Shown here one piece after another: positions 1 through 64,000 of a stretch of 64,000 bases of DNA. The stretch spans positions 105,609-169,608 of IMG/VR virus record IMGVR_UViG_3300043788_000023. One strand, given 5' to 3'. Origin of the DNA: a virus. Below the pieces are notes generated by a model, which was not told the origin of the DNA, did no database searches, and worked only from the letters and a program-made list of their open reading frames with translations. Each line of letters starts with the position of its first letter. Positions within the stretch are counted from its first letter, which is position 1. The position numbers were made by a program, and so were the translations under genes.

Positions 1-1028
1 ATACCCCGAGGCATCTTGTACACCACGTCGCTGACGACCATGATGTCGCCGTTGGCACGGAGGATCAGGTCGCCATTCTGGATGATCGGCGTGCGTGTCA
101 TGTAGCTGCGTGAGGTGCGTGTCGTCTTGATGCCGCCCTCGTCAAGGATGCGATTGAGAGCGGAGTCGGGCGGGACGAACAGAAAATCGTACGGTCCATG
201 ATAGCCCCCGACGAACCCTGTTTCAAAGCACACGGGGCACCCAGTCTTGGGTTGCTCGCTGCCGAAGATGCAGCCGCAATGCTCTCCACGCCACATGCGG
301 AAGAAGCATAGTGCTGGCTCCCCAGTCGTCTCAAACAGATATTGGTTGCGGCGCACCATCTCTTCAAATTCCCAACTGATGTTGTCCACTTCCTGCGTGT
401 TCTTGACGACGGTGCCAGGTGCGCCAGGTGGGTGAAGCTCGCCACGGTCGCCCACGGGCACGACGGTGTAGTAAGTGCGGTTGATGGCTGTGTAGATGTC
501 AACGAAGTTCGTGAGCTTATTGAAGATCGCCTGCCAAGTCTTCACGCCGTTGTAATCCGTCACGTTGACGTTCCCGGTGTTCGCCTGCGCGGTGTCGGAC
601 ACGGCTCCGCCCGGCTTCAGCGTGTTGTCAATCAGCATCGTCACCGTACGGTCAAAACTGTTCACGGATGTCGGTCGGCGAGTCACGCCATCGGTGATGA
701 TCATCACATCGTCCGGGCTGTTGGTCGCAGTGACACGCCCCGACTTCACGGTCGTGTACGGCGTTTCGGGCAGGCGGATAACCCATTGCCCGATCTCGCC
801 CTTCTCAATGAAGTCAGACGGCTGCACATCGTACGTCACCTGCGTCAGCACAGTCATGTCACGGTAGAAATGCCCAGTGTGCGGAGCCTGATTCAGCTTG
901 ACCCAGTTGGACGGATGATCGTAAGCACGGTAGATGTTGTAGCCCTTGGTTGAATCATGGCTATCCGCCCACCACAAATCGTGCGAGCCGACGAGACCGG
1001 AATCAATGAGTAGAAGGTTTGTGACCAA
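1..1028 (-). CDS. putative virion structural protein, 3' part cut by the window edge
   Basis: An open frame of 342 codons runs off the left edge without a stop. No ATG lies in frame near its 5' end; the best start is a TTG at 1028 preceded by a GGGG box, overlapping the stop region of the upstream gene. The protein begins with an Fn3-like stretch (WWADSHDSTKGYNIYRAYDH) and, around residue 215, carries a Cys cluster (CGC, then CPVC) that could bind zinc. It is followed by a segment resembling other tail or neck proteins. Position directly after another structural-looking gene suggests a virion role. The family is not recognised. Confidence 0.6.
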   Translation of the reverse strand, partial: MVTNLLLIDSGLVGSHDLWWADSHDSTKGYNIYRAYDHPSNWVKLNQAPHTGHFYRDMTVLTQVTYDVQPSDFIEKGEIGQWVIRLPETPYTTVKSGRVTATNSPDDVMIITDGVTRRPTSVNSFDRTVTMLIDNTLKPGGAVSDTAQANTGNVNVTDYNGVKTWQAIFNKLTNFVDIYTAINRTYYTVVPVGDRGELHPPGAPGTVVKNTQEVDNISWEFEEMVRRNQYLFETTGEPALCFFRMWRGEHCGCIFGSEQPKTGCPVCFETGFVGGYHGPYDFLFVPPDSALNRILDEGGIKTTRTSRSYMTRTPIIQNGDLILRANGDIMVVSDVVYKMPRG

Positions 1029-1032
1029 AGCT

Positions 1033-1989
1033 TTACCCCAAGAGCCAGCGTTGCTGGCGCAGACCTGCGCTGAACGGGCGGTTCGCAGTGAGAAGCGGTG
1101 CGACGGTGTTGAACTGCTGTTGGTAAGTCTGTGCGAGTGACTGGTACAGCGCTGACTTGTTGATGTCCAGCGACACGCCGTTCAGCGAGTAACTGAACTC
1201 GTCGGCCGCCCAACGTGCGGACTCACCAGACAGGCAGTACGACGCGGCACCCAAGGCAGCGATGTTGCCCCAGTCAAACGGAATGTTGTCCAGCGTGAAA
1301 TTGAAAAAGTTCATCGGGTTGTAGACGTTCAGCGTGGAGATCGCAATGCTGAGGTTCACAAGGATCGTGGTGTCCAGCCAGATGAAGCCAACACGGGTCG
1401 TGTAATTGGAAACCACCTTGCCGGGTGTCGGCGGGCGGAAGTGGTAGTTCCTGTCCGGGTTCGTGTCAGCGATAAGTTCACGCACCACACGGATAGCCTG
1501 CGCATACATCGCTGGCGTCGTTCTTGCGGAGGCGATGGAAAGCTGCTTGCCGATGATCATTGACGGGGCTTCAAACGCCGGGTCAGCCGGGTCAATGGAC
1601 TGGACGATGAAGTCCATGTGGACGTAGTTTGCCGGGCAGTTGGCGGCGTACTGCTGAAGCTGCCAGACGATCTTGTAGATGCCCTGTCCCCACACGGTCG
1701 GGATAGTGAACTTGGCGTAGTAGGTGCCGAGGCTGGCACGGATCGGAATCTGACCAGGCGGAATTACGAGCGTTGAGCCTTCCGGGGGAAGCGGGGGTCC
1801 GCCTTCCATGTTGAGCGGCTGGTGCAGGTCGTACTCGTACGCCACCGTGGGCTTGGTCGGCACCAAGTCCCGCAACTTGAACACACTGTAGCTGATGTTG
1901 ACTGGATCAACCAGATTTCCCTGCGCGTCGCGGACTAGGATCGCCAAGTCCTGCGTTCCGGTCTGTTGTCCTTTGGTTAAAACGATCAT
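1033..1989 (-). CDS. putative virion structural protein
   Basis: 318 aa, ATG start, TAA stop. No signal peptide or membrane segment. The N-terminal ~120 residues look like a beta-sandwich domain (alternating hydrophobic strands, a PPLPPEG loop near residue 70, then VWGQGIYKIVWQ). The C-terminal half is more helical and contains FFNFTLDNIPFDWGN and an RWAADEFSYSLNGVSLDINK segment. That last pattern is seen in phage tail or connector proteins that end in an alpha-helical membrane-free tail. The gene is the promoter-proximal member of a minus-strand structural run leaving the window at base 1. The family is not identified. Confidence 0.55.
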   Translation of the reverse strand: MIVLTKGQQTGTQDLAILVRDAQGNLVDPVNISYSVFKLRDLVPTKPTVAYEYDLHQPLNMEGGPPLPPEGSTLVIPPGQIPIRASLGTYYAKFTIPTVWGQGIYKIVWQLQQYAANCPANYVHMDFIVQSIDPADPAFEAPSMIIGKQLSIASARTTPAMYAQAIRVVRELIADTNPDRNYHFRPPTPGKVVSNYTTRVGFIWLDTTILVNLSIAISTLNVYNPMNFFNFTLDNIPFDWGNIAALGAASYCLSGESARWAADEFSYSLNGVSLDINKSALYQSLAQTYQQQFNTVAPLLTANRPFSAGLRQQRWLLG

Positions 1990-2030
1990 GGAAAGGTCTG
2001 CTCCTACCCTAGATTTGCGTATTTATTTGT

Positions 2031-2600
2031 ATGATCCTCATTGACTTGTACGGTGGACCGGGTGCTGGGAAAACGACCCTCTCGTTCTATCTCATGTATC
2101 GCCTCAAGATGGCTGGAATCCGGGCTGAACTGGTCGGCGAAGCCGCCCGTGAGCACCACATCTACGACTCCATGCCGGGCAACGTCGCACCACCGCTGCT
2201 TGACAACCAAGTCCTCTTGGCCGGACAGCAGTTTGAACGCATTCTGCGGTTGCAGCGTCATGACTTTGAAGTCGCCGTCAACGACTCGCCGCTGATCCAA
2301 GGCATGCTTTACTGCGAAGGGCAGGCGTACCACGATCACCTGAAGAAAACCATCCGGTCTTTGGAGCCGTATTTTGAAACCTACAAGGTCATGATCCATC
2401 CACGACCCGGCAGCTATGACCCGGAGAGCCGGGTGCAGCGCACAGAGAAAGAAGCACGGGCGCTGGATGCGACGGTCGTCAAATTGGCAAAGGGGAAGTT
2501 CTGGTCGGAAGTTGGCTGGGAAGACTGGGACACGCTGGGCGACGCTGTCGTCGCCTTGGCTCTGTTGAAGCGAAAGAAAAAGAAGACTAGCCGTAAGTGA
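2031..2600 (+). CDS. P-loop NTPase of the AAA_28 / nucleoside-kinase-like type
   Basis: 189 aa on the plus strand, against the local direction. Walker A is GGPGAGKT at residues 8-15, and a VNDSPL segment near residue 85 serves as a Walker B-like strand. The C terminus is a run of lysines. Phage AAA_28 proteins of this size act as small-molecule or nucleotide kinases. Because the DNA-modification genes lie just downstream (3610-5965), it could be the phosphotransfer partner of the 5-hmdU-kinase-like helical protein, but that is inference. No clear Shine-Dalgarno box precedes the ATG. Its 3' end converges on and overlaps the end of the adenylate kinase gene by 14 bases. Confidence 0.75.
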   Translation: MILIDLYGGPGAGKTTLSFYLMYRLKMAGIRAELVGEAAREHHIYDSMPGNVAPPLLDNQVLLAGQQFERILRLQRHDFEVAVNDSPLIQGMLYCEGQAYHDHLKKTIRSLEPYFETYKVMIHPRPGSYDPESRVQRTEKEARALDATVVKLAKGKFWSEVGWEDWDTLGDAVVALALLKRKKKKTSRK

Positions 2601-3153
2601 TCCTCTCTTTTGATTCCATCAGGTTCTTGATCCACTCAAAGATGTTGTTCACGCCTATCGTGCCGTCTACGCGGTAAAGTTGCGCCTCACGGTCGTAGTA
2701 GCCGATCAACGGGGCGGTGCGGGTTGCGTATTCTTCCATGCGTTCGCCAATAGTCCCCGCGTTGTCGTCGGGACGTCCCTCGTTACGAGCCGCAATGCGG
2801 CGGAGAACTTCCTCCTCCGGTACTTGGAGCAGGATCGCGAGGGGATGCCCGTAGTGAGCGTAGTACCATTCCGCTTGCGTGACAGTGCGGGGATAACCAT
2901 CAAGAATGTAGCCGTCTTCGCAGTCTTCTTGCCCCAAGCGGGAAGTGATCAGGTCCTCCATCAGGTTGTCCGGCACAAGCAGACCCTTGTCAAGAGTCTC
3001 CTTGACAGCCATACCGAGGATGCTTCGTCGCTGGACATTGAAGCGCAGTATTTCTCCGGTGGAGATGTGGGGAATTCCAAAGTAGGCGGACAGGAGCTTT
3101 CCCTGAGTGCCCTTGCCAGAACCAGGCGATCCGATCAGGACAACGGGCATCAT
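2587..3153 (-). CDS. adk: adenylate kinase (short-LID type)
   Basis: 188 aa. Catalyses ATP + AMP <-> 2 ADP and phosphorylates (d)AMP-type nucleotides. Walker A GSPGSGKGTQ is at residues 8-17, followed by HISTGEILR, the AMP-binding TG(D/E)xLR motif, and DGYPRTVTQAE, matching the DGFPR motif. The LID is short (around RNEGRPDDNAGT), as in the short adenylate kinase subfamily. The ATG at 3153 overlaps the upstream TGA as ATGA and has an AGGA box 8 bases before. A start at 3183 is possible in frame but lies deep in the preceding gene. This is one of the very few genes here ending in TAG. Confidence 0.9.
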   Translation of the reverse strand: MMPVVLIGSPGSGKGTQGKLLSAYFGIPHISTGEILRFNVQRRSILGMAVKETLDKGLLVPDNLMEDLITSRLGQEDCEDGYILDGYPRTVTQAEWYYAHYGHPLAILLQVPEEEVLRRIAARNEGRPDDNAGTIGERMEEYATRTAPLIGYYDREAQLYRVDGTIGVNNIFEWIKNLMESKERITYG

Positions 3154-3320
3154 GCGTTCCATCCTGCGAAGAACGCCTTCCAAGCGTTCTCGGTGTACGG
3201 CGAAACGTATTCACCGTTGGCGCACTGATCCAGCGAGTACCAGATAGGCTTGACGCCTTCCCTCGTCCAGAACTCAAACTCGGCGCGAGCCTTCTTTTCG
3301 TTCTTTTGTTCAGATGTCAT
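3150..3320 (-). CDS. small conserved phage protein
   Basis: 56 aa with many charged residues in the first third (SEQKNEKKARAEFE), then YVSPYTENAWKAFFAGWNA at the C terminus, a Trp-rich ending common in small phage proteins of unknown function. The ATG at 3320 overlaps the stop of the lipoprotein gene and its own TGA overlaps the adk start, so the three genes are translationally coupled. No catalytic motif is visible. Confidence 0.65.
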   Translation of the reverse strand: MTSEQKNEKKARAEFEFWTREGVKPIWYSLDQCANGEYVSPYTENAWKAFFAGWNA

Positions 3321-3613
3321 TTCGTCTCCGTGCCGCAAGTCGTGTCGCCCGGTGGTAAGAATGCAACACCGATGTCATGGATTCCCTTGACGACATGATC
3401 TTTGTGTTTCTCGTCAGTCCAATAAACATTGTACGTGTTGAAGGTGATCTGTTCAATGACCACCTCATTGTAGCAGGCGTGGGCGGTGCCGTTGCCCGGA
3501 TTCACGGTGATCAAAGCCGGAGTTGAGTAATGAGTGAGCGACCCGCCCGCAGGCGGTTTGGAACTGCCGCAGCCTACAAGAACCAGTAAGAAAACCAACA
3601 GTGTCTTTTTCAC
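3317..3613 (-). CDS. small lipoprotein
   Basis: 98 aa, GTG start overlapping the upstream stop as GTGA. The N terminus is a classical type II signal peptide: MKKTLLVFLLVLVGC with the lipobox LVGC at residues 12-15, followed by a short polar linker. The mature part is about 83 aa with two further Cys (in HACYN and TTCGTE) that may form a disulfide, and no known domain. Likely exported to the cell envelope, perhaps in superinfection exclusion or as a spanin-like component; neither is demonstrated. Confidence 0.7.
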   Translation of the reverse strand: MKKTLLVFLLVLVGCGSSKPPAGGSLTHYSTPALITVNPGNGTAHACYNEVVIEQITFNTYNVYWTDEKHKDHVVKGIHDIGVAFLPPGDTTCGTETK

Positions 3614-4440
3614 TTGTCCCCCGGATAGTTGCTGCGTGGTCTGCCTTCACCGAGGCGGACACGTTCGTACTTGTCAAACTCACAAAGGCAGTTCTGCAAA
3701 TCCTGCGCGTGCAGCGGAGGCATGCCCGCAGCCTGTATCATTGGAAGGATTGCGGCTCTCAGCCCGCAGAGGGTGACGAACCATTCGCCCTCTTTCCAGT
3801 TCTGATTGACGGGTCGCCCCATGACACGGTTCAAGCCACGCTTGCTGCCCGGTCCCTCAACGGCGAACTCCCACCAGTCCAGCGCGGTGTCCAGCATGCG
3901 TGTGTACTTGGTGTCGCACACGATCTGCCCCGCCATGAAGCTGCCGATGCCGTTGAACTCAGTCAGACGCTTCTGCAAATGGGCGCAGCTTCTCGTCTCG
4001 CCAATGTAATCCCGTCGTTCCCACAGCGGGGTAAGAATGTTGTCGGCGATGTGAGCAACCTTGGAGCCGCCCTTCCCGGCGTGGATCATGTATGCGCCCG
4101 TCCAAACCTTTTTGCCTGTGTCCGTCAAGCGCTGCATCACCGCCTTGAAGCCGTGACCCTGTCCCCACGGCACGGGGTAGCCTATCTCGGCGAGTGTGTC
4201 GGGCCAATTGACGTAGCGGGCGACTGCCATTGCGAACCACACATCGGGGTCGTTTGTGTTCGGATCACGCCAGTTTTCCTTGATCCATTGAGTGACGGTG
4301 TCGTCCTCGCGGTAGACGTTGCAGAAGCGGTAGTTCTGGAGGATGGGGTCTTGAGTCCAAGGCTTGGGCAAGCCCTGCTTGCGGTGCTGGAGCACGGCGT
4401 AGCGCTCGCTTACGAATCGGAAGAGGTCTTCGGTGCGCAC
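3610..4440 (-). CDS. 5-hmdU DNA kinase helical-domain / aGPT-PPlase-like protein
   Basis: 276 aa, GTG start directly after the preceding TAA. The N-terminal 60 residues match the helical domain of thymidine-hypermodification proteins: RFVSERYAVLQHRKQG, PWTQDPILQNYRFCNVYRED, then VTQWIKENWRDP. The remainder is an HhH-glycosylase-like helical fold (FNGIGSFMAGQIVCDTKYT at about 165-183). This family was predicted by comparative genomics as alpha-glutamyl/putrescinyl-thymine pyrophosphorylases and is associated with 5-hydroxymethyl-dU kinases of phages such as ViI and M6. It is probably involved in converting pyrimidines in phage DNA to bulky bases. No P-loop is present here; the P-loop protein at 2031 may supply it. 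Confidence 0.75.
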   Translation of the reverse strand: MRTEDLFRFVSERYAVLQHRKQGLPKPWTQDPILQNYRFCNVYREDDTVTQWIKENWRDPNTNDPDVWFAMAVARYVNWPDTLAEIGYPVPWGQGHGFKAVMQRLTDTGKKVWTGAYMIHAGKGGSKVAHIADNILTPLWERRDYIGETRSCAHLQKRLTEFNGIGSFMAGQIVCDTKYTRMLDTALDWWEFAVEGPGSKRGLNRVMGRPVNQNWKEGEWFVTLCGLRAAILPMIQAAGMPPLHAQDLQNCLCEFDKYERVRLGEGRPRSNYPGDK

Positions 4441-4671
4441 TTACTCATTATGCCCCGAGGGGGAAGCAATGTCAATCAGGGCGTTATCCTCAACGAAGTC
4501 GTAATGCTCGGCGCACAGCCAGATGCCGTCACGCTTGATTGAAGCCGGGGCGTCACAAAAGCCGTAAGGCGAGTCGTCCCCAGAGTTGTGGCAACGCCCG
4601 GCACCTGAAGCATTCAAAGCTTCGCAGGTTCCGACGCTGGCACCACCAGTGATGAACTGACAGCGGTTCAT
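4441..4671 (-). CDS. small zinc-binding-type protein (paralogue 1)
   Basis: 76 aa. Eight Cys/His positions are arranged as RCQF, TCEAL, RCHN, FCDAPASIKR and LCAEHYDFV, suggesting one or two zinc knuckles. The C-terminal block CDAPASIK-x-G-x-WLCAEHYD is nearly identical to that of the protein at 35232, and related to the neighbour at 4668 (CENPA... LCETH). The function is unknown; the family may bind nucleic acid or protein partners. Coupled to its neighbours by overlapping stop and start codons. Confidence 0.7.
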   Translation of the reverse strand: MNRCQFITGGASVGTCEALNASGAGRCHNSGDDSPYGFCDAPASIKRDGIWLCAEHYDFVEDNALIDIASPSGHNE

Positions 4672-4862
4672 GACGGGATTTTGTTCAGCACCAGCCAGTG
4701 GTCAGCTTCGCAGTCCTTGGCGAGGCGAATCAGCATGGAAGCGTGTGTCTCGCAAAGCTGCACAAGCTCGCCGTCGTGCTTCTTCAGGGTAGTAGTAGCG
4801 GGGTTCTCGCAGGTGAACTTCCTAGCATCATTGTCAGCGACGGTGAATTTGCAAGTAGCCAT
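4668..4862 (-). CDS. small zinc-binding-type protein (paralogue 2)
   Basis: 64 aa. Cys pattern: TCKFTVADN, FTCENPATTTLKK, QLCETHASML, plus a Cys at residue 52. It shares with the 4441 and 35232 proteins the order C, then C-x-x-PA, about 14-16 residues, then LC-x-x-H. ATG start; its TGA overlaps the ATG of the next gene. No membrane segment. Function unknown; a single zinc site of treble-clef or ribbon type is the simplest reading. Confidence 0.65.
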   Translation of the reverse strand: MATCKFTVADNDARKFTCENPATTTLKKHDGELVQLCETHASMLIRLAKDCEADHWLVLNKIPS

Positions 4863-4865
4863 GGA

Positions 4866-5171
4866 TTAGCCCACAGGGTATAGGTTGCCGATCATGTCCG
4901 AAATCTGCTTGTATTCCGGTATGTCGCCGTTCTGCCAAATCTTCAGTTCTTCATACGGGCGGGTCACACGGACATCAAATTCGGCGGCTACTTTCTGGAG
5001 GACTCCTGCCACGGCGTTGATCTCTTCGTAGTTCAGCCCCTTGGCAAGCAGAAACTTTGCGGCAAGCCGTGTGATCGCGTAATTGAGATCGCCCACAGTC
5101 TCAAGCTGTTCAGACAGGGACTCTACGCATGGGTCAATGGGTTTCCGGTCGGATGGTTGTATGTACGGCAT
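4866..5171 (-). CDS. DUF6899-like phage protein
   Basis: 101 aa. Starts with MPYIQPSDRKPID, the hallmark opening (MPYI-x-x-x-x-R-K-x-x-D) of a small helical phage family often encoded beside thymidylate and nucleotide-modification genes. It continues with GDLNYAITRLAAKFL and GLNYEEINAVAGVLQ, also typical. The ATG at 5171 overlaps the upstream stop as TAATG, which favours it over the in-frame upstream codon at 5189. Biochemical role unknown; gene neighbourhood points to nucleotide or base metabolism. Confidence 0.75.
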   Translation of the reverse strand: MPYIQPSDRKPIDPCVESLSEQLETVGDLNYAITRLAAKFLLAKGLNYEEINAVAGVLQKVAAEFDVRVTRPYEELKIWQNGDIPEYKQISDMIGNLYPVG

Positions 5172-5965
5172 TAGTTCACCTTTCTCCACGTCGCGCCTTC
5201 CATGACGTTGCTTTCGGTTTCGTAAACTGCCGATGGCTGGTAGGACTTTCGTAGTTCCTCGGGCAGTTCAAGCATCAGGGAATAGGCGATGATACTGTAG
5301 CCCAGTAGGTCACGAGCGCTGTCCTCACGCTTCTCAAAGTTTCCGGCACGATTGTCAGCCTTGAGTTGAGCGTACCGGGCGATCTTGTCCCACAGCCTGG
5401 GCAGGATACCTGGAAGGCCGTGCCTGCGGAAACTCTCGCCGTAATCCTGCGCCTTGGGGTGTAGGAATTCGCATGCAGCAGCGACACGTTCCCTGACAAG
5501 CTGTTCCGTGCTGTGGATGTCCTGAAGCTGGGCGTCGGTGAGTGCTTTTTCTTCCATCAGCACGAGCAGTGCCGATGTGTAAACCAAGAAGTGAAGGCCT
5601 TGCTCAACCATGTGGAGAAACATCGGAGACCACTTAGACGGCGGGGTGTTGCGGTTGTGCTCAATCAGGCTCTCAACCACAATGAAGCGGTAGAGCCACT
5701 GGAGCGCTATGTGCCCGAGGCTGCACGGCACGGCATCAAGCTCCGGCATGACGGTTTCTTTATCCAGTTGAGTGTCAATCCTGTCCCCGGCGATGTACCC
5801 TACGCCGTTCAGGTAGGAAAGCTGGTCAGCGGATTGAAGAAGCTCTCTAGCTTCCTTTGCGCTGATATGGGTGGGGAGGTTCTCAATCACTGGCTTCCAG
5901 CCGTCGCCGCGAACCATCAGGCTTCGGCGTACCTCTTGCCAGAAGGGGGTAGTTTCATCGCTCAT
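5171..5965 (-). CDS. nucleotide modification associated domain 1 (DUF1599) protein
   Basis: 264 aa. The C-terminal 75 residues match the NMAD1/DUF1599 pattern: KAQDYGESFRRHGL, GILPRLWDKIARYAQL, then EDSARDLLGYSIIAYSLML. This is an all-alpha domain found in phages next to base-modification genes, with acidic residues resembling MazG-like nucleotide hydrolases. The N-terminal 180 residues are helical and unassigned. Together with the gene at 3610 it supports a base-hypermodification module. An AGTATTAAGGGG box just upstream of the ATG may combine a promoter -10 and ribosome-binding site. Confidence 0.8.
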   Translation of the reverse strand: MSDETTPFWQEVRRSLMVRGDGWKPVIENLPTHISAKEARELLQSADQLSYLNGVGYIAGDRIDTQLDKETVMPELDAVPCSLGHIALQWLYRFIVVESLIEHNRNTPPSKWSPMFLHMVEQGLHFLVYTSALLVLMEEKALTDAQLQDIHSTEQLVRERVAAACEFLHPKAQDYGESFRRHGLPGILPRLWDKIARYAQLKADNRAGNFEKREDSARDLLGYSIIAYSLMLELPEELRKSYQPSAVYETESNVMEGATWRKVN

Positions 5966-5983
5966 ACCCCTTAATACTGCGAT

Positions 5984-6175
5984 TTAAGCTTCGTCTTCGT
6001 CGTCGCAGTTACATTGCACGACTGGGGAGGGGGCGGGATACTTTCCTGTCACCGACCGGACGAGCTTGATCACGAAGTCGCAAAGAATGCCTAAACCGAA
6101 CAGAATAAAGCACCCGGTGATGAAAGCGTGACCGGGGTACCTAGCTATCCAGTCTAGAATGTCGTTTAGATTCAT
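5984..6175 (-). CDS. small single-pass membrane protein
   Basis: 63 aa. One hydrophobic segment at residues 16-38 (AFITGCFILFGLGILCDFVI) followed by a basic stretch and an acidic C terminus CNCDDEDEA. This could be a holin-like or envelope-modifying protein, but nothing specific identifies it. Its ATG lies inside the end of the upstream small gene (35-base overlap). Confidence 0.6.
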   Translation of the reverse strand: MNLNDILDWIARYPGHAFITGCFILFGLGILCDFVIKLVRSVTGKYPAPSPVVQCNCDDEDEA

Positions 6176-6299
6176 CTATCCTCACAAAGAAGTCAATGGC
6201 ATCACGCAACGTGCCCTCTTCGTTCTCAAGCCGCCAGTACACGTCTTGCAGCCTGCTATGGTTTGCGGCTAGCCAATCCATCCTGTCGCTGTCGTCCAA
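6141..6299 (-). CDS. small soluble phage protein (52 aa)
   Basis: Starts at a TTG at 6299 with a good AAGGTGAG box three bases before. The product contains DRMDWLAANHSRLQDVYW and GTLRDAIDFFVRI, a composition seen in small conserved phage proteins with an N-terminal 'DRLDWLEAN' block. It overlaps both neighbours (out of frame) and ends in TAG; if TAG is partly suppressed it would extend a little further. No function is known. Confidence 0.5.
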   Translation of the reverse strand: MDDSDRMDWLAANHSRLQDVYWRLENEEGTLRDAIDFFVRIDESKRHSRLDS

Positions 6300-6423
6300 T
6301 TCTCACCTTCCCGAAGTACCTGATCTTGCCCTCTTTCGCCGCCTTGTTGATCTGGTGGCTAGCCCACAGGGTCATGACGATCCCCACGGAACCCAGGCTG
6401 ATGATGAAAATATCGTAGAGCAT
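6256..6423 (-). CDS. small membrane protein (55 aa)
   Basis: ATG at 6423 overlaps the TGA of the AAA+ ATPase gene as TGATG. The first 22 residues form a hydrophobic helix (MLYDIFIISLGSVGIVMTLW) followed by a basic tail rich in Lys and Arg. Ends in TAG. It continues the run of tiny membrane proteins (5984, 8287, 10778, 10957) dispersed between enzyme genes. Confidence 0.55.
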   Translation of the reverse strand: MLYDIFIISLGSVGIVMTLWASHQINKAAKEGKIRYFGKVRIGRQRQDGLASRKP

Positions 6424-8228
6424 CAATGGGACTCTACGCCAGAACCACCCGAGAACTGGGAAGCGGAGGCGGCTCTCGCTCTCGGCTTACGGGACTTCCT
6501 GATCGCCTTCAGTTTCTCTGGGATCACGGGTGCTGTGTCCTTCGTGTGCTTCATGTCGGTCTCAAAGCTCACGGAAGCCGTCACGGCACGCTTGAGGTCT
6601 CCGATGTTGATCGTCCGGTTCTTGGACTTCGCGAGCGTCATCGCCATGCGGATTGAGTTCTTGATCTGGCGACCGTTCACGTCGTAGCTGGAAAGCTCCG
6701 CAGCCCACTCCGGGTTGAGACCCGCAGCACCGAGGAGGTTCGTCCACACCTTCTGCGCTTTGCCTTCCTTCTTATAGTGCAGGGCGACGGAGATGCGGCT
6801 GTAGAACGCTTGGTCAATCTTCCGCACACGGTTGGTCGTGAGGAAGAGCACACCGTTGTGATACTCAAGCAGGCGCAGGAACACGCCCACCATTGCGTTG
6901 CGTTCAATGTTGTGCTCGTCACGCTCTTCAAGGAAGATGTCTGCCTCGTCAAGCAGGAGCACGGCGTCCCAGATGACGGCGACGTCAAGGATGTTGCGCA
7001 GCTTCTTTTCCAGCGTGTCGGTGCTGGTGCCGAGTTCGCCGACGCCAACGGAGTACAGAGGCTTGTGGAGGAGTTCTGCCACGGCTTCTGCCGAGGCGGT
7101 CTTGCCCCAGCCCGGAGGCCCGTGAAGCAGGAAGATCGTCCCGCCGCCTTTGCCCTCAATGATGTCTTGGAAGCCCGATCCGTGGAACTTGACAAGCGAG
7201 TAGATCAAGTCCTTCTTGTCTTCCTCCACGACGAGTTTGTCCCATGCGTCATCACGCCACTGGATGTCGGTCATGCCGTCAAGGTCAAGCTTGCCCCACT
7301 GCTTCACAGCGAGGGAGAACCCGTAAAGCTGCGGTAGGCAGCGCCAGTAATCCTTATCCGCGATGTCAGTGTTGGCACGAACCTGACCACCACGCTGGCG
7401 TTCCTCTTCAATCTGGACGCCGCAGCGTGCGACGCAGGAGCGCCAGACTTCAGGTTCTTGGCGTTCAAACGAGATCGGATCAATGACGACACGACCGTCA
7501 GCACGGAACGTGCGGGCGTTCCACCAGCTAGGCTGTTCCAGCGTGCCCTTGTAGGCAACGTAGGTACCCGGCTTGAGGAAGCGTGCGAACCGCTTGCCAC
7601 GTTCCGTCAAGAACGCTCTGTCCTTTTTCGTCACGGGACGCACGGGCAGGTCTGCCAGCGGTATGAGACCACGAAAGCCCGGCATTGAGTACGAGTACAA
7701 GCCCTGTGCGACCTCGCCCTTGACGGCGTGGACGACACTGATTGTGAACTCCCAGTAGACGCCCGCGAAGAAGGAGCGCTGGAGCTTCACGGACTTCACG
7801 ATGCCGCCAATCAGACCCTCGTCGTAGGTCTTCGCCACGATCTCGGTGCCAGCAGGGAACACGGTCTCTATGTCGCTCATCTCAACGAGACCCTTTTCCT
7901 TGCGTTTCTCGTAGGAGGTGACACGGCGCTGTTTCTCTTCTTGCAGGATGGTGATGAGCGTGCCCTTGGACGGGTGATTGATGTGGTTGATGAGGTCAAT
8001 ATAGTCGGCGAGAAAAGCAACGGGGTAGCGGTGTCCGAATTCCTCAACCATTTCTTCTTCAAGAGAATTGGTCAGATAGGACCAGACGTAGTCACGCATG
8101 CCGCCAAACTTCGGGTCACGCATGTCAATGAACTTGTGCCCACGGTCTTCAAGAAGCTGGAACCCGGCGTTTTTGGAAACGACGACTGGCTTCTCGTTGT
8201 AGGTGTAGTACTCGTAGCTTCTTGCCAA
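6423..8228 (-). CDS. AAA+ ATPase with N-terminal DUF7025-like region
   Basis: 601 aa from a TTG start with a GAGG box upstream; no better start exists. The C-terminal third is a complete AAA+ module: Walker A GPPGWGKT (370-377), Walker B LLLDEAD (424-430), sensor 1 TTN (464-466), probable Arg finger R478, and a sensor-2 region NGRQIKNSIRMA. The N-terminal 300 residues, with LYSYSMPGFRGLIPL and a WRSCVARCGVQ segment, resemble the substrate-binding region upstream of ATAD-like ATPases better known from fungi (DUF7025). Expected to remodel a protein or nucleoprotein substrate. The tail is Arg/Ser-rich. It heads the small-protein cluster and is not linked to replication genes here. Confidence 0.8.
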   Translation of the reverse strand: MARSYEYYTYNEKPVVVSKNAGFQLLEDRGHKFIDMRDPKFGGMRDYVWSYLTNSLEEEMVEEFGHRYPVAFLADYIDLINHINHPSKGTLITILQEEKQRRVTSYEKRKEKGLVEMSDIETVFPAGTEIVAKTYDEGLIGGIVKSVKLQRSFFAGVYWEFTISVVHAVKGEVAQGLYSYSMPGFRGLIPLADLPVRPVTKKDRAFLTERGKRFARFLKPGTYVAYKGTLEQPSWWNARTFRADGRVVIDPISFERQEPEVWRSCVARCGVQIEEERQRGGQVRANTDIADKDYWRCLPQLYGFSLAVKQWGKLDLDGMTDIQWRDDAWDKLVVEEDKKDLIYSLVKFHGSGFQDIIEGKGGGTIFLLHGPPGWGKTASAEAVAELLHKPLYSVGVGELGTSTDTLEKKLRNILDVAVIWDAVLLLDEADIFLEERDEHNIERNAMVGVFLRLLEYHNGVLFLTTNRVRKIDQAFYSRISVALHYKKEGKAQKVWTNLLGAAGLNPEWAAELSSYDVNGRQIKNSIRMAMTLAKSKNRTINIGDLKRAVTASVSFETDMKHTKDTAPVIPEKLKAIRKSRKPRARAASASQFSGGSGVESH

Positions 8229-8286
8229 AGGAGTAACCTCTCAAGTGAGCATAACCCCCTTGGCGGGGAACGTCAAGCGGCGGCCG

Positions 8287-8385
8287 TTATGGTTTATCTC
8301 CGCCCATCAGCCGGAAAAAAGACCGGAGCGCCCACGCACCTGCGAAGGCCACCCCGGTCCACATCAATGCTTCGGGCCAGTTCAA
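8287..8385 (-). CDS. mini membrane protein (32 aa)
   Basis: Begins at a TTG two bases after the nadV stop, with GGGAG seven bases upstream. The product is one hydrophobic helix (PEALMWTGVAFAGAWALRSF) and a short basic tail. Very small single-pass proteins of this kind are common in phages; function unknown. Called from start signal, coupling and composition only. Confidence 0.4.
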   Translation of the reverse strand: MNWPEALMWTGVAFAGAWALRSFFRLMGGDKP

Positions 8386-8386
8386 A

Positions 8387-9856
8387 CTAAACTCCCACAC
8401 CGTTCGCTTGGGCGTATTCCGCACCCTGCTCGTCCGCGATCTTGCGGATTTCGTCAAGGTTCTGGAAGCGCTTCATCTCGCCGTTGAGAAAAACCGTCTC
8501 AAGGCGGTCAAACGGGTAAGGGACATCACGATTTGAATTCACCACAGTCGCCCAGCGACCACGATCCTGCTTGAGCAGTACGAGGCGTCCGCCCTTGCTT
8601 GCCTTGCCCTTGTCGGTGGACGGGTCCTTGGACACCGGGATGTCCTTGCCGTCAATCACCGCGTTGCAAAGCTTGATGGCGAACTTCTGGGTGTCACGGT
8701 TGACCTTCTGGAGTAAGCCGCCTCCCATACCGCAGACGATGTTCTCGGTTGACCAGTGTGCTGCCTTGATGGCACGAAGCAGCGAGTGGATGGAGTACAA
8801 GTCCATACCGTCTCCCCACAGGGTGCCGATGCACGGGGCAAGAACCTTGTAGCCCTTGCCGTTCTCACGGGTGCCGAAGCTCTCGGCGAAGATGTCAAAC
8901 AGTTGGGGAACCTGAGTGGTCGGATCGCCGGAGTCCGGTCGGCAAACCACCTTGCCCTCACGAGCACGAATCAGATCACGAAACTCTCGTCCGAGAATTT
9001 CCTTTGCGAAGTTGAAGATGTTGTAGGAGTCGCCCACAAGGCTGATGATGCCCTTGGGGTACTTACGCAGCGCGGCTCCGACTTGCTCCGCTTCGCCAGC
9101 GCGACCCTTGATGGTGAACATTGAGTGCTCGGTCGCCGGGACGCTGTACATTGAGACGCGAGGAGCACCGTAGTACTGGTGCGTGTAGTCCATGCCGACC
9201 ATCGTATCGCTACCGAGAAAGTTGATGCCGTGCGCTGCGCCGCCACGCCCAGCCGCCTGCACGCATTCCACGCCCCGGAAGCCGAAGTCGTGAAGCTGGA
9301 AGGGGAGAGCCGCCAAGGTGTCGGCTGTTTCCTCAAGAAACTTGCGGAAGAGTTCTTTGCACATGCGTGACTTGGTCGCAACCGTGGTGCCGTACCAAGC
9401 GTGTTGGAGAACAGTCTCCATCCACTGCCCGATTCCCGGCACCCGCTGATCTGTGGAGCGGACGGTGTAGAGAACATTGCTGACCGGAACGATGCTGCCT
9501 TCTTTGACCGCTTTGATCTCAACCGGGAGCCGCCCGTCATACTTGTCCAGAATGTATTTCCAGTCGTCGTAGTGGAACGGGAAGCCCTCGTAGAAGTGGG
9601 CTTGGGTGTCTTCCTGCATGTCGTTCAGGTTTTGCAGGGTGAAGAACTTGCCGATGAAATGCTCAATCAAGAGACCTTGAAGCCCGAAGAACTGGGTGTA
9701 CGGAAACTCGCCGCCACGAGATTCAAAGTAGGCGAGCAACTCCTGCACAGCCGCTTCGTAAAAATGGGTGTTCTTGTAGCTGTCCGCCAAGTGGAGCGGG
9801 TTGGGGTCAAACGGTATCGGTGCAGCGTAAGACAAAGTCGGGTTATACACTTGCAT
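8387..9856 (-). CDS. nadV: nicotinamide phosphoribosyltransferase
   Basis: 489 aa, full length for bacterial and phage NAMPT. Transfers phosphoribosyl from PRPP to nicotinamide, giving NMN. Diagnostic residues are present: the catalytic His in VPATEHSMFT (H244), CRPDSGDP (R306, D308) that binds the substrates, and GTLWGDGMDL. It follows and overlaps by 14 bases the NMN adenylyltransferase-Nudix gene, so NMN made here can be turned into NAD+ by its partner. Phage NAMPT plus NMNAT pairs are known to rebuild NAD+ after host NADase defences. Ends in TAG, one of few amber stops here. Confidence 0.95.
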   Translation of the reverse strand: MQVYNPTLSYAAPIPFDPNPLHLADSYKNTHFYEAAVQELLAYFESRGGEFPYTQFFGLQGLLIEHFIGKFFTLQNLNDMQEDTQAHFYEGFPFHYDDWKYILDKYDGRLPVEIKAVKEGSIVPVSNVLYTVRSTDQRVPGIGQWMETVLQHAWYGTTVATKSRMCKELFRKFLEETADTLAALPFQLHDFGFRGVECVQAAGRGGAAHGINFLGSDTMVGMDYTHQYYGAPRVSMYSVPATEHSMFTIKGRAGEAEQVGAALRKYPKGIISLVGDSYNIFNFAKEILGREFRDLIRAREGKVVCRPDSGDPTTQVPQLFDIFAESFGTRENGKGYKVLAPCIGTLWGDGMDLYSIHSLLRAIKAAHWSTENIVCGMGGGLLQKVNRDTQKFAIKLCNAVIDGKDIPVSKDPSTDKGKASKGGRLVLLKQDRGRWATVVNSNRDVPYPFDRLETVFLNGEMKRFQNLDEIRKIADEQGAEYAQANGVGV

Positions 9857-10781
9857 TTTGGGCCTCCTCTTTCTTGATGCCCTTTTCCTTCAAAAACTTC
9901 TCCAGAAGGATAAAGAGCGGCTGGTGCGTGTCAACGATGTTTCCCGCTACCAGCGCTTCGGTCTTGAACCATCTCACTTCAACAATGTCGTCGCTCGCCG
10001 TCGCACCCTGAGACGTCACGGTCGTAGAGAAGAACGAAGTCTTGACTGCACGGTCGGGCGTGTTGTAGCGCCAGTCGGGAATGAGTGCGGAGCCGATGTA
10101 CTGCATCTTGTGCGGGTCAAGCGAGGTCTCTTCAAAGACTTCGCTGCGGGCGTCTGCCTCGTAGGTCGGGCGCTTCCTCTCCGCATGTCCGCCGATGAAG
10201 CGGTACTTTCCTTCTGGATCAGTGTCCTTGCGCCCGAGGAGAATGTTCACATAGTCGGTGGTGAAGATTGCAATGTCCACAGTCGGCAGAAGCACGGGCC
10301 AGAGGTGTGCGGATGCGTAGATCATCCCGGCTCGGAACTCGGACGACTCAATGACGGTGTTGGAAAGAGCGTTGCGGATGTCGGTGCCCTTGATCTTGGA
10401 GATTTCCACCGGGAGGGTGAGTTCAACGGGGGTGTAGCGCCCTTTGTAGTGCGGGACGAATGAATCACGTCCGCCGTAGAGAGTCGCATCGCCGAACGTC
10501 ACGACCGAGGAGATTGCTTTGTCAAGCTGCTCGCTCCACATCTCGTCGTTGCGCACGTCCATGAGCGGGAGCACTGTGAAATCGGGGAATTTCGCCTGAA
10601 TCATCCTGCGGCGTGTTTCAAAATCAAGCGGATTGTCTTTGGTGAGTCCGGCTGGGTGAACGCCGACGAACACGATGACGCCGTTATGCCGGATGCGTAC
10701 TTGACGGAACAGTTCCATGTGTCCGTCGTGCAAGTCGTTGACTTGGAACCTGCCTACAACCACTCCGTAACTGGGTTTCAT
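9843..10781 (-). CDS. nadM: nicotinamide-nucleotide adenylyltransferase fused to Nudix hydrolase
   Basis: 312 aa. N-terminal nucleotidyltransferase: VVVGRFQVNDLHDGH gives the HxGH motif (residues 15-18) and ISKIKGTDIRNAL the second nucleotide-binding motif. C-terminal Nudix domain with a G-x5-E-x7-REVxEE box around GGHAERKR... RSEVFEETSL. Converts NMN + ATP to NAD+; the Nudix half may clean ADP-ribose or damaged nucleotides, as in bacterial NadM-Nudix proteins. The start at 10781 overlaps the upstream TGA (ATGA) and is preferred to a distant in-frame codon at 10973. Forms a pair with nadV. Confidence 0.92.
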   Translation of the reverse strand: MKPSYGVVVGRFQVNDLHDGHMELFRQVRIRHNGVIVFVGVHPAGLTKDNPLDFETRRRMIQAKFPDFTVLPLMDVRNDEMWSEQLDKAISSVVTFGDATLYGGRDSFVPHYKGRYTPVELTLPVEISKIKGTDIRNALSNTVIESSEFRAGMIYASAHLWPVLLPTVDIAIFTTDYVNILLGRKDTDPEGKYRFIGGHAERKRPTYEADARSEVFEETSLDPHKMQYIGSALIPDWRYNTPDRAVKTSFFSTTVTSQGATASDDIVEVRWFKTEALVAGNIVDTHQPLFILLEKFLKEKGIKKEEAQNASV

Positions 10782-10954
10782 CTGAAGAACTTTCCGACTA
10801 CGGCAATCGCCGACAGAAAGAAGGCGGCGACGACCAGCAGTCCAAGTACAGAAGTCAGACGCACGATCACAAACGAGTGGGCGATGACCCAATATCCCAC
10901 ATAGAGCAGAAATGCTGCCATCAACACAAGAAGAATGGCGAGACGTCTCATCAT
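10778..10954 (-). CDS. small two-helix membrane protein
   Basis: 58 aa with two hydrophobic stretches (LAILLVLMAAFLLYVGYWVI and VIVRLTSVLGLLVVAAFFLS region). The ATG at 10954 has a GGAG box six bases before; its TGA overlaps the nadM start. Could be a holin-type or ion-channel-like mini-protein, but no motif decides it. Confidence 0.6.
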   Translation of the reverse strand: MMRRLAILLVLMAAFLLYVGYWVIAHSFVIVRLTSVLGLLVVAAFFLSAIAVVGKFFR

Positions 10955-10956
10955 AC

Positions 10957-11091
10957 TTATCTCCAACTCCCAAATCTTATCCGGTACGCAATGGGGGCGC
11001 TGACGACAGCGAGAACTACTCCCAAAGCGAGGACGTACCGATGGGTGAAAATGTCCGTCCATGTAGAAACCAAGATCATCTGAGGGGGCAT
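10957..11091 (-). CDS. small membrane protein (44 aa)
   Basis: ATG overlaps the upstream TGA as TGATG. One predicted membrane helix (YVLALGVVLAVVSAPIAYRI) with a basic C terminus. Coupled on both sides to other small genes. No function can be given. Confidence 0.5.
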   Translation of the reverse strand: MPPQMILVSTWTDIFTHRYVLALGVVLAVVSAPIAYRIRFGSWR

Positions 11092-11330
11092 CACTTCAGT
11101 TCTCCGGCTGCGAAGGCTTTCTCAAGCTCGGCGCTGACGATGGGGTTGTCCACTCTAAAAACGGCAACAGAGTCCCACTGCTCTTGGAGCTTCTTGGCGT
11201 ACCCACGATCACTTTCTGAAAGAGCGGTGTTGTACTTCAGGTTGAAAAGGAAGTTCGCCATCTTCGCGCCAATGAAGTCGGCGCGGGTAACCGGACGGCG
11301 TGTCTCAGCCTTTTTCTTAGCCTTCGCCAT
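11091..11330 (-). CDS. small basic hypothetical protein
   Basis: 79 aa. Lys-rich N terminus (MAKAKKKAETRRP) followed by a helical body (AKMANFLFNLKYN, YAKKLQEQWDSVAVF). No cysteine, no membrane helix. The basic start may allow nucleic-acid binding. Lies between the helicase and the NAD+ genes in one operon. Confidence 0.65.
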   Translation of the reverse strand: MAKAKKKAETRRPVTRADFIGAKMANFLFNLKYNTALSESDRGYAKKLQEQWDSVAVFRVDNPIVSAELEKAFAAGELK

Positions 11331-11343
11331 CTTGACCTCTCAC

Positions 11344-13380
11344 TTACTTAGATGCGGCGGTCTTGGGTAAAGCGTCAATTTCTTTCAGGAATCTGGAGGG
11401 GGCTACCCGCTGGACGTTGGCGCTGCCTTGGACGGGCACCTTCTCCGGTAGGCACAATACTAGCGCATCCTTGGCACGGGTGCAAGCTACATAAAACAAA
11501 CGCCTTTCCTCCTCTATTTCCTCGTCGGAACCCATGGAGAACCTGTTGGGGAGGCTGCCCTCGTACACGTTGGTGACGTACACCCGCTTCCATTCCAGCC
11601 CCTTCGCGGAGTGGATCGTGCTGATGGTCACGGAGCCTTGGCGCAACTCCTCCATCTTGCGGTCGTACTGCATCTGGGTAAGCTCCCCGGTCGCAAGCTG
11701 GCGGTCGTACATGATCTTCTCAGTCTCGTCGCCCTTGGTGCGGTCAAGCGCCATCTGGAAAATCAGGTCTTCCAGCGTCATGTTGGCGTCAATGGTGAGG
11801 GACTGAACCATGAGAATGAAGCGTTCGATGTTCTCCAGCTTGGTCTTCACCTTGTCCGGGTCTTTCTTGTACTTTTCCTTCTGGTACTTGCGGTAGTCAA
11901 ACAGGGCGAGCAGCTTCTCAACGGCGGTGAGAGGCATGTCCTTGAATTCGGTGACCATGTCAACGATGCCGATGAGATTGTGCAACCGTTCGTTTTCTTT
12001 CGCGGCCTCCAACAGGTCACCGTCAAACCGCTGGTTCGCGTCAATCCTCAGCTTGTTGAGCGCAACCTCGCCCACGCCACAGCGGGGCACGCCGCAGCAG
12101 CGCATGAACGCAGTGAAGTCCTTGCGGTTGCATACCAACCGAAGATAGCCAAGGATGTCCTTCACCTCCTCGGTCTGGAGCAAGCCACGTCCGCCACGCA
12201 CGATGTACGGGATACGCCGACGCACAAGCTCACCCTCTAGGTCACGCACCTGCATACCGCTGCGCACGAGGATGGCATTTTCTTTGAACAGAATCGGGTC
12301 TTGTTTACGTGAAGCATCATTCTTGATCTGCTGGGCGATGATCTCGGCGCAGTTCTGGGGCAGGCTGGCACGGAACAGTCGCCAGTCCCCTTCCTCCTCA
12401 CGGAACACGTCCATTTGAAGAGGGATGGTTTCAGTCATCGTCTTTTGAATCTTGTTGGCGAGATGCACGATCAATTTCTTGCTACGGTGATTCCGCTTGA
12501 TGCGGTGCATGGTGGGCGTCGTATCACGCCAGTTCTCGCTGTAGTCCTTCAGGATTTTCGGCACGGCTCCGTTGAAGCCGTAGATGGACTGACCCATGTC
12601 CCCGACGACGTACAGGTTCATGTTCTCCGGTGCGAGGAGACCGTTGACGAATTCCCACTGCACCGGGTTCGTGTCCTGTGCCTCGTCCATGAGGACGTGA
12701 TCAAATTGCTTTTGAAGGACTGCCTTCCACTGTGGGTCGTTGCGCATCCTGCGGACGACGAGGTGGAGCATGTCGTCAAAGTCAACCACGGAGTTCTTGC
12801 GCTTCTCGTCCTCAAAAAGCTCCCAGAGGTCAAGGTACTCCTCGGTCATTGCATGATACCCGGAGTGCTGCTCAAGCGCCTTCTCATGGACAGCGTCGGT
12901 GTAATCGTCACGGAAACCCACGCCACGAGCACGATGGAAGCCGATCTTCTCCAGAACGGAGTAGGTGTAGCCGTTGCCCCGAGGTTCGCTGCGCCCGTGC
13001 TTCTCGTCGTAGCGTTCAATGATCTTCTTCATCAACTGCGATTGGTCGTATTCGTCAAGCGGTGTAACGTGCTGCTGAAGACCGAATGCTTTGGGGTTCT
13101 TGCGGATGCCGGACAGTGCGAGGGAGTGGATCGTGGAGACACGAGGCTCCTTGTCCATGGGCGTGTCAAGACCCAAGCCAAGGCGATCCTTGAGTTCTCC
13201 CGCGGCCTTATTGGTGAACGTGATGGCACAGATGCGACGGGGCTGCACGCCCTGCTCCATAAGCCAGCGGACACGCTCAGTGAGCACACGAGTCTTACCA
13301 GAGCCAGCGCCAGCGATTAGAACGGCAGGCTTACCTACCGGATGCTGTACGGCGGCTGTTTGCTCTTCGTTTAGCTGCAC
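11344..13380 (-). CDS. UvrD/Rep-type SF1A DNA helicase
   Basis: 678 aa from a GTG start at 13380, giving the typical opening VQLNEEQTAAV; a GAAGGG box precedes it. Longer in-frame starts exist inside the phosphatase gene. All SF1A motifs are visible: I (GAGSGKT), Ia (ITFTNKAA), II (MDEAQDTNPVQWE), III (GDMGQSIYGFNGA), V (TIHSAKGLEWKRVY) and VI (FYVACTRAKD). Expected 3'-5' unwinding in replication restart, recombination or repair of phage DNA. Its 5' end overlaps the PP2C gene by 50 bases. Confidence 0.93.
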   Translation of the reverse strand: MQLNEEQTAAVQHPVGKPAVLIAGAGSGKTRVLTERVRWLMEQGVQPRRICAITFTNKAAGELKDRLGLGLDTPMDKEPRVSTIHSLALSGIRKNPKAFGLQQHVTPLDEYDQSQLMKKIIERYDEKHGRSEPRGNGYTYSVLEKIGFHRARGVGFRDDYTDAVHEKALEQHSGYHAMTEEYLDLWELFEDEKRKNSVVDFDDMLHLVVRRMRNDPQWKAVLQKQFDHVLMDEAQDTNPVQWEFVNGLLAPENMNLYVVGDMGQSIYGFNGAVPKILKDYSENWRDTTPTMHRIKRNHRSKKLIVHLANKIQKTMTETIPLQMDVFREEEGDWRLFRASLPQNCAEIIAQQIKNDASRKQDPILFKENAILVRSGMQVRDLEGELVRRRIPYIVRGGRGLLQTEEVKDILGYLRLVCNRKDFTAFMRCCGVPRCGVGEVALNKLRIDANQRFDGDLLEAAKENERLHNLIGIVDMVTEFKDMPLTAVEKLLALFDYRKYQKEKYKKDPDKVKTKLENIERFILMVQSLTIDANMTLEDLIFQMALDRTKGDETEKIMYDRQLATGELTQMQYDRKMEELRQGSVTISTIHSAKGLEWKRVYVTNVYEGSLPNRFSMGSDEEIEEERRLFYVACTRAKDALVLCLPEKVPVQGSANVQRVAPSRFLKEIDALPKTAASK

Positions 13381-14137
13381 GCTTTTTCCCTTCAAACCTA
13401 GCAACGAGGGCGGTTGCATTGTCGCCCGTAGGCATTGCCACAGCACGGTCAACGATGGCTTGCGCCTCAGCGCCTTCCTCAACCAGCTTGACTATGCTCT
13501 CTGCTGCCACGGCAAAATTGTAGTGGCTGGGATCAAATACGCCGTCCGTCGCTACGATTACGAAGCTGTCTTGGTTGACCTTTACGGTATAGATGTCAGG
13601 CACACGTGACAGCACACGGTTCAAGTGGTAGTTGCCGAGAGCACGTGCCATCTGCAACCCACCGCCGCTGAAGCTTGCGCAAAGGTAGCCGTTAAGGACG
13701 ATTCCACCACGCTCCTCCGCTGCCCTGCGCTCTTCGTAATTGGTGCGGACATTGTGCTCGGGTCCGATGTTGATCTTACCCTCGGCGTCCTTGATGACGA
13801 TGGGACTGTCTCCCAGAATAGCGCACGTCACCGTGTTGCCCCTGTACGGAATGTACGCGAGGGACAGCGTGGAGCCGGGGTTGAGATGCCTAGTCAGCGA
13901 GTGAAGCTTGTTGATCGCCTTCTTCAGGGCGGTGCGAGGCGTGGCTTTAGGCTCGGTAATCTCGTCGGCGAAAATGCCGGGAAACTTCTCGGACGCAAGG
14001 TGCGACACTTGCTGACCGCCATGGCCGTCAAACACGCCGATCAGCAGCCCCTTCGGGCAGCTTACGGTGAAAAAGCGGTCTTCCTGATAACCACGCAGAC
14101 CCACGTGGGTCGCAGATGTTGTAGGTTTTATCTTCAT
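13331..14137 (-). CDS. PP2C-family protein Ser/Thr phosphatase
   Basis: 268 aa, single PP2C domain. Metal-binding and core motifs are intact: GYQEDRF (D20), GVFDGHGG (D37, G38), LGDSPIV, ATDGVFD and GDNATALVARF. A PP2C of this size removes phosphate from Ser/Thr in a metal-dependent way. The C-terminal tail is strongly basic (KKRAAKRRANSRR), which may anchor it to nucleic acid. The ATG at 14137 overlaps the upstream TGA. A kinase-like gene lies at 26979; whether they oppose each other is unknown. Confidence 0.9.
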   Translation of the reverse strand: MKIKPTTSATHVGLRGYQEDRFFTVSCPKGLLIGVFDGHGGQQVSHLASEKFPGIFADEITEPKATPRTALKKAINKLHSLTRHLNPGSTLSLAYIPYRGNTVTCAILGDSPIVIKDAEGKINIGPEHNVRTNYEERRAAEERGGIVLNGYLCASFSGGGLQMARALGNYHLNRVLSRVPDIYTVKVNQDSFVIVATDGVFDPSHYNFAVAAESIVKLVEEGAEAQAIVDRAVAMPTGDNATALVARFEGKKRAAKRRANSRRTASGR

Positions 14138-14424
14138 ATCATGTACTGCGTGACTTGGATGTTCACGTCCTTGAAAACGATGTCGTAACAGGGTTCGCAC
14201 AAAACCGCGGTGTGTATGTCCCCGTCTTTCTGGGAACCATAGCCCCAGCCTTGCTTGAGCAGGAAGTGGTTGGCGAACGAAGGTTCGTGGTAGATGCTGT
14301 ACGGCTCGCCCATAGGGTTCCAGCCGCCCTCTACGATCTTCTCAATCTCCACACCGCAGCGGTCGCAGGTGACCTTGTCCAATTCCTTGCGTTCGGAGTT
14401 GACGATTTTGTATGTTAGACCCAT
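14134..14424 (-). CDS. small hypothetical protein with Cys pairs
   Basis: 96 aa. Two CxxC motifs (CDRC near residue 20, CEPC near residue 76) may coordinate a zinc ion; the middle contains NHFLLKQGWGYGSQKDGD. It is the first gene after an intrinsic terminator and is preceded by AGTATTAG, a recurrent promoter-like word in this genome. Its TGA overlaps the phosphatase start, so it leads the phosphatase-helicase-NAD+ operon. Confidence 0.65.
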   Translation of the reverse strand: MGLTYKIVNSERKELDKVTCDRCGVEIEKIVEGGWNPMGEPYSIYHEPSFANHFLLKQGWGYGSQKDGDIHTAVLCEPCYDIVFKDVNIQVTQYMI

Positions 14425-14439
14425 GCAGACTAATACTGC

Positions 14440-14474
14440 AAAAAGAAAAGCCCCGGCTTTTGAGACCGGGGCTT
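14440..14474 (-). terminator. intrinsic terminator after the TPM gene
   Basis: A 9-bp perfect stem (AAGCCCCGG paired with CCGGGGCTT) and a T-rich run (TTTTCTTTTT) on the minus strand, 24 bases after the stop of the TPM gene. Confidence 0.85.
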
Positions 14475-14497
14475 CTCCGTGGTGAGGTCTGCAAACT

Positions 14498-15613
14498 TTA
14501 GAAGCCGCTGTCTCCGCCAGAACTGCCGCCGAAACCGCTGTCGCTGGAGCCGCCAAAATCGCTGCTGGGCGGGTCGTAGCTGGGCGTGGATTCCGGTTCG
14601 GAGAAGCTGGTGTCCGGTGCCGACTGCGTAGGCTCTTCCCAAGTTGAGTCGGGAGCCGAGGGCGCAGGCGGGGTGTAGGAGGGCGCTGGTTCAACGTAAG
14701 TCGTCTGCGGTTGTTCATAGACCACAGTCGGGTTGTTCGGACGGCTGAGCATCTCGCCGACCACTAAACCAGAGACGAAGCCATCGCCACTGCCGGAGTT
14801 GTTGTTGATCACGGTCGTGTGCGAAGGCGCTGCCGCTGCGTAGCGGTAGGGGTTGGGCGGTGTGGCGTAAGACGTACGATCCGGCACGGGCGTGGTGTCG
14901 TAGTCGGTTGTCGTGGGTGTGGTCGTTTCCGTTTCCTCAGTCTTCTTGCGGAGGACGAAGTAAAGCACGAGACCGAAGATGCTCAACGTGAGCAGGACAA
15001 GGAAGAAAACCAGGAGTCCAGACGTTCCGCTGTTGTCGGTTTGCTGGGTCTGCACCGGGGCTGTGTTCTGCGCACCTGACGCTGTGTACGTGCGTGGTTG
15101 CCCGGCTGCGCCGGGTCCACGCTGTTGAGCGACGTGGAAAGAAGTCGCCTGCCCGGTCGTGCCCGTCAGAACGGCCGCGAGACCTAGTTCCCATTGGCGG
15201 TTCTTGAAATACGTGTTGGAAAGCTGGCTGTAAGTGGACGTGATGTCAAACGCACCGTTGTAGTACGAGCCGAGAAACATGTTCTTGGCGCGGTCGTTCG
15301 GCGCAACCATGACCACGAAGAGATTCGCCTTGCGCTGTCCGTTGGTCGTCCAGCTTGGGCAGTTTAACTCAAAGCGCCGTTCCACGTCGGAAAGGCTGGA
15401 GCCATAATTGGCGATTGAATCAACGATGACGACCTTGACGTCTGCGCCTTGATTGATCAGAGTGCGGGCGGCGCTGCCGATGACCTGCGGGTTGTGGATG
15501 ACCCCGGCTTGGTCAATGATGGTCGCATTGCATTGAGTCTGGGTTTGGGCTTGAGTCAGCGGGGCAAAGAGTAGAACGAGCGCCGCGACGAGCAAAGACA
15601 ATCTTAGGTTCAT
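14498..15613 (-). CDS. TPM-domain membrane protein
   Basis: 371 aa. Signal peptide (residues 1-22), a TPM fold at about 28-150 (NATIIDQAGVIHNPQ, VKVVIVDSIANYGSS, ANLFVVMVAPNDRAKNMFLG), a low-complexity linker, one membrane helix near 202-222 (LVFFLVLLTLSIFGLVLYFV), then a cytoplasmic tail ending in Gly/Ser/Phe repeats (SDSGFGGSSGGDSGF). TPM proteins of this layout are found in bacterial and plastid membranes and act in photosystem repair or as acid phosphatases; none is well known from phages. It has its own promoter and terminator, which marks it as a separately regulated accessory gene. Confidence 0.8.
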   Translation of the reverse strand: MNLRLSLLVAALVLLFAPLTQAQTQTQCNATIIDQAGVIHNPQVIGSAARTLINQGADVKVVIVDSIANYGSSLSDVERRFELNCPSWTTNGQRKANLFVVMVAPNDRAKNMFLGSYYNGAFDITSTYSQLSNTYFKNRQWELGLAAVLTGTTGQATSFHVAQQRGPGAAGQPRTYTASGAQNTAPVQTQQTDNSGTSGLLVFFLVLLTLSIFGLVLYFVLRKKTEETETTTPTTTDYDTTPVPDRTSYATPPNPYRYAAAAPSHTTVINNNSGSGDGFVSGLVVGEMLSRPNNPTVVYEQPQTTYVEPAPSYTPPAPSAPDSTWEEPTQSAPDTSFSEPESTPSYDPPSSDFGGSSDSGFGGSSGGDSGF

Positions 15614-15630
15614 GGTGATCTCCTGTACTG

Positions 15631-15658
15631 AAAATACCAGAGCGGGGGAAATTTACAA
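15631..15658 (-). promoter_or_regulatory. sigma70-like promoter for the TPM gene
   Basis: -35 TTGTAA at 15653-15658 and -10 TATTTT at 15631-15636, spacer 16, just upstream of an AGGAGA ribosome-binding site and the ATG at 15613. Confidence 0.6.
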
Positions 15659-15670
15659 GGAAGGCCTTAA

Positions 15671-15700
15671 AAAGAAAAAGCCCCGGCGAACCGGGGCTTC
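15671..15700 (-). terminator. intrinsic terminator after the outer-membrane protein gene
   Basis: GAAGCCCCGG-TTCG-CCGGGGCTTTTTC on the minus strand, 15 bases after the stop codon at 15715. Same stem sequence as the terminator at 14440. Confidence 0.88.
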
Positions 15701-15714
15701 CTCCCACTCTAGGA

Positions 15715-16404
15715 TTAGAGGACGAACTTGAGTCCGCCGCCGCCAGTCCACGTGGTTGCACGCAGAATGGACGAGGTAGAACCCGTCAGGTTGGACGAGA
15801 AGGACAAGGTCTGGGTGAAACGGAGGTGCTTGCGAATTCCAGTCTTGCCGAGGATGATCTCGTTGGTCACGTTGAAGGAACGATCTGCCACCGGGGGATT
15901 GATGTTGGTGATGGAAAAGCCACCGGGCAGGATGTAGTTGGCGATGATGCGATCACGGCTGAAGTTGAAGCCGCCGCCGACGAATGGACGGGCCTGAGCA
16001 ACGTTCACGCTGGTAAAGAAAGAGCGGACGCCCTCTTCACCTTGCTGAATGGTCGTGAAACCTGTGACTTGGTTGGAGTAGGATGCGCCGCCGCCGACGA
16101 GCACTACCTTGAAAATCTTGAGGTAGCCTGACCCCGTCACCTTGCCCGTGTAGCCGGACGCGGTGCTGAAGCCGTTGGCAAACGATTCCTGATAGTTGAC
16201 ATCGAGCAGCAGGTGCTTGGTGCTGGACTCAATACCGACGCCGACGTTGGCGCTCGGGGTGGAAGAGTTCAGGACTGAGCCTGTGCCAGTTCCGGTGATG
16301 CCGATGGTGCCGTAAGGTGCAAAAGCGCCGTTCTGTGCGTGAGCCGGGGCGACGAGCGCCAGAGCCGCGAACAGAGCGATGACTGCTAAGGTTAGAACCT
16401 TCAT
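15715..16404 (-). CDS. secreted outer-membrane beta-barrel-like protein
   Basis: 229 aa. Cleavable signal peptide (MKVLTLAVIALFAALALVAP then AHAQ). The mature part consists of alternating strands with Gly/Ser turns (YGTIGITGTGTGSVL, KHLLLDVNYQESFANG, RPFVGGGFNFSRDR) and ends in a Gly-rich strand with a hydrophobic terminus (GGGGLKFVL), as in small outer-membrane barrels. It could alter phage receptor exposure or serve as a porin. It is monocistronic: promoter at 16439 and terminator at 15671. The protein implies an outer-membrane host. Confidence 0.7.
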   Translation of the reverse strand: MKVLTLAVIALFAALALVAPAHAQNGAFAPYGTIGITGTGTGSVLNSSTPSANVGVGIESSTKHLLLDVNYQESFANGFSTASGYTGKVTGSGYLKIFKVVLVGGGASYSNQVTGFTTIQQGEEGVRSFFTSVNVAQARPFVGGGFNFSRDRIIANYILPGGFSITNINPPVADRSFNVTNEIILGKTGIRKHLRFTQTLSFSSNLTGSTSSILRATTWTGGGGLKFVL

Positions 16405-16438
16405 TCTGTTTTTCTCCTGTGGGTTTTGCCCAGACCCT

Positions 16439-16468
16439 ATAATACTCGGAAAAGAACGAATGGCGCAA
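16439..16468 (-). promoter_or_regulatory. sigma70-like promoter for the barrel protein gene
   Basis: -35 TTGCGC at 16463-16468, spacer 18, -10 TATTAT at 16439-16444. The gene starts 35 bases downstream after an AGGAGAAA box. Confidence 0.65.
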
Positions 16469-16498
16469 ACTTTTTGTAATGATTGTAAAATAAAGGAC

Positions 16499-17425
16499 TT
16501 AGTTGAAGTGGGCGAATAGGAAATTCACCCCGCCGTCGTTGCTGTACACGACACCATGCTTTAGGCTCGCCACTACGATGTGGTTTCGGTCTGTGGCGAT
16601 CATGTCATTGACAACCACGACGTTGAGGCTCCGACGCTTCCAAGAGTCCCCGCCGTTGGTGGAAAGGAATACGCCGTCAGTCGTCCCAGCATAAATCGTG
16701 TTCTTGTCCACTTGGAAAAGAACCTTGGTTCGCCGTGCATCCTTGCTCGTCTTCAGCTTTTTGTACTGCTCACCGTCGTCGCTGCCTTTGTATATGCCGG
16801 AGCACGCACCGATGTAGACCGTTGAGGGGTCGGTCTTGTCAAGGATGATGGAAAAGAAATCTGAATCGTTGATCAAGCCCTTGTCTATGGGGTGCCAAGC
16901 GGCTCCGCCGTTGTGCGTGACGTAACCCAAGTGCCAAGTCCCTGCAAAAATCTGATTGGGGTAGTTCGGGTCTACAGCTACGCTCTGGACGTTCTTGATC
17001 GTGAAAATTTTGTCCCAAGTCATCCCCTGATCCGTTGAACGATACACGCCGTCCAAACCGCCAGCGATGAGCGTATCCCCGGAGAGTGCCAACCCACGGA
17101 TGCTTTTGTGGAGCGTCAGTTCCCAAGTCTTCCCTTCATCAAGGGAACGGAAGAAGTCGCCCACATTAGGATTGTTCAAATCCCAAGCGGCGATGTAGAT
17201 GCGACCGCCGTCCGTCAGGATGCGGTCAATCACGTACTGGTTGCCGAACGAAACGAAAGCTTGCCACGAAACGCCTTGATCGTGAGAGGTGTAGAGGATT
17301 CCAGCGGAGGTTCCTAGATACAGCACGCCGGGGGCGGCTGCCAAGCTGCGGGCCTCTATGTATGGCATAGAGACCCGCGCCGGGACAAGGAAGAATACTA
17401 CGAGTGCGAGGAGAAAGGCTCTCAT
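16499..17425 (-). CDS. secreted BNR/sortilin-like beta-propeller protein
   Basis: 308 aa with a signal peptide (MRAFLLALVVFFLVPARV). Contains about six BNR-type repeats with Asp-box signatures S-x-D-x-G-x-T-W: SHDQGVSWQAF, SLDEGKTWELT, STDQGMTWDKI, THNGGAAWHP, STNGGDSWKRR, SNDGGVNF. This makes a six- or seven-bladed propeller as in sortilin, Ycf48 and sialidase-like proteins. No catalytic sialidase Arg triad is evident, so a binding or assembly role is more likely. Its ATG overlaps the stop of the OmpA-like gene; the two and the next gene form an operon. Confidence 0.82.
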   Translation of the reverse strand: MRAFLLALVVFFLVPARVSMPYIEARSLAAAPGVLYLGTSAGILYTSHDQGVSWQAFVSFGNQYVIDRILTDGGRIYIAAWDLNNPNVGDFFRSLDEGKTWELTLHKSIRGLALSGDTLIAGGLDGVYRSTDQGMTWDKIFTIKNVQSVAVDPNYPNQIFAGTWHLGYVTHNGGAAWHPIDKGLINDSDFFSIILDKTDPSTVYIGACSGIYKGSDDGEQYKKLKTSKDARRTKVLFQVDKNTIYAGTTDGVFLSTNGGDSWKRRSLNVVVVNDMIATDRNHIVVASLKHGVVYSNDGGVNFLFAHFN

Positions 17426-17901
17426 TGCTCCCGAATCGTGACAGTGTTGCCCGTGGTCGCATCGGCAGTTACGCTGATGCGGGAAGGAGCAATTCCGAAC
17501 TTGGATTCACCGCTGGTGAGATAGCGACGAACGCCCTGAACGTTCTTGGCACTTCCACGAACCACGACTGTCTTGGTGGGATTGCTCTGCAACCACAACG
17601 CCACAGTGTCAAGCGATGCTTTGCAGAGGTTGGTGACCACAGCCTTGGCTCCGAACTGGCACGATGCGTCAAACGTCGGCACAGTTGCAGGTGTGGGTGT
17701 AACCGGAACCGGAGTCGGAACCGGGGTGGGTGCCGTAACCGTCACCACTGCCGGGGGCACTGGTGTTGGAGGAGGCGGCACTGGTGTCGGTGCTATGGTC
17801 AGAACCAAAGCTGCCGTGGCAACCACGACGGCGGTAATGAAAGGTCGCCGTGCCGCCAAGTGGAGAACGCCTGAAATACTTCCCGATGGAGAACCGTACA
17901 T
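17422..17901 (-). CDS. OmpA-like periplasmic protein with proline-rich stalk
   Basis: 159 aa. One membrane helix (PFITAVVVATAALVLTIA), a Pro/Val/Thr-rich stalk (PTPVPPPPTPVPP), then an OmpA-like C-terminal domain: CQFGAKAVVTNLCKASLDTV, TKTVVVRGSAKN, VRRYLTSGESKFGIAPSRIS. Such domains bind peptidoglycan; here the conserved Asp/Arg pair is imperfect (SAKN in place of the usual D/A-rich motif). The start at 17901 is chosen over 17967 because the longer N terminus overlaps the next gene and lacks a ribosome-binding site. Confidence 0.65.
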   Translation of the reverse strand: MYGSPSGSISGVLHLAARRPFITAVVVATAALVLTIAPTPVPPPPTPVPPAVVTVTAPTPVPTPVPVTPTPATVPTFDASCQFGAKAVVTNLCKASLDTVALWLQSNPTKTVVVRGSAKNVQGVRRYLTSGESKFGIAPSRISVTADATTGNTVTIREQ

Positions 17902-17902
17902 G

Positions 17903-18784
17903 TTATTGTCGCCCCTTTTTGTTGAAAAGATTCCAATCAAATGATGTGTTGAAGAAGAAATAAGCACCCGTGGACGAAAGCCCCGAGATGAAGCGGTTTT
18001 CGTGACGTACCGAAGCGCCTATCTCAGTGTACACGCCGTGGATGGGAGCAGCAAGCTTAATTCCGCCACCGCCCGCAACTTTGTTTTCCCAATCGTTCCC
18101 CTGCGTGTCGCCGACGAATCGGATTTCAGCGTAGGGAATGAGAGCCACGCGACCGAAGCGGTGAGCGATGACGCCCTGTTGGACGTTGCCCATGCCGATC
18201 ACGTTGTTGTGCTCAATGGGTTCGATGTTGCCCGCTTCAAACCACGCAGAACCGGGGAAGCGGCTCTTCGGGTCAGCCATGGGCTGCCAGCCGAACCAGC
18301 CGTTGACGAAGCCTGTTGCTCCGCCGCGCTGCGTTGGCAGGTTGTAGGTGCCGTTGACCAGAGTCGGGCTGAGGAACTGTCCGGTTCCGACGTAGCGATC
18401 TTCGTACTGGTAGCCACCGCTGACGCTGATGACTCCATGCCGGAAGAACTTGTTGATCTTCGCTCCACCGAACGGCAGGACCATGTTGTTCCACGGGTAG
18501 CCGTAGGTGTCGTTGCCCAGCGAAACGCTGGCGTATGGGGTGAATGTGACGGAGCCTTTGGCGGTGCTAAACAGCGTTACGCCCTGCTCCACGTAGATTT
18601 CGGATTGAATGTTGCCATGCTCGACCGGGCTTGAGTCGCCGACTGACGTCCAAGCCTGACCGGGAAAGGCGGAAACTTGCAGCGTGCTGCCCTTGGCAGC
18701 GGGGATCGGGCCGTCCTGCGCGAAAGCCGCTGAGGCTACCGTCAGGGTTAAAGCTAGGAACAGTGCTGAGAGTACGTTTTTCAT
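17903..18784 (-). CDS. secreted outer-membrane protein of the polysaccharide block
   Basis: 293 aa with signal peptide (LSALFLALTLTVASAAFAQ). The mature chain is beta-rich, with repeated modules centred on VEHGNIQSEIYVEQG and IEHNNVIGMGNVQQG, followed by FTPYASVSLGNDTYGYPWNN and IPYAEIRFVGDTQGNDWENK. This internal duplication resembles the barrel-forming C-terminal part of NfrA/BcsC-like exporters. It ends in NTSFDWNLFNKKGRQ. Immediately downstream in genome order of the GT2 synthase, it is a candidate outer-membrane channel for the polymer, an inference from context. A hairpin-bearing leader precedes it (18785-18871). Confidence 0.65.
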   Translation of the reverse strand: MKNVLSALFLALTLTVASAAFAQDGPIPAAKGSTLQVSAFPGQAWTSVGDSSPVEHGNIQSEIYVEQGVTLFSTAKGSVTFTPYASVSLGNDTYGYPWNNMVLPFGGAKINKFFRHGVISVSGGYQYEDRYVGTGQFLSPTLVNGTYNLPTQRGGATGFVNGWFGWQPMADPKSRFPGSAWFEAGNIEPIEHNNVIGMGNVQQGVIAHRFGRVALIPYAEIRFVGDTQGNDWENKVAGGGGIKLAAPIHGVYTEIGASVRHENRFISGLSSTGAYFFFNTSFDWNLFNKKGRQ

Positions 18785-18871
18785 AAATCTCCTTGTTCCC
18801 CTTTGATGCTGTGAACATCGGGCGGGGTGCGCCCTTTTTGAAAAAAGTGCTTGGTGCCAGTAATTTTTACC

Positions 18872-19936
18872 TTAGTACCTCTTTACAGAGAACCACGCTT
18901 CTGCGTGTTTGCGGGCGACGATGGTCTTCCAAAAACTGGTGAAGAGTACACCACAGTCCACAAAACGCATTACCACATACGCAGGGGACGCAAGTATCAC
19001 ATCCATCCTACGCTCGCTGATGCCGCAAAACACGGCAAGCGCGAATGTAATGAGGAAGTCGCAGCCTGTGAGCCACAGCATCCTCATCGGATATTTGAGC
19101 AGGAAGTACGGGAATAAACAGAGCATTACCCCGAAGAACATGCCCTCGCCCATGAGCAGCTTCCACTCAAGGTCAAGTCTTTTCCAGCCAGTAAAAATGT
19201 TGTACTTCAGACCAATCTGCCAAGTGCCAGTATACCACCGATTCATCTGTTTTACATAGTCCGTCAGCGTGCGTGGGTCCTGCGTGTAGACCTCGGCCTT
19301 CGGTCGGTACACGATCTTGCCCATATTTTGGCGGTGGACTTGGAGGGTCACGTCCATGTCTTCGACCAGCGTGTCACGGTTCCAGTCCAGCTTGGCGAAC
19401 ACGTCGGAGCGATAGCTGGCGGCGCATCCTGGTGCTACGTTGATCACGCCCATGTTGCTCTGCGCCTCGCGGTAGATGAAGTGCGTCACGAAGTAGCCGA
19501 AGCAGCGGTAGGCCGTGAGCCAGTTGTACGGCACACTCTTCGCCCTGCCGCACACGAGGGCGACATCCTTCCGTCCGTAGAAGCCTTTGCGGACCTCCCG
19601 GTAGTATTCCTCGTTGACCATCGTGTCGGCGTCCATCAGCGTGATGATGTCGTAGCGCTTGATTAGGTCAAAGTGGCTACAGGCACGGGCGATGGCGTTT
19701 GCCTTGCCGACGTTCTTCTCGTTGCGGAGCACGTTCACGCCGAACGACGCTGCGATCTCCCCGGTGCCGTCCGTGGAGCCGTCGTCAATCACGTACACGT
19801 CAGACGACAGCATCCGGGCGTTCAAGATGCTCTTCACTGTGCGGGCGATCACCCTTGCCTCATTCATGGCGGGAACAATGACACAAAGCCTCAAGTCGGG
19901 ACTCCTCAGTTCTGTTCTCAGGTCTTCGCTAATCAC
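18872..19936 (-). CDS. processive family 2 glycosyltransferase (polysaccharide synthase)
   Basis: 354 aa. GT2 fold with all motifs of processive synthases: VPAMNE (21-26), DDGSTDGT (51-58), MDADT (D102, D104), GCAASYR (170-176), VEDMDV (E192-D193) and QMNRW (230-234), the Q-x-x-R-W signature. The C-terminal third has three membrane helices (residues ~265-345). Closest in design to PgaC/IcaA, NodC, hyaluronan and cellulose-like synthases; the sugar cannot be read from sequence. It would act at the inner membrane, polymerising from a UDP-sugar. Its ATG overlaps the TGA of the deacetylase gene, so the two are co-translated. Confidence 0.9.
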   Translation of the reverse strand: MISEDLRTELRSPDLRLCVIVPAMNEARVIARTVKSILNARMLSSDVYVIDDGSTDGTGEIAASFGVNVLRNEKNVGKANAIARACSHFDLIKRYDIITLMDADTMVNEEYYREVRKGFYGRKDVALVCGRAKSVPYNWLTAYRCFGYFVTHFIYREAQSNMGVINVAPGCAASYRSDVFAKLDWNRDTLVEDMDVTLQVHRQNMGKIVYRPKAEVYTQDPRTLTDYVKQMNRWYTGTWQIGLKYNIFTGWKRLDLEWKLLMGEGMFFGVMLCLFPYFLLKYPMRMLWLTGCDFLITFALAVFCGISERRMDVILASPAYVVMRFVDCGVLFTSFWKTIVARKHAEAWFSVKRY

Positions 19937-20934
19937 CGAGCCACGACCGTCAACGCTCTGGCATCAAACGCGACGTTGTACACACCATCTTCGGATTCAA
20001 GCTTGACTCCCTGCTGGAAAAGGTTGACGTTATCCGGTGCAGTGATGCGCAGCGTTACGCCGTCAGGAAACGCTGGTGGTACTTCCCATGAGTAAGTCAC
20101 GCCGTGCGTGTCCGTCCCCTGCTTCGCATGTTCAAATGCTTCCTGCGCCCGGAGGTAAGCTGCAACGGTTCCGAACGGTGCGATCCACAGCCCTTTATCT
20201 TCCTGCGTCTTCATGTAGTCAAGCATCCCGGTGAATGTCTCAACCGGAATAGGTTCCCAACCGCTTTTCTCATCACCGATTCCGTGAATCTGGAGCACAG
20301 TCCAAGCGTTCTTGGACATGTCGGTATCCACCCAGCTTTTGTACGTGTCAAGCGTAGTCGCTGTCATGGTGACCTGCGACGGGATGTTGTAGAAGTCTGT
20401 GTTGTCTGCGGGCACGACGTAGAAGTTGTCAGACCATCCGGCACGAGCGGCGAAGTGGAATGACTTCACCCAGCCGTCCAGCCCCGGTGACGTCTCGCCG
20501 TATGGGTAAGCGAAAGTGTAAGTGCGCAGACCCATGTTGTCCATCAGGAAATGCACCGAGTCCTCAATCTGCTCCTCTGTGTTCTCGGCATCAAGCAGAT
20601 TCGGGTGCTCGTGAGTCATGGTGTGGCTGCCGATTTCCTCTCCGTTCGTCGCAGCTTTTTCCCAATCCTTGAAGCGGGACAGTTTGGAGATCAGGAGGTA
20701 GAAGGTGCCACGCATGTCACGCTTTTCAAGCTCCGGCACGGCGATGTCAAGCTGGCACGGGCGGGCGTCGTCAAACGTGAGCGACACGGCGGCCGTGTGA
20801 TTGTCCCACGGAAGGACTTTCAGCGTCGGCGCAGTTTGAGCTTGTGCCGAGACACACATCAGGGTCAGAAACAGCACTGCAAATAGTCTCATACCAATAG
20901 TATACAGCCGAGTGTGCAAGTTTGGCTGGGTCAT
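19933..20934 (-). CDS. secreted NodB-type polysaccharide deacetylase (CE4)
   Basis: 333 aa. Signal peptide near residues 15-33, then a CE4 core: SLTFDD (D55, D56), SHTMTHEH (H104, H108) for the metal triad, FAYPYGE, and LQIHGIG with a catalytic-type His. A C-terminal beta-sandwich of about 80 residues follows (TLRITAPDNVNLFQQG). Removes acetyl groups from N- or O-acetylated sugars in the periplasm, as PgaB does for PNAG. Start at 20934 chosen from GGTGGAG eight bases upstream. The TGA overlaps the GT2 start. Confidence 0.9.
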   Translation of the reverse strand: MTQPNLHTRLYTIGMRLFAVLFLTLMCVSAQAQTAPTLKVLPWDNHTAAVSLTFDDARPCQLDIAVPELEKRDMRGTFYLLISKLSRFKDWEKAATNGEEIGSHTMTHEHPNLLDAENTEEQIEDSVHFLMDNMGLRTYTFAYPYGETSPGLDGWVKSFHFAARAGWSDNFYVVPADNTDFYNIPSQVTMTATTLDTYKSWVDTDMSKNAWTVLQIHGIGDEKSGWEPIPVETFTGMLDYMKTQEDKGLWIAPFGTVAAYLRAQEAFEHAKQGTDTHGVTYSWEVPPAFPDGVTLRITAPDNVNLFQQGVKLESEDGVYNVAFDARALTVVAR

Positions 20935-20936
20935 CG

Positions 20937-22634
20937 TCAGTTCTCCACCTGTAAGATGCTCGCCACGGACGGGATGCCGGACGAGTTCACAAGAAAAAGC
21001 ATGTAGTAGCCCGGAGGGGCTACGGAACCGTTGGGCGGCACGGTCGCGGTCAGCGAACCGGAGCCGGATGTGAAAGTCACGCCGACGTAGCGCTGATCGG
21101 TGTCAAACGAGTGCGTGTCAGCGCCAAGCTTCATCAGTACGACCGTCTTGATGTTGGTGTTCGGCGTTGCGATCTGAAAACTCTGACCGTAGTGCAACAC
21201 GGTCGGTGCGGTCGTGATAGTCGGGCGGGACGCCGGGGAACCATCCGGGTTCCAGAAGTACGGCGGTTGATACACTTCAATGTGATTGTCAAATTGTCCC
21301 TGCGCTGGATTGCTGCCCATGGAAACCACGGAACCGTCCGGCAGAAGCAGCGCCGTGTTGTGGTAGAGCCGGGCGTAAGCCTGCGTCCCTGCGGGGCTGA
21401 ACGAATCCGTCGCCGGGTCATAGATTTCCGCATCCAGCGATGCAGTCGCCGGGTCTTCGTCGTTCGCAGAACCAGCCATCGTCAGCACTTTTCCGTTCGG
21501 TAGAAGGACAGCTTGCATTTCAATGCGTCCCAGCTTCATGTTGCTTTTGCTGTAGACCCAAGCCGGATTCGGCTGGCTGAGGTCAATGGTTTCCACGGTG
21601 TTCGTCGCCGGGTCGTTCCCGCCGAACGTGACGACCGTTGGCTTGTACGTGGGCGGCACGAGCGGAAGCAGAACAGCGGAGCCGTAGGTGCGGATGCCCG
21701 TGTAGTTCGTCTTGGCAACTTCGTTCCAGACCGTGGGGTTCGCTGGGTCAAACATGTAGGATTGCACATCAGGTCCAGCGTAGAAGACCTTACCGTTCGG
21801 CAGCAGGAACATGCGTGGATAAAGCTGCGGATAGAAGCCGTTGTCAACTGTTCCGTTCAGCGCAGGGTTCGTGGCGAAGTACGGGTCGTTGAAGTCCCAG
21901 CCGTTCGCCGCGCTGTAGAATTCCACGGTGTTGTTGTCCAGTGCGTTCTGATCTTGTCCGCCGAATACCATCATGCGTCCGTCGCCTAGTTCAACCACGG
22001 TCGGGTACCAGCGCCCATCCACCATCGGAAGGTCGGTGTCCGTAAAAGTCGTTGTGTTCGGGTCATAGATCGTTGCGTTTGAGGAACCAAGAAACTGGTC
22101 ATCCGCAACGGTGGAGGCGTTTCTTGCCACCTTGTGCCCCGGCATCCGTTCGGAAGTATTTGTCGCTGCGCCCGGTGCGCGTTCAGGTTGACTGTGCCCC
22201 ATCGCCCGCATCATTGCGGCGACTGTGCCGCCAGCGTAACTCTGCGTGCCTCCTGCGACGAACAGCCGCCCGTCAGGCAGGTGGGCAGCGCCATTGCAGA
22301 AGATGTCCCAGCTAGTGGTGGGAATGGTCGTGATGGTCTGCTTGATTGGATCAAGAACCGCCGCCGTGTACTGTGCGGGTGTGGTCGGGCATCCGGCTTG
22401 CGTCGGCGGGCAGTTGCCGGAGCCTTGGAGAGTCACTACCGTGCCGTCCGGCATCAGCGCCGCATGAATCGGATTGATCGGCATGGAGGCCGGGACGGTA
22501 TTCCACACGCCGTCAGGATGTGGCGTGTACGTTGGGGGAGGCGGGGGCGGTGTGCCGGGATCGGAAGTCTGCATAGACCCACCGCCGCAGGCTGTCAAGC
22601 ACAATAGAGGGAGCAATGCCAGAAAGCGTCTCAT
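20937..22634 (-). CDS. galactose oxidase/GlxA-like radical copper oxidase, lipoprotein
   Basis: 565 aa. Lipobox LTAC (residue 16) anchors it to a membrane. The chain is a kelch propeller plus a C-terminal Ig-like DUF1929 domain. All galactose-oxidase-type active-site residues align: Cys113 (IFCNGAAH) for the Tyr-Cys cofactor, Tyr210 (RWYPT), Tyr424-His425 (RLYHNT) and His508 (THSFDTDQR). Oxidises primary alcohols of sugars or glyoxal to aldehydes, making H2O2. In Streptomyces a homologue, GlxA, works with the GT2 synthase CslA. Here it leads the GT2-CE4 operon, so it probably modifies the same polymer. Confidence 0.88.
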   Translation of the reverse strand: MRRFLALLPLLCLTACGGGSMQTSDPGTPPPPPPTYTPHPDGVWNTVPASMPINPIHAALMPDGTVVTLQGSGNCPPTQAGCPTTPAQYTAAVLDPIKQTITTIPTTSWDIFCNGAAHLPDGRLFVAGGTQSYAGGTVAAMMRAMGHSQPERAPGAATNTSERMPGHKVARNASTVADDQFLGSSNATIYDPNTTTFTDTDLPMVDGRWYPTVVELGDGRMMVFGGQDQNALDNNTVEFYSAANGWDFNDPYFATNPALNGTVDNGFYPQLYPRMFLLPNGKVFYAGPDVQSYMFDPANPTVWNEVAKTNYTGIRTYGSAVLLPLVPPTYKPTVVTFGGNDPATNTVETIDLSQPNPAWVYSKSNMKLGRIEMQAVLLPNGKVLTMAGSANDEDPATASLDAEIYDPATDSFSPAGTQAYARLYHNTALLLPDGSVVSMGSNPAQGQFDNHIEVYQPPYFWNPDGSPASRPTITTAPTVLHYGQSFQIATPNTNIKTVVLMKLGADTHSFDTDQRYVGVTFTSGSGSLTATVPPNGSVAPPGYYMLFLVNSSGIPSVASILQVEN

Positions 22635-22723
22635 GCTGGTTTAGATGCTCGGCAAGGTAAGAATGACGTGTTCTTGGTACATTTTTCACGGAACTTTCAG
22701 TAACATAGGTAGGGGAGAACACT

Positions 22724-23584
22724 ATGATTTCTTGGATTATCGCAGCAGCCGTAACCGCAGGAACAGGCGGAGGTTACGCCGTCTATCGTGCCAAAAAGAA
22801 AAAGCCGACCCCGGCACCCGTCCCGAAACCGACGCCACCGCCCCCACCAGCCCCCAAGCCCGTGCCTACACCTACTCCCAATCCGACGCCGACTTTTGAG
22901 GATGATTTCAGCAGCGGTACCCTGTCATCAAACTGGCGTGTATCAAACTGGACAGCGCCAGGTAACGTCGCAGGTGCGAACGTCGGCACCTTCATCCCCG
23001 CAAACGTTGATCTGAGCCAAGGTTGCCTGTGTCTCAAGTTGCAGCAGACCAAGAACGCCGATGGCTCCGTGTCCTCGGTCGGTGGTGAGATTCAGCTTAA
23101 CCAACTCTGCGGGTACGGCACGTACGTCTACGACATGCGTGCATCGTCAACGAGCGCCACGGTGTCCGGCGCAGGATCGGCCGTCAACGGTCAGATAAGC
23201 TCGGGATTCAACTACCTGCCGGATGCGAACTACAACTCAATCACCGAAATTGATGCGCCCGAGATTGAAGGGCAGCACCCGAACCAAATCTCCTACACGG
23301 TGTGGAACAACCAAGTGTCGGAAGACACCAGCGCTGTTCCGATTCTTTCGCCGGATGCCCAGTTCCACGAATACAAGTTCCAGTGGTTCGCTGGGAGCGT
23401 GAAGTTCTTCCTTGACGGTCAGCTTGTCTACACGGCTACGACGAACATCCCGGCGCAAGCCGCCTACATGATGTTCAATCATTGGGGAACGAACAGCACG
23501 AACTGGGGTGGTCTTGCGACACCGGGCGTCGACCGTTTCATGTACGTGAAGAATTTTAAGTTTTACGCGAACGCTGCTGTCTGA
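22724..23584 (+). CDS. GH16-family glycan hydrolase or binding protein
   Basis: 286 aa on the plus strand, divergent from the oxidase operon. A short membrane anchor (residues 3-22), a Pro-rich spacer (PTPAPVPKPTPPPPPAPK region), then a concanavalin-like GH16 domain. The catalytic motif reads EIDAPEIEG (E-x-D-x-x-E, residues ~183-191), close to EIDIE of beta-glucanases, and is followed by QFHEYKFQWFAGSVKFFLDG and AYMMFNHWGTNS. Likely cleaves a beta-glucan or the polymer made next door. An AGGGGAG box lies upstream. The 3' end overlaps the HNH gene by 22 bases. Confidence 0.83.
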   Translation: MISWIIAAAVTAGTGGGYAVYRAKKKKPTPAPVPKPTPPPPPAPKPVPTPTPNPTPTFEDDFSSGTLSSNWRVSNWTAPGNVAGANVGTFIPANVDLSQGCLCLKLQQTKNADGSVSSVGGEIQLNQLCGYGTYVYDMRASSTSATVSGAGSAVNGQISSGFNYLPDANYNSITEIDAPEIEGQHPNQISYTVWNNQVSEDTSAVPILSPDAQFHEYKFQWFAGSVKFFLDGQLVYTATTNIPAQAAYMMFNHWGTNSTNWGGLATPGVDRFMYVKNFKFYANAAV

Positions 23585-23922
23585 AGAGTCAAGGGGTGAT
23601 GCTCTTTGACATGGCAGTTCTTGCAAAGAACTTCGCACTTCGCAATCTCGGCTAATATGCGTTCTTTACTCCAGCCGTTGTTGGCGGCCTGTGCTAGATT
23701 CGTGTCTTTCTGCGTTGGGTCTAAGTGGTGGAAATCTAAACAAGCCCAGTGGGTTTCTGGGCAACGATTACACTTCAGCGTCTTTAACTCATGAAACCAC
23801 GCCACAAGTTCGTTGCGGCGCTGGGCAATTTCAGCCCGACGCTTACGCTGGTTTTTAGCATACCAGCGCTTGTTAAAGCGACGATTATAGGTCTTCTTTT
23901 TTGCTTGGTTCTTGAATGGCAC
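23563..23922 (-). CDS. HNH endonuclease
   Basis: 119 aa from a GTG at 23922. A longer frame runs into a tRNA gene and is discarded. N terminus is very basic (AKKKTYNRRFNKRWY). HNH core: CNRCPETHWACLDFHHLDP, then CEVLCKNCHVKEHH. The four Cys bind structural zinc and the His residues a catalytic metal. Free-standing HNH enzymes in phage tRNA regions often act as homing endonucleases; position between the GH16 gene and the tRNA array fits that. An AGTATTAA word lies just upstream. Confidence 0.85.
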   Translation of the reverse strand: MPFKNQAKKKTYNRRFNKRWYAKNQRKRRAEIAQRRNELVAWFHELKTLKCNRCPETHWACLDFHHLDPTQKDTNLAQAANNGWSKERILAEIAKCEVLCKNCHVKEHHPLTLQTAAFA

Positions 23923-23934
23923 CAAGTTTAATAC

Positions 23935-24019
23935 TGGCTGGGAAGGCAGGATTCTAACCTGCAAGCCTTGCGGCACCAGTTTCAAGGACTGGCGTGTTTA
24001 ACAATTCCACCACTTCCCA
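23935..24019 (-). tRNA. unusual tRNA-Gln(UUG)-like with Leu-like body
   Basis: Acceptor TGGGAAG/CTTCCCA with G73 and an encoded CCA, the U1-A72/G73 signature of tRNA-Gln. The body has a Leu-like D-arm and a long variable arm (TGCCGCAAGGCTT). Anticodon stem CCAGT/ACTGG encloses CCTTGAA: anticodon TTG, but C instead of U at position 33. The T-loop is TTAGAAT. A chimeric or decoy tRNA is possible. Confidence 0.7.
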
Positions 24020-24025
24020 AGAGAT

Positions 24026-24099
24026 TGGCTGGGAGACTAGGATTCGGACCTAGACTTCTTGGTTCAGAGCCAAGCGTGTTGCCGTTACACTATCTCCCA
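24026..24099 (-). tRNA. tRNA-Gln(CUG)
   Basis: TGGGAGA/TCTCCCA acceptor, G73, CCA encoded. Anticodon loop CTCTGAA within CTTGG/CCAAG gives CTG, with normal U33. Confidence 0.85.
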
Positions 24100-24108
24100 A
24101 AAGAAAGT

Positions 24109-24182
24109 TGGCTGGGAGACCTGGATTCGAACCAGGATAGCAGGGTCCAAAGTCCTGCGTCCTACCGTTGGACGATCTCCCA
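24109..24182 (-). tRNA. tRNA-Gln(UUG)
   Basis: TGGGAGA/TCTCCCA acceptor, G73, CCA encoded; anticodon loop CTTTGGA gives TTG with normal U33. One A-C mismatch closes the anticodon stem. Confidence 0.85.
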
Positions 24183-24191
24183 AAAGAAAAT

Positions 24192-24267
24192 TGGAGCTAC
24201 CAGAGGGCATCGAACCCCCAACCTCCGCATTACAGGTGCGGCGCTCTGCCAATTGAGCTATGGTAGC
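24192..24267 (-). tRNA. tRNA-Thr(UGU) with C33
   Basis: GCTACCA/TGGTAGC acceptor, T73, CCA encoded, regular D and T arms. The anticodon stem CCGCA/TGCGG encloses CCTGTAA: anticodon TGT, but position 33 is C rather than the near-universal U. Confidence 0.82.
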
Positions 24268-24276
24268 GAAAATTTT

Positions 24277-24513
24277 TTACTTGCAGCAGCGCCCGTTCAT
24301 CGGATGCTGGGCTTCAGGCACCGGGTAGACCGTTGCGCCCTTGTGCTCCTCGCAGGGCCAAACGTGTTCGCTTCCGTCTCGTGCCAACCACTTGATGCCG
24401 TACTGCTCCAGCGGATTGACGACCGCCTCTACCGCCAGTTCCACGTCCCCGATCACGACCTTCTTGCCCATGAGCAGGTTCATCGCCTGCTCGCCGTTCA
24501 ACTTGATTTCCAT
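24277..24513 (-). CDS. small hypothetical protein within the tRNA array
   Basis: 78 aa from ATG at 24513 with GGGAG upstream; the longer frame reads into a tRNA. Contains GEQAMNLLMGKKVVIGDVELAV and two Cys-containing segments (WPCEEHKGA, MNGRCCK at the end). No recognised domain. It sits between tRNA-Thr(UGU) and tRNA-Thr(GGU), so it is co-transcribed with tRNAs. Confidence 0.6.
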   Translation of the reverse strand: MEIKLNGEQAMNLLMGKKVVIGDVELAVEAVVNPLEQYGIKWLARDGSEHVWPCEEHKGATVYPVPEAQHPMNGRCCK

Positions 24514-24528
24514 TTCATCTCCCGAACT

Positions 24529-24604
24529 TGGAGCTACCGGGTGGATTCGAACCACCGACCTCCCCCTTACCAAGGGGGCATTCTACCAACTGAACTACGG
24601 CAGC
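24529..24604 (-). tRNA. tRNA-Thr(GGU)
   Basis: GCTGCCG/CGGTAGC acceptor, T73, CCA encoded. Anticodon stem CCCCC/GGGGG with loop TTGGTAA gives GGT; U33 normal. Confidence 0.85.
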
Positions 24605-24615
24605 AAACTTAAACT

Positions 24616-24691
24616 TGGAGCTACCGGAGGGCCTCGAACCCCCGACCTCCGCATTACGGGTGCGGCGCTCTACCAACTGAGCTACGGTAGC
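24616..24691 (-). tRNA. tRNA-Thr(CGU) with C33
   Basis: GCTACCG/CGGTAGC acceptor, T73, CCA encoded. Anticodon loop CCCGTAA gives CGT with C at position 33. Nearly identical in body to the tRNA-Thr at 24192. Confidence 0.82.
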
Positions 24692-24702
24692 ACTACAAAA
24701 AT

Positions 24703-24777
24703 TGGTACCCATGGAGGGATTCGAACCCCCATAACACGCCTATCGAGCGTGCGTCCTAGCCGTTGGACGACACGGGT
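24703..24777 (-). tRNA. tRNA with GAT anticodon and C33 (identity uncertain)
   Basis: Acceptor ACCCGTG/CATGGGT, A73, CCA encoded; D-arm GTCCAACGGCTAGGAC and T-arm resemble tRNA-Glu/Gln types. Anticodon stem CACGC/GCGTG holds the loop TCGATAG, read as GAT (Ile) with C33; a 9-base loop reading CGA (Ser) is an alternative. A canonical tRNA-Ile(GAU) exists at 24951, so this copy is odd. Confidence 0.6.
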
Positions 24778-24789
24778 AAAACAAAATCG

Positions 24790-24945
24790 TGGTGGAGCGT
24801 GCGGGATTCGAACCCGCTTCGGTACCAAACGATCTCAAGCCCATCCAGCTTCGGATTTTTGCCCGTCGCCTTCAACTGCTCGCTTGCGATCCGGGGAGTC
24901 GAACCCCGCGTGAGTCGTCGCTCTAGCCTCCAAGCCGCCCCACAG
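24790..24945 (-). other. tRNA-like region with two T-arm-like hairpins
   Basis: The 3' part ends like a tRNA: T-arm GCGGG-TTCGAAT-CCCGC, ACGCTCC, A, CCA. About 90 bases upstream is a second hairpin CGGGG-TTCGACT-CCCCG. A D-arm-like GCTTGGAGGCTAGAGC and a Ser-like GAGCAGTTGAAGGC stretch are present, but I cannot fold one or two canonical tRNAs. The locus at 35055 is built similarly. Confidence 0.4.
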
Positions 24946-24950
24946 AAATT

Positions 24951-25026
24951 TGGTAGGCGCGACTGGGATCGAACCAGTGACCTCAGTCTTATCAGGACTG
25001 CGCTCTGCCAACTGAGCTACGCGCCT
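24951..25026 (-). tRNA. tRNA-Ile(GAU)
   Basis: AGGCGCG/CGCGCCT acceptor, A73, CCA encoded (ACCA); anticodon stem CAGTC/GACTG, loop CTGATAA, anticodon GAT, normal U33. Confidence 0.88.
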
Positions 25027-25044
25027 TCAAAACGTGCCTAAAAA

Positions 25045-25077
25045 CAAAAAAGCCGACCACTTGTTGCTTGGTCGGCT
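25045..25077 (-). terminator. intrinsic terminator of the cold-shock transcript
   Basis: Perfect 8-bp stem GCCGACCA/TGGTCGGC followed by TTTTTTG on the minus strand, just before the tRNA array. Confidence 0.85.
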
Positions 25078-25105
25078 GCTAACGTCCTGAATTTGCTGGG
25101 CTTAC

Positions 25106-25195
25106 TTAGTCTTTGAAGCCCTCAGACACGTCAACGGACCGACCGCATGTAATTCGTTGCGTCGTCGTAGTTCGCGTTGTAGGTGTCTGGTTCAT
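25106..25195 (-). CDS. possible 29-aa peptide downstream of the hairpin array
   Basis: ATG at 25195 after an AAGAAAAG stretch, TAA at 25106. The product is Thr-rich (NQTPTTRTTTTQRI) with a C-terminal VDVSEGFKD. Weakly supported; it may simply be part of a structured 3' region. Confidence 0.22.
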   Translation of the reverse strand: MNQTPTTRTTTTQRITCGRSVDVSEGFKD

Positions 25196-25215
25196 GATCT
25201 TTTCTTTGTGTTGGC

Positions 25216-25318
25216 TGGGAGTCTCCGGTTTTACCAAAGACTCCCAACTGGAGCCGAAACTCAGCTTTCGCTAACCTTCGGCATTGGTGGAGAACCTCAG
25301 ATTTCGCTGCGATTCTCC
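25216..25318 (-). ncRNA. three consecutive hairpins in the cold-shock gene 3' region
   Basis: On the minus strand three stem-loops follow one another: GGAGAA...TTCTCC (25289-25318), GCCGAA...TTCGGC (25253-25282) and TGGGAGTCT...AGACTCCCA (25216-25246). The first two share the internal word AGCGAAA-n-CTGAG, and each has a short inner helix (e.g. AGC-GAAA-GCT with a GNRA loop). They lie between the csp stop and the terminator, suggesting a structured RNA or stability element. Confidence 0.5.
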
Positions 25319-25375
25319 GTCTTGATTATATTACTGGAAGTCCAGAAATATGTCAAGGTTATTTTCGCAGCGCCT

Positions 25376-25579
25376 TTAGACGGCTGTGACGCGTTCGGCT
25401 TGGAGACCCTTGGGTCCCTTGACCACTTCAAACTCAACTGCTGCGCCTTCGTCAAGGCTCTTGTAGCCCTCGCTCTGGATCGCCGAGAAATGTACGAATA
25501 CATCCTCGCCAGTCTGACGGGTGATAAAGCCATAGCCCTTTGCTGCGTTAAACCACTTCACGGTACCTTGTTCTGCCAT
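25376..25579 (-). CDS. csp: cold-shock-domain RNA chaperone
   Basis: 67 aa, full length for CspA-type proteins. RNP1 is KGYGFIT (14-20) and RNP2 is VFVHFSAI (27-34). The opening [15 protein letters not shown] is typical. Binds single-stranded RNA/DNA and melts structure, aiding translation or transcription antitermination. It is the first gene of a transcript with a strong promoter 85 bases upstream, a long leader as in many csp genes, and a hairpin-rich 3' region. Confidence 0.95.
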
Positions 25580-25663
25580 TTTGTTTCCTTTGATTGGATT
25601 GCTGAGAAAGTCTTTTGCGGGAGGGGTAAGCCTACAGCGGAGATCAGTTCTACCAGCTACTAC

Positions 25664-25692
25664 ACTATAATACCGAAAGTTGGGAAAGTCAA
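25664..25692 (-). promoter_or_regulatory. strong sigma70-like promoter for csp
   Basis: -35 TTGACT (25687-25692), 17-base spacer, -10 TATAGT (25664-25669). The -35 box overlaps the stop codon region of the alanyl-tRNA synthetase-like gene. Confidence 0.82.
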
Positions 25693-26590
25693 GCCTTGAT
25701 TAGCGGTAGTTCCTCGGGCATGATCCCGAAGGTGTCCCACCAGAACTCGGGCTGTTTGTCCCCGTTGTTCCGAAAATAGCGTCGGCCTTCACGCAGGGAC
25801 TTCTCCATGCGACCACGTTCCCCATCCATCCAGCCCATAAACGAACATTCCACGCCCTGCGGGTTGAGACGCATGAATCGCCGGATCAGGCGACGGCAGA
25901 CGTAGTTCCTGCCCCTGTTGCCCGGCACGATGTCCTGCTCGCGGAACACGCACAGGGTGCGGAAATGGTCGCGGGACACCGGGTCTAGGTCCTGCCGGAA
26001 GAGGCTCGTCTCGTCCACGCGGCTTTTGCCTTCCACGATCTGAAGCATGCGCTCGTAGCCGAAGCCCACGTCCACGGAGTGCCCCATCGGGTTCACGAGA
26101 TTGCCTACTTCAAGCCCCTCCGGCGTGAACAGTTCCGAGCAGTAGCCGCCCACGGTGCCGTCCGACCAGACGCAATCCGGGTCGTGGCACACGGGGAAGA
26201 CTCCGTTCCAGTGCCGCTCAAAGCCGGACTCCGGGTGGATGTTTACGTGGGAGATCGGGATGCCGAGGTCGCGGACGATGCCCGTCCACATGTCGCAGTG
26301 CCGCTGGTAGTCGTCCGTGCCGAAGCCGAAGCTACCGACCATCTGGAAGAAGGTCAGGTGCGTGCCGTCGCCGACCTCGTCGATGTCATTGGTGCGGACG
26401 CAGTGCTGGATGTTGCCGTGGCTGGTGCCGTCCGGTGTCTGGAACCTTGGCTTGAGTGGCTGCATCCCCGCGCTGATGAAAAGCGTGGTGGGGTCGTTCT
26501 CGGGGATTATGTTGGTGCTTGGTTCAAAGGGGAGACCGTTCTCGCTGAAGTGGCGTCGAAGGGTCTCGTTTAGGCGTCCCGCTGTGACAT
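25689..26590 (-). CDS. alanyl-tRNA synthetase catalytic core with a frame break near the start
   Basis: The in-frame ATG at 26465 starts inside motif 1, yet homology continues upstream in the same frame ([20 protein letters not shown], then [20 protein letters not shown]). No ATG, GTG or TTG exists there; an ATG at 26590 with a GGAGG box is one frame off, and a -1 shift at GCC-TAA would join it. Class II AlaRS signatures: [18 protein letters not shown] (motif 2), [20 protein letters not shown], and [13 protein letters not shown] (motif 3). About 300 aa; the editing and C-Ala domains are absent. It could charge tRNA-Ala or the phage tmRNA. The break may be programmed, a sequencing error, or decay. 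Confidence 0.75.
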
Positions 26591-26619
26591 GGCATCCTCC
26601 TACCCTATGATACCAGAAG

Positions 26620-26982
26620 TTAAGAGACTATGGCGGCTTTTCGTCTCGTCAAGTTAAAGGTTTCGCGCACACCCTTGAATGAGACTTCAACCTGTTTAGC
26701 TTGGGACAATAGAGCCTCAAGCACGCGCTCACAGGTACCAGAGTCGCCGTACAAAATCTCCCAGTGAACGTACCCGGCTTTCAACTCTGCCGAAGGACGG
26801 CAAGTTTGAAGATGGCTGACATCAGACGGGAGCAACCGAGGCAACACCACTTGCACGCTGTATACTTCAGCGCGTGAGGAGTTGGCGATAAGAGCGATGA
26901 TACGCTCTTTAAGCTCAAACCGTGTTAGCTCCGGCAGTTGACCGCTCATAAGTTCCCCTGTAAAGGGTTCTAATACGCTCAT
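26620..26982 (-). CDS. hypothetical protein
   Basis: 120 aa, ATG at 26982 overlapping the stop of the kinase-like gene. Mixed alpha/beta composition with a helix ELKERIIALIANSSR, a strand YSVQVVLPRLL and a Cys at 60 and 83. The C terminus reads VSFKGVRETFNLTRRKAAIVS. No signal or membrane segment. Family not recognised. Confidence 0.6.
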   Translation of the reverse strand: MSVLEPFTGELMSGQLPELTRFELKERIIALIANSSRAEVYSVQVVLPRLLPSDVSHLQTCRPSAELKAGYVHWEILYGDSGTCERVLEALLSQAKQVEVSFKGVRETFNLTRRKAAIVS

Positions 26983-27767
26983 TTCGTGCCCTCCATGGCT
27001 CTGTTAGCGAAGTCGTGCGTCGGTTGGGGAAGCTCGTACACCACGCCAGCGTTTTGAAGACTGGCTTGCAGTTGCTTGCGTGTGTCTGGTGTAAACTGCC
27101 CATGGACTTTCTGAAACCCCCGATGAAAAATGGCGGAGACGTTGTCTTGATAGGTGTCCAAAATTTGGCGACCCTGAGGCTGTAAAATCCAGTCCAGAAC
27201 TTGGTTGGCTTCACCGCTTGCGTTCGCGGCGAGGGCAATCCCATAGTCAATGCCGACTAGCCCGTATGCGGGCGAATACGCCCAGTTGCCAAGGTGACGG
27301 TCGGTTACCCCGTAAGCTTTGTGGAGCCAGTGCCACTGTCCCAGTTGATCCAAGAATCGCACGCGCCATGCTTCGGTTAGCTGAATCAACCGCCATGCGT
27401 CAGGCTGCTTGTCGAGCGTTACGGCTCCGGGCACCCATACGATGACGTTTGTGTCTCGGTTTTTCAGCACCCCAATTTCGTCTATGTCAATCTTGAGGAT
27501 AGGTCGGGCATTGTCAACCCGCAGCAGCATGGCAGCCTCAGCTACGAGGCGTTCATTTCGGGCAGCATTTGCATGACTCGGCGAGGCTTTGAGACTACCC
27601 ACCACGCCGTTTTCGGTGAGTAACTTGAAGTGGGTGTCGTTGTTCGCCCCGGAACTGGTTATCGTGTCAGCGGCTACAGGCTCCACAGCAACGATTCTCC
27701 CAAGCGACAGAGATAGCGCAGTTAGCTTGGCGTTGATGCTGTCCAGCAGTGTTTGGTCGAGGAGCAT
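26979..27767 (-). CDS. PI3/4-kinase-like phosphotransferase fold protein
   Basis: 262 aa. The catalytic signature is GVTDRHLGNWAY (D150, H152, N155), as in the GDRHxxN loop of PI3K-related kinases, followed by GLVGIDYGIAL, the DFG-equivalent DYG. Upstream, THFKLLTENGVVGSLKA carries a candidate ATP-binding Lys. The size suits small atypical kinases and HipA/fructosamine-kinase-like enzymes. Substrate unknown: host protein, lipid or small molecule. ATG coupled to the next gene. A PP2C phosphatase is encoded at 13331. Confidence 0.7.
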   Translation of the reverse strand: MLLDQTLLDSINAKLTALSLSLGRIVAVEPVAADTITSSGANNDTHFKLLTENGVVGSLKASPSHANAARNERLVAEAAMLLRVDNARPILKIDIDEIGVLKNRDTNVIVWVPGAVTLDKQPDAWRLIQLTEAWRVRFLDQLGQWHWLHKAYGVTDRHLGNWAYSPAYGLVGIDYGIALAANASGEANQVLDWILQPQGRQILDTYQDNVSAIFHRGFQKVHGQFTPDTRKQLQASLQNAGVVYELPQPTHDFANRAMEGTK

Positions 27768-27775
27768 GCCCTATT

Positions 27776-28114
27776 CTAGTCTTGAACCCTTTCCCAAGTC
27801 ACGTAAACTTTTCGCGCCTTCAAACCGGATTGCTTCACGGGCTGGTAATTCACATCAACCGCCTCAACGATTCTCTCCCAATGGCAATGCTTGTTTCCAA
27901 GAGGGGCATCGTCAAAAGCACAACCGTGTGGCGCGTTGTCAGTGGGCATGATCACCGCACTTTCAGGAACATCGTAGTCTTTGGCGTACTCAGCGGCATC
28001 GGGCTGCGCCCAACTACATCCGGCTGCGCGGCAAAGCCAAAAAATAACGCCAATCAGGATGAGGCCCGACACTGTTCCAAATGGATTGCTTGAAGCCTTT
28101 TTTGTCTCAGCCAT
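27776..28114 (-). CDS. membrane-anchored small protein
   Basis: 112 aa. One hydrophobic helix at residues 14-34 (FGTVSGLILIGVIFWLCRAA) and a C-terminal extracytoplasmic or cytoplasmic part with Cys/His (HGCAFDDAPLGNKHCHWER). The start at 28114 overlaps the lipoprotein stop (TAATG). Ends in TAG. Function unknown; coupled to a lipoprotein, so an envelope role is likely. Confidence 0.6.
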   Translation of the reverse strand: MAETKKASSNPFGTVSGLILIGVIFWLCRAAGCSWAQPDAAEYAKDYDVPESAVIMPTDNAPHGCAFDDAPLGNKHCHWERIVEAVDVNYQPVKQSGLKARKVYVTWERVQD

Positions 28115-28299
28115 TATTGCACCGTACCCGTGATCACGCGCCCGCCGCCGTTGATGTAGTCGGGTTGAACCACGCACGGGCCTTGGATGCAGGTGTGGTT
28201 GCCAGCAGGCACTAAGTCACCTGCGTGGTAGACGGGTTGCTGTGGGGCAGAGGAACACGCACACAGCAAAACAACTGGCAGGAGCAGCAGACTTTTCAT
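28114..28299 (-). CDS. small lipoprotein
   Basis: 61 aa. Signal peptide MKSLLLLPVVLLCAC with lipobox LLCAC near residues 11-15. The mature part has two Cys (TCIQGPC) and ends in GGGRVITGTVQ. A TATACT word lies about 15 bases before the ribosome-binding site GGAGGG. Unknown function; may act with the next gene in the envelope. Confidence 0.65.
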   Translation of the reverse strand: MKSLLLLPVVLLCACSSAPQQPVYHAGDLVPAGNHTCIQGPCVVQPDYINGGGRVITGTVQ

Positions 28300-28389
28300 C
28301 GTTCCCTCCAGCCATAGTATACAGCGGGGTCTGAAGGATTGTCTACGAAGGAAAAGCGAAGAGGGCACGTCCCATAACGGAGAGTATGT

Positions 28390-28896
28390 TTACCTGCCTG
28401 CGCGTGCTTCTTCCCTTATTTTTTCGTCTCTAAGGGCTTGGTAGATCGTTCCCACAGAGCACTGATGCTTCTTCGCAACAGCGCGATAACTCATCCCACT
28501 TTGCCGATCTCTTTTGACCGCTTCTAAATCAAAGACTCTTTTAGGTCGTCCGGGGAAACGTCCATTTTCACGGGCTTTTTCCAGCCCGCGCTTGATTCTC
28601 TCGCCCACGGGAAGCATGCTGTACAACACTGTCAGGTCTCCGGGCTTATACACGACGACGGGCAAGCCCGCTTTCGCCAGTAATCCTGCGACCTCGTTTT
28701 GATTGCCGTGCAGTTGTCGCCCTACCGTGGGGCCTTTTGTCTCAATCGGTCGAATAGTTAGTTCATCTGTCTCAGGGTCAGTTCGGTAGCAAAGAAAATC
28801 GGGCCAGCCGTTTCTGATAACAGTCCATCCATCCGCCTCAAGCTCTTCTTTAGCTTGTCGTTCCGCTTTGGTCAGATTCCTCGCCGTTATAGCCAT
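28390..28896 (-). CDS. PDDEXK-like nuclease fused to a resolvase-type HTH
   Basis: 168 aa. The N-terminal half looks like a VRR-NUC-type nuclease: NGWPDFLCYRTD (P32, D33) and PIETKGP (E52, K54) form a PD...ExK pair. The C-terminal half is the DNA-binding end of serine recombinases: RIKRGLEKARENGRFPGRPK, then a helix-turn-helix LEAVKRDRQSGMSYRAVAKK... SVGTIYQAL. The catalytic serine recombinase domain is absent. The fusion suggests a sequence-guided nuclease or a regulator with cleavage activity. Confidence 0.72.
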   Translation of the reverse strand: MAITARNLTKAERQAKEELEADGWTVIRNGWPDFLCYRTDPETDELTIRPIETKGPTVGRQLHGNQNEVAGLLAKAGLPVVVYKPGDLTVLYSMLPVGERIKRGLEKARENGRFPGRPKRVFDLEAVKRDRQSGMSYRAVAKKHQCSVGTIYQALRDEKIREEARAGR

Positions 28897-28901
28897 CAGA
28901 T

Positions 28902-29090
28902 TTACCTTGTCTTACACACCGCGCATCTGGAATCGCTGGGCGGTATCAGGTGCTTGCAACTGCGGCACGGGTGATAGCCCAAGTCCAGCAACGTTTTCCT
29001 GCTCCGAACGCCCCAGTCCCGGCACCACGGACACAGACCGTTTTCGTCAAGCTGGTACCAGAAATTGCGAAGTTTGGTCAGGATTCCCAT
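28902..29090 (-). CDS. small zinc-ribbon protein
   Basis: 62 aa. Three CxxC motifs: CPWC (20-23), CRSC (42-45) and CAVC (56-59), sufficient for one or more zinc sites. The start overlaps the end of coaD by 13 bases, so it is translationally coupled. Function unknown. Confidence 0.7.
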   Translation of the reverse strand: MGILTKLRNFWYQLDENGLCPWCRDWGVRSRKTLLDLGYHPCRSCKHLIPPSDSRCAVCKTR

Positions 29091-29563
29091 TTGCCCAGCT
29101 TGCTGCGCAGCCTTGCCTCTACAGCAGGGGGCACCAATCCCGAGACCGATCCGCCGTGGCGCACGACCGCCCGCACAAGCGACGAGCTTAGATAGCTGTG
29201 AGCCTCGCCGGGTATCATGAATACGGTCTCTATCTCAGGGGCGAGCTTGCGGTTCATCATCGCCATCTGTAACTCGTACTCATAGTCGGACACGGCGCGG
29301 ATGCCGCGCAGCAGGATGCGTGCTCCCAAGTGTTTCGCGTAATCCACCACCAGCCCTTCAAACGTCCCCACCTCTACGTTTGGGAGATGCTTGGTGTTCT
29401 CGTGCAGCATCTCTATCCTCTCCTCCAAGGAAAAGAGGGGTGCCTTGTCGCTCTTCAAGGGCACAGCCACGTAAACTATGCCGATCTTGGAAGCCCGCGA
29501 GATCAGGTCAAGGTGCCCGTTCGTGACGGGATCGAATGTGCCCGGATATACGACGATGTTCAC
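29078..29563 (-). CDS. coaD: phosphopantetheine adenylyltransferase
   Basis: 161 aa, normal length. Makes dephospho-CoA from 4'-phosphopantetheine and ATP. Motifs: YPGTFDPVTNGHLDLI (TxGH, H17), LLRGIRAVSDYEYE, and the C-terminal SYLSSSLVRAV (ISSTLVR). Starts at a GTG right after a TAA. CoA-synthesis genes in phages are uncommon accessory genes; together with nadV and nadM this suggests cofactor support of a starved host. Confidence 0.93.
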   Translation of the reverse strand: MNIVVYPGTFDPVTNGHLDLISRASKIGIVYVAVPLKSDKAPLFSLEERIEMLHENTKHLPNVEVGTFEGLVVDYAKHLGARILLRGIRAVSDYEYELQMAMMNRKLAPEIETVFMIPGEAHSYLSSSLVRAVVRHGGSVSGLVPPAVEARLRSKLGKWES

Positions 29564-29950
29564 TTAAAAAGTTCCGATCCGCTCGCGCTTCTCCAGCCCC
29601 ATCTCCACGCACCAGTCTTGCAGCACCGTGATGGCCTTGATCACCTGCTTGCGGGTGATCTTCTTGTACTTCCGGTTGTGGAAGATGTGGTCGGCTGTCT
29701 TCTCGGCGGCGCAGGCGATGGGCAGGTTCGTGTTCCAGTCCGTCTCCTTGGCGAAGCCGCAGCCGATGGTGCCGAACTTCGGGAATATCTGCACCGCCTG
29801 GTCACGGTACAGCTTGATGCGGGCGATGAAGTAGTCCTCGTCCAGCGGGGGCGTGATTGACACCAACACACCACCCTTCGCCACGAACGTGTCTTCCGCC
29901 TTGGCGAAGCTTGCGTTGACCTCGATGACTATCTTCTTACTCGTGCTCAT
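29564..29950 (-). CDS. hypothetical protein
   Basis: 128 aa from ATG at 29950 (MSTSKKIVIEVNASFAKAED). Mixed alpha/beta, with FPKFGTIGCGFAKETDWNTN in the middle and Lys/Arg-rich helices at the end. The start overlaps the stop of the acidic protein gene. No domain recognised. Confidence 0.6.
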   Translation of the reverse strand: MSTSKKIVIEVNASFAKAEDTFVAKGGVLVSITPPLDEDYFIARIKLYRDQAVQIFPKFGTIGCGFAKETDWNTNLPIACAAEKTADHIFHNRKYKKITRKQVIKAITVLQDWCVEMGLEKRERIGTF

Positions 29951-30623
29951 ACTCTTCCTTCTCAACCTTGCCCTTACGGTTGACCGTGATCTTCATGTGG
30001 TCGCCGAACATGGTCTCAAGGTCTTCCTCGTCAAAATTCCCGAGGAACTTGGAGACCTTGTCCGTCGCCTTGTCAAACGCCTTGCTGTACTCCTCGTGGG
30101 ACTTGACCTTCACGCCGTCCACGGTGATTGCACCCTTCTCGTCAATGGCGACGGTCTTGCCGTCGATGCTCATGGCGGAAATCTTCCCGCCCTTCATGCC
30201 GTCGAACATGCGCTTGTAGTCGTCCTGCGTCTTGATCTCGTCGCCGTCCTCATTGGTGAGGTCGCCGCTGTTCTCGTCGTACGTGATCTCCTGCCCGTCC
30301 AAGACCAGCGTGACGGAGGGGTAGTCGGTGTGGGCGCTGAACTCGCAGACGTCCCCGTCGTTCCAGTAGGGCGTGTACTGGGTCCAGCCGAACGTGATGA
30401 TGTCCGGGTTCTCCTCAAAGAACTCCTCCGCCATCTCAGCGAAGGCGCTCTTCGCCGTGGTCTCCATCGCCTTTTTGGCTTCGGCGATCTTCTTCTTCAG
30501 TTCTTGGTACTTCTTCGCTGCTGCGGTTGCCATGATGGGTTTCTCCTCTGATTTTGGTTCCGGTTCCGGCATGTAGTGCGGGTGTCCGACTGGCGGCTTG
30601 TTCAGTCCATTCATCGGGTCCAT
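29937..30623 (-). CDS. acidic hypothetical protein
   Basis: 228 aa. Opens with a short Pro-rich segment, then a coiled-coil-like helix (AKKYQELKKKIAEAKKAMET). The middle is a repetitive strand pattern (VCEFSAHTDYPSVTLVLDGQ, GKTVAIDEKGAITVDGVK) rich in Asp/Glu. An internal ATG at 30533 is an alternative start. Similar in composition to phage structural-scaffold or packaging helpers, but no match is claimed. Confidence 0.6.
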   Translation of the reverse strand: MDPMNGLNKPPVGHPHYMPEPEPKSEEKPIMATAAAKKYQELKKKIAEAKKAMETTAKSAFAEMAEEFFEENPDIITFGWTQYTPYWNDGDVCEFSAHTDYPSVTLVLDGQEITYDENSGDLTNEDGDEIKTQDDYKRMFDGMKGGKISAMSIDGKTVAIDEKGAITVDGVKVKSHEEYSKAFDKATDKVSKFLGNFDEEDLETMFGDHMKITVNRKGKVEKEEYEHE

Positions 30624-30624
30624 G

Positions 30625-31011
30625 TCAGTCCACCGTTTTCCTTTTCCTCAAAAGTCTCTTCGCTGACGGAGGCGGCTCGCCTCGCCCGGTTACCATCCAT
30701 TCCTTGACTTCCATCTCTTGGAGGAAGTCCTGCGCGGAGGGGATGAACCTCCCCCGGAAATCCTCAAGCACGTGCTGCTCGCCGATGTCCCGCACCGAGA
30801 TCGTCATGCCGTCGCTGTTCTTCAGCGTGACCCCGAAAACCAGTTCAAGGATCGTGCCCACGAACCATGCGTTGTGGGTCAGCGTCCTGTGGCGGCTGTC
30901 CGCCATCGTGCCCTTGGAGGAGTCCATGAGGTTGTGAATCTCAATGTAGTCCTCGGGCTTACCACCAAACTTTTTGGCGCTGCTCTCTGCGTGAATCCAA
31001 GGCTTCGCCAT
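30625..31011 (-). CDS. DUF6915-like protein
   Basis: 128 aa. Fits the DUF6915 pattern of phage proteins: PWIHAESSAKKFGGKPEDYI, IHNLMDSSKGTMADSRHRTL, THNAWFVGTILELVFG. His and Arg clusters suggest a metal- or nucleic-acid-binding core; no biochemical function is known. Basic C terminus RLLRKRKT. Coupled to its neighbours by overlapping codons. Confidence 0.72.
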   Translation of the reverse strand: MAKPWIHAESSAKKFGGKPEDYIEIHNLMDSSKGTMADSRHRTLTHNAWFVGTILELVFGVTLKNSDGMTISVRDIGEQHVLEDFRGRFIPSAQDFLQEMEVKEWMVTGRGEPPPSAKRLLRKRKTVD

Positions 31012-31508
31012 CAGAGGTCATCGTCGCTTTCAACCTCTGGAAATGGGTAATCTCCCAAGTTCGTCGGGCTGTGATCAATGGTCACACCGTGGTTGTGACC
31101 CCAAGAAAGCTTGACCTCCAAGTCCGGTTCGCTTCCCCAGAACTGGAGCACCGTGCCGCCGCTGACTTGGTTCAGATGCCACCCAAAAGGCTTGCGTGAC
31201 TTCTCCACCATCGCTTGGTATTCCTTGTACGCCTTCGTCGCTGCTTCGTGTTCGGCTTTCAGTTCGCCCACGGTCTTCGTGTCGGGCGTCGCGGACGTGA
31301 TTGTTGCGCCATAGCCAGGAGACGGGGCAGGAGTTAATTTCTTGAATTCGTGTTCGGTGTTCAGGTAGGACTCTTGTGCCTGCTCGCAGAGGGCGTCAAG
31401 CTCTTCCTCTGACATGTCAATCGGCACCCAGACGTAGGTGTACCCGGTGCCGTGCTTCCAGCTTATCGGTTCACCGCAGCGCCAGTGCTCAATCCTTGCA
31501 AGCTTCAT
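31011..31508 (-). CDS. hypothetical protein
   Basis: 165 aa from ATG at 31508 (MKLARIEHWRCGEPISW). Contains a helix LKAEHEAATKAYKEYQAMVE and a beta-like C-terminal half (SGGTVLQFWGSEPDLEVKLS). Not recognised. The stop overlaps the DUF6915-like start. Confidence 0.6.
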   Translation of the reverse strand: MKLARIEHWRCGEPISWKHGTGYTYVWVPIDMSEEELDALCEQAQESYLNTEHEFKKLTPAPSPGYGATITSATPDTKTVGELKAEHEAATKAYKEYQAMVEKSRKPFGWHLNQVSGGTVLQFWGSEPDLEVKLSWGHNHGVTIDHSPTNLGDYPFPEVESDDDL

Positions 31509-31509
31509 G

Positions 31510-31713
31510 TCAGTTCTCCTCAACGATGTCAAGCATGCGTCCCGCAGCGGAAAGACGCCCACGCATATAGTTCACTGCGAAGAAAAGTTCCTCGGCTGCT
31601 TGTTGGGAGAAGGCTTGTGCGAAGATGCGACCGTCAGACTCGTAGATGTTCCACTGGTTGTTGTACATCCCGTCGTCAACGAACTCCATCCGAGTTAGAG
31701 GCAAGTAGATCAT
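31510..31713 (-). CDS. small hypothetical protein
   Basis: 67 aa with ATG at 31713. An in-frame GTG at 31809 would add a low-quality N terminus that runs through a perfect palindrome (31728-31747), so the shorter start is preferred. Contains MEFVDDGMYNNQWNIYESDG and a helix QAAEELFFAVNYMRGRL. First gene after a promoter at 31883. Confidence 0.5.
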   Translation of the reverse strand: MIYLPLTRMEFVDDGMYNNQWNIYESDGRIFAQAFSQQAAEELFFAVNYMRGRLSAAGRMLDIVEEN

Positions 31714-31727
31714 GGGAGAAAGCGCAA

Positions 31728-31910
31728 GGGAGGCTGCGCAGCCTCCCCCACATAGCTCACCAGTGCTCACCAGTACTGTCAAACCCTGACCCTCATCGGA
31801 GACACTCACGTGAGCTTCAACTCTCCGAACTATTGGCGGATTCTATTAGACTGGACTGTCGCTCTGGACTGTCGCCAAGTTCATAATACATCTACTGGGG
31901 GATTTTGCAA
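31728..31910 (-). promoter_or_regulatory. promoter with structured leader
   Basis: -35 TTGCAA (31905-31910), spacer 16, -10 TATTAT (31883-31888). The leader holds direct repeats GACAGTCCAG (twice) and ACTGGTGAGC (twice) and a 20-base perfect palindrome GGGAGGCTGC/GCAGCCTCCC (31728-31747) just before the next ATG. Confidence 0.55.
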
Positions 31911-31921
31911 CATGCGGCCGC

Positions 31922-32677
31922 TTAAGACTGCACAGCCCGCCACATGCTTTTTAGCGCACGGCTGACTTCAGCACGAGCTTCCGGTGTCCAATGTGCTGCG
32001 AGAGCTTTGGACATGCGCTTGCGCACACGGTCAGGAGCCTTGTCCCAAACCGCGGTCATCTGTTGGCTGATTCTTTCACGGTCTTCAGGGGACCAACGTG
32101 CGTCCTTGAAGGAACGTCCGTAGTTATGCTTGGGTCCGTGCCCCTTGCCTCGGTAAATGCCGTGAGCACGTGCTATCCTCGCAACGTATAAAGTGGGCTT
32201 GTTTAGGTCACGACCGATGTCAGAGTAGCTTTGATCCGGGTGCTTACGCACATATTCAGCGACCTCGGCGTTGCGCTGCCTAGATTCTTCGGTCACGTTT
32301 GTGCGGCGCTGATTGCTGCGGTACACGACCTGACCGACCACGTGCTTCGGCAACCCGAACGCTTCGGAGATTTCTATGTAGGTCATCTCAGGGTGCGACT
32401 GCACGTAGCGCAGGATGCGGGTATCACGCTTCTGTTGGAGTTCCTTGGCGGATAGGACTCGGGGCACTCGTGGTTTGGGGGTTCTCCACTCCAAGTGGGA
32501 TGTCCCGGTGAGACCAGCGGCACGGGCTTTCTTGAAGTTCCGGCGCTTCGCTGCAAAATAGACGGAGTTCATAGAACGCCCGAAGTGCGCCCCGATCTCA
32601 CGCCAAGTAAGCTCCGGGTGTTCAGCAGCGTACTTCACAACTTCATCGTTGGATTGTTTGGAACTGTACTTGCTCAT
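31922..32677 (-). CDS. three-HTH DNA-binding protein
   Basis: 251 aa. Three homologous helix-turn-helix units: YAAEHPELTWREIGAHFGRS, YVQSHPEMTYIEISEAFGLP and YVRKHPDQSYSDIGRDLNKP, each ending in a recognition-helix-like VxxxxRR. Spacers are basic. The C-terminal quarter contains RWSPEDRERISQQMTAVWDK and AHWTPEARAEVSRALKSMW, two copies of another short motif. Likely a sequence-specific regulator or a homing-type accessory protein. Lies immediately before the second tRNA array. Confidence 0.72.
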   Translation of the reverse strand: MSKYSSKQSNDEVVKYAAEHPELTWREIGAHFGRSMNSVYFAAKRRNFKKARAAGLTGTSHLEWRTPKPRVPRVLSAKELQQKRDTRILRYVQSHPEMTYIEISEAFGLPKHVVGQVVYRSNQRRTNVTEESRQRNAEVAEYVRKHPDQSYSDIGRDLNKPTLYVARIARAHGIYRGKGHGPKHNYGRSFKDARWSPEDRERISQQMTAVWDKAPDRVRKRMSKALAAHWTPEARAEVSRALKSMWRAVQS

Positions 32678-32697
32678 GCTTGCTAATACTTGAAAAT

Positions 32698-32782
32698 TGG
32701 TACGCGGGGGAGGAATCGAACCTCCGACCTCTCCTCATCAAAAGGGGAGCGCTCTGGTACAACCCAACTGAGCTACCCGCGT
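32698..32782 (-). tRNA. tRNA with enlarged D and anticodon loops (Lys/Gln-like)
   Basis: Acceptor ACGCGGG/CCCGCGT, A73, CCA encoded, normal T-arm. The D-loop is about 15 bases (8 extra) and the anticodon arm is 19 bases: CTCC...GGAG around CCTTTTGATGA. Depending on register the anticodon is TTT (Lys) or TTG (Gln). An expanded loop can shift frame or make it nonfunctional. Confidence 0.6.
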
Positions 32783-32784
32783 AT

Positions 32785-32889
32785 TGGAGCGCCTGGGGGG
32801 ATTTGAACCCCCGACCAACGGATTATTTCTCCGCTGCTCTTGCGAGGTCGGTTTTAGAGACCGCCGCTCTACCACTGAGCTACAGGCGC
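32785..32889 (-). tRNA. amber suppressor tRNA (CUA) with large branched variable region
   Basis: Acceptor GCGCCTG/CAGGCGC, T73, CCA encoded. Anticodon arm holds CTCTAAA, anticodon CTA (reads UAG). About 30 extra bases lie between the anticodon and T arms, closed by CGACC/GGTCG and containing CTC-GCAA-GAG and CGGA...TCCG hairpins. Confidence 0.7.
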
Positions 32890-32894
32890 AAACT

Positions 32895-32969
32895 TGGCAC
32901 CCCCGGTGGGATTTTTACCCACATGCGCGGCTTTAGAGGCCACTGCTCTTGCTGTTGAGCTACGGGAGT
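32895..32969 (-). tRNA. amber suppressor tRNA (CUA)
   Basis: Acceptor ACTCCCG/CGGGGGT (one G-T), G73, CCA encoded. Anticodon stem GTGGC/GCCGC, loop CTCTAAA, anticodon CTA. T-loop is TAAAAAT, lacking the usual TTC. The weak 1-72 pair and G73 would suit glutaminylation. Confidence 0.72.
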
Positions 32970-32972
32970 ATG

Positions 32973-33039
32973 GTGTACGCATCTTATCGCACCCACGAGG
33001 GCGTAAGGGAGACTTTCTTTCCGGGTGCGCGGCGTACCT
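32973..33039 (-). other. nested hairpin between suppressor tRNAs
   Basis: Two coaxial helices: GTACGC/GCGTAC (outer) and CGCACCC/GGGTGCG (inner, 7 bp) around a 28-base loop. The helix lengths recall an acceptor stem, but no anticodon or T arm is evident; it may be a processed RNA or a tRNA remnant. Confidence 0.4.
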
Positions 33040-33095
33040 GCGATTTTTCCCGTCAGTCGTCTCTGCGAAATATCGTTCGGTGTCTAATACTGGTG

Positions 33096-33174
33096 TGGTG
33101 GGGTCGGCGGGATTTGAACCCGGCGATCAGGGTTTTAGAGACCCCTGCTTTGGGCCAGACTAAGCTACGACCCC
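33096..33174 (-). tRNA. amber suppressor tRNA (CUA)
   Basis: Acceptor GGGGTCG/CGACCCC, A73, CCA encoded. D-arm GCTT...AAGC with an enlarged loop; anticodon stem GGGGT/ACCCT, loop CTCTAAA, anticodon CTA; regular T-arm with TTCAAAT. Confidence 0.8.
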
Positions 33175-33180
33175 GCACCA

Positions 33181-33750
33181 TCAGTATACAGCCACCTCTT
33201 TCAAACTGGCTACCAGCTTCTTGCCGATCTTGTCAATCTGCTTCCACTTGATCTTGAACGTGTCGCTGTCAAGCTGATGCAGCCATGACGCGTTTGAGTG
33301 AATCTCCGCAAGACCCGCAAGGATCAGTGACGGAGCCTCGGGACGCTTGATGAACTCGTCAATGGCGGTTGCGCCCTTGATCGTGTGGATGTCCATGTCC
33401 GCCCGAATCAGGTCGCCGATCTGCTCGTCTTCCGGTGACCAGTGATCGTGCCCGTCAAGTTGTATAGCAGCATGCTTCATCCACGTCTCGTAACTGATCT
33501 GCGCGTGGTTCGTAAAATGCTGCTTGCCGTCCTCGTCCACAGTGCGACAGAACGGCTTGCCGCAGTCGTGGTAGATCAGGTAGTGCTGCATGATGTTCAG
33601 AGGAAGCTGGTGCGGCTTCATCGCTGCTGCCCACTCGGGCATGCGCCACTTGAGCTTTGGCTCCGGGCTGATGATGTCCAGATAGCGGGCGAATACGTCC
33701 ATCCCGTGATCCAGCACACTCATTCCGGGGAACTGCTCACACCTCTTCAT
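33181..33750 (-). CDS. HD-domain phosphohydrolase
   Basis: 189 aa. HD signature: VLDHGMDVFARYL, later HYLIYHDCGKPF (H61-D62), FTNHAQISYETW (H82) and DLIRADMDIHTI with an Asp. This is the metal-binding arrangement of HD phosphohydrolases that act on nucleotides or phosphate esters; the substrate cannot be told. Follows the tRNA cluster and ends 7 bases before the tRNA at 33174 on the same strand. Confidence 0.82.
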   Translation of the reverse strand: MKRCEQFPGMSVLDHGMDVFARYLDIISPEPKLKWRMPEWAAAMKPHQLPLNIMQHYLIYHDCGKPFCRTVDEDGKQHFTNHAQISYETWMKHAAIQLDGHDHWSPEDEQIGDLIRADMDIHTIKGATAIDEFIKRPEAPSLILAGLAEIHSNASWLHQLDSDTFKIKWKQIDKIGKKLVASLKEVAVY

Positions 33751-33763
33751 CGGTTCTTCCAGC

Positions 33764-33964
33764 TTACACAGATTGGTCTACAGCATTGTCTTCCTCCTCG
33801 GCGCAGAACCCGCAGTGCGGGCACGTGACGCCATATAGAATTCCCCAGCAATACGACTTGCCACACTTTTCGCAAGCAAGTCTGTGGGAGCCGGGGTTTG
33901 AGCTTCCACAGCAACAAAGTTTTGTCACCACTGGTGACGGCATAAACACGTCAAGCCAACTCAT
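33764..33964 (-). CDS. small zinc-ribbon protein
   Basis: 66 aa; ATG at 33964 overlaps the upstream stop as TGATG. Cys clusters: KLCCCGSSNPG, CEKCGKSYC, CPHCGFC, enough for two zinc sites. N-terminal SWLDVFMPSP is hydrophobic but short. Unknown function. Confidence 0.65.
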   Translation of the reverse strand: MSWLDVFMPSPVVTKLCCCGSSNPGSHRLACEKCGKSYCWGILYGVTCPHCGFCAEEEDNAVDQSV

Positions 33965-34629
33965 CAGACATCCTCCTCGGTGCTGCCCTGCTTGCGGACG
34001 CCCCATCCTCCGCGCCAGTATACCTCAAGGGTGTCATCCCACATCGCCTCACGGCGGTCGTTCCAACTGGGCCAGACCTCGTACTCCTTCGCGCCGATCC
34101 CGAGGATGCCACCGTGCTTTTCTTTCTTCGGCGGCAAATCCTTGACTGGGTCTTTGGGGCTGAGACCAAGCTTCCCGTAGGCGTAGTCCGCAGCGTGGCG
34201 GCATTCTTCACCGCCTGGACGAATCTCATCTGCGTGCCTTTTCACCCAGCGGTGGAAGGCGTCCATCTCAACCTTCAGTTCCACGTCGCGGCTCGCCTTG
34301 CGGGTCTCGTCATCGCTCTTGCGGTAGCGCTCGGCGGAGTCCGAGTTGCCCACTTCCGAGTAGTCAATCTCGGCGTCGGGGGTATCCCACAGCAGATCGG
34401 TGATGCTCATTGGCGAGATCACGACCTTTGATCCTTTGCTGGTGTACTTACCGCCCACGAGATCGTAGTAGGGCTTCTTCGCCGGGTCACGCTTCAGCAC
34501 TTGCAGGCGTCCGTCCCAGTACGCAGGCTCGGTGGTCACCGTGAAGATGTCCACGTTCTCCACGCAGCACTCAAGCTCACCGCTCGGATCGGCTTCCTGT
34601 AATTCCGCTATTAAGTCCTTGGTTTTCAT
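33964..34629 (-). CDS. hypothetical protein
   Basis: 221 aa. Begins MKTKDLIAELQEADPSGELE, a common opening in small phage proteins; the middle is charged (ERYRKSDDETRKASRDVELK) and contains KRHADEIRPGGEECRHAADYAYGK. The C terminus is Trp-rich (EVWPSWNDRREAMWDD). ATG overlaps the stop of the PTH2-like gene. Not recognised. Confidence 0.6.
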   Translation of the reverse strand: MKTKDLIAELQEADPSGELECCVENVDIFTVTTEPAYWDGRLQVLKRDPAKKPYYDLVGGKYTSKGSKVVISPMSITDLLWDTPDAEIDYSEVGNSDSAERYRKSDDETRKASRDVELKVEMDAFHRWVKRHADEIRPGGEECRHAADYAYGKLGLSPKDPVKDLPPKKEKHGGILGIGAKEYEVWPSWNDRREAMWDDTLEVYWRGGWGVRKQGSTEEDV

Positions 34630-34994
34630 TGTATTGCTCCTGTTGCGTCCGGCTCGTGCCAGAGGCGGTAATTGGACAGCGCCCGGCGCTGCACGCCCTC
34701 AATGGGGACGGTGGCAACGGCAGACAGACCCATATTGAAGTCCGGCTCGTAGAATACCTGATGACCGATGTCGTGGGAACGCAGCTTCTCAATGACACGG
34801 AAGAGCGCCGCCTTGTCGGGCACACCAATGGTGATGCACGATGGGGTCACGTCTAAATCTTGGGGTTGAGACAAACGGCGGGCGACCTCAAAGGTCGCGT
34901 GATTGGACTGAACCAACTGTTGCGCAAGGCTGATGTCCTGCCTCACGAACACGTAAAAGTAGGGGTGTTGCTGGGAAACCTAGTGCTGTGACAT
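34626..34994 (-). CDS. peptidyl-tRNA-hydrolase-2-like protein with an in-frame amber codon
   Basis: The frame starts ATG TCA CAG CAC, then TAG as codon 5, and continues open for 117 codons. The post-TAG part fits phage PTH2-like proteins: PYFYVFVRQDISLAQQ, VQSNHATFEVARRL, GVPDKAALFRVIEKLRS, FYEPDFNMGLSAVATVP, RRALSNYRLW. The N-terminal strand after the TAG is needed for the fold and no ATG lies downstream before it; a GTG at 34952 has no ribosome-binding site. A consensus promoter and a purine-rich box precede the ATG. Readthrough by the three CUA tRNAs at 32785-33174 is the natural explanation. It would recycle stalled peptidyl-tRNA. Confidence 0.72.
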
Positions 34995-35014
34995 ATCCTT
35001 TGAGCCTCCATGAC

Positions 35015-35043
35015 TCAATACTGCTAAAGTGGTCAGTAGTCAA
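35015..35043 (-). promoter_or_regulatory. strong sigma70-like promoter for the amber-containing gene
   Basis: -35 TTGACT (35038-35043), 17-base spacer, -10 TATTGA (35015-35020), followed 20 bases later by the ATG at 34994. Confidence 0.78.
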
Positions 35044-35054
35044 ATAAATTGTCG

Positions 35055-35215
35055 GCGCGACGAACGGGAAATCGAACCCGAACTCCATACGGTGAGGAAC
35101 CAACCGCCGCTCGCTTCGGCTGACTCATCCGGCTAGATGACGCCTCCACGATTATCGCTATCCGGGGAATTCGAACCCCGCTCTCAGCCACGAGAGGTCG
35201 CCCGACGATAACTCC
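35055..35215 (-). other. second tRNA-like double region
   Basis: Two T-arm-like hairpins, CGGGG-TTCGAATT-CCCCG and CGGG-TTCGATTT-CCCG, each with an extra T compared with a normal T-loop, plus TTATCG/CGATAA and GCCG...CGGC helices and a D-arm-like CATCTAGCCGGATG. I cannot fold canonical tRNAs. Organisation parallels 24790-24945, including the shared word CGGGGTTCGA. Confidence 0.4.
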
Positions 35216-35231
35216 AACAGTGCATATTATC

Positions 35232-35438
35232 TCACAGATCGGCGGCTTTGTCAACAGCATCTTTTACGAAACTAAGCACCTCATCGTAGTGCTCAGCGCA
35301 CAACCAGCCCTGAGCCAGCTTGATAGACGCGGGCTTGTCGCAGAGGATCGGATCGCCGTCTTCCCCCGGCTCCGTGTGGAAATCCACGATGAACTGGCAG
35401 TTGTGCAAAACTGGCTCCAGCCGTGGAGTTCCGTCCAT
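35232..35438 (-). CDS. small zinc-binding-type protein (paralogue 3)
   Basis: 68 aa. CDKPASIKLAQGWLCAEHYDEV matches the C-terminal block of the 4441 protein, with an upstream NCQF and a HNC-type segment. C-terminal helix is acidic. About 30 kb from its relatives, so the family is dispersed. ATG at 35438. Confidence 0.65.
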   Translation of the reverse strand: MDGTPRLEPVLHNCQFIVDFHTEPGEDGDPILCDKPASIKLAQGWLCAEHYDEVLSFVKDAVDKAADL

Positions 35439-35727
35439 GTCACCACGGCTCAGGGGATTTTCCGGCGCTCATCCTCAGCATTGTTCCCGACGCCAAGGTT
35501 TGCCTATTCTTCTTTCGGCGCAATCGCACCGCTGTCCCCGAGTTGAAGAACGTCCAAGCAGCGGGGGTCAATTCCCCCTTCAAGACAAGCGCAGGTGAGT
35601 TTTACGTCACCTCTCCCCGCAAGCCCTGTCACACTTGGCAAAGTCTAGTCTCCCGTAGGTTTACTTTCGGAACCGATGACGTCTGCTGCCCACGGACACT
35701 GGAGCCTTCTGTATGATACCACCAGAA
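35439..35727. other. no convincing gene
   Basis: Short frames occur on both strands, including a plus-strand one of 97 codons and a minus-strand TTG-start frame of 45 codons that ends in TAG and stays open 18 codons beyond it, but none has protein-like features I can defend. Confidence 0.4.
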
Positions 35728-35756
35728 ACAAAAAAGCCCAGCCGAAGCTGGGCGAA
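35728..35756 (-). terminator. terminator of the tmRNA gene
   Basis: GCCCAGC-TTCG-GCTGGGC followed by TTTTTTG on the minus strand. Confidence 0.92.
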
Positions 35757-36044
35757 TTTTGTGGTGTTGAGGATCAGAGACACCGTCTCTGGGCACGCAG
35801 GTTTTTAAGCTGCGGCTGCCATTGCCATTGCCTTTGGAGCAGTGACGTTTAGTTGTTTCCATCCTGATTTTCGAGGGTATGGTACCTCGGGTCGCTAGCT
35901 CCGTCCTCGCACGTCTTCCGTCGAAACCGATTACCCCCGCAGTGGTGGAGGTAGAGGGAATTGAACCCTCGTCCGAAAAGACTGTCTGGTGCCTTTTACC
36001 CCCACACTTACCCTTCGGCAGTCTACAGGGGCTTACGACCATCT
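35757..36044 (-). ncRNA. ssrA: circularly permuted (two-piece) tmRNA
   Basis: Transcript order is acceptor piece, then coding piece. The acceptor piece ends T-arm GAGGG-TTCAATT-CCCTC, TACCTCC, A, CCA (CCA at 35943-35945). Only four bases later the coding piece starts GGGGGTA at 35938, which pairs with TACCTCC, including G3-U70, the alanine signature; TCGGTTTCGACGG follows, a tmRNA hallmark. GGAAGAC pairs with GTCTTTT as P2a across the two pieces. The tag reading frame ends GCA-ATG-GCA-ATG-GCA-GCC-GCA-GCT-TAA (…APKAMAMAAAA), with AACCTGC after it as in E. coli. The exact resume codon is uncertain. Rescues stalled ribosomes. Confidence 0.88.
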
Positions 36045-36050
36045 AACCTA

Positions 36051-36079
36051 AGAATACCGTAGTTCTGGTACTTTGTCAA
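36051..36079 (-). promoter_or_regulatory. consensus promoter for the tmRNA
   Basis: -35 TTGACA (36074-36079), 17-base spacer, -10 TATTCT (36051-36056). Predicted start near 36044. Confidence 0.88.
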
Positions 36080-36081
36080 GT

Positions 36082-36903
36082 TCAGCGTCCACGCATGATA
36101 CGGCGGTATGCGCTCTGGGACTTGCGGTCTTCCTTAATCATTTCCCGAACTTCCTCGTAGGCGTCATCTGCCTCCCTGAAGTTCCCTTCATCAAACCTCT
36201 TCAGTTCGGCGTCAAGGTCAAGACCAAGTTCGTCTATCCACGCCAGCAGTTTCTTGCGGCGGTAGGTCTTCATCCTCTTGACCTCAGCGTCCGTCATCCC
36301 CGGTGAGGGTGCGGGCTTGTCCACGTACTTCAGGTCGTCCGGCAGGTACAGCGCTGTCACTGGTCTCTTCCAGTCGTAAGCGGGTTCCCAAGTCGGGTCT
36401 TTTTCTTTTTCACGGCGGGGTCGTTCAGACGGTTCAAAGAAGATGTCTGGTAGGTCGTCGTCAGTGATTTCAGGACGTGGCTTTTCTTCTGCCGCGGTCT
36501 TGGCCCCTTCCAGAAGTTCAATCTCGTTCTCAAGCTCAACCCTACGGAGGTCGGGGTTCTGCCATTCGTTCAGGTATTCTTCGTCCTGCACCAGTGCGAA
36601 CGCAATCTGACGTGCTCGGTCACGATATATCTTTGAAACGTTGGAGCCGTGCGTGACGAGGAACACGACGATTCCGAGGTAGCGATCCGGGTCGTCTCCT
36701 CCACTCATTGCGTCAAGCTCTTTGATGAGCACAGGAAGCTGCTTGTCAGATATAGGCTCGTCGAAGCCTTTTCCCCGTGGGTCTTGCGGGCGGTGCTTGT
36801 CTAGGATGTCATGGACGCTGTCGCTGTCGTAGGACTTGTCGCCCCACTGTCCGGCAAACTTACCTTGGCTCCCACGCCGAGTCCTGCTCAACGCTGGCGA
36901 CAT
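36082..36903 (-). CDS. hypothetical protein (start uncertain)
   Basis: 273 aa if starting at ATG 36903; the longer frame to 37098 is the shadow of the next gene. Near the N terminus KFAGQWGDKSYDSDSVHDIL resembles DUF4259-like openings (G-x-WG...D-x-D). The middle has a charged linker (EEKPRPEITDDDLPDIFFEP) and the end a helical bundle (ELKRFDEGNFREADDAYEEV). The -35 box of the tmRNA promoter lies directly after its stop codon. Function unknown. Confidence 0.55.
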   Translation of the reverse strand: MSPALSRTRRGSQGKFAGQWGDKSYDSDSVHDILDKHRPQDPRGKGFDEPISDKQLPVLIKELDAMSGGDDPDRYLGIVVFLVTHGSNVSKIYRDRARQIAFALVQDEEYLNEWQNPDLRRVELENEIELLEGAKTAAEEKPRPEITDDDLPDIFFEPSERPRREKEKDPTWEPAYDWKRPVTALYLPDDLKYVDKPAPSPGMTDAEVKRMKTYRRKKLLAWIDELGLDLDAELKRFDEGNFREADDAYEEVREMIKEDRKSQSAYRRIMRGR

Positions 36904-37552
36904 AGTTCGGGGAGTGCAGTTCCCGTTCGTTCTGCTGTGTCGGGTCGTGCGTCTCCGCCCACATTCCCCAGAGTCCCTTGTGCGACCTGATCTGCTCGGC
37001 ATACTCCGCCTTGACGATTTCTTCGGCGACGTGCATCTCTGGCTCGGTCGGAAAGTTAAACATGGAAACTTCGTCGTCTTCGTAGTGCGTGACTTCAAAG
37101 TCTTTCATTCCAGCTTTGGCGAGATGAAACGCTACAGTTCCGGCAGCCTTCATCGGGACGGCAAAGCTGAAACGTGGGGGTCTCCCGGCGAACTTCTTTG
37201 CGGTGCGTTGGTGTCCTATGATACCCATACTCTTCAGGAAGTCCTCATCGGACTTCTTCTCGTCCTCGGGGCTGAGCGTTGGCGGTTCCTCTTCCTTCGG
37301 CTCTACGATAGTCTTAAGCGCTTCTGAATCTGTCCAGTGTGCGGAGCGGGAGCCGTCCTCGGTAATGACTTGGTAGAACGGTTCCTCTGTTTCACGGTCT
37401 ACGTCAATCTTGACCTTGATGTCGCTGTAGGGGCTGCCCCACACCTCTTCCCCGGTGCCGGATGGGAAAAACCCGTTAGCGCCGAGGATTTCACGCCAGT
37501 CGTCATCCGGGTACTTGCCCATATCTTCTGCTTTCTTTAGGAGATCGCTCAT
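36860..37552 (-). CDS. hypothetical protein
   Basis: 230 aa. Begins MSDLLKKAEDMGKYPDDDWR; contains VKIDVDRETEEPFYQVITED, an acidic linker (VEPKEEEPPTLSPEDEKKSD), then RFSFAVPMKAAGTVAFHLAK. No membrane or metal motif. ATG start; overlaps the next gene by 44 bases out of frame. Confidence 0.6.
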   Translation of the reverse strand: MSDLLKKAEDMGKYPDDDWREILGANGFFPSGTGEEVWGSPYSDIKVKIDVDRETEEPFYQVITEDGSRSAHWTDSEALKTIVEPKEEEPPTLSPEDEKKSDEDFLKSMGIIGHQRTAKKFAGRPPRFSFAVPMKAAGTVAFHLAKAGMKDFEVTHYEDDEVSMFNFPTEPEMHVAEEIVKAEYAEQIRSHKGLWGMWAETHDPTQQNERELHSPNYVASVEQDSAWEPR

Positions 37553-37591
37553 CGGAGCCTCACAAAAGGAAGGGAAATTCCGGTTTTGGGG

Positions 37592-37828
37592 TCAGTTGGG
37601 GTTGGCAAACGTGCGTGGGGGGAGCTTGTCTTGATCGGTTGTCCGGTCAAGGATGTCAGCGTACTCACGGAGCAGATTCGCAAGCTCGTGACCATTCTCA
37701 GTGAGATTGCCGATGCCGATGAACTCGGTCGGGTTGGCTTTCATCATGAAGCCTGCGTAGGCGTAGCCGAGTTTCGTAGCGAGTAGGGTGAAGTTCTGGT
37801 ATGCGATCATCAGGTCTTCGGGCAGCAT
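37592..37828 (-). CDS. small hypothetical protein
   Basis: 78 aa. Aromatic N-terminal helix (IAYQNFTLLATKLGYAYAGF) and an acidic C-terminal half (ANLLREYADILDRTTDQDK). ATG overlaps the upstream TGA as TGATG. Unknown function. Confidence 0.58.
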   Translation of the reverse strand: MLPEDLMIAYQNFTLLATKLGYAYAGFMMKANPTEFIGIGNLTENGHELANLLREYADILDRTTDQDKLPPRTFANPN

Positions 37829-38211
37829 CAGCTTTCGCCTCCTATTTCTAAGTCGTCGTCAATGTAGTCCTCATCAGGATACATCTCGTGGAATTCCTTG
37901 CGGAGCTTGTCGTAGAACTCGTCCGTCGCCTTCAAGCGTTCGGGCGTCATGGCGATGTTGCCGTGCCAGCCGTTGATTGAGTCCATCCCACGGTTCGCCT
38001 CGGCGGGGCAGGGCTGCTGAATCCAGCCGTGGTCTAGCTCAAACAGTTTGCCGTCCTTGTCAAAGGAGTGCCCGGTGAAGGCGATGCCCCAAGCCTTGCG
38101 TAGCTCCTGCCAGAGCGGGTGCTTGTTGCAGAATTCGCAGTTGTCCTCGGGTGCGTGGAGCACACGGGGATCGCAGTGGGGAAATTGTGTGATGTGTTCG
38201 CGCCGTGCCAT
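37828..38211 (-). CDS. hypothetical protein with Cys/His pairs
   Basis: 127 aa from ATG at 38211. N-terminal HITQFPHCDPRVLH and CEFCNKHPLWQELRK suggest a zinc site; later LDHGWIQQPCPAEANRGMD. C terminus very acidic (YPDEDYIDDDLEIG). Preceded by GTATTATAG, a promoter-like word. Confidence 0.58.
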   Translation of the reverse strand: MARREHITQFPHCDPRVLHAPEDNCEFCNKHPLWQELRKAWGIAFTGHSFDKDGKLFELDHGWIQQPCPAEANRGMDSINGWHGNIAMTPERLKATDEFYDKLRKEFHEMYPDEDYIDDDLEIGGES

Positions 38212-38229
38212 GTTTCTATAATACACCAC

Positions 38230-38808
38230 TCAGCAGGTTTGTGGGGGTGTTCCACCACCGGAACCAGGCGTAGAACCTCCGGGACCGGAGCCACCGGGGT
38301 TATTAGCGGATGGTTGGAAGCCTTTGAAGCCCGGAGCGTCACGGATGACGTTAGGCCAATTCTTGAAGAGCGGGAACGTGAGCCAGTAGTTTCCTGCGAA
38401 CTCAATCCAGTAGCCACGCAGCGGATCAAAGCCCGCATCAAGCATGGTCACATTACCCATTGCGACGGGAGGAGCCGGAGGGGAGACGTTCGCTCTGTTC
38501 GCCATCAGGTAGTACGCTGGCGTCGCCGCGAATGGCGGCTGGGAAAGCTGGGCAGCAGGGATTGAGGCTCCAAACCACGGCTTCATGAAAAGTCTGAAAC
38601 CGTCTTGGCGTGATAGCTGCCCGATGTCGTAGGAGATCATAAACAGCGAGTCGCCGAAGAGAATGGTGGTCTGAACTTTCCCCCAGATTGTGGTAACGGA
38701 CAACATGGCACGATAGCCATCTTCAAACGCAACATTCCCATAACCCGGAGGAGTGACTTGCTGGGGTTGGGGTCTGCTAAGCTGCAATGCGAATATGTTT
38801 TCGCCCAT
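38230..38808 (-). CDS. probable virion-associated protein
   Basis: 192 aa. Beta-rich (NVAFEDGYRAMLSVTTIWGK, TTILFGDSLFMISYD), ending with a Gly/Pro/Ser-rich tail (NPGGSGPGGSTPGSGGGTPP) and a C-terminal Cys. Lies at the edge of the tail region. Family not recognised. Confidence 0.55.
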   Translation of the reverse strand: MGENIFALQLSRPQPQQVTPPGYGNVAFEDGYRAMLSVTTIWGKVQTTILFGDSLFMISYDIGQLSRQDGFRLFMKPWFGASIPAAQLSQPPFAATPAYYLMANRANVSPPAPPVAMGNVTMLDAGFDPLRGYWIEFAGNYWLTFPLFKNWPNVIRDAPGFKGFQPSANNPGGSGPGGSTPGSGGGTPPQTC

Positions 38809-38820
38809 TATGCCTTTTCG

Positions 38821-39084
38821 TTACCGCTTCATCGGACAGTTGTACTTGTGCGGGAAAGGTCTCTCGCCAAACTCAGCAGTGCGGCCGCACTTGTCGCATT
38901 TCAGAACCGACTTGCCGTCCACGTAGGTGTGCGTGAAAGTGAAGCCCATGTTGGCGTCCTGCTCTGCACGCCTGATCTCGGCTATCTCTTCCTCAGTGAA
39001 CTCAAAGTCCTCGTCATCAAGGTCGTTTGGGTTGCCGTCCTCGTCGTACTGCTCGTCCATGTAATCGTCAAAGTCAATTGCCAT
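38821..39084 (-). CDS. small acidic zinc-finger protein
   Basis: 87 aa. Acidic N-terminal half (AIDFDDYMDEQYDEDGNPND), then a Cys4-like end: LKCDKCGRTAEF and a final NCPMKR. ATG at 39084 follows the upstream TGA by one base. Confidence 0.65.
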   Translation of the reverse strand: MAIDFDDYMDEQYDEDGNPNDLDDEDFEFTEEEIAEIRRAEQDANMGFTFTHTYVDGKSVLKCDKCGRTAEFGERPFPHKYNCPMKR

Positions 39085-39085
39085 G

Positions 39086-39382
39086 TCAGACCCACCCCGT
39101 GCCGCCGCAATTCTCGCAGCCCTTGCCTTGGCACTCCTTGCAGTGCAACAGTGGTTCAAGCTCCGGGTGCTCCTTGGCGATCTGAGCGTCCTTCTTTGCC
39201 CGTGCCTCGTGGTACGCCTTCAGAAATTCCTGACCAGCGGGAGTCTTCCTGAAGCCTTCCTTGAAAGTGATCCAGAACGCCGTCCAAAACTTTTCAATCC
39301 AGTTGTCCCAGATTTTCTTAATGGGCCACACGGCGAAAGCACCGATGCCAGCCCAGACCCAATGTGACCAGTGCCCACTCAT
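39086..39382 (-). CDS. membrane-associated protein with DnaJ-type CxxCxGxG motif
   Basis: 98 aa. Trp-rich amphipathic start with a likely membrane helix (HWVWAGIGAFAVWPI), helical middle, and a C-terminal zinc motif CKECQGKGCENCGGTGWV like one repeat of the DnaJ zinc domain. Unknown role, possibly a folding or tail-assembly aid. Confidence 0.68.
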   Translation of the reverse strand: MSGHWSHWVWAGIGAFAVWPIKKIWDNWIEKFWTAFWITFKEGFRKTPAGQEFLKAYHEARAKKDAQIAKEHPELEPLLHCKECQGKGCENCGGTGWV

Positions 39383-39383
39383 A

Positions 39384-40052
39384 TTAGAAGCTCAACACCC
39401 ACGAAAAGATGATGTCCACGCCAGCCGGGAGGATGAGCGGTGGGAGGGTCTTGTAGTTCACAAGCACAACGCTGTCCGCCGGACCCGGAGGTGTTGCAGC
39501 CGGGTTAAAATACGGGGCGTTCGTCATGTTCGTCGGTTGTCCGCCAGCGCCTACGAGTGTACCACCGCCGATCAATCCCATCTCACGAATGCTTTGGGTG
39601 ATGTTGTCGGTCGTGGCGTTCACCGTGGTCTGGAAGTCTACCATCGTGCTGAACTGGTTCACCGGGTTGAAGTTCACGTCCACGTAGTTGATGCGGGAAA
39701 GCGGCTTGCGCAGGAACTCGGAAATGAGCGCAGTCTGAACCGGGGAGGGGTCGGGCTGTGTCTCAGGTGCCCAGGAAGGGCTGCCAGCGCCTATTGCAAG
39801 GCCCCAGACGCCGTACAGCGGGTCTGCTGACACGCCAGCCTCGCCGAGGGTGTAGGGGACGGCTGGGGCGTTCGGGAGGGCGTTTGCCATGAGGCGTGCG
39901 AATAGCCACCGTACGACGTTCACGATGATGTTGTGACCCGTCCAAAGCACCTCGCCATTGTCTGCCCGCATGACGCGGATGTTGATTTTGGCAGGGTACT
40001 GCTGGCGATCCAGCATGTCCGAACCAAGCTCTATTTTCCTGAATTCATTCAT
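39384..40052 (-). CDS. putative tail/baseplate structural protein
   Basis: 222 aa, beta-rich with NIRVMRADNGEVLWTGHNII, INYVDVNFNPVNQFSTMVDF and a strand-rich end (LPAGVDIIFSWVLSF). Similar to small tail sheath-terminator or tail-fibre connector proteins in gene position (just before the long tail genes). Precise role unknown. Confidence 0.65.
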   Translation of the reverse strand: MNEFRKIELGSDMLDRQQYPAKINIRVMRADNGEVLWTGHNIIVNVVRWLFARLMANALPNAPAVPYTLGEAGVSADPLYGVWGLAIGAGSPSWAPETQPDPSPVQTALISEFLRKPLSRINYVDVNFNPVNQFSTMVDFQTTVNATTDNITQSIREMGLIGGGTLVGAGGQPTNMTNAPYFNPAATPPGPADSVVLVNYKTLPPLILPAGVDIIFSWVLSF

Positions 40053-40064
40053 AAATTCACCCTC

Positions 40065-41531
40065 TTAAATAGCTCCCTTAGCCTCAATACCCGATTCTAC
40101 AGGCTTTGTGTTCGTGAAGTCCTCATCTGTTATGGCTTTGACTCCGACTCGCTGCGCACGACCATCCCTTCTCAGGTGGTACACCGCCCATGAGCCGTCA
40201 TCCCGCTTCACGCCGTACCGCTTGATGTTGTACTGCGGGATCACCAATGCACGCTTGCCGCCCAGAGTGCCCCAGTAGCCGACACGTTCAATGATCATGA
40301 GGCCTTCAAAAATTTGTCGCCCGGACAGCTTATCTGCCGCAAGCCGCTTCTGGAGCTTGTCCAACGGTACGAGGTCGTCGTAGGTCTTGGTCGGCTTGAG
40401 ATGCACCATCACTTGGCTGCCACCATACATTTCATGCTGACGCATGACTTGCTCGGGTTTAACTTCGTACGGGTTGGGCTTTTTCTGAACCTCCGGGGTT
40501 GGCTCCGGTTCGGCCGCTTCTTTGACTTCTTCCTTCGGAGCCTGCTTCACATCTTTCGGCTGTTCAAGCTGCTCCTGCGGGATCATCGTCCAGTTGGTGC
40601 GGTTCTTCGGCACGGGGAAGTTCAGTAAGCGCATCTTGCGGAACGTCGGGCGTCCGGGGAAAATCTGAGTGCGTCCGTCAGGGAACTTGACGATGTAGTC
40701 CTGCGGTCCTTTGTACAGCGCCATATCGCCGCCAGCTACTCCTTCAGGCTGATACGTCATGCCTTCCACGGAGATTGCACGGGGGATACCGTTGAGCGGA
40801 GCGGCTTTCATTTCCTGCTCGTTCACGAAGCTCACGGGCGCAGTGAAATCCACGCTGCCCTTCTTGAGCATCTTGAGAAGCTGATTCTTGAACGACTTTC
40901 CGGTTCCGATTGGAATCGTTCCAGTAGCCCGACCCATCTGGTCGTACACGATGACAAACATCGGTTTCGGCTGTTGCTTGAGCGAACGGTTACGATACTG
41001 GCGTATCACACGTGCGCTGTCGCTGGGCTTGATCTTCTGCTTCGGCGAGTAGGTGAGTTCAATGTGGCGAATCTTCGGCTCACGCTTGAGCTTCTTCCCC
41101 GAACCTGTCACGACATGCTTCTGCGTGGCGTTGATGAAGTCCATTGGGATGTCAAACGTGCCCTCGTAAATCTGCACGGTCGGGTCTTGCCCAGCTATGT
41201 CTTGATCTTTCGCCGTGTCAGCCTCGGTGCTCATGCTCTTGAACGTGGAGAGCACAGTCTGGTACATCTTGACAATGACTGGCTCCTCGTACTCCTGCGC
41301 GATCATGAACGAAGCAACCTCGTCAAGCAACACGTTGACCGCCTCGGCGATGAGTTCCGACATGGCACGAGGCTCGCCCTCGGCGAGTGGGAAGTTCATG
41401 GAAAACACGGTAAAGTTGGGAATTCCGAGATCAAGTGCAATAGTCACACGGGGGTTCGCATCGCGGATGATAGCGAGTTCCAGCACTCCGTGCGGGGGTG
41501 AGACGTACGCGGTTTTGTCAGTCTTTTCCAT
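40065..41531 (-). CDS. hypothetical protein of the tail module
   Basis: 488 aa. Contains VTIALDLGIPNFTVFSMNFP at the N terminus, a Pro/Lys/Glu-rich linker (residues ~350-390, EEVKEAAEPEPTPEVQKKP) and basic strands KMRLLNFPVPKNRTNW and KRYGVKRDDGSW. Soluble, no enzyme motif. Located inside the structural operon, so a tail or baseplate function is likely. Confidence 0.6.
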   Translation of the reverse strand: MEKTDKTAYVSPPHGVLELAIIRDANPRVTIALDLGIPNFTVFSMNFPLAEGEPRAMSELIAEAVNVLLDEVASFMIAQEYEEPVIVKMYQTVLSTFKSMSTEADTAKDQDIAGQDPTVQIYEGTFDIPMDFINATQKHVVTGSGKKLKREPKIRHIELTYSPKQKIKPSDSARVIRQYRNRSLKQQPKPMFVIVYDQMGRATGTIPIGTGKSFKNQLLKMLKKGSVDFTAPVSFVNEQEMKAAPLNGIPRAISVEGMTYQPEGVAGGDMALYKGPQDYIVKFPDGRTQIFPGRPTFRKMRLLNFPVPKNRTNWTMIPQEQLEQPKDVKQAPKEEVKEAAEPEPTPEVQKKPNPYEVKPEQVMRQHEMYGGSQVMVHLKPTKTYDDLVPLDKLQKRLAADKLSGRQIFEGLMIIERVGYWGTLGGKRALVIPQYNIKRYGVKRDDGSWAVYHLRRDGRAQRVGVKAITDEDFTNTKPVESGIEAKGAI

Positions 41532-41534
41532 CTA

Positions 41535-43994
41535 TCAATACAACCCAAAGATATTTAGATCGTCGCCGCCCGAGATTTCCCAGACTTGGTCAAGGCGTGG
41601 AGCCACAAGACCGTACAGGTGGTTCGGGTCAACGTTTCCGACTTCTCCGGTCGGAGGCGGTGGAGTGTTTCCGGTTCCCATGTTCAAAATTTGCACCCAG
41701 CCATTCGGGGCGCTGAACGTATTCTTGCCAACGTTGCGCCAAATGACATTGCCGTCCGTGGTGTTGCCGTTGAGCGAGTCGTTCCAGCTTGGCTTGGGGT
41801 TCGCTTGGGACACGCCAGCGTTAAGCGCAAGCTGCTGGTTGCCGTTGGTGTCTACTATGATCTGTCCGAGGAACACCGTGCCAGCCGGAACCCAGCTTGA
41901 TCCCACAGCTACGCTGGAGAGGTTGCTGTTGATCGGCGGATTTCCGAGGACGTAGTTTCCATTGACGAGGTAGTAGGCGGATTGAAGCGTCGGCGAAAGC
42001 ATGCCAGCGTCAGCTTGAACGCTTGGCGATTGGAGCGCCACGGTAGCGGTGCTTGCGATCTGGAACGTGGACACTTCAGCAGTGCCGGAATCCAACGGGT
42101 TCTGGTAGTCCCCAGCGTTGAAGTTCGCCGTGAAGCTGGTGGGCGTCACCGAGAGCACGACCACGGTCTGCCCGTTCAGGAAAGCTTGGGCTGTGCCTTG
42201 CAGAGTCACAAGCATGCCGGGGAGAAAATTGTTCGCCGCTGTTACGGTGAGGACGTTCGTACTGATTTGGGTCGCCCGCACATTGGCAACGAGGTTGTAC
42301 ACATTGTGGATCGGGGCGGTGACGTTGAGCGCCGCCGCACTGAATCCGGTGACCGTGACGTACTCCCCCTCGTGGAGAAACTGAGTCGTCGGCACGTAGG
42401 AGTACGTGGCATTGATCCCGTCCGCCATGCCGTTGAGGAGGTTGACGAATACAGTCGGAAGCGCCTGCCATTGCGGCAGCGTAAGCTGGGCGGATAGCCT
42501 TCTCCCGTACGCCGCGACGGTTGTCTTCGGGTTCGCAGGGTTGAGAGGGATAGGCTTGCCTTGCCCGTCTTTCGCCACAGTGCCGTCTGCGTTGAGCTTG
42601 AAGTTGGCGAGGGGGGCGATCCACAGCATGGGACCGAATGGCGGTTGTTCAATCTGCTTCACGAAGATGCGCAGCGTGTCCGTCATGCCGTGCGGTACAG
42701 AGTCGCATGGCACACAACAGAAGTTCGTGTAAAGCTGTTGGTAGAGCGCACGCCATACCGAGTTAAGAGCGTTGAACTGGACAGTGGTGATGTTGGCGGG
42801 GAAGCCGAACGTCGCTGTTCCAGTGGCTTCCGCTTGCGTCAAGTAGTTTGGGTGCTTGAAGTTGGCTGTGAACGAGTTGCCGGACACGGAAGTCACCGTG
42901 AGGGGCACGTTGTTCAGGAACGTTGAAACATTCAGATTGATAAGCTTGACGACCGAACCAGCCGAAACAGGAACCGCAAAGCTGAGATTGACTGTGAGAA
43001 CGTCAAACGTCACAGAAGTGCTCTGCACTGCCGGAGAAATCCCGGTCCACGTCAACTGATTGTCGCCAGTTGTGGGTCCGACTAGGTTGCCTCCAACCAG
43101 TGTCGCACCAACAGTGCTCCACGTTGGTTGCGTGATGCCGCTGGTGTTCGGAAAAACGCCGATGCTGGTCGTAAGTTGAAAGTTGCCATTGGAGTCCCGC
43201 AACAGACTGCCCAGCGGAAACACCGTGGACGCCTTCCAGTACAGCGCCGGGCTGATCCCCGTAAATCCTGTGAACTGGTAGAACGGCTGCTCGTAGGTCG
43301 GAAGCTGCACAAACTGCGATTGCGTCACGTTCTGTGGGCTGAGGATGCACTGTAAATCTTCACCTTCGCCAAAGATCGTTGTGAACTCAAGCCCGACGTG
43401 CGCTGGCTTGGCGAGTGCGATTGCGTTGTAGAGGCTCTGGATGATGGTCTGAAGCTGGAGCAACGAGGTGACCGTCGTCAGAGGATTTGATCCCGATCCA
43501 CCGACTTGCACAGCCACGCTGATCGCGTTGCGGTCGGACTGGTCAAAGACCCCGTTCCCGATTTCCTTGTAAAGCTCCACGACGTTGACGGAGATTCCCG
43601 TGTACGCAAGAATGACATCATGAATCGCTTGAACGGTCGTTCCCTCTTGGTACGCAGAGATAAGATCAACGAGCATCTGCTTGTACTGCGTGTCAAATTG
43701 CTGCGGCGAGGGCCAGTTGGATGCGATGTACAACGGCGCAGCCCAGCGGCGGCGAATGTCCGGGGGAGTCAGCAGGCTAGGGTCTTTGTTGACGAGATCG
43801 TAGGAATAATCGTAATCAAGCTTTGAAAGCTCAATCGCCAGCGCCCTGAGGAAGTTCCCCCAGATACTCTGGTCGTTGCGTGTTGCGTAGAAGTCCGCAA
43901 CTGCCTGAATCAAAGAGTTGAAGCGGGCGTCTTCGTACCGGAGAAGGTCTTCACGTGATCTGAGATAGAGCAGGTCGGGGTTGTTGTTCGCCAT
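41535..43994 (-). CDS. baseplate/tail protein with repeat domains
   Basis: 819 aa. The first ~150 residues (YLRSREDLLRYEDARFNSL, PPDIRRRWAAPLYIASNWPS) are helical and resemble tail protein I/gp7-like components at the baseplate. Two copies of a ~75-aa beta-repeat (NVLTVTAANNFLPGMLVTLQ, then FLNGQTVVVLSVTPTSFTAN) also found in the 43998 and 53476 proteins. A final region contains LNAGVSQANPKPSWNDSLNG. Directly follows the baseplate-J gene in the operon, as wedge components do. Confidence 0.72.
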   Translation of the reverse strand: MANNNPDLLYLRSREDLLRYEDARFNSLIQAVADFYATRNDQSIWGNFLRALAIELSKLDYDYSYDLVNKDPSLLTPPDIRRRWAAPLYIASNWPSPQQFDTQYKQMLVDLISAYQEGTTVQAIHDVILAYTGISVNVVELYKEIGNGVFDQSDRNAISVAVQVGGSGSNPLTTVTSLLQLQTIIQSLYNAIALAKPAHVGLEFTTIFGEGEDLQCILSPQNVTQSQFVQLPTYEQPFYQFTGFTGISPALYWKASTVFPLGSLLRDSNGNFQLTTSIGVFPNTSGITQPTWSTVGATLVGGNLVGPTTGDNQLTWTGISPAVQSTSVTFDVLTVNLSFAVPVSAGSVVKLINLNVSTFLNNVPLTVTSVSGNSFTANFKHPNYLTQAEATGTATFGFPANITTVQFNALNSVWRALYQQLYTNFCCVPCDSVPHGMTDTLRIFVKQIEQPPFGPMLWIAPLANFKLNADGTVAKDGQGKPIPLNPANPKTTVAAYGRRLSAQLTLPQWQALPTVFVNLLNGMADGINATYSYVPTTQFLHEGEYVTVTGFSAAALNVTAPIHNVYNLVANVRATQISTNVLTVTAANNFLPGMLVTLQGTAQAFLNGQTVVVLSVTPTSFTANFNAGDYQNPLDSGTAEVSTFQIASTATVALQSPSVQADAGMLSPTLQSAYYLVNGNYVLGNPPINSNLSSVAVGSSWVPAGTVFLGQIIVDTNGNQQLALNAGVSQANPKPSWNDSLNGNTTDGNVIWRNVGKNTFSAPNGWVQILNMGTGNTPPPPTGEVGNVDPNHLYGLVAPRLDQVWEISGGDDLNIFGLY

Positions 43995-43997
43995 AGG

Positions 43998-46900
43998 TTA
44001 CCCCGCTGTCACATAGTTAATGGTGATCGTGCCCGGTGCCAAGTACTCGGTCGGCGACACCGTGACGTCTTTTGCCCCGCCTTCGTTGAAGACTTGGTAT
44101 GTGACGAAGAAAGAAAGCTGCGCTGGAGTCGGGATGTCAAGCGGAACCGTCAAGGCAATCTTTCCGCTGTTAGCATCATCCGTGCCGTAGATGTAGAACG
44201 AACCTGGCGTGGAGTTCACGATGCCTGGTGCGACGGCGAGATGCGGGACAGAGGGGCTGTTATTCAGGAAGTCCTGCAAGGACGTGGCACGGCGGAACAC
44301 CTGACCTTGGTACAACACATCCACAATCGCAGTTGGCTGTCCCCCCGTTGCGATGGTGGTATCAGGCAGCACTGTGTTGGTGCTGATCCATGCGTTGTTC
44401 GTCTTGTTCGTCTGCGTCCAAGCTGTGCCCGTGGGAATAACGACGCCGATGTCGTATGAGCCGTCACTCTTCGCACACTTGACGAGCGGGAGTTCCACGC
44501 TTTGCACGCCCGTGATCGCTTGCACTTGGCTCACAAGCTCGGACTGAAACAGGGTGGTCGTGGAGTTGTCAAGCACCACGTTGATCGCTGTACGGATGAC
44601 CGGGTCAACTGTCGCGGCGTTGGTGTTCTTGTCAAGTGTGACCGTCATGGTGATGTCAACCGGGTTGGCAACCATCGCCTTGATAAGTACGTCCGCTGCT
44701 GCTGATTGAGTCTGAGCAATAGTGTTCGCCAGAAGCTCAACGAACGTCGGGTACTGGGTGGAGACTGTGAAAGTCTCGGTCACAAAATAAGAGACCAGCA
44801 CTGTGCCGCCGTCTGGGATTCTTCCCGTGAGGATTCTCGCCAATGTGGCGGAACCGGATGTCGGGTCAACCGTGAGCGTGAAGTCAAGGTTCTCTTTATA
44901 AACCACTGTGGCAGGTGAGTTGGTGACCTTGATGTAGCGGGATTCGTGTGGAACTTGATTGCCCACTAGACCGACTGGATCAAAGGTCAAGGAGCCGATA
45001 ACATCCAGCCCGCCGTCAGCGCCCAACAAGCCGTTCCAGCCGTCAAGCGTCAAATCAAAGCCCTGCTGCGTTACCGGGAACACGTCGGTTCCGATGGTGT
45101 AGCTTTCAGGCAGCCAAGTGTTGAATACGAAACCGTCGTTGTCCAGTGTGGTGGGCAACGTGCCGTTGAGCACCTGCGCCTCGCCGGATATGAAAGTCAG
45201 CCGTTCGTACAGAACGAACTTGTTATAGGCGACGACGATCTGTTGCCCGGCTTGGATCGCGCTTCCGGTCACGGTGCCCGAAGTCAGCGTCGGTCCAGTG
45301 TTGGCTTGAATGAACGTAGCCGTGAACTGGGTCGGCGAGGCTGTGGCGATTGTCACCGTCTGATTGTTGAGGATCGCAGCGAAGGTCGGGTCTTGAATAC
45401 CGCTGAACTGTACCGATGCCCCTGCACCGAGGTCGTTAGCCGCAGATACGGTCAGCACGTTATTCACGATTGTAAGCTGCGTCAGCGTTGCGGTTGACGT
45501 GAGCGGCTGGATGCCGTACTGGTGGTACGGACCAAAAGCGACGATGTTGTAGTCCTTCCCGAACACGTATGAGGTGGACAGGTCAAGACTCAACACGCTA
45601 TTCACATTAAGGGGCACGCCGCCTGCGCCGAGGGGCTGATCCATGCCGATGTCAATGAGAGTCGGGGATGCTAGCGACCCCACGGTGATAGTCTTTTGCA
45701 CCGGGGAACTGGTCAGGGACACTTGCACGATGTCGCCCGCCTTGTTTGATCCGCCGTTCAAAAGGAAATCAGACGTGTGTACCAAGGTCACGTCGGTGCT
45801 CGGCAAGACGCCCGATCCGGTCGCCGACCCAGTGACGGAGTAGATTTGAAGCACGGGCTGAAGCGCTGGGACGTGCGAGAACGGTGAGGCAAGCCTCATG
45901 AAGAGTGCAAAGGAGTACGTGTTTGTTGCAGCGCCCGACAACGCCGCCAAAGCTGCTTGGTTTGTCGCCGGGTTGTTGTTGAGCGTGAGGGGAACCTTCG
46001 CCTTCGTGGTTGAGTTGCCCACGTATTGGTAGGCTATGTCGTTCGGGTTGATGATAATCTGACCCGTCTGATTATTGAACTGCGCTCTGTCAAGCGACAG
46101 GTAGAAAGCGTTTGACGAACGGCTCACGAAAAGTTCAACGCCGTCGTACGGAGGAAACGGCAGCGCACCAAAGTTATTGATCTGGAATGTGTTGCTACCG
46201 ATGAACGCCAGCGTGGAGTAGGTCTGCGTGTTCCCGTACACACCGTTGTCGGCGTAGGAGAACGGCACGAACTCGTCCTGCTGAGAGAACGTCGTACCCC
46301 TTGCGTAGATGTCCACCGCACCGAATACATGCTTCAGGCGAGTCGGGTCCCAGTCACGCAGCATCTCAAGATCGCCAGCCGCCACGACTTGTGCGGAGAT
46401 GACGCCGGGGGTGCTGAGAGCGGTGACGAGGTAGCCGTTGGCTGAACTGCTATCGTTGCCTGTGAACTTGCGGGCTTGGATGCGTGCGGCAAATGCAGAG
46501 TTGGATTCTTGGTCGGTGCCGAACGTAGCACCCACGAGGTTCGTCACATTCACGCCAGACGGAACGCCGTTTACTGTCTGCCTGATGGTGCCAGCCCCGA
46601 CGTTTCCGATGGAGCCTGGCTGCGTGCATTGGGCGGGAACGCTTACGCCCCACCATCCAGTGCTCGTGTTGAAGAACGAGGCGAGATTAGCGATGTTGAT
46701 TGTTCCCTGACCCTGCGTGGTGAACGTGAGAGTACCTGTCGTACTATCGGGCACCGTGGAAACGGTGGCTCCCTCGGGGATCGTGATGCTGGACGTGGGC
46801 TGCTGGTACGTGTAGAAAGTCAGCACCACGGTCGCCTGTGTTGATCCGAGGCGGGTCAATCCCGCTGCTTCGCCGAGAAGGTCAAACTGCTCATTGATGA

Positions 46901-49073
46901 GGTTCTGTGTATCCTGCGGTGACAGACCGTAGGCACGGGCAATCTGCTGCTTGTACGGGCTGGACTGGAACGGATCGGAGAGTCCATTGCCGCTTGCGTT
47001 GTCAATCTGCGAGATGGCAGAGATTGAAGTTGAAACCCTCGCAAACCACTCACGGACGGACATATTGGCAAGCTCAATGGAGAACGGATCAATGAAGATG
47101 TCTCGTACTTCGGAGCGTGGCGACAGGTCAAGGTCGGGAAGCTGCTTGTTGATCTGCGCGATCAGACGTCCTGCAATGTCCTCTTTGCGCTGGAGTACAG
47201 GGAAGTCGCTCGGATTGGCGACGTGCAGATTGACGTAGCCTGCCAGCAAAGGTCCATTCTCAACAGACTCGTACACGATGTTCGTCGTTGGGTCTTGGAC
47301 GACTGTTGAGAACATCGCATAGAACTGGGTGGCGTTGATCGTGGAGAACGGGACATCCACGGTGCTGTAGTTCGTCAGCATGGAGGTGTCAGTCGTAGAC
47401 GTAGTGCTCGTAGAGATCACGCTGACTGCCGTACCGTTGTCGGCGATTGAAGCTACTGCCCCGAGTGGTTCGGCGCTGTTGGCGTAGTTTGAGTGCGTGA
47501 AAGCTGCCCTGAATTGGAACGGGTTTGCTAAGGTAACAGTCAGGACTTGACCGTTCAGGAACGGCTCCGCTGTACCGCTGATGACCACCTGCTGTCCGAC
47601 AGAGTAGCTATTCTGCGCCGTGACAGTGAGAACGTTACCGGAGATTGAAGTCGCAGAGATAACGTTGCCGTAAGAGTTCGTGCCATTGTCAGGGTTTGAG
47701 TAAGTGAACAACGACGTAAAGGCGGTCGGCGTTGCGGTCAGGATAGTCAGGCTCTCACCGTTGAGGAACGTGGCGTTCGCAAGACTTGCGATCTCTACCA
47801 CCATGCCGGGGACAAAACTGTTCTGCGCCACGATTGTCGCAAGGTTGTTAGCGAGCACCACGTTTGAGATGACCGCTGTCGGCACGTTGACCGATGTGTT
47901 TGAGGCGGATGTTATGACCGTACCCGTGGAACTGGAGATCGCCGTGACGAGGTCTCCGAACTGAGTGAACGGCGGGTTTACGCCTGCCGGGTCGGTGGAA
48001 ATCTGCACTCTGACGCCGATGAAACCAGGGAAATCGGGAGTCACCCACTGCAACGTGCAATCAGTCTGGTTCTTTAGCGCAGAGATACCGGAAGGCGGAG
48101 CAATAGCAACTGAGAGGTCGCTTTGCGCGAACAGCAGGGAGAACCTAACTGTGGGCGTGATCGCCGTGGGTCCGATGTTCGCCCACACAAGCTGGTTGTC
48201 CAGCGTTGCCGCTTGCACTATTCCTGAGTCGGCAGCAGCAGGATAATCCGCCTGCGTGATGGGGGCAGTGAAGAACGTCGGGTTCGCATTGGAGATCGTT
48301 ACGACCTGACCGTTGAGAAGTGCGTTGACAAAGCCCGTGAGGTACACGGACTGACCTACGACAAAGGTGTTGACGCAGGTGACGGTGAGCAAGTTCGCAG
48401 AAATGGACACCTGTGTGGCAGTCGTCGGAGGCTGTTTGCTCCAAGCAGGCTGTGGTACCACGCTGCCAGAATCAGAGATGTTCGTGAAGTTCCCGGCGAC
48501 GATTGTTGATGTAAAGCCAGTGAACGTCGGGCCTGCGCCGATGAGCGCTGCGACGAGAACGGTCTGACCGTTGAGTACCGCTTCGGCGGTTCCGGTGAGA
48601 ACGACGGGCTGTCCCACGGTGAACTTGTTGTTGCACGTCACAGTGAGGACGTTGTTCACGACGGAGGTCGCCGTGATAGACGACCCGGTTGAAGACGACG
48701 TTCCAGACCCGGTTGACTGAACCACGACCTCTACGTTTCCGAACGGATCAGCAAAGCGTGTGTTTAGCGGGTAGCTGGTGCCTGGTAGCCAGGTAGCGGT
48801 TGGATCGTAGTTACGACCGATGATCGTGACATTCGTCTGCGCAACCGAAGGGGTCAGCGGGATGGACTGAGTGAACTGGTTGAAATTTCCGACGATTGAG
48901 AATGTGTTGATGGCATAGGGGGTGTTGTAAATTCCAACCTCTACACGGGTTGTGTGCTGGTCGGCATCAACTACGAGCGGAAGAACGGACGAGTCAATGG
49001 AGACCACACTCGTCCCGGTAGGCAGAACTGGGATCACCAGTTGAAGAGGCGACAATGTTGCCGAGGGTGCCAT
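43998..49073 (-). CDS. giant baseplate J-like protein
   Basis: 1691 aa, much longer than usual baseplate J. The N-terminal ~560 residues are four or five copies of the beta-repeat (NVLTVTCNNKFTVGQPVVLT, FLNGQVLTVTLANPFQFRAA). Then the baseplate J core: RKEDIAGRLIAQINKQLPDL, DPFSIELANMSVREWFARVS, SSITIPEGATVSTVPDSTTG, GTDQESNSAFAARIQARKFT (the typical J motif). The C-terminal region has another repeat and long beta stretches with an AVTI-like end. Forms the wedge of a contractile-tail baseplate, so the phage is a myovirus. Confidence 0.88.
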   Translation of the reverse strand: MAPSATLSPLQLVIPVLPTGTSVVSIDSSVLPLVVDADQHTTRVEVGIYNTPYAINTFSIVGNFNQFTQSIPLTPSVAQTNVTIIGRNYDPTATWLPGTSYPLNTRFADPFGNVEVVVQSTGSGTSSSTGSSITATSVVNNVLTVTCNNKFTVGQPVVLTGTAEAVLNGQTVLVAALIGAGPTFTGFTSTIVAGNFTNISDSGSVVPQPAWSKQPPTTATQVSISANLLTVTCVNTFVVGQSVYLTGFVNALLNGQVVTISNANPTFFTAPITQADYPAAADSGIVQAATLDNQLVWANIGPTAITPTVRFSLLFAQSDLSVAIAPPSGISALKNQTDCTLQWVTPDFPGFIGVRVQISTDPAGVNPPFTQFGDLVTAISSSTGTVITSASNTSVNVPTAVISNVVLANNLATIVAQNSFVPGMVVEIASLANATFLNGESLTILTATPTAFTSLFTYSNPDNGTNSYGNVISATSISGNVLTVTAQNSYSVGQQVVISGTAEPFLNGQVLTVTLANPFQFRAAFTHSNYANSAEPLGAVASIADNGTAVSVISTSTTSTTDTSMLTNYSTVDVPFSTINATQFYAMFSTVVQDPTTNIVYESVENGPLLAGYVNLHVANPSDFPVLQRKEDIAGRLIAQINKQLPDLDLSPRSEVRDIFIDPFSIELANMSVREWFARVSTSISAISQIDNASGNGLSDPFQSSPYKQQIARAYGLSPQDTQNLINEQFDLLGEAAGLTRLGSTQATVVLTFYTYQQPTSSITIPEGATVSTVPDSTTGTLTFTTQGQGTINIANLASFFNTSTGWWGVSVPAQCTQPGSIGNVGAGTIRQTVNGVPSGVNVTNLVGATFGTDQESNSAFAARIQARKFTGNDSSSANGYLVTALSTPGVISAQVVAAGDLEMLRDWDPTRLKHVFGAVDIYARGTTFSQQDEFVPFSYADNGVYGNTQTYSTLAFIGSNTFQINNFGALPFPPYDGVELFVSRSSNAFYLSLDRAQFNNQTGQIIINPNDIAYQYVGNSTTKAKVPLTLNNNPATNQAALAALSGAATNTYSFALFMRLASPFSHVPALQPVLQIYSVTGSATGSGVLPSTDVTLVHTSDFLLNGGSNKAGDIVQVSLTSSPVQKTITVGSLASPTLIDIGMDQPLGAGGVPLNVNSVLSLDLSTSYVFGKDYNIVAFGPYHQYGIQPLTSTATLTQLTIVNNVLTVSAANDLGAGASVQFSGIQDPTFAAILNNQTVTIATASPTQFTATFIQANTGPTLTSGTVTGSAIQAGQQIVVAYNKFVLYERLTFISGEAQVLNGTLPTTLDNDGFVFNTWLPESYTIGTDVFPVTQQGFDLTLDGWNGLLGADGGLDVIGSLTFDPVGLVGNQVPHESRYIKVTNSPATVVYKENLDFTLTVDPTSGSATLARILTGRIPDGGTVLVSYFVTETFTVSTQYPTFVELLANTIAQTQSAAADVLIKAMVANPVDITMTVTLDKNTNAATVDPVIRTAINVVLDNSTTTLFQSELVSQVQAITGVQSVELPLVKCAKSDGSYDIGVVIPTGTAWTQTNKTNNAWISTNTVLPDTTIATGGQPTAIVDVLYQGQVFRRATSLQDFLNNSPSVPHLAVAPGIVNSTPGSFYIYGTDDANSGKIALTVPLDIPTPAQLSFFVTYQVFNEGGAKDVTVSPTEYLAPGTITINYVTAG

Positions 49074-49867
49074 TAGCCGTTCATCCTAAGTGTGAATCCC
49101 AACGGAGCAGCCTGACCGCTGTAGTTAGACACGGTCGCACTGACCCTCACGACAGTCGGGTCTTGCTGGTCAATCGCTGCTGTTATGTTCACAATGTCCT
49201 TCAAAATCTCCTGCGGGTCTAAGTTCTGTACGGTGCTTTGAGCCTGTTGCACCCTCTGCATGTTGGTTAGGGCGTTGACGACCGCAGTCTGTATGTCTGT
49301 GTCTGTAATCTGAATACCGAGTTTGCGACCAACATAGCTCTTTATGGCGCAGACAAAGGTCGGGTAGAAGGGGCAGCGGGAGGTGAGAATCCACTTCAAG
49401 GCCTTCTGTGCCAGCTTCGTCGCTTGCGTGACTTCAGAAAATGGGGCGCTCCCCACACCCAGCTTGAGGTCATTCAGGAAGCCCGTGGCGCTGCACTTCA
49501 GGCAGTAGTCTTGCCGGGAAATGTACGAGACCTCAATCAGCGGTAGAACAAGACGGACAGGGTTGTTGAACACGATCTTGTAGAAAATGTTATCGGTTGT
49601 GAGGTCTATCCTGTCTGGGTCTAGTACCACTTGCCAGCCATAGATCGGGTCGGAGGAATGCACTTGCTGCCCGTGAATCCACATCTGAACCGACTGAGCA
49701 CCGTTGATGGGCGCACGTTGATTGATTGACGGTTGCCCAGCGTAGTTCAGAGTACGGAAGTCGTCCTGATTGACAACGTACCGCTCAAACCACTGATGGT
49801 GGTCGCACGCGCCGATGGGTAGATTCGTCATCGGGTCAAACATCAGGATGTTATAGTCAAAGCTCAT
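49073..49867 (-). CDS. virion protein of the baseplate operon
   Basis: 264 aa. Contains DHHQWFERYVVNQDDFRTLN near the N terminus, CLKCSATGFLNDLKLG with a CxxC, and a helical C-terminal part (TDIQTAVVNALTNMQRVQQA). Follows the baseplate J gene with overlapping codons. Possibly equivalent to a baseplate spike or wedge subunit; not identified. Confidence 0.62.
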   Translation of the reverse strand: MSFDYNILMFDPMTNLPIGACDHHQWFERYVVNQDDFRTLNYAGQPSINQRAPINGAQSVQMWIHGQQVHSSDPIYGWQVVLDPDRIDLTTDNIFYKIVFNNPVRLVLPLIEVSYISRQDYCLKCSATGFLNDLKLGVGSAPFSEVTQATKLAQKALKWILTSRCPFYPTFVCAIKSYVGRKLGIQITDTDIQTAVVNALTNMQRVQQAQSTVQNLDPQEILKDIVNITAAIDQQDPTVVRVSATVSNYSGQAAPLGFTLRMNG

Positions 49868-50550
49868 CAGGTTCCGAGTTCCCTTGTGTCAACAGACGGT
49901 CCGGTTCCGGCAGGCGTAGAAGTTATCTGCTCAATCTCCCACTGTGTCGGGGCGTCAAGCTGGTTCACACGGAACCTCGGCTGCCCGCTCTTTTCCGGGT
50001 AGACATCCGTTTGGTCGTCTACCAAAACAGCTTCGTATTCCGGTTGACTGAAATAGCCGTTTATGCGGGTGATGAGGTTCTCCACCGTGTCGTTGGAGAA
50101 CTGCGTCGGGTTCATGGCTAGGAAAGCCTTTTCAGCCTTATCTTCCGTCTTTTCAATAACATTGCGGAGATGGTTCATGGCGAACACACTCTCGTCCTGC
50201 CGCTGAAACTGCTCCTTCATGTAATCCTTGATCTGGTACATGGCGACCATCGGAAGCTGGTCGTCACGGTACGGGTAGTTGAAGCTTCCCTGCGGACCGG
50301 GTTTCCACGGCTCTTTCTTAAAAGTCGGAGCGAGCGTTTCATCGTTCAGCGTGGCGTAGTACTGTTCAAGCACACCAGCCGTCTTGCGGAGCACCGCAGC
50401 ACGAATTTGGAAGTGCTGCTGAATCGCAGAAAAATTCTTCTCACGAGCACGTACCCATGTGTTGAACGCATTCTGCTGCGTTTTTGAGAAGTGCCCTAAG
50501 AAGTTGAACGGCGGTCCGGCGTAGCCGTATACATATCCGTTTCCTGCCAT
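49867..50550 (-). CDS. virion protein of the baseplate operon
   Basis: 227 aa, mostly helical: SKTQQNAFNTWVRAREKNFS, RAAVLRKTAGVLEQYYATLN, QIKDYMKEQFQRQDESVFAM. N-terminal Gly/Tyr-rich segment GNGYVYGYAGPPFNF. No enzyme motif. Co-transcribed with the baseplate genes. Confidence 0.6.
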   Translation of the reverse strand: MAGNGYVYGYAGPPFNFLGHFSKTQQNAFNTWVRAREKNFSAIQQHFQIRAAVLRKTAGVLEQYYATLNDETLAPTFKKEPWKPGPQGSFNYPYRDDQLPMVAMYQIKDYMKEQFQRQDESVFAMNHLRNVIEKTEDKAEKAFLAMNPTQFSNDTVENLITRINGYFSQPEYEAVLVDDQTDVYPEKSGQPRFRVNQLDAPTQWEIEQITSTPAGTGPSVDTRELGT

Positions 50551-50553
50551 TCA

Positions 50554-53463
50554 TCACTCCTGTGGTGCAAGGGTAAGCGCAACGGCGCATCCCGACGATT
50601 GGTTGCACGGCCAAACCACTCCGTACCCTCCGGCACCGTTCACCACCTGGTAGGCAAGAGCCGACGACCACGTGAATCCGTTAAACGAGGACGGGTTGCC
50701 CAGCAACGTCCACCCGGCTGGCACACCACCGCCGCAGCCGCCAGTTACGCAGGAGAGGAGAACGTCGTGCTGGTTACCTGTGAAAAGTGTGCCCATGTTG
50801 TTGGTGACGCTTTGGCTGGCTGACGTGTACGCTTGGTTGATCGCGATAGGCGAACCGTCAACTTGGTAGCCGTAATTCGCTCCCTGCAACTCAACGACTG
50901 TGACAGCCAAGGCTGCGTTGTTTGCGTTGGCGTGGTGGCAACCCAAGTTGGTAATTTCAGCGTCGGTCGCTGGGGCGTTGACGTTCGCAACGGAAATCCA
51001 GCAAGCTTCCTCAAAGGAGTTGTAGCTCTTCGGGGTGACTCGGTTGTAAACGTTTCCGCCGTTGTCGTGGATGGACGGTTCTCCACCACCTGAAATCGTG
51101 GACCAGTCAAACTCGGAGAAGCCCATGACCATGATGTTCCCCGGCGTGGTAGCTTGGGGCAGCGGGATAAACGCGGTGCCCTGAACGCAGCCGAACTGAC
51201 CAGGAAAGATCGTGTACGTGGCACGCTGCACGACGTTGATGCCGTACGTGATGGTGACCGGGAACGTGTACGTGGTGTTGCTGTAAAATGTCGTAGACAA
51301 ACCGCTGACTGTGTCCGTGGCAACGAATCCGAGAAGGTCTGTGGTGCCCAACTGCTGGTTCGGCGGTGTGAACGCAATCGTGAACGTACTGAAGTACACG
51401 GTCTGACCGTTGACGGTGCCTGAAGAGTGGCTTTGCAGCGCACCGCTGCCGATGAGGTTCGCCCCAGATTGTGAACTGTTGAAGTAGAAATCCATCGTCA
51501 TCGGATTGTTGTCAAGCGTGTATGCGGTTCCGGTGAGAATGTACTGTTGATTGGTGAGCGCCGTGTCGTTCGGGCTGATAGAGAACGCATACGGGGTGGG
51601 TGCGATAAAGCCAGACCCAGTCAACGAAATAGCCCGTGACACGTTGGACATGTATGTGACGGGACCGTTGATGACGAATGCCGTGCCGGAAAGATAACTG
51701 AGAGTTCCAGTCAAGCTCGTGCGAAGATTGAAGCCGCCGTTGGAGGTGGAGAACGGCACAGCCACAGGCACGGTGTACCCCGTCAAGAAGCCGGAGGTGT
51801 TAAACTGCGCTGCAACGCTGCCCGTCTGAACGGAGGTTCCGCTGTCCGATGTGAATGAGGCAGTGACGGTGTTGGTGGTCTTGCCGCCCGTGCCGATCTG
51901 CTGCGGTGACATCGGTTCGCTCAGCGTAACGGTGAACACGTGGACACCGCCGTCAGCAGGCACAGTTGACGGCGACACAGCGACCGAAGTGGGGTTCGTC
52001 ATGTAGTCAACTTCTACGCTGAATGCAATTCCGCCCGGTCCGCTCAACGATGCCGGGACGAACGTGTCGTAGCTCTTGTTGACGGAGTTGAACCAAGCAA
52101 TGTCCTCGGCGGTTACGGTAAGCTGCGTGGAAGCAGCGATGCCGGGAGGGAACGGGGTGCCGTTGTACTTGAGGCTGAACTGCCCGTCACTTGCGTCGTT
52201 GTACACGACGTTGAGGAGGCTCTGCGTGTTTCCGCTGAGCGTGAAGACGTTCGTGGCAGCAGAGGGTTTGTCTACAGCCTGACCATTGTAGGTCTGAAAG
52301 TTGAAGACGTGGGTCGGGTCGTTGTAGATGAAGAGCTTGCCTATCGTTCCCTCAAAGATCGGGATGTACTGCTTGTTCGCATACACGATCCCGTTCACGC
52401 TGACGTTCACCGTGATCTGGTTGCCCTGAATCTGAATGTTAGACTGCGCCAAGCTCAACTGCAAATTACCTGCGGGTGTCGTAGCCGGGGGAGCAGCCTG
52501 AAGAGCCACAGGCTTGATCACACCGCCTGATTCGCCGTTACCGGAAGCCGGAGGAATAGCACCCGTACCTGCGGCGTATGTCATCTGGAAGAACGTCTGC
52601 GCGTCGCCGTTGTTCACGAACCATGAGAGGAACGGATAGATTCCGGGCGTCGGGAAGTTGATGTATACGTAATCAGTCGGCTGAGTACCGATAGCCGGGG
52701 TGTTGCGGGTGCCCAACAGCGGCCATGCGCCGACTCCTGTCAGGGACGTGCCTGAGATCGCAGCGATGGCAGTGCTCGGGGAAGCTGGAGCGCCGCCGCC
52801 TGGCGTGGTCGTGAAAGCGCCAGCCACGTAGCTTGCGCCGCCGCCGATGTAAAGCGCCCAAGAGTCGTCAACCAAGAAGTAGAATGTCTGCACGCCCGCT
52901 TGAGCCACAACAAGCTGCCCCTGCAAGAACGTGACGAAAGCGCCGTCGCCCTGTGCGCCCTGACCCCAACCAAGAGGCGTGCCGAGGGATGTCAGTGCGG
53001 TACCGTCTGACTTGACGTCGTCTAGCAGCGGTGGTGTGTGCCTCAACTGCCCGGTGTTGCCGTCGTCTGTGGTGAGACCCACGATGGGAACGCCCGTTCC
53101 GGCAGTACCGTTGGTGAAGACTTGGTTGATCACCACGGTGTCTCTGTTGAGCATCGTGCCGTATGACGAGCCAACGCCATGCCACGTGGGGTTCTCGCCG
53201 GGGTTAACGTATCCGGCGATAGTCAGGTTGCTGGCGAGGGACACAGTGCCGTTTGCCGCCTGCCATGCTACGAAGGCGTTGTTTGAGACGTATGCGTGGT
53301 TGGCAATGGTAGCCGCTGCGCTGAACTGATCCTGACCGCCGTTCACACCCGTGAATGTGACGCTGGTTGAACCAGTGCCCGTGGTCGGGTCAACGTTCAC
53401 CGCGACCGTCTTGGTCTGCGGGTTGGCTCCGGTCACTGTTATCGTTATTGTCTCTGTAGGCAT
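50554..53463 (-). CDS. large tail adhesin
   Basis: 969 aa, Thr/Asn/Gly-rich beta protein. A PA14/GLEYA-like domain around residues 90-280 (TTDDGNTGQLRHTPPLLDD, VQTFYFLVDDSWALYIGGGA) is a carbohydrate- or surface-binding fold; then several Ig-like segments (TSVAVSPSTVPADGGVHVFT, NDTALTNQQYILTGTAYTLD). C-terminal domain with NIMVMGFSEFDWSTISGGGE and CHHANANNAALAV. Probably a fibre that binds the host surface. Confidence 0.7.
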   Translation of the reverse strand: MPTETITITVTGANPQTKTVAVNVDPTTGTGSTSVTFTGVNGGQDQFSAAATIANHAYVSNNAFVAWQAANGTVSLASNLTIAGYVNPGENPTWHGVGSSYGTMLNRDTVVINQVFTNGTAGTGVPIVGLTTDDGNTGQLRHTPPLLDDVKSDGTALTSLGTPLGWGQGAQGDGAFVTFLQGQLVVAQAGVQTFYFLVDDSWALYIGGGASYVAGAFTTTPGGGAPASPSTAIAAISGTSLTGVGAWPLLGTRNTPAIGTQPTDYVYINFPTPGIYPFLSWFVNNGDAQTFFQMTYAAGTGAIPPASGNGESGGVIKPVALQAAPPATTPAGNLQLSLAQSNIQIQGNQITVNVSVNGIVYANKQYIPIFEGTIGKLFIYNDPTHVFNFQTYNGQAVDKPSAATNVFTLSGNTQSLLNVVYNDASDGQFSLKYNGTPFPPGIAASTQLTVTAEDIAWFNSVNKSYDTFVPASLSGPGGIAFSVEVDYMTNPTSVAVSPSTVPADGGVHVFTVTLSEPMSPQQIGTGGKTTNTVTASFTSDSGTSVQTGSVAAQFNTSGFLTGYTVPVAVPFSTSNGGFNLRTSLTGTLSYLSGTAFVINGPVTYMSNVSRAISLTGSGFIAPTPYAFSISPNDTALTNQQYILTGTAYTLDNNPMTMDFYFNSSQSGANLIGSGALQSHSSGTVNGQTVYFSTFTIAFTPPNQQLGTTDLLGFVATDTVSGLSTTFYSNTTYTFPVTITYGINVVQRATYTIFPGQFGCVQGTAFIPLPQATTPGNIMVMGFSEFDWSTISGGGEPSIHDNGGNVYNRVTPKSYNSFEEACWISVANVNAPATDAEITNLGCHHANANNAALAVTVVELQGANYGYQVDGSPIAINQAYTSASQSVTNNMGTLFTGNQHDVLLSCVTGGCGGGVPAGWTLLGNPSSFNGFTWSSALAYQVVNGAGGYGVVWPCNQSSGCAVALTLAPQE

Positions 53464-53475
53464 TGATCTTGTCCG

Positions 53476-56400
53476 TTATAGAAGCTGCGTCGGAAAACTC
53501 CCTGAGGACGGTGCCACAATCAGCGTACCGTCAGTGTAGACCAGCCACATAAAAGTCTTGGTAATCTGGACACCGGAATCCGTTACCGAGACCACCAAAT
53601 CGTTGTTTCCAGGCGCTCCGGCGTTGAATGGTCCGAGCAACGGGATGATCGCCGTCCTTGTCCCTGTGTTCAACTGGATGGTGCCCACCGTGATCGCAGG
53701 GTTGCTCAGCGATACCGATATGGTGCTCGTGGAGGTGCTGACCACGTTTGTCGCCACGACGTGGAACGACAGGTTAATTTCGGGGTTGATCGTCGCCACG
53801 TTCCCGGCATCCACATAGCCGAGATAGAGGGTGCTCGTGCTGTCCGTAAAGTCAATTCCAGTCTGAAGATTGAGTCCGACGTTCACCGCGACCGTGAACG
53901 CTTGGTCAACGTACGTGCCGAGTGTGTCCACCACACGGAAGAGCACGGACTTACTGTAGCCAGACTGGGTCGTGATACCGCTCACCAAACCACTGGATGA
54001 GACTCCAATACCCGTAGGCAGCGGATTTGTGTTATTCGGTGAAAGCTGGAACGTGTAGGGCGTGTTCGGGCTGCCTACGGCCGTAAGCTGGAAGCTCTCC
54101 TGAATACCCGAGACGATGTTGATCGTGAACGGCGAATTGGTGAAGTGCAAGCCGGATGGCTGCGACGTGATAGTGATGCCAGTAACAGTCGCCACGGTTG
54201 ACACGCTATCTGTCGCGTGGAACGTGAACGTCGCCGGGTTGGGGCTGAAATTGGACGGAACAGTGCCCGTGATGAGACCGCTGCTCGCCAGTGCCAAGTT
54301 CGGGGCGACAGTGTTCATGGGCGTCGGGCTGCTCGTCCACGTGTACGGCGGGACGCCGCCAGTGGCGATGAGTTGCACGCCGACAGTGCTCGGACCATAT
54401 TGCGTAGAACCACTGATGGTAGCGTTCGGCAGTGCGTTGCCGATGAACGAGTTGACGATAGCAGGTACAGCCGGGTCGCTCCACCCGATGATTGTCAGGT
54501 TCGTGTTGGGCACGACCGTGGAGATTCGGTGGTACGCGTAAGCCTGTTGACCCGTGGTGGACATGCACGAGAACCAGACGTCAAAGTAGCCTGCTTCTGT
54601 GGGGATACCAGTGATGGTGATATTGTTACCGCTGGCTCCAACTACGAGACCACGAGGCAGTGATCCAGAGAACTGGCTGGCGGACTGCAATGTCACGCCA
54701 AGGGGTGCAGTGAATGCGGTAGCGCCGTTATACGCCTGACCGATGGGCTGCGTATCAACCACGTTGTCAATAAGCGAGAACGCGCTCTGAAGCAAGCCAT
54801 TGTTGAGCAAGCCTCCCCAGTTTACCGTCGCCGTGCCATGAACCGTGCCGCCCGCATCAATGTACTGGATGGCAGTAGGTGTGCTTTGTGTGCCAGTCAA
54901 CGTACCGTAGATCAAACCAGTGTTAGCATCCAGAGACAAGCCCGGAGGAAGCGTATACGTAGGAACGACCCGTGCTGTCAAAGGCACAGGAGAGTACGGG
55001 CTTGTGGCACCGTTCAGCGGTCCCAAGTTCGGAGAATTGAAATACGGCTTGCGTGGGTTGAGTCCGACCACGTCGCCAACGATGTACGGGTGCGTGATCG
55101 TTGTGATGTTGCCAATGTCCCCGGTTGCGATTGCAGCGTGCGTCTCCAACACCGCCGAAGGGTTGGCGAGCGTCAGCGTAGTTGCGGAGGAAGCCGTGCA
55201 AAGGAAGTAGCCGTTGTTGCCTCCGTTTGTAAACCCGGTGATGGTGAAGAAGAAATTAGCGAACGCATTGCTCGCCCCGCCGATGATGGTGCCTGTGTAG
55301 ACGGCTGTGGTGCCCACAGAACCCGCCACTTGAGTCAGGTTGTAAGTCGCCGGGTCGTTGTGTGCCAGCGTCGTGTACTCTCGGGAGATGCTCTCGCTTC
55401 CCGACACTGCGGGGACGAAGGTCGTGACAGCCTGCGCAAACGGCTGCGGCGTGATGACGATTGCCGTGCCTGGCTCAGCGGGGTTGCTGTAGTTGCCGAT
55501 GACGAACGGCGTCGTGAACGAAACCGATGGTCCTGACGGCGGGTTTGACACAGTGGAGACGTCAAAGAACCGCTGAGTGTTGATTGTCGGTTCGGCCACG
55601 CCTTGAATGTACACTTGCTGTCCCGACGTGTACGTGTTGGGGGCGGTCACCGTAAGGAGGTTAGCGGTGACAGCAGTTGCCGAAATCTGCGAGAAGGTTG
55701 CCACGCCGTTCGGGTTGTTCAGTGTCAGCGTGGTGGTCGTAGACCCCGTGCAAGTGAACGTGCCATTGTTGTTTGAATTTGAGAACCCGGAAACGGTGAA
55801 CTGCTGGTTCTGGAAAGCGTTGCTCGCCGACTCAGGCTGGGCAGTCGCATAAGTGTAGACGGTATTGCCGCCAGAGTTCTGCGCTGCGTAAGCGAACGCA
55901 AGCGTCTGGTTGACCTGCAACAGGACACGGGTCTGTGCGTTGCCGAAGTACGCATTTGTAGTGGTGGCATTGTTGCCCGGAGGTCCATACCATTCCACGT
56001 CTGGCAACTGAACAGGCGGACTTACTAGCGTGGCGGACGTCGGGTCAATTGCCGTAGCGATGCCGTTACCAAGAACGGTGCCCCTGAGAGCTTTACCCAA
56101 GACCTGAGTCGCTGTCGCAGCATGTGTCTCAGCCGCCCCGAACGGATTGATCAACGTCAATGTGGTTGAAGTTGAGTGCTGACATAGAAACGGGCCGTTG
56201 TTCTGTGAGTTAAGCACGAACCCAGAGATGACAAAGAACTGTCCGGCGTAAAAGTCTACGGTCGCATTGAATCCGCTTCCAGTATAGACCGTGGTGCCAG
56301 CCGAGGCGTTTGCGACTGATGTCAAATTGAACGTTGAAGCCGACGTAGCGACGCCATTCGGGTTGTTGAGCGTGATGCTGTTCGTCGTGTTTGCGACGTA

Positions 56401-58833
56401 GTTGAACGCACCGTTGTTTGGCGCTGCGAGACCGGAGACCACATACACGTCCGAAATAGAGAACGAGAGCGACGCCGGGATGGTGTCCGTGTTGTACACG
56501 GTGTTGCCGCCAGAAGTGTTTGCGTTGGATATTACGTTGATTCTGACTCCGCCGATAGAGAACCCAGAGAGGGAACCAGAGACGGGGATAGGGAATGCTT
56601 GCGTAGTGTCAAAGATGCCCCAGCTTCCGTCAGTCGGGTGAACTTCGTTTGTCAAGATGCCTGGAACAAGGCGGATACCGCTTAGTTCCGGTTCCACGTT
56701 CACAGTGAACTGCGCGGTCGCCGAGTGGGAGGCGCTGTCCAGAACGGAAACTTGGAACGTGCGGTTGCCTGTGTTCGGGAACCCGCCCGGAGTTATGGAG
56801 GTGGCTCCGCCGACCGGAATTTCTATCTGACCGTCCACCAGTTGCGGTGCTCCAAAATAGACAATGTCGGCTGGGTTCGGCCCGAAGCCCGACAGCGTGT
56901 AAGGAGACTGACCGCCAAAGACAGGCACGATCAGCTTGAACTCTTGGAAAGTATAGATGGCGAGTTGACTGATTCGACCGAACTGTAGAGGTGCTGGGGC
57001 GAGCGTCAACGTGAAAGTCTGAGTAGCCTTCGCACCGATGGAGTCCGTGACTTGGATGGTGACGCTGTAGGTCGTCGTGAAATCCGCTGTTGAGTTGTAG
57101 GTCTGGGGCGTGCCCGAGATCAAGCCAGTGTTCGGATTGATGGTCAGCCCGGCTGGGAACGCGCCAGCGGGTGCGCTCCACTGATATGGAGGCAAGCCGC
57201 CTGCAAGCGTTGAGCCACTGTTGATGTTGCCGACCTGCATCTGCACGTTGTACGCCGTGCCTACCTGTGCCACACCGAGGGTCGTCGCAGACGGGATAAG
57301 AGGCGTCACAGTCGGCGGTACCGGAGGCTGGTTTATGATCGTGTAATTCTGGTTGGCCGCGATCTGCACCTTCATGTCCGTCTCAACCAGCATGGTTAGC
57401 GTTGCGTGCGCAACGGAGGGCGGTGTGCTGGAATCGGTCACCGCAAAGCTGGCGGTGAAGAGACCGAGTTCAAGCGGGGTGCCGCTGATGACACCAGCCG
57501 TGTTCATGGTGACGCCGGGTGGAAGCGGGTCAACACTCCAGATGAAAGGGGGCACGCCTCCCTGAGTCTGCATCTGGAATGTGCCACCAAGAGCTTGCGT
57601 GACCGACTTACCCACGAAGAGTGTTGGCAGCGAGGTAGTAGAGATGCCTACCGGAGTAGACTCCGTGGTGGTGGTCGCCGTGAGTTCGTACGGCGGTACG
57701 ATGAGTTCCTTTGACCTTGGGCGTCCCGAGATCGGGAACACGTCCACAGCCATCGTTCCGAAGAGCGAGCTTGCGTTGCCGAAGCGTGTGGAAGCGACGA
57801 GCAGCTTGAGTTCCTGCGTCACAGTATCACGCACGAGGACACGAGCGAGGACTTCCCACGGGTTAGGTGTGAGGTTGCCTGACAGGTTGTTGACGATCTC
57901 AAAGCCCTGCTGACCGCCGATGCCGAGGTTTCCGGTCAAGCCCTGTTGCGATGTTGAAGACGTGGCTGACTGCTGGTCAACGATGAAAATCTGCTGTTGA
58001 ATCTGGCTGACCTGCGTGGACAGCGGGTTGAACTGGTTGCCGCTATAGTTCCGACGTGTCTGGACAGTCACAAAGAACGTGCCCGGATTTGAGAACGACT
58101 TGACGACGACGTTTGACGCAAGAGGCAGCCACCCTGTGGTGGTGTTGTCGGGCCATAGCACTTGCCACTGGTCTGCCCCGGTGTACGCCGGGTTGAGTGT
58201 TATGGTGAGTGACTGTCCGAGTAGCAGCGTTGTAGTGCTGAAATTGAGGTTCCCGGCTGTGATCGCTGTTGGGAACGGACGTGCTGTGGGCAAAGCCAAA
58301 GTGTCCCACGGATTGCTATCAAATGAGTTCGTCGGGGACATTGTCGCTGCCCCTGCGTGAGTTTCCAGAACGGCTGCGCTGTTTTGAAGCGTCAGGGTCG
58401 TCGCTGTTGAGGCGGTGCAGAGGAATGTTCCGTTGTTTGATCCGTTGGTAAATCCCGTTACGACGAATGAAATGCCGACGTAGCTATTGCCGCCGCCGTT
58501 GATGCCCCCAGTGTATACGGCTGTGGTACCGATGGACGCCGCAACGTTGGTAAGCGTGAAGCTGGACACGGCATTCGCCGTCATCGTAAGCGTGTAAGGG
58601 GCTGCCGACGTACCAAGAACCTGCGTGAAGAACAGGCTCGCACCGCTGTAAGCTGCCGGGGCTGGGAAGAACTGAGTGATCGGCGAACCTGAACCTTGGT
58701 ACGTGATGGTCCAGCCAGAGTACTGATTGAAAAGTCCGTTCGGGCAGACAGGCGGTTGCCAGTTGACCGTCAGAACGTTGTTCTGGTCAATGATGGCTGA
58801 TGTCGGAGCGGATTGTAGTATCAGGTTGCTCAT
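53476..58833 (-). CDS. giant tail fibre/adhesin with Ig and beta-sandwich repeats
   Basis: 1785 aa. Multiple putative-Ig (He_PIG) repeats with the pattern PPGVTMNTAGVISGTPLELG, FPAGLTINPNTGLISGTPQT, PPGLSLDANTGLIYGTLTGT. Five copies of another ~75-aa repeat (TTAVYTG... FVVTGFTNGSNNGTFLCTAS... TTLTLQNSAAVLETHA) and one of the baseplate-type repeat (NLLTVTAPNTYTSGQQVYIQ). Such assemblies form long extended fibres binding surface glycans. ATG start; next gene overlaps by one base. Confidence 0.75.
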   Translation of the reverse strand: MSNLILQSAPTSAIIDQNNVLTVNWQPPVCPNGLFNQYSGWTITYQGSGSPITQFFPAPAAYSGASLFFTQVLGTSAAPYTLTMTANAVSSFTLTNVAASIGTTAVYTGGINGGGNSYVGISFVVTGFTNGSNNGTFLCTASTATTLTLQNSAAVLETHAGAATMSPTNSFDSNPWDTLALPTARPFPTAITAGNLNFSTTTLLLGQSLTITLNPAYTGADQWQVLWPDNTTTGWLPLASNVVVKSFSNPGTFFVTVQTRRNYSGNQFNPLSTQVSQIQQQIFIVDQQSATSSTSQQGLTGNLGIGGQQGFEIVNNLSGNLTPNPWEVLARVLVRDTVTQELKLLVASTRFGNASSLFGTMAVDVFPISGRPRSKELIVPPYELTATTTTESTPVGISTTSLPTLFVGKSVTQALGGTFQMQTQGGVPPFIWSVDPLPPGVTMNTAGVISGTPLELGLFTASFAVTDSSTPPSVAHATLTMLVETDMKVQIAANQNYTIINQPPVPPTVTPLIPSATTLGVAQVGTAYNVQMQVGNINSGSTLAGGLPPYQWSAPAGAFPAGLTINPNTGLISGTPQTYNSTADFTTTYSVTIQVTDSIGAKATQTFTLTLAPAPLQFGRISQLAIYTFQEFKLIVPVFGGQSPYTLSGFGPNPADIVYFGAPQLVDGQIEIPVGGATSITPGGFPNTGNRTFQVSVLDSASHSATAQFTVNVEPELSGIRLVPGILTNEVHPTDGSWGIFDTTQAFPIPVSGSLSGFSIGGVRINVISNANTSGGNTVYNTDTIPASLSFSISDVYVVSGLAAPNNGAFNYVANTTNSITLNNPNGVATSASTFNLTSVANASAGTTVYTGSGFNATVDFYAGQFFVISGFVLNSQNNGPFLCQHSTSTTLTLINPFGAAETHAATATQVLGKALRGTVLGNGIATAIDPTSATLVSPPVQLPDVEWYGPPGNNATTTNAYFGNAQTRVLLQVNQTLAFAYAAQNSGGNTVYTYATAQPESASNAFQNQQFTVSGFSNSNNNGTFTCTGSTTTTLTLNNPNGVATFSQISATAVTANLLTVTAPNTYTSGQQVYIQGVAEPTINTQRFFDVSTVSNPPSGPSVSFTTPFVIGNYSNPAEPGTAIVITPQPFAQAVTTFVPAVSGSESISREYTTLAHNDPATYNLTQVAGSVGTTAVYTGTIIGGASNAFANFFFTITGFTNGGNNGYFLCTASSATTLTLANPSAVLETHAAIATGDIGNITTITHPYIVGDVVGLNPRKPYFNSPNLGPLNGATSPYSPVPLTARVVPTYTLPPGLSLDANTGLIYGTLTGTQSTPTAIQYIDAGGTVHGTATVNWGGLLNNGLLQSAFSLIDNVVDTQPIGQAYNGATAFTAPLGVTLQSASQFSGSLPRGLVVGASGNNITITGIPTEAGYFDVWFSCMSTTGQQAYAYHRISTVVPNTNLTIIGWSDPAVPAIVNSFIGNALPNATISGSTQYGPSTVGVQLIATGGVPPYTWTSSPTPMNTVAPNLALASSGLITGTVPSNFSPNPATFTFHATDSVSTVATVTGITITSQPSGLHFTNSPFTINIVSGIQESFQLTAVGSPNTPYTFQLSPNNTNPLPTGIGVSSSGLVSGITTQSGYSKSVLFRVVDTLGTYVDQAFTVAVNVGLNLQTGIDFTDSTSTLYLGYVDAGNVATINPEINLSFHVVATNVVSTSTSTISVSLSNPAITVGTIQLNTGTRTAIIPLLGPFNAGAPGNNDLVVSVTDSGVQITKTFMWLVYTDGTLIVAPSSGSFPTQLL

Positions 58834-61800
58834 TATCCTACCTGCGTCGTGATGTTGGAACTTGCATCTGCCGACACGCCCCCGGTTGGAGGCGTTCCAA
58901 GAAACGGCGTTACACTGACGGTGCGTGACAAAACGCTGTTAGACTGCAATACCGCAATCCCGCCCGATTGGAAGTCTGGCGTCACAAAGATGCTTGAATT
59001 CAACTGCGCTACAGCGACAATCTGAGATGCCGCCAAGTTTGTCTCGCTTGACGGGGCGTGAGCTTCCAAACTCAAGGTGCTGTTGCGTGAAACCGAATAG
59101 AACGCACCTGGCTGATGCAGTGTGCCCCCAGCAGTCAATGCGACGTTGGAAGAAGTCACGTTTGATTGGGCAGCCACGATTCCTGCGCCCGCATCGGGCA
59201 CGTTCAGCAGACCGCCGTCAAGAATCACGCTGTCGCAGCCCACGAAAGAGCCAGCCTGCACATTGTTGACCCACTGGCAGCCGACCATGTCTATGTCGCC
59301 GTTGTAGGCAACGAGAGCCGGATTGTTAAAACCTTTGAATCCAATTCCGTTCAGGATCACACGGCTGGTGTCCATGTAGAATGCACAGGTTGGGCCGTCG
59401 CCAAATCCGGGGAACCCGGTCGCATCAATAACCACGGGGTTTGTAGCACCCGATGTCTGCGAGATGACGAGGCGTCCTTCCCCCTGAATGACTCGGGAGA
59501 GATTCGCGATGCAATAAATCTTGGAGGAACGAATGTCCCCGTCGCCCAAGGCGACCACGTTGATGTTGGGTGTCGTGGTGAGGGAGTACGGGATTCCCGT
59601 ATCCGCACAGATGACCACGCACGGGAACGTGAGCACAGGCGGGAACAGGGAGATTGCCTTTCCAAGCGTAGCCAGCGATTCGGTCAAGCTAAGCCCGGAG
59701 TTATTGTCGCTGCCAGTTGAGTTGTTCACATACAATGTGATCGGCGCGACGGTGGTCTGGAGGTTCTGCCCAAGCACGGTGCGTGCCGTGGGCGGCTGGA
59801 TGGCGAAGCCGATGTGTGGGATAGCCTGTCCGAATCCACGCTGCGCCGTCTGCGTGAACTGAATCGTCTTGCGTGTGTCCTTGTTGATCGGCGGGATGAA
59901 GTCGTTCGTGTGCAATGGCGCAAGGAACGTGTCCTCAACATTGTCAAACTGCATCGCGACGAAGTTGCTGTCAAAGAAAGATTGAAGCGGTGTGTTGGTA
60001 AGCTGCGCATCGTTCCAGTTGAGGAGTGCAGGGAGCATGGTGATGATCGGAAGCTCACGATTGTACGGGTACACGTCAGCGAGACCCACCACGGGCGCTG
60101 CTCCAGTGCCGTTTGAGGTGATGAGCGCGTTGTCTTCAGTGTGGATGATTTCGTACACACGGTTGAGGACACCCTCGCCTTGGTAAGGGATGTACTGTTC
60201 GCTGACGATCAGGCTTGAAGCCGGAGTCAGAGACGGGAGAATTGATCCGACGAAGAAAAACGGTTGAGCGCCTGCGAGTAGCGGGTCAAGAGTGACGGTG
60301 CCCGGAACCACGATTGTCAGCGTGCCGTTGATTGGGTTGATGCTTTGAACCTGTACTTCCTGCGCGGACGGCGGATTGGTGGAATTGTTGACGACCCAGA
60401 TGAAGCGGTTTGTGTCGTCTCCCGACAGCCCCTTGAACACGCAATTCTGGAAGCCCAACACGATGGTCGTAGCCGTGCCGACCCCACCCGGTGCCCGCAC
60501 GTTCAGCACGGAGACTCGTGGGTCCATCGGGAAGTTCGCATCACCGGACCAGTTGCCGAACAGCACGGTCTCTTCAATTTCCGTGATGCCCTTGACTGGG
60601 GCGTTGAAGTTCGCTTGGCACGTGTTAGCCAATAGCAGTTCAAATATGACAGTTGAGTTCGCCGATACGGCGGCTTGGATCGTGACCACAGTCTGGGTGT
60701 TGGTGCTGATCGTGGTTCCCATGGTCTGCCCAGAGATCGTGTAGAATGCCTTGGTTGCGAAGTCAAAAGCCTTCACGCAGTAGAGGGCGTTGAGGCTGCC
60801 GCTGACTTTGTTTGTCGGGATCACGAAAACAGTGCTCGTCTGTCCGCCGACAGTTTCCTGAACTCCGGCAGCACCCGACACGGCGAGCCACAGCCTTGTG
60901 CCGAACTGGATGTCGGAGTACTCGGGGCTGATTGCCAGCAAGGAGTTGACCGAGGCACGATGCCCGTTGACGATGGTGGATGTGGGCAGCGCGATCTGCG
61001 TTGTGTCAACGACGTACTCGGACACACCGAAGACTGGATACACGATGCCGCTTGCGTTGTCCGAAAGAGTTCCGCCGTCCACGGAGAACGGAATTACACG
61101 GAGGTCAGTGCCAGTGCCAGCGGGATAGGTCACGCCGACTGTAACGTAGAGAGGATTTGTACCGGGGTCAAACGCAGTGTTTCCGAGATTGACGACGAAC
61201 TGCACCGAGATTTGCGAGGTGCCGAGGTTTGACGGTTCAAACTGCCCCTGAAGCAATGAAGCGGGCGTCCTCGTGTTCAGCACGTTGTTGCTGACGATGG
61301 CAGTCACATCCACGGAAGTGATCTTTCCTGCGGACGTGGTCGGTAGAGCTATGGCAAACGTGTCGTTGAGCGTCCAAGCCGCTGTGGTGTTGCCGCTCGT
61401 CTTCGCTGAGATCGGCACAGCAATCGTGGTGAAATATGTGCGTGCATCGGAACTGAATCCGTTCTGAAAGCCGTCCCACTGACCCACTGTGTTCGTGTTG
61501 GCGATGCTCGCAGGAGCAATAGCCACGTTGTATTCCAGTGTGGAACCCAGCGCCCTCGGATCGTTGCCCGGTGAGAGACCACGAGAAATAGCCAGCTTGG
61601 TGTTGCCTGTCACGAGGTCGCCGAAGCCGAACCGCATGTCGGAATCCAAGTCGTCGCCTTGGAGACGCACGGTGGAACGTGTGTCAACAACGTCAGCCGG
61701 AAAAATCTGGTCGGCAAGCTCGCTGTCAAAGCGCCCGGAGATGCCAGTGAATGTGGTGCCGGAACCGGGAACGCTAGCAGCAGCGCAGCCGAAGAGATTT

Positions 61801-62879
61801 TGCACGACGTCAAAGTTTCCCGTGTTGCGTTGGAACACGACGGCGAGCGGCATGGCGTAGCTGTAGCCGTCCATGGTGCCAAGAGAGTTGTTGACGTTTC
61901 CGTCTCCCGCAACCCACAGCCCGGTATCGCCGTTGATCGGATACGGATTCCAGTAAGCATTGTTTATGCGTCCGGTGCTTGGATCAAGCGGTGCTACCCC
62001 AACGGGTACGGTGACATAGGCGACGTAATAAGCGCCGTTGTACAGCACCACGTTGCCGTCCACGTACGATGCGCCGCCACGCCACGGCTGGATGTTCGGG
62101 TTACCACCCATGTAGCTGAACTGATAGGGCAGCAGCCCTTGCAGCGGTGAAATGCCGGGTGCGGGCGAACGGAGAGAAGCCTGTGCGTAGACTGCGTTGA
62201 AAATGTTTTGGAACGACGGGGCATCGTTCGTGTCCGGGTCTAGACCGAACTTGAACGTGCTGAAGTTGTAGTTCAAGCCCACGCGCTGCACATTGATGCG
62301 CCACTGAATCTGTGCGCGTTCTGTGGTGAACAGACCAGCCGTCACGTCAATGGAGTCGTCAGGAAGAATTTCTGCATTGTTCGGGCTGGGTTGGATGCCG
62401 CCGTACGGGTAGAAATAGAAGAGCTTCGTGATCGGGTCTTGGAAGTACCCCTGCCCCGTGACCGGGTTGAGTGACTGGTACCAGAGTTCAAGGAACACCA
62501 CATACAGGCGGGCGGGTTCTTCCGCAGTGCCAGGTGCCCAGTTTGAGGGCGCAGGAATCTGTACACGGTTCTGAGAAAGATTGGAAGACTGGTTGCCGAC
62601 GATGGGCACCACGGTACCGTTGAAGAGTACATCAAAAGCCGGGATGGTGAAGACCAGAGGGTTCTGGATGTTGAACACCAGCGGGGAGTACGTCAGGCAG
62701 CCAGAGGCGACCATGTCGTTGAGGACGGCCGCACGCTTGGAGTCTTGCAGGTCTTGAATGACGTTGATGTCAGCGTCGCTGATCTCGTGATCGTGGAGAG
62801 CGACGATGGTTCTGAGGCTCTTCCCGCTCGGGTCAAGGGTTCGTGAAACGATCAGGGGGTATTGGAATGTGCTCGCCAT
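58833..62879 (-). CDS. giant tail protein with DUF1565/beta-helix C terminus
   Basis: 1348 aa. The N-terminal half is a virion domain (SRTLDPSGKSLRTIVALHDH, AEEPARLYVVFLELWYQSLN) like DUF4815-type tail proteins, with a CBM-like insert (GASYVDGNVVLYNGAYYVAY). After residue ~1050 a DUF1565 signature (LYVNNSTGSDNNSGLSLTES) opens a right-handed beta-helix (SSKIYCIANLSRVIQGEGRL, GGLLNVPDAGAGIVAAQSNV), as in pectate-lyase-like fibres. Likely a receptor-binding or depolymerase fibre. Confidence 0.75.
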   Translation of the reverse strand: MASTFQYPLIVSRTLDPSGKSLRTIVALHDHEISDADINVIQDLQDSKRAAVLNDMVASGCLTYSPLVFNIQNPLVFTIPAFDVLFNGTVVPIVGNQSSNLSQNRVQIPAPSNWAPGTAEEPARLYVVFLELWYQSLNPVTGQGYFQDPITKLFYFYPYGGIQPSPNNAEILPDDSIDVTAGLFTTERAQIQWRINVQRVGLNYNFSTFKFGLDPDTNDAPSFQNIFNAVYAQASLRSPAPGISPLQGLLPYQFSYMGGNPNIQPWRGGASYVDGNVVLYNGAYYVAYVTVPVGVAPLDPSTGRINNAYWNPYPINGDTGLWVAGDGNVNNSLGTMDGYSYAMPLAVVFQRNTGNFDVVQNLFGCAAASVPGSGTTFTGISGRFDSELADQIFPADVVDTRSTVRLQGDDLDSDMRFGFGDLVTGNTKLAISRGLSPGNDPRALGSTLEYNVAIAPASIANTNTVGQWDGFQNGFSSDARTYFTTIAVPISAKTSGNTTAAWTLNDTFAIALPTTSAGKITSVDVTAIVSNNVLNTRTPASLLQGQFEPSNLGTSQISVQFVVNLGNTAFDPGTNPLYVTVGVTYPAGTGTDLRVIPFSVDGGTLSDNASGIVYPVFGVSEYVVDTTQIALPTSTIVNGHRASVNSLLAISPEYSDIQFGTRLWLAVSGAAGVQETVGGQTSTVFVIPTNKVSGSLNALYCVKAFDFATKAFYTISGQTMGTTISTNTQTVVTIQAAVSANSTVIFELLLANTCQANFNAPVKGITEIEETVLFGNWSGDANFPMDPRVSVLNVRAPGGVGTATTIVLGFQNCVFKGLSGDDTNRFIWVVNNSTNPPSAQEVQVQSINPINGTLTIVVPGTVTLDPLLAGAQPFFFVGSILPSLTPASSLIVSEQYIPYQGEGVLNRVYEIIHTEDNALITSNGTGAAPVVGLADVYPYNRELPIITMLPALLNWNDAQLTNTPLQSFFDSNFVAMQFDNVEDTFLAPLHTNDFIPPINKDTRKTIQFTQTAQRGFGQAIPHIGFAIQPPTARTVLGQNLQTTVAPITLYVNNSTGSDNNSGLSLTESLATLGKAISLFPPVLTFPCVVICADTGIPYSLTTTPNINVVALGDGDIRSSKIYCIANLSRVIQGEGRLVISQTSGATNPVVIDATGFPGFGDGPTCAFYMDTSRVILNGIGFKGFNNPALVAYNGDIDMVGCQWVNNVQAGSFVGCDSVILDGGLLNVPDAGAGIVAAQSNVTSSNVALTAGGTLHQPGAFYSVSRNSTLSLEAHAPSSETNLAASQIVAVAQLNSSIFVTPDFQSGGIAVLQSNSVLSRTVSVTPFLGTPPTGGVSADASSNITTQVG

Positions 62880-63292
62880 TAGACCGCCGCAGCCTCTCTG
62901 ACAACAAATACTCCGGGTTCCTTACAACCGCAGGATGTTTTCCCGCCAGCTAAAGCCTTGCCGCTGACCTCAATGACGGCACCGCAGCAGCACTTGCATG
63001 CCCAGCAGGAATGGGAGGAGTCTCCGACCTTCTGGGAATTGACCCGCCAGACCACAAGCAGGCTGCCGAAGCGCTGGTTGACGAGGTTGAACCTCTTCTC
63101 CATCTTTGACTTGCGCATCTTGCTGGAGGCGCAACCGCAGGACTTCGTACGTCCGTTCAGGAGGTGATCCTCACGGACCGTTTTCTCCTTACCGCAGAGA
63201 CAATGCACCCGCCATGTGGCACGGGAGCCAACTGGCTCGCCCCTGCCCACAACCGACAAAAGCCCGAAACGCTGCCCGGTGAGTTCTCTCAT
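62879..63292 (-). CDS. tandem zinc-ribbon DNA-binding-like protein
   Basis: 137 aa. Two repeats of about 60 aa: LTGQRFGLLSVVGRGEP... CLCGKEKTVREDHLLNG... CGC and VNQRFGSLLVVWRVNSQKV... CKCCCGAVIEVSGKALAGGK... CGC. This is the 'LTGQRFGRLTV' ribbon seen in HNH/AP2-type mobile elements. Divergent from the plus-strand fibre gene; ends one base from the tail gene start. Function inferred as DNA binding. Confidence 0.72.
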   Translation of the reverse strand: MRELTGQRFGLLSVVGRGEPVGSRATWRVHCLCGKEKTVREDHLLNGRTKSCGCASSKMRKSKMEKRFNLVNQRFGSLLVVWRVNSQKVGDSSHSCWACKCCCGAVIEVSGKALAGGKTSCGCKEPGVFVVREAAAV

Positions 63293-63360
63293 CTCTACTT
63301 GGGGGAACGATAGTGGGTAACCGTGGAACAACTAGCGAACGCCTTTGTTAGGGGAGCCAG

Positions 63361-64000
63361 ATGCCTTACGATTTCATAGACCAGAATATCGTGGCTACGT
63401 GCCTGATCCAGCCGCACGACAACGATTCGTTCTACAACCCTATCCCCCTCCTACACACAGGGTTCGCCTTCAACGGCAACCATTACACCCTCGGGGTTCA
63501 GGACGGCAATGCAAGCCCGTACCACGCCGCTGGCGGGAACCTTCAAGCAACGTGGTGGACTGAGGCGCAGGCGGGTAACGAGTTCCGAGGCGACCAACAA
63601 AACTTCCCGACCTACGGTCTCGTTTTGGTTTCCCCCGTCTCGCTGGTGATCTTGGACCAAGGTACTCCGGTCGCCACAGCTAACGCCCTTCCCTTGTGGA
63701 TGCAGTTCTTGCTTGCGGACAACAACGCACTTGCGAACAACTTTGACGGCGCAGTCATAGGCTTCACGCCAGCCAGCGTGTGCTATGCGGATGGAATCAT
63801 CTCTGTGACGTACGTGCCGGACTCAGGCTGCCAAGCCACTTACACGTACCCGGTGTGGAACCCCTCAACCAGCTACAACGCTGGCGACATCGTCACATAC
63901 AACGGCGTGCGCTACGAGGCGCTCTTGTTCGGCGCTCCTTTAGCTCCTCCGGTTGCTGGCATTCCGCCGACGCTCAACCCCAATTTCTGGAAGGTAGAGA
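63361..64000 (+). CDS. tail fibre-like protein, 3' end cut by the window edge
   Basis: 213 codons open to the edge; ATG with GGGGAG seven bases upstream. Beta-rich virion style (YNPIPLLHTGFAFNGNHYTL). Near residue 172 a CBM5/12-like chitin-binding motif: WNPSTSYNAGDIVTYNGVRY, with FW further on. It is divergent from 62879, so a short divergent promoter region lies at 63293-63360. Confidence 0.7.
   Translation, partial: MPYDFIDQNIVATCLIQPHDNDSFYNPIPLLHTGFAFNGNHYTLGVQDGNASPYHAAGGNLQATWWTEAQAGNEFRGDQQNFPTYGLVLVSPVSLVILDQGTPVATANALPLWMQFLLADNNALANNFDGAVIGFTPASVCYADGIISVTYVPDSGCQATYTYPVWNPSTSYNAGDIVTYNGVRYEALLFGAPLAPPVAGIPPTLNPNFWKVE

Follow-up and report, generated by a model that had tools for sequence, protein, structure and literature searches.

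The window analysed here is a stretch of 64,000 nucleotides, positions 105609-169608 of an IMG/VR virus record 169.6 kb long, and its phage-type genes include those for a baseplate wedge subunit, a helicase, and a nicotinamide phosphoribosyltransferase. On the minus strand at 35714-36036, ARAGORN identifies a permuted tmRNA (tmRNA*) encoding the tag VTAPKAMAMAAAA; tmRNA releases stalled ribosomes and marks their incomplete products with such a tag. The Rfam model RF04321 (tmRNA_permuted), whose gathering score is 47 bits, matches 35805-36003 of the same strand over the full model (1-213) with 70.6 bits and an E-value of 1.5e-11. The standard tmRNA model, RF00023, fits the gene solely as two halves, and because these halves match in swapped order the permutation is directly evidenced. 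A sequence-only reading of this DNA had proposed a phage-encoded circularly permuted tmRNA and had named ARAGORN and Rfam as the check; both identify a permuted tmRNA, on the minus strand, and at the level of sequence the proposal was right.

All elements of the gene lie on the minus strand. As delimited by ARAGORN and Rfam, the acceptor piece (35943..36036, 5' end approximate) precedes the coding piece (35775..35938, 3' end approximate), and the two are separated by a 4-nt spacer, CUGC (35939..35942), which would be removed from the precursor. The acceptor piece comprises a leader, a T-arm (35970-35954), the acceptor 3' strand UACCUCC (35953-35947), and a discriminator A followed by an encoded CCA (35946-35943). 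The coding piece extends from G1 to a hairpin past the tag, read from the sequence as CAGAGAC-GGU-GUCUCUG (35791-35775). It opens with the acceptor 5' strand GGGGGUA (35932..35938), which pairs with 35953-35947 to form all 7 base pairs of the acceptor stem, including G3 at 35936 with U70 at 35949. The piece order, the 4-base spacer, and the 7-bp stem with G3-U70 had each been anticipated, and ARAGORN, the swapped RF00023 halves, and the pairing bear them out. A probable pseudoknot, PK1 (35859..35889), was read by eye and is also visible in a related locus, L089; here CGAGG (35889-35885) pairs with CCUCG (35876-35872), and the loop CCAU (35882-35879) with AUGG (35862-35859). The tag frame with its stop codon occupies 35805..35846, and its resume codon, GUC (35846-35844), is preceded by an A at position -4 (35850), as placed by ARAGORN and tag alignment.

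The gene is flanked by putative transcription signals of its own, as had been claimed from the sequence. Upstream, a consensus scan found a σ70-type promoter-like site, TTGACA-17-TATTCT (36051..36079, minus strand, 10 of 12 bases), of which one copy was present against 0.2 expected in shuffles, and most relatives have a TAT-type -10-like element at the equivalent position. Downstream lies an intrinsic terminator (35730..35753, minus strand) with the stem GCCCAGC-UUCG-GCUGGGC (35753-35736) and a subsequent T-run; it falls just beyond position 35757, where the earlier reading had begun the feature. A terminator-like hairpin follows the tmRNA in most relatives as well. A candidate promoter motif shared across the phage, TTTCTGGTATCATA, was rejected, its four matches in the window not differing significantly from the 1.85 expected.

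A blastn search revealed no similarity of the window to DNA of known phages, and relatives were therefore sought by protein. The marker was the product of a gene at 39384-40052, which lies roughly 3.3 kb upstream of the tmRNA; in phage Tunturi_5 the homologue of this product bears the annotation of a virion structural protein. From IMG/VR this search recovered 21 loci, some of which lie on contigs 332 to 463 kb long. At 14 of the 21, ARAGORN placed a permuted tmRNA on the same strand as the marker gene and downstream of it; when duplicates and locus L142 are set aside, 10 of these are distinct. With Rfam, 10 of 13 related records contain a permuted tmRNA, nine of them over the cut-off. The tmRNA of L142 scored 43.4 bits, under the cut-off, yet it keeps all acceptor pairs and has the same tag as locus L126. 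Three related phage contigs, G003, G004, and G005 (loci L127, L129, and L130), have no detectable permuted tmRNA; absence or loss is likely in the L129/L130 branch because those contigs cover 10 kb on either side of the marker gene. Tunturi_5 carries a permuted tmRNA at 157899-158195 (86.4 bits, Rfam), in the gap between gp218 and gp219, where the GenBank record has no annotation; the main text of the Tunturi_5 paper does not mention a tmRNA. L089, recovered independently by pattern, is collinear with the window, and among matches to the pattern AAAAGGCACCAGACAG it alone is a real relative, the other four being chance. Within the family of the window phage the spacer varies from 4 to 81 nt, and most of the tmRNAs of the lineage share their position relative to the virion-type gene. 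The two-piece tmRNA is thus shown to belong stably to a jumbo-phage lineage and not to be a stray gene.

Base pairing was compared across 12 phage genes, counting that of the window; over the T-stem and acceptor columns these comprise 10 distinct sequences. All 12 pairs of these two stems form in all 12 genes, two-sided changes are seen in 10 of the 12 pairs, and none of 500 shuffles equalled the observed pairing or covariation. Acceptor-stem covariation in relatives, which had been set as a test beforehand, is present, and together with the Rfam E-value it rules out a chance match. In these genes G.U occupies the third acceptor pair without exception, whereas of the remaining six pairs in that stem five vary; an invariant G3.U70 amid varying acceptor pairs is the pattern expected under selection for alanine charging. 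The third pair is likewise G.U in all 115 permuted tmRNAs tabulated from viruses and bacteria (among the viral matches listed), a result that is supportive only, because the programs that selected the genes presuppose a tmRNA. A hairpin close to where the acceptor piece begins also covaries, in seven sequences chosen because the hairpin is visible in them. P2 is the weakest element. The sequence-only reading had placed it between the two pieces, and a few of its pairs do appear in the consensus fold, but most are invariant and the alignment supports only part of the helix.

The window tag has 13 codons, begins with Val at the GUC resume codon, ends in AAAA, and contains no acidic residue. With resume codons set by ARAGORN and tag alignment, an A lies four bases ahead of the resume codon in all 12 genes of the phage lineage; its E. 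coli equivalent, A86, is the base that chiefly sets the frame (PMC2481249). A tag core, AP[KRL]x[MLF]A, is common to 11 of the 12 genes, and differences within it are mostly silent (pS 0.45 and pN 0.11 over six codons, the pairs compared not being independent). Acidic residues are absent from 10 of the 12 tags; Val (GUC) is the first residue in three of them, and the last residues are AAAA or AHA in 11. The tag of Tunturi_5, AKNSPVV...AFAMAA, differs, being basic, 34 residues long, and ending in AMAA. The end of the window tag lacks a degradation signal of the LAA/VAA type, which is typical of the RF04321 family though not needed for membership, and its relatives end in AAAA, AHA, or MAA. Among the matches listed, 49 of 56 distinct tags of other viral permuted tmRNAs contain an acidic residue and none begins with Val, and all 20 distinct tags from the sampled bacterial permuted tmRNAs hold an acidic residue. 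The tag class of this phage lineage is unusual and new. The window tag had been called unusual for its Met and Ala content, and unusual it is, for other reasons: the lack of acidic residues, the Val start, and the lack of an LAA/VAA end. Tags that are both basic and long, at 24 to 34 residues, occur in the viral permuted tmRNAs L024, L092, L101, L107, L118, and Tunturi_5 (PP885688.1), and several of these carry a stretch like KVLAFP, KVIAFP, or KVLSFA.

The host of Tunturi_5 is Tunturiibacter psychrotolerans (Acidobacteriota, class Terriglobia). Among 299 sampled Terriglobia genomes the permuted model gave a single match and no genuine permuted tmRNA; the same search found one in 68 of 76 alphaproteobacterial genomes, fewer candidates per genome having been scored in the Terriglobia run. 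The single match (L250, G115:C13:201907-202671) is the junction of two standard tmRNA genes in tandem, which mimics a permuted gene, and it illustrates how tandem duplication could yield one. One-piece tmRNAs are present in Granulicella sp. dw_53, with the tag AEPTLALAA, and in Acidicapsa dinghuensis, with the tag ANNNLALAA. With none in 299 genomes, the RNA of Tunturi_5 probably mismatches the form of its host's, and such a mismatch in gene form is strongly indicated by the sampled genomes of the host class; for the window phage it is only suggested. SmpB was found neither in the window record nor in the 13 related records, several of which are fragments, and the phage tmRNA would consequently depend on a host SmpB that accepts a foreign tmRNA.

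Phage tmRNAs, two-piece ones included, are already established (PMC9004378, PMC11915505, PMC7162821), and two-piece forms made up 53 of 133 unique phage tmRNA structures in 2022 (PMC9004378). Our IMG/VR pattern scan, confined to spacers of up to 32 nt, returned at least 119 stretches, and at about 100 or more of these loci ARAGORN reads a tmRNA, which is permuted in nearly every case. A permuted phage tmRNA is not, then, the rarity it had been taken for, nor is its 4-base spacer exceptional: viral spacers range from 4 to 32 nt among the matches listed, at least six being exactly 4 nt. The window gene resembles the RF04321 genes of Alphaproteobacteria, some Betaproteobacteria, and Cyanobacteria in piece order, 7-bp stem, G3.U70, T-arm, CCA, and the A at -4, whereas its tag, beginning with Val and ending in AAAA, lacks their ANDN or ANDE start and acidic residues. 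Its bit score lies below those of all 68 alphaproteobacterial permuted matches. A tmRNA tree of 105 rows and 160 columns, built by a short search and with many open forks, groups the phage family with a single additional viral gene, L092, and places it outside both the sampled alphaproteobacterial genes, which form a separate clade, and one betaproteobacterial row. Two-piece tmRNAs of the methylophage Melnitz and other marine phages provide a precedent for a permuted tmRNA in a myovirus, as here, and the tmRNA type of Melnitz is also out of keeping with its host lineage (PMC9004378). The differences are that no glutamine riboswitch in the window scored up to the Rfam cut-off and that the window phage belongs to a soil lineage, is kin to an acidobacterial phage, and has its own tag class. 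Huge phages (PMC7162821) are, as here, large phages with a tmRNA and tRNAs, but they are reported to have tmRNAs together with SmpB, whereas SmpB was not found in the window lineage.

We conclude that the window gene is very probably a functional phage-encoded two-piece tmRNA that uses host SmpB. Structure, covariation, synteny, and tag conservation are observed directly; from there we infer transcription, processing, charging, use of host SmpB, tagging, and benefit. A single short transcript would run from the gene's own promoter to its own terminator, host RNase P would cleave the coding piece free ahead of its G1, and trimming would remove the short tail that follows CCA at the 3' end. By analogy with known two-piece tmRNAs, the acceptor and coding pieces would stay joined through the acceptor stem and P2. 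An alanyl-tRNA synthetase (AlaRS) would charge the RNA via G3.U70, an identity element present in the gene, and the charged tmRNA with host SmpB would enter ribosomes stalled on broken mRNA. The ribosome would resume at GUC and append VTAPKAMAMAAAA, the frame of which is conserved. The most likely benefit would be that ribosomes are kept available during infection, while many mRNAs degrade.

The window also contains a truncated AlaRS-like gene of uncertain start (25689..26588, minus strand). Its product matches PF01411 with 60.3 bits (cut-off 30.3), has a class II catalytic core like that of AlaRS, and matches AlaRS chains in the PDB, with the regions of motifs 1-3 recognisable. The protein is only about 299 aa long, its profile matches stop near position 313 of 552, and it scores far under the NCBIfam cut-offs for full-length AlaRS. 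An AlphaFold model built without relatives is poor (pLDDT 36). A six-codon frame, MSQRDA plus stop, which opens with a conserved Shine-Dalgarno sequence and ATG in the window phage and in its relative G001, overlaps the AlaRS start in both; because of this overlap the start is uncertain and may reflect a -1 frameshift, a non-AUG start, or a leader peptide. Three tRNAs with CUA anticodons, of the amber suppressor type, lie on the minus strand at 32788-32889, 32895-32969, and 33096-33174; one has a long variable arm, and CUA tRNAs lie near the tmRNA in several relatives. As an idea only, host TAG readthrough by these tRNAs might make ribosome rescue more necessary. General recoding of TAG was rejected, TAG being a rare stop (3 of 44 plausible genes) with no clear recoding.

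Charging might be run by the phage itself, the truncated AlaRS acting on the phage tmRNA and rendering the host enzyme dispensable in that branch. We consider this unlikely. By ARAGORN the window record has no tRNA-Ala, and G3.U70 is absent from all the tRNAs read in it, while the protein has recognisable regions of motifs 1-3; moreover, the mini-AlaRS of Tupanvirus, which like the window gene is virus-encoded and lacks the editing and C-Ala domains, charges G3:U70 acceptor stems (PMC10036535). The predicted protein of about 299 aa is, however, shorter than the 461 aa of Tupanvirus AlaRS and uncertain in its start, and host tRNA-Ala is equally possible as its substrate. The two genes are also dissociated in their distribution: the AlaRS-like gene occurs only in the window phage (G000), G001 (G001:C1:193958-194908), and L089, the tmRNA is present without it in Tunturi_5 and on two contigs longer than 450 kb, and a 635-kb phage has a similar AlaRS without a permuted tmRNA. 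Because most tmRNA-bearing relatives lack the AlaRS gene, a fixed AlaRS-tmRNA partnership is unsupported.

The unusual tag invites another reading, that the RNA, charged and bound by SmpB, acts mainly as an interfering RNA that competes with or replaces host tmRNA, nascent proteins then receiving a tag which, ending in AAAA or AHA and not in LAA/VAA, host ClpXP would degrade poorly. The tag class does differ from those of the sampled bacteria and of most other viral permuted tmRNAs among the matches listed, and the host class has a one-piece tmRNA with tags ending in ALAA; but mere competition needs no conserved, translated frame, ClpXP may still read AAAA ends, and the AMAA end of the Tunturi_5 tag is ordinary and degradation-like, which makes this account rather improbable. 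For a broader version, in which a host-foreign rescue RNA takes over trans-translation and frees ribosomes with a tag (AAAA or AHA end, hardly any acidic residues) that host ClpXP does not recognise as its own, and is charged in one branch by a phage minimal AlaRS, we see a slim chance. That the gene is a decayed relic or a passenger from a bacterium, out of use, might be argued from its bit score, below those of bacterial permuted tmRNAs, and from the relatives that have no tmRNA. Such disuse is highly improbable in view of the compensatory changes in 10 of 12 pairs, the invariant G3.U70, the in-frame tag with mostly silent changes, and the position conserved across the lineage.

As a probable two-piece rescue RNA served by host SmpB, the window gene adds to the known phage tmRNAs a lineage position, a likely host difference, a new tag class, and an overlooked gene in Tunturi_5. 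Tunturi_5 growing on Tunturiibacter is a cultured pair in which the tmRNAs of phage and host very likely differ in both form and tag, and it therefore makes testable the long-standing question of why phages carry a tmRNA and whether the phage tag is intended for degradation.
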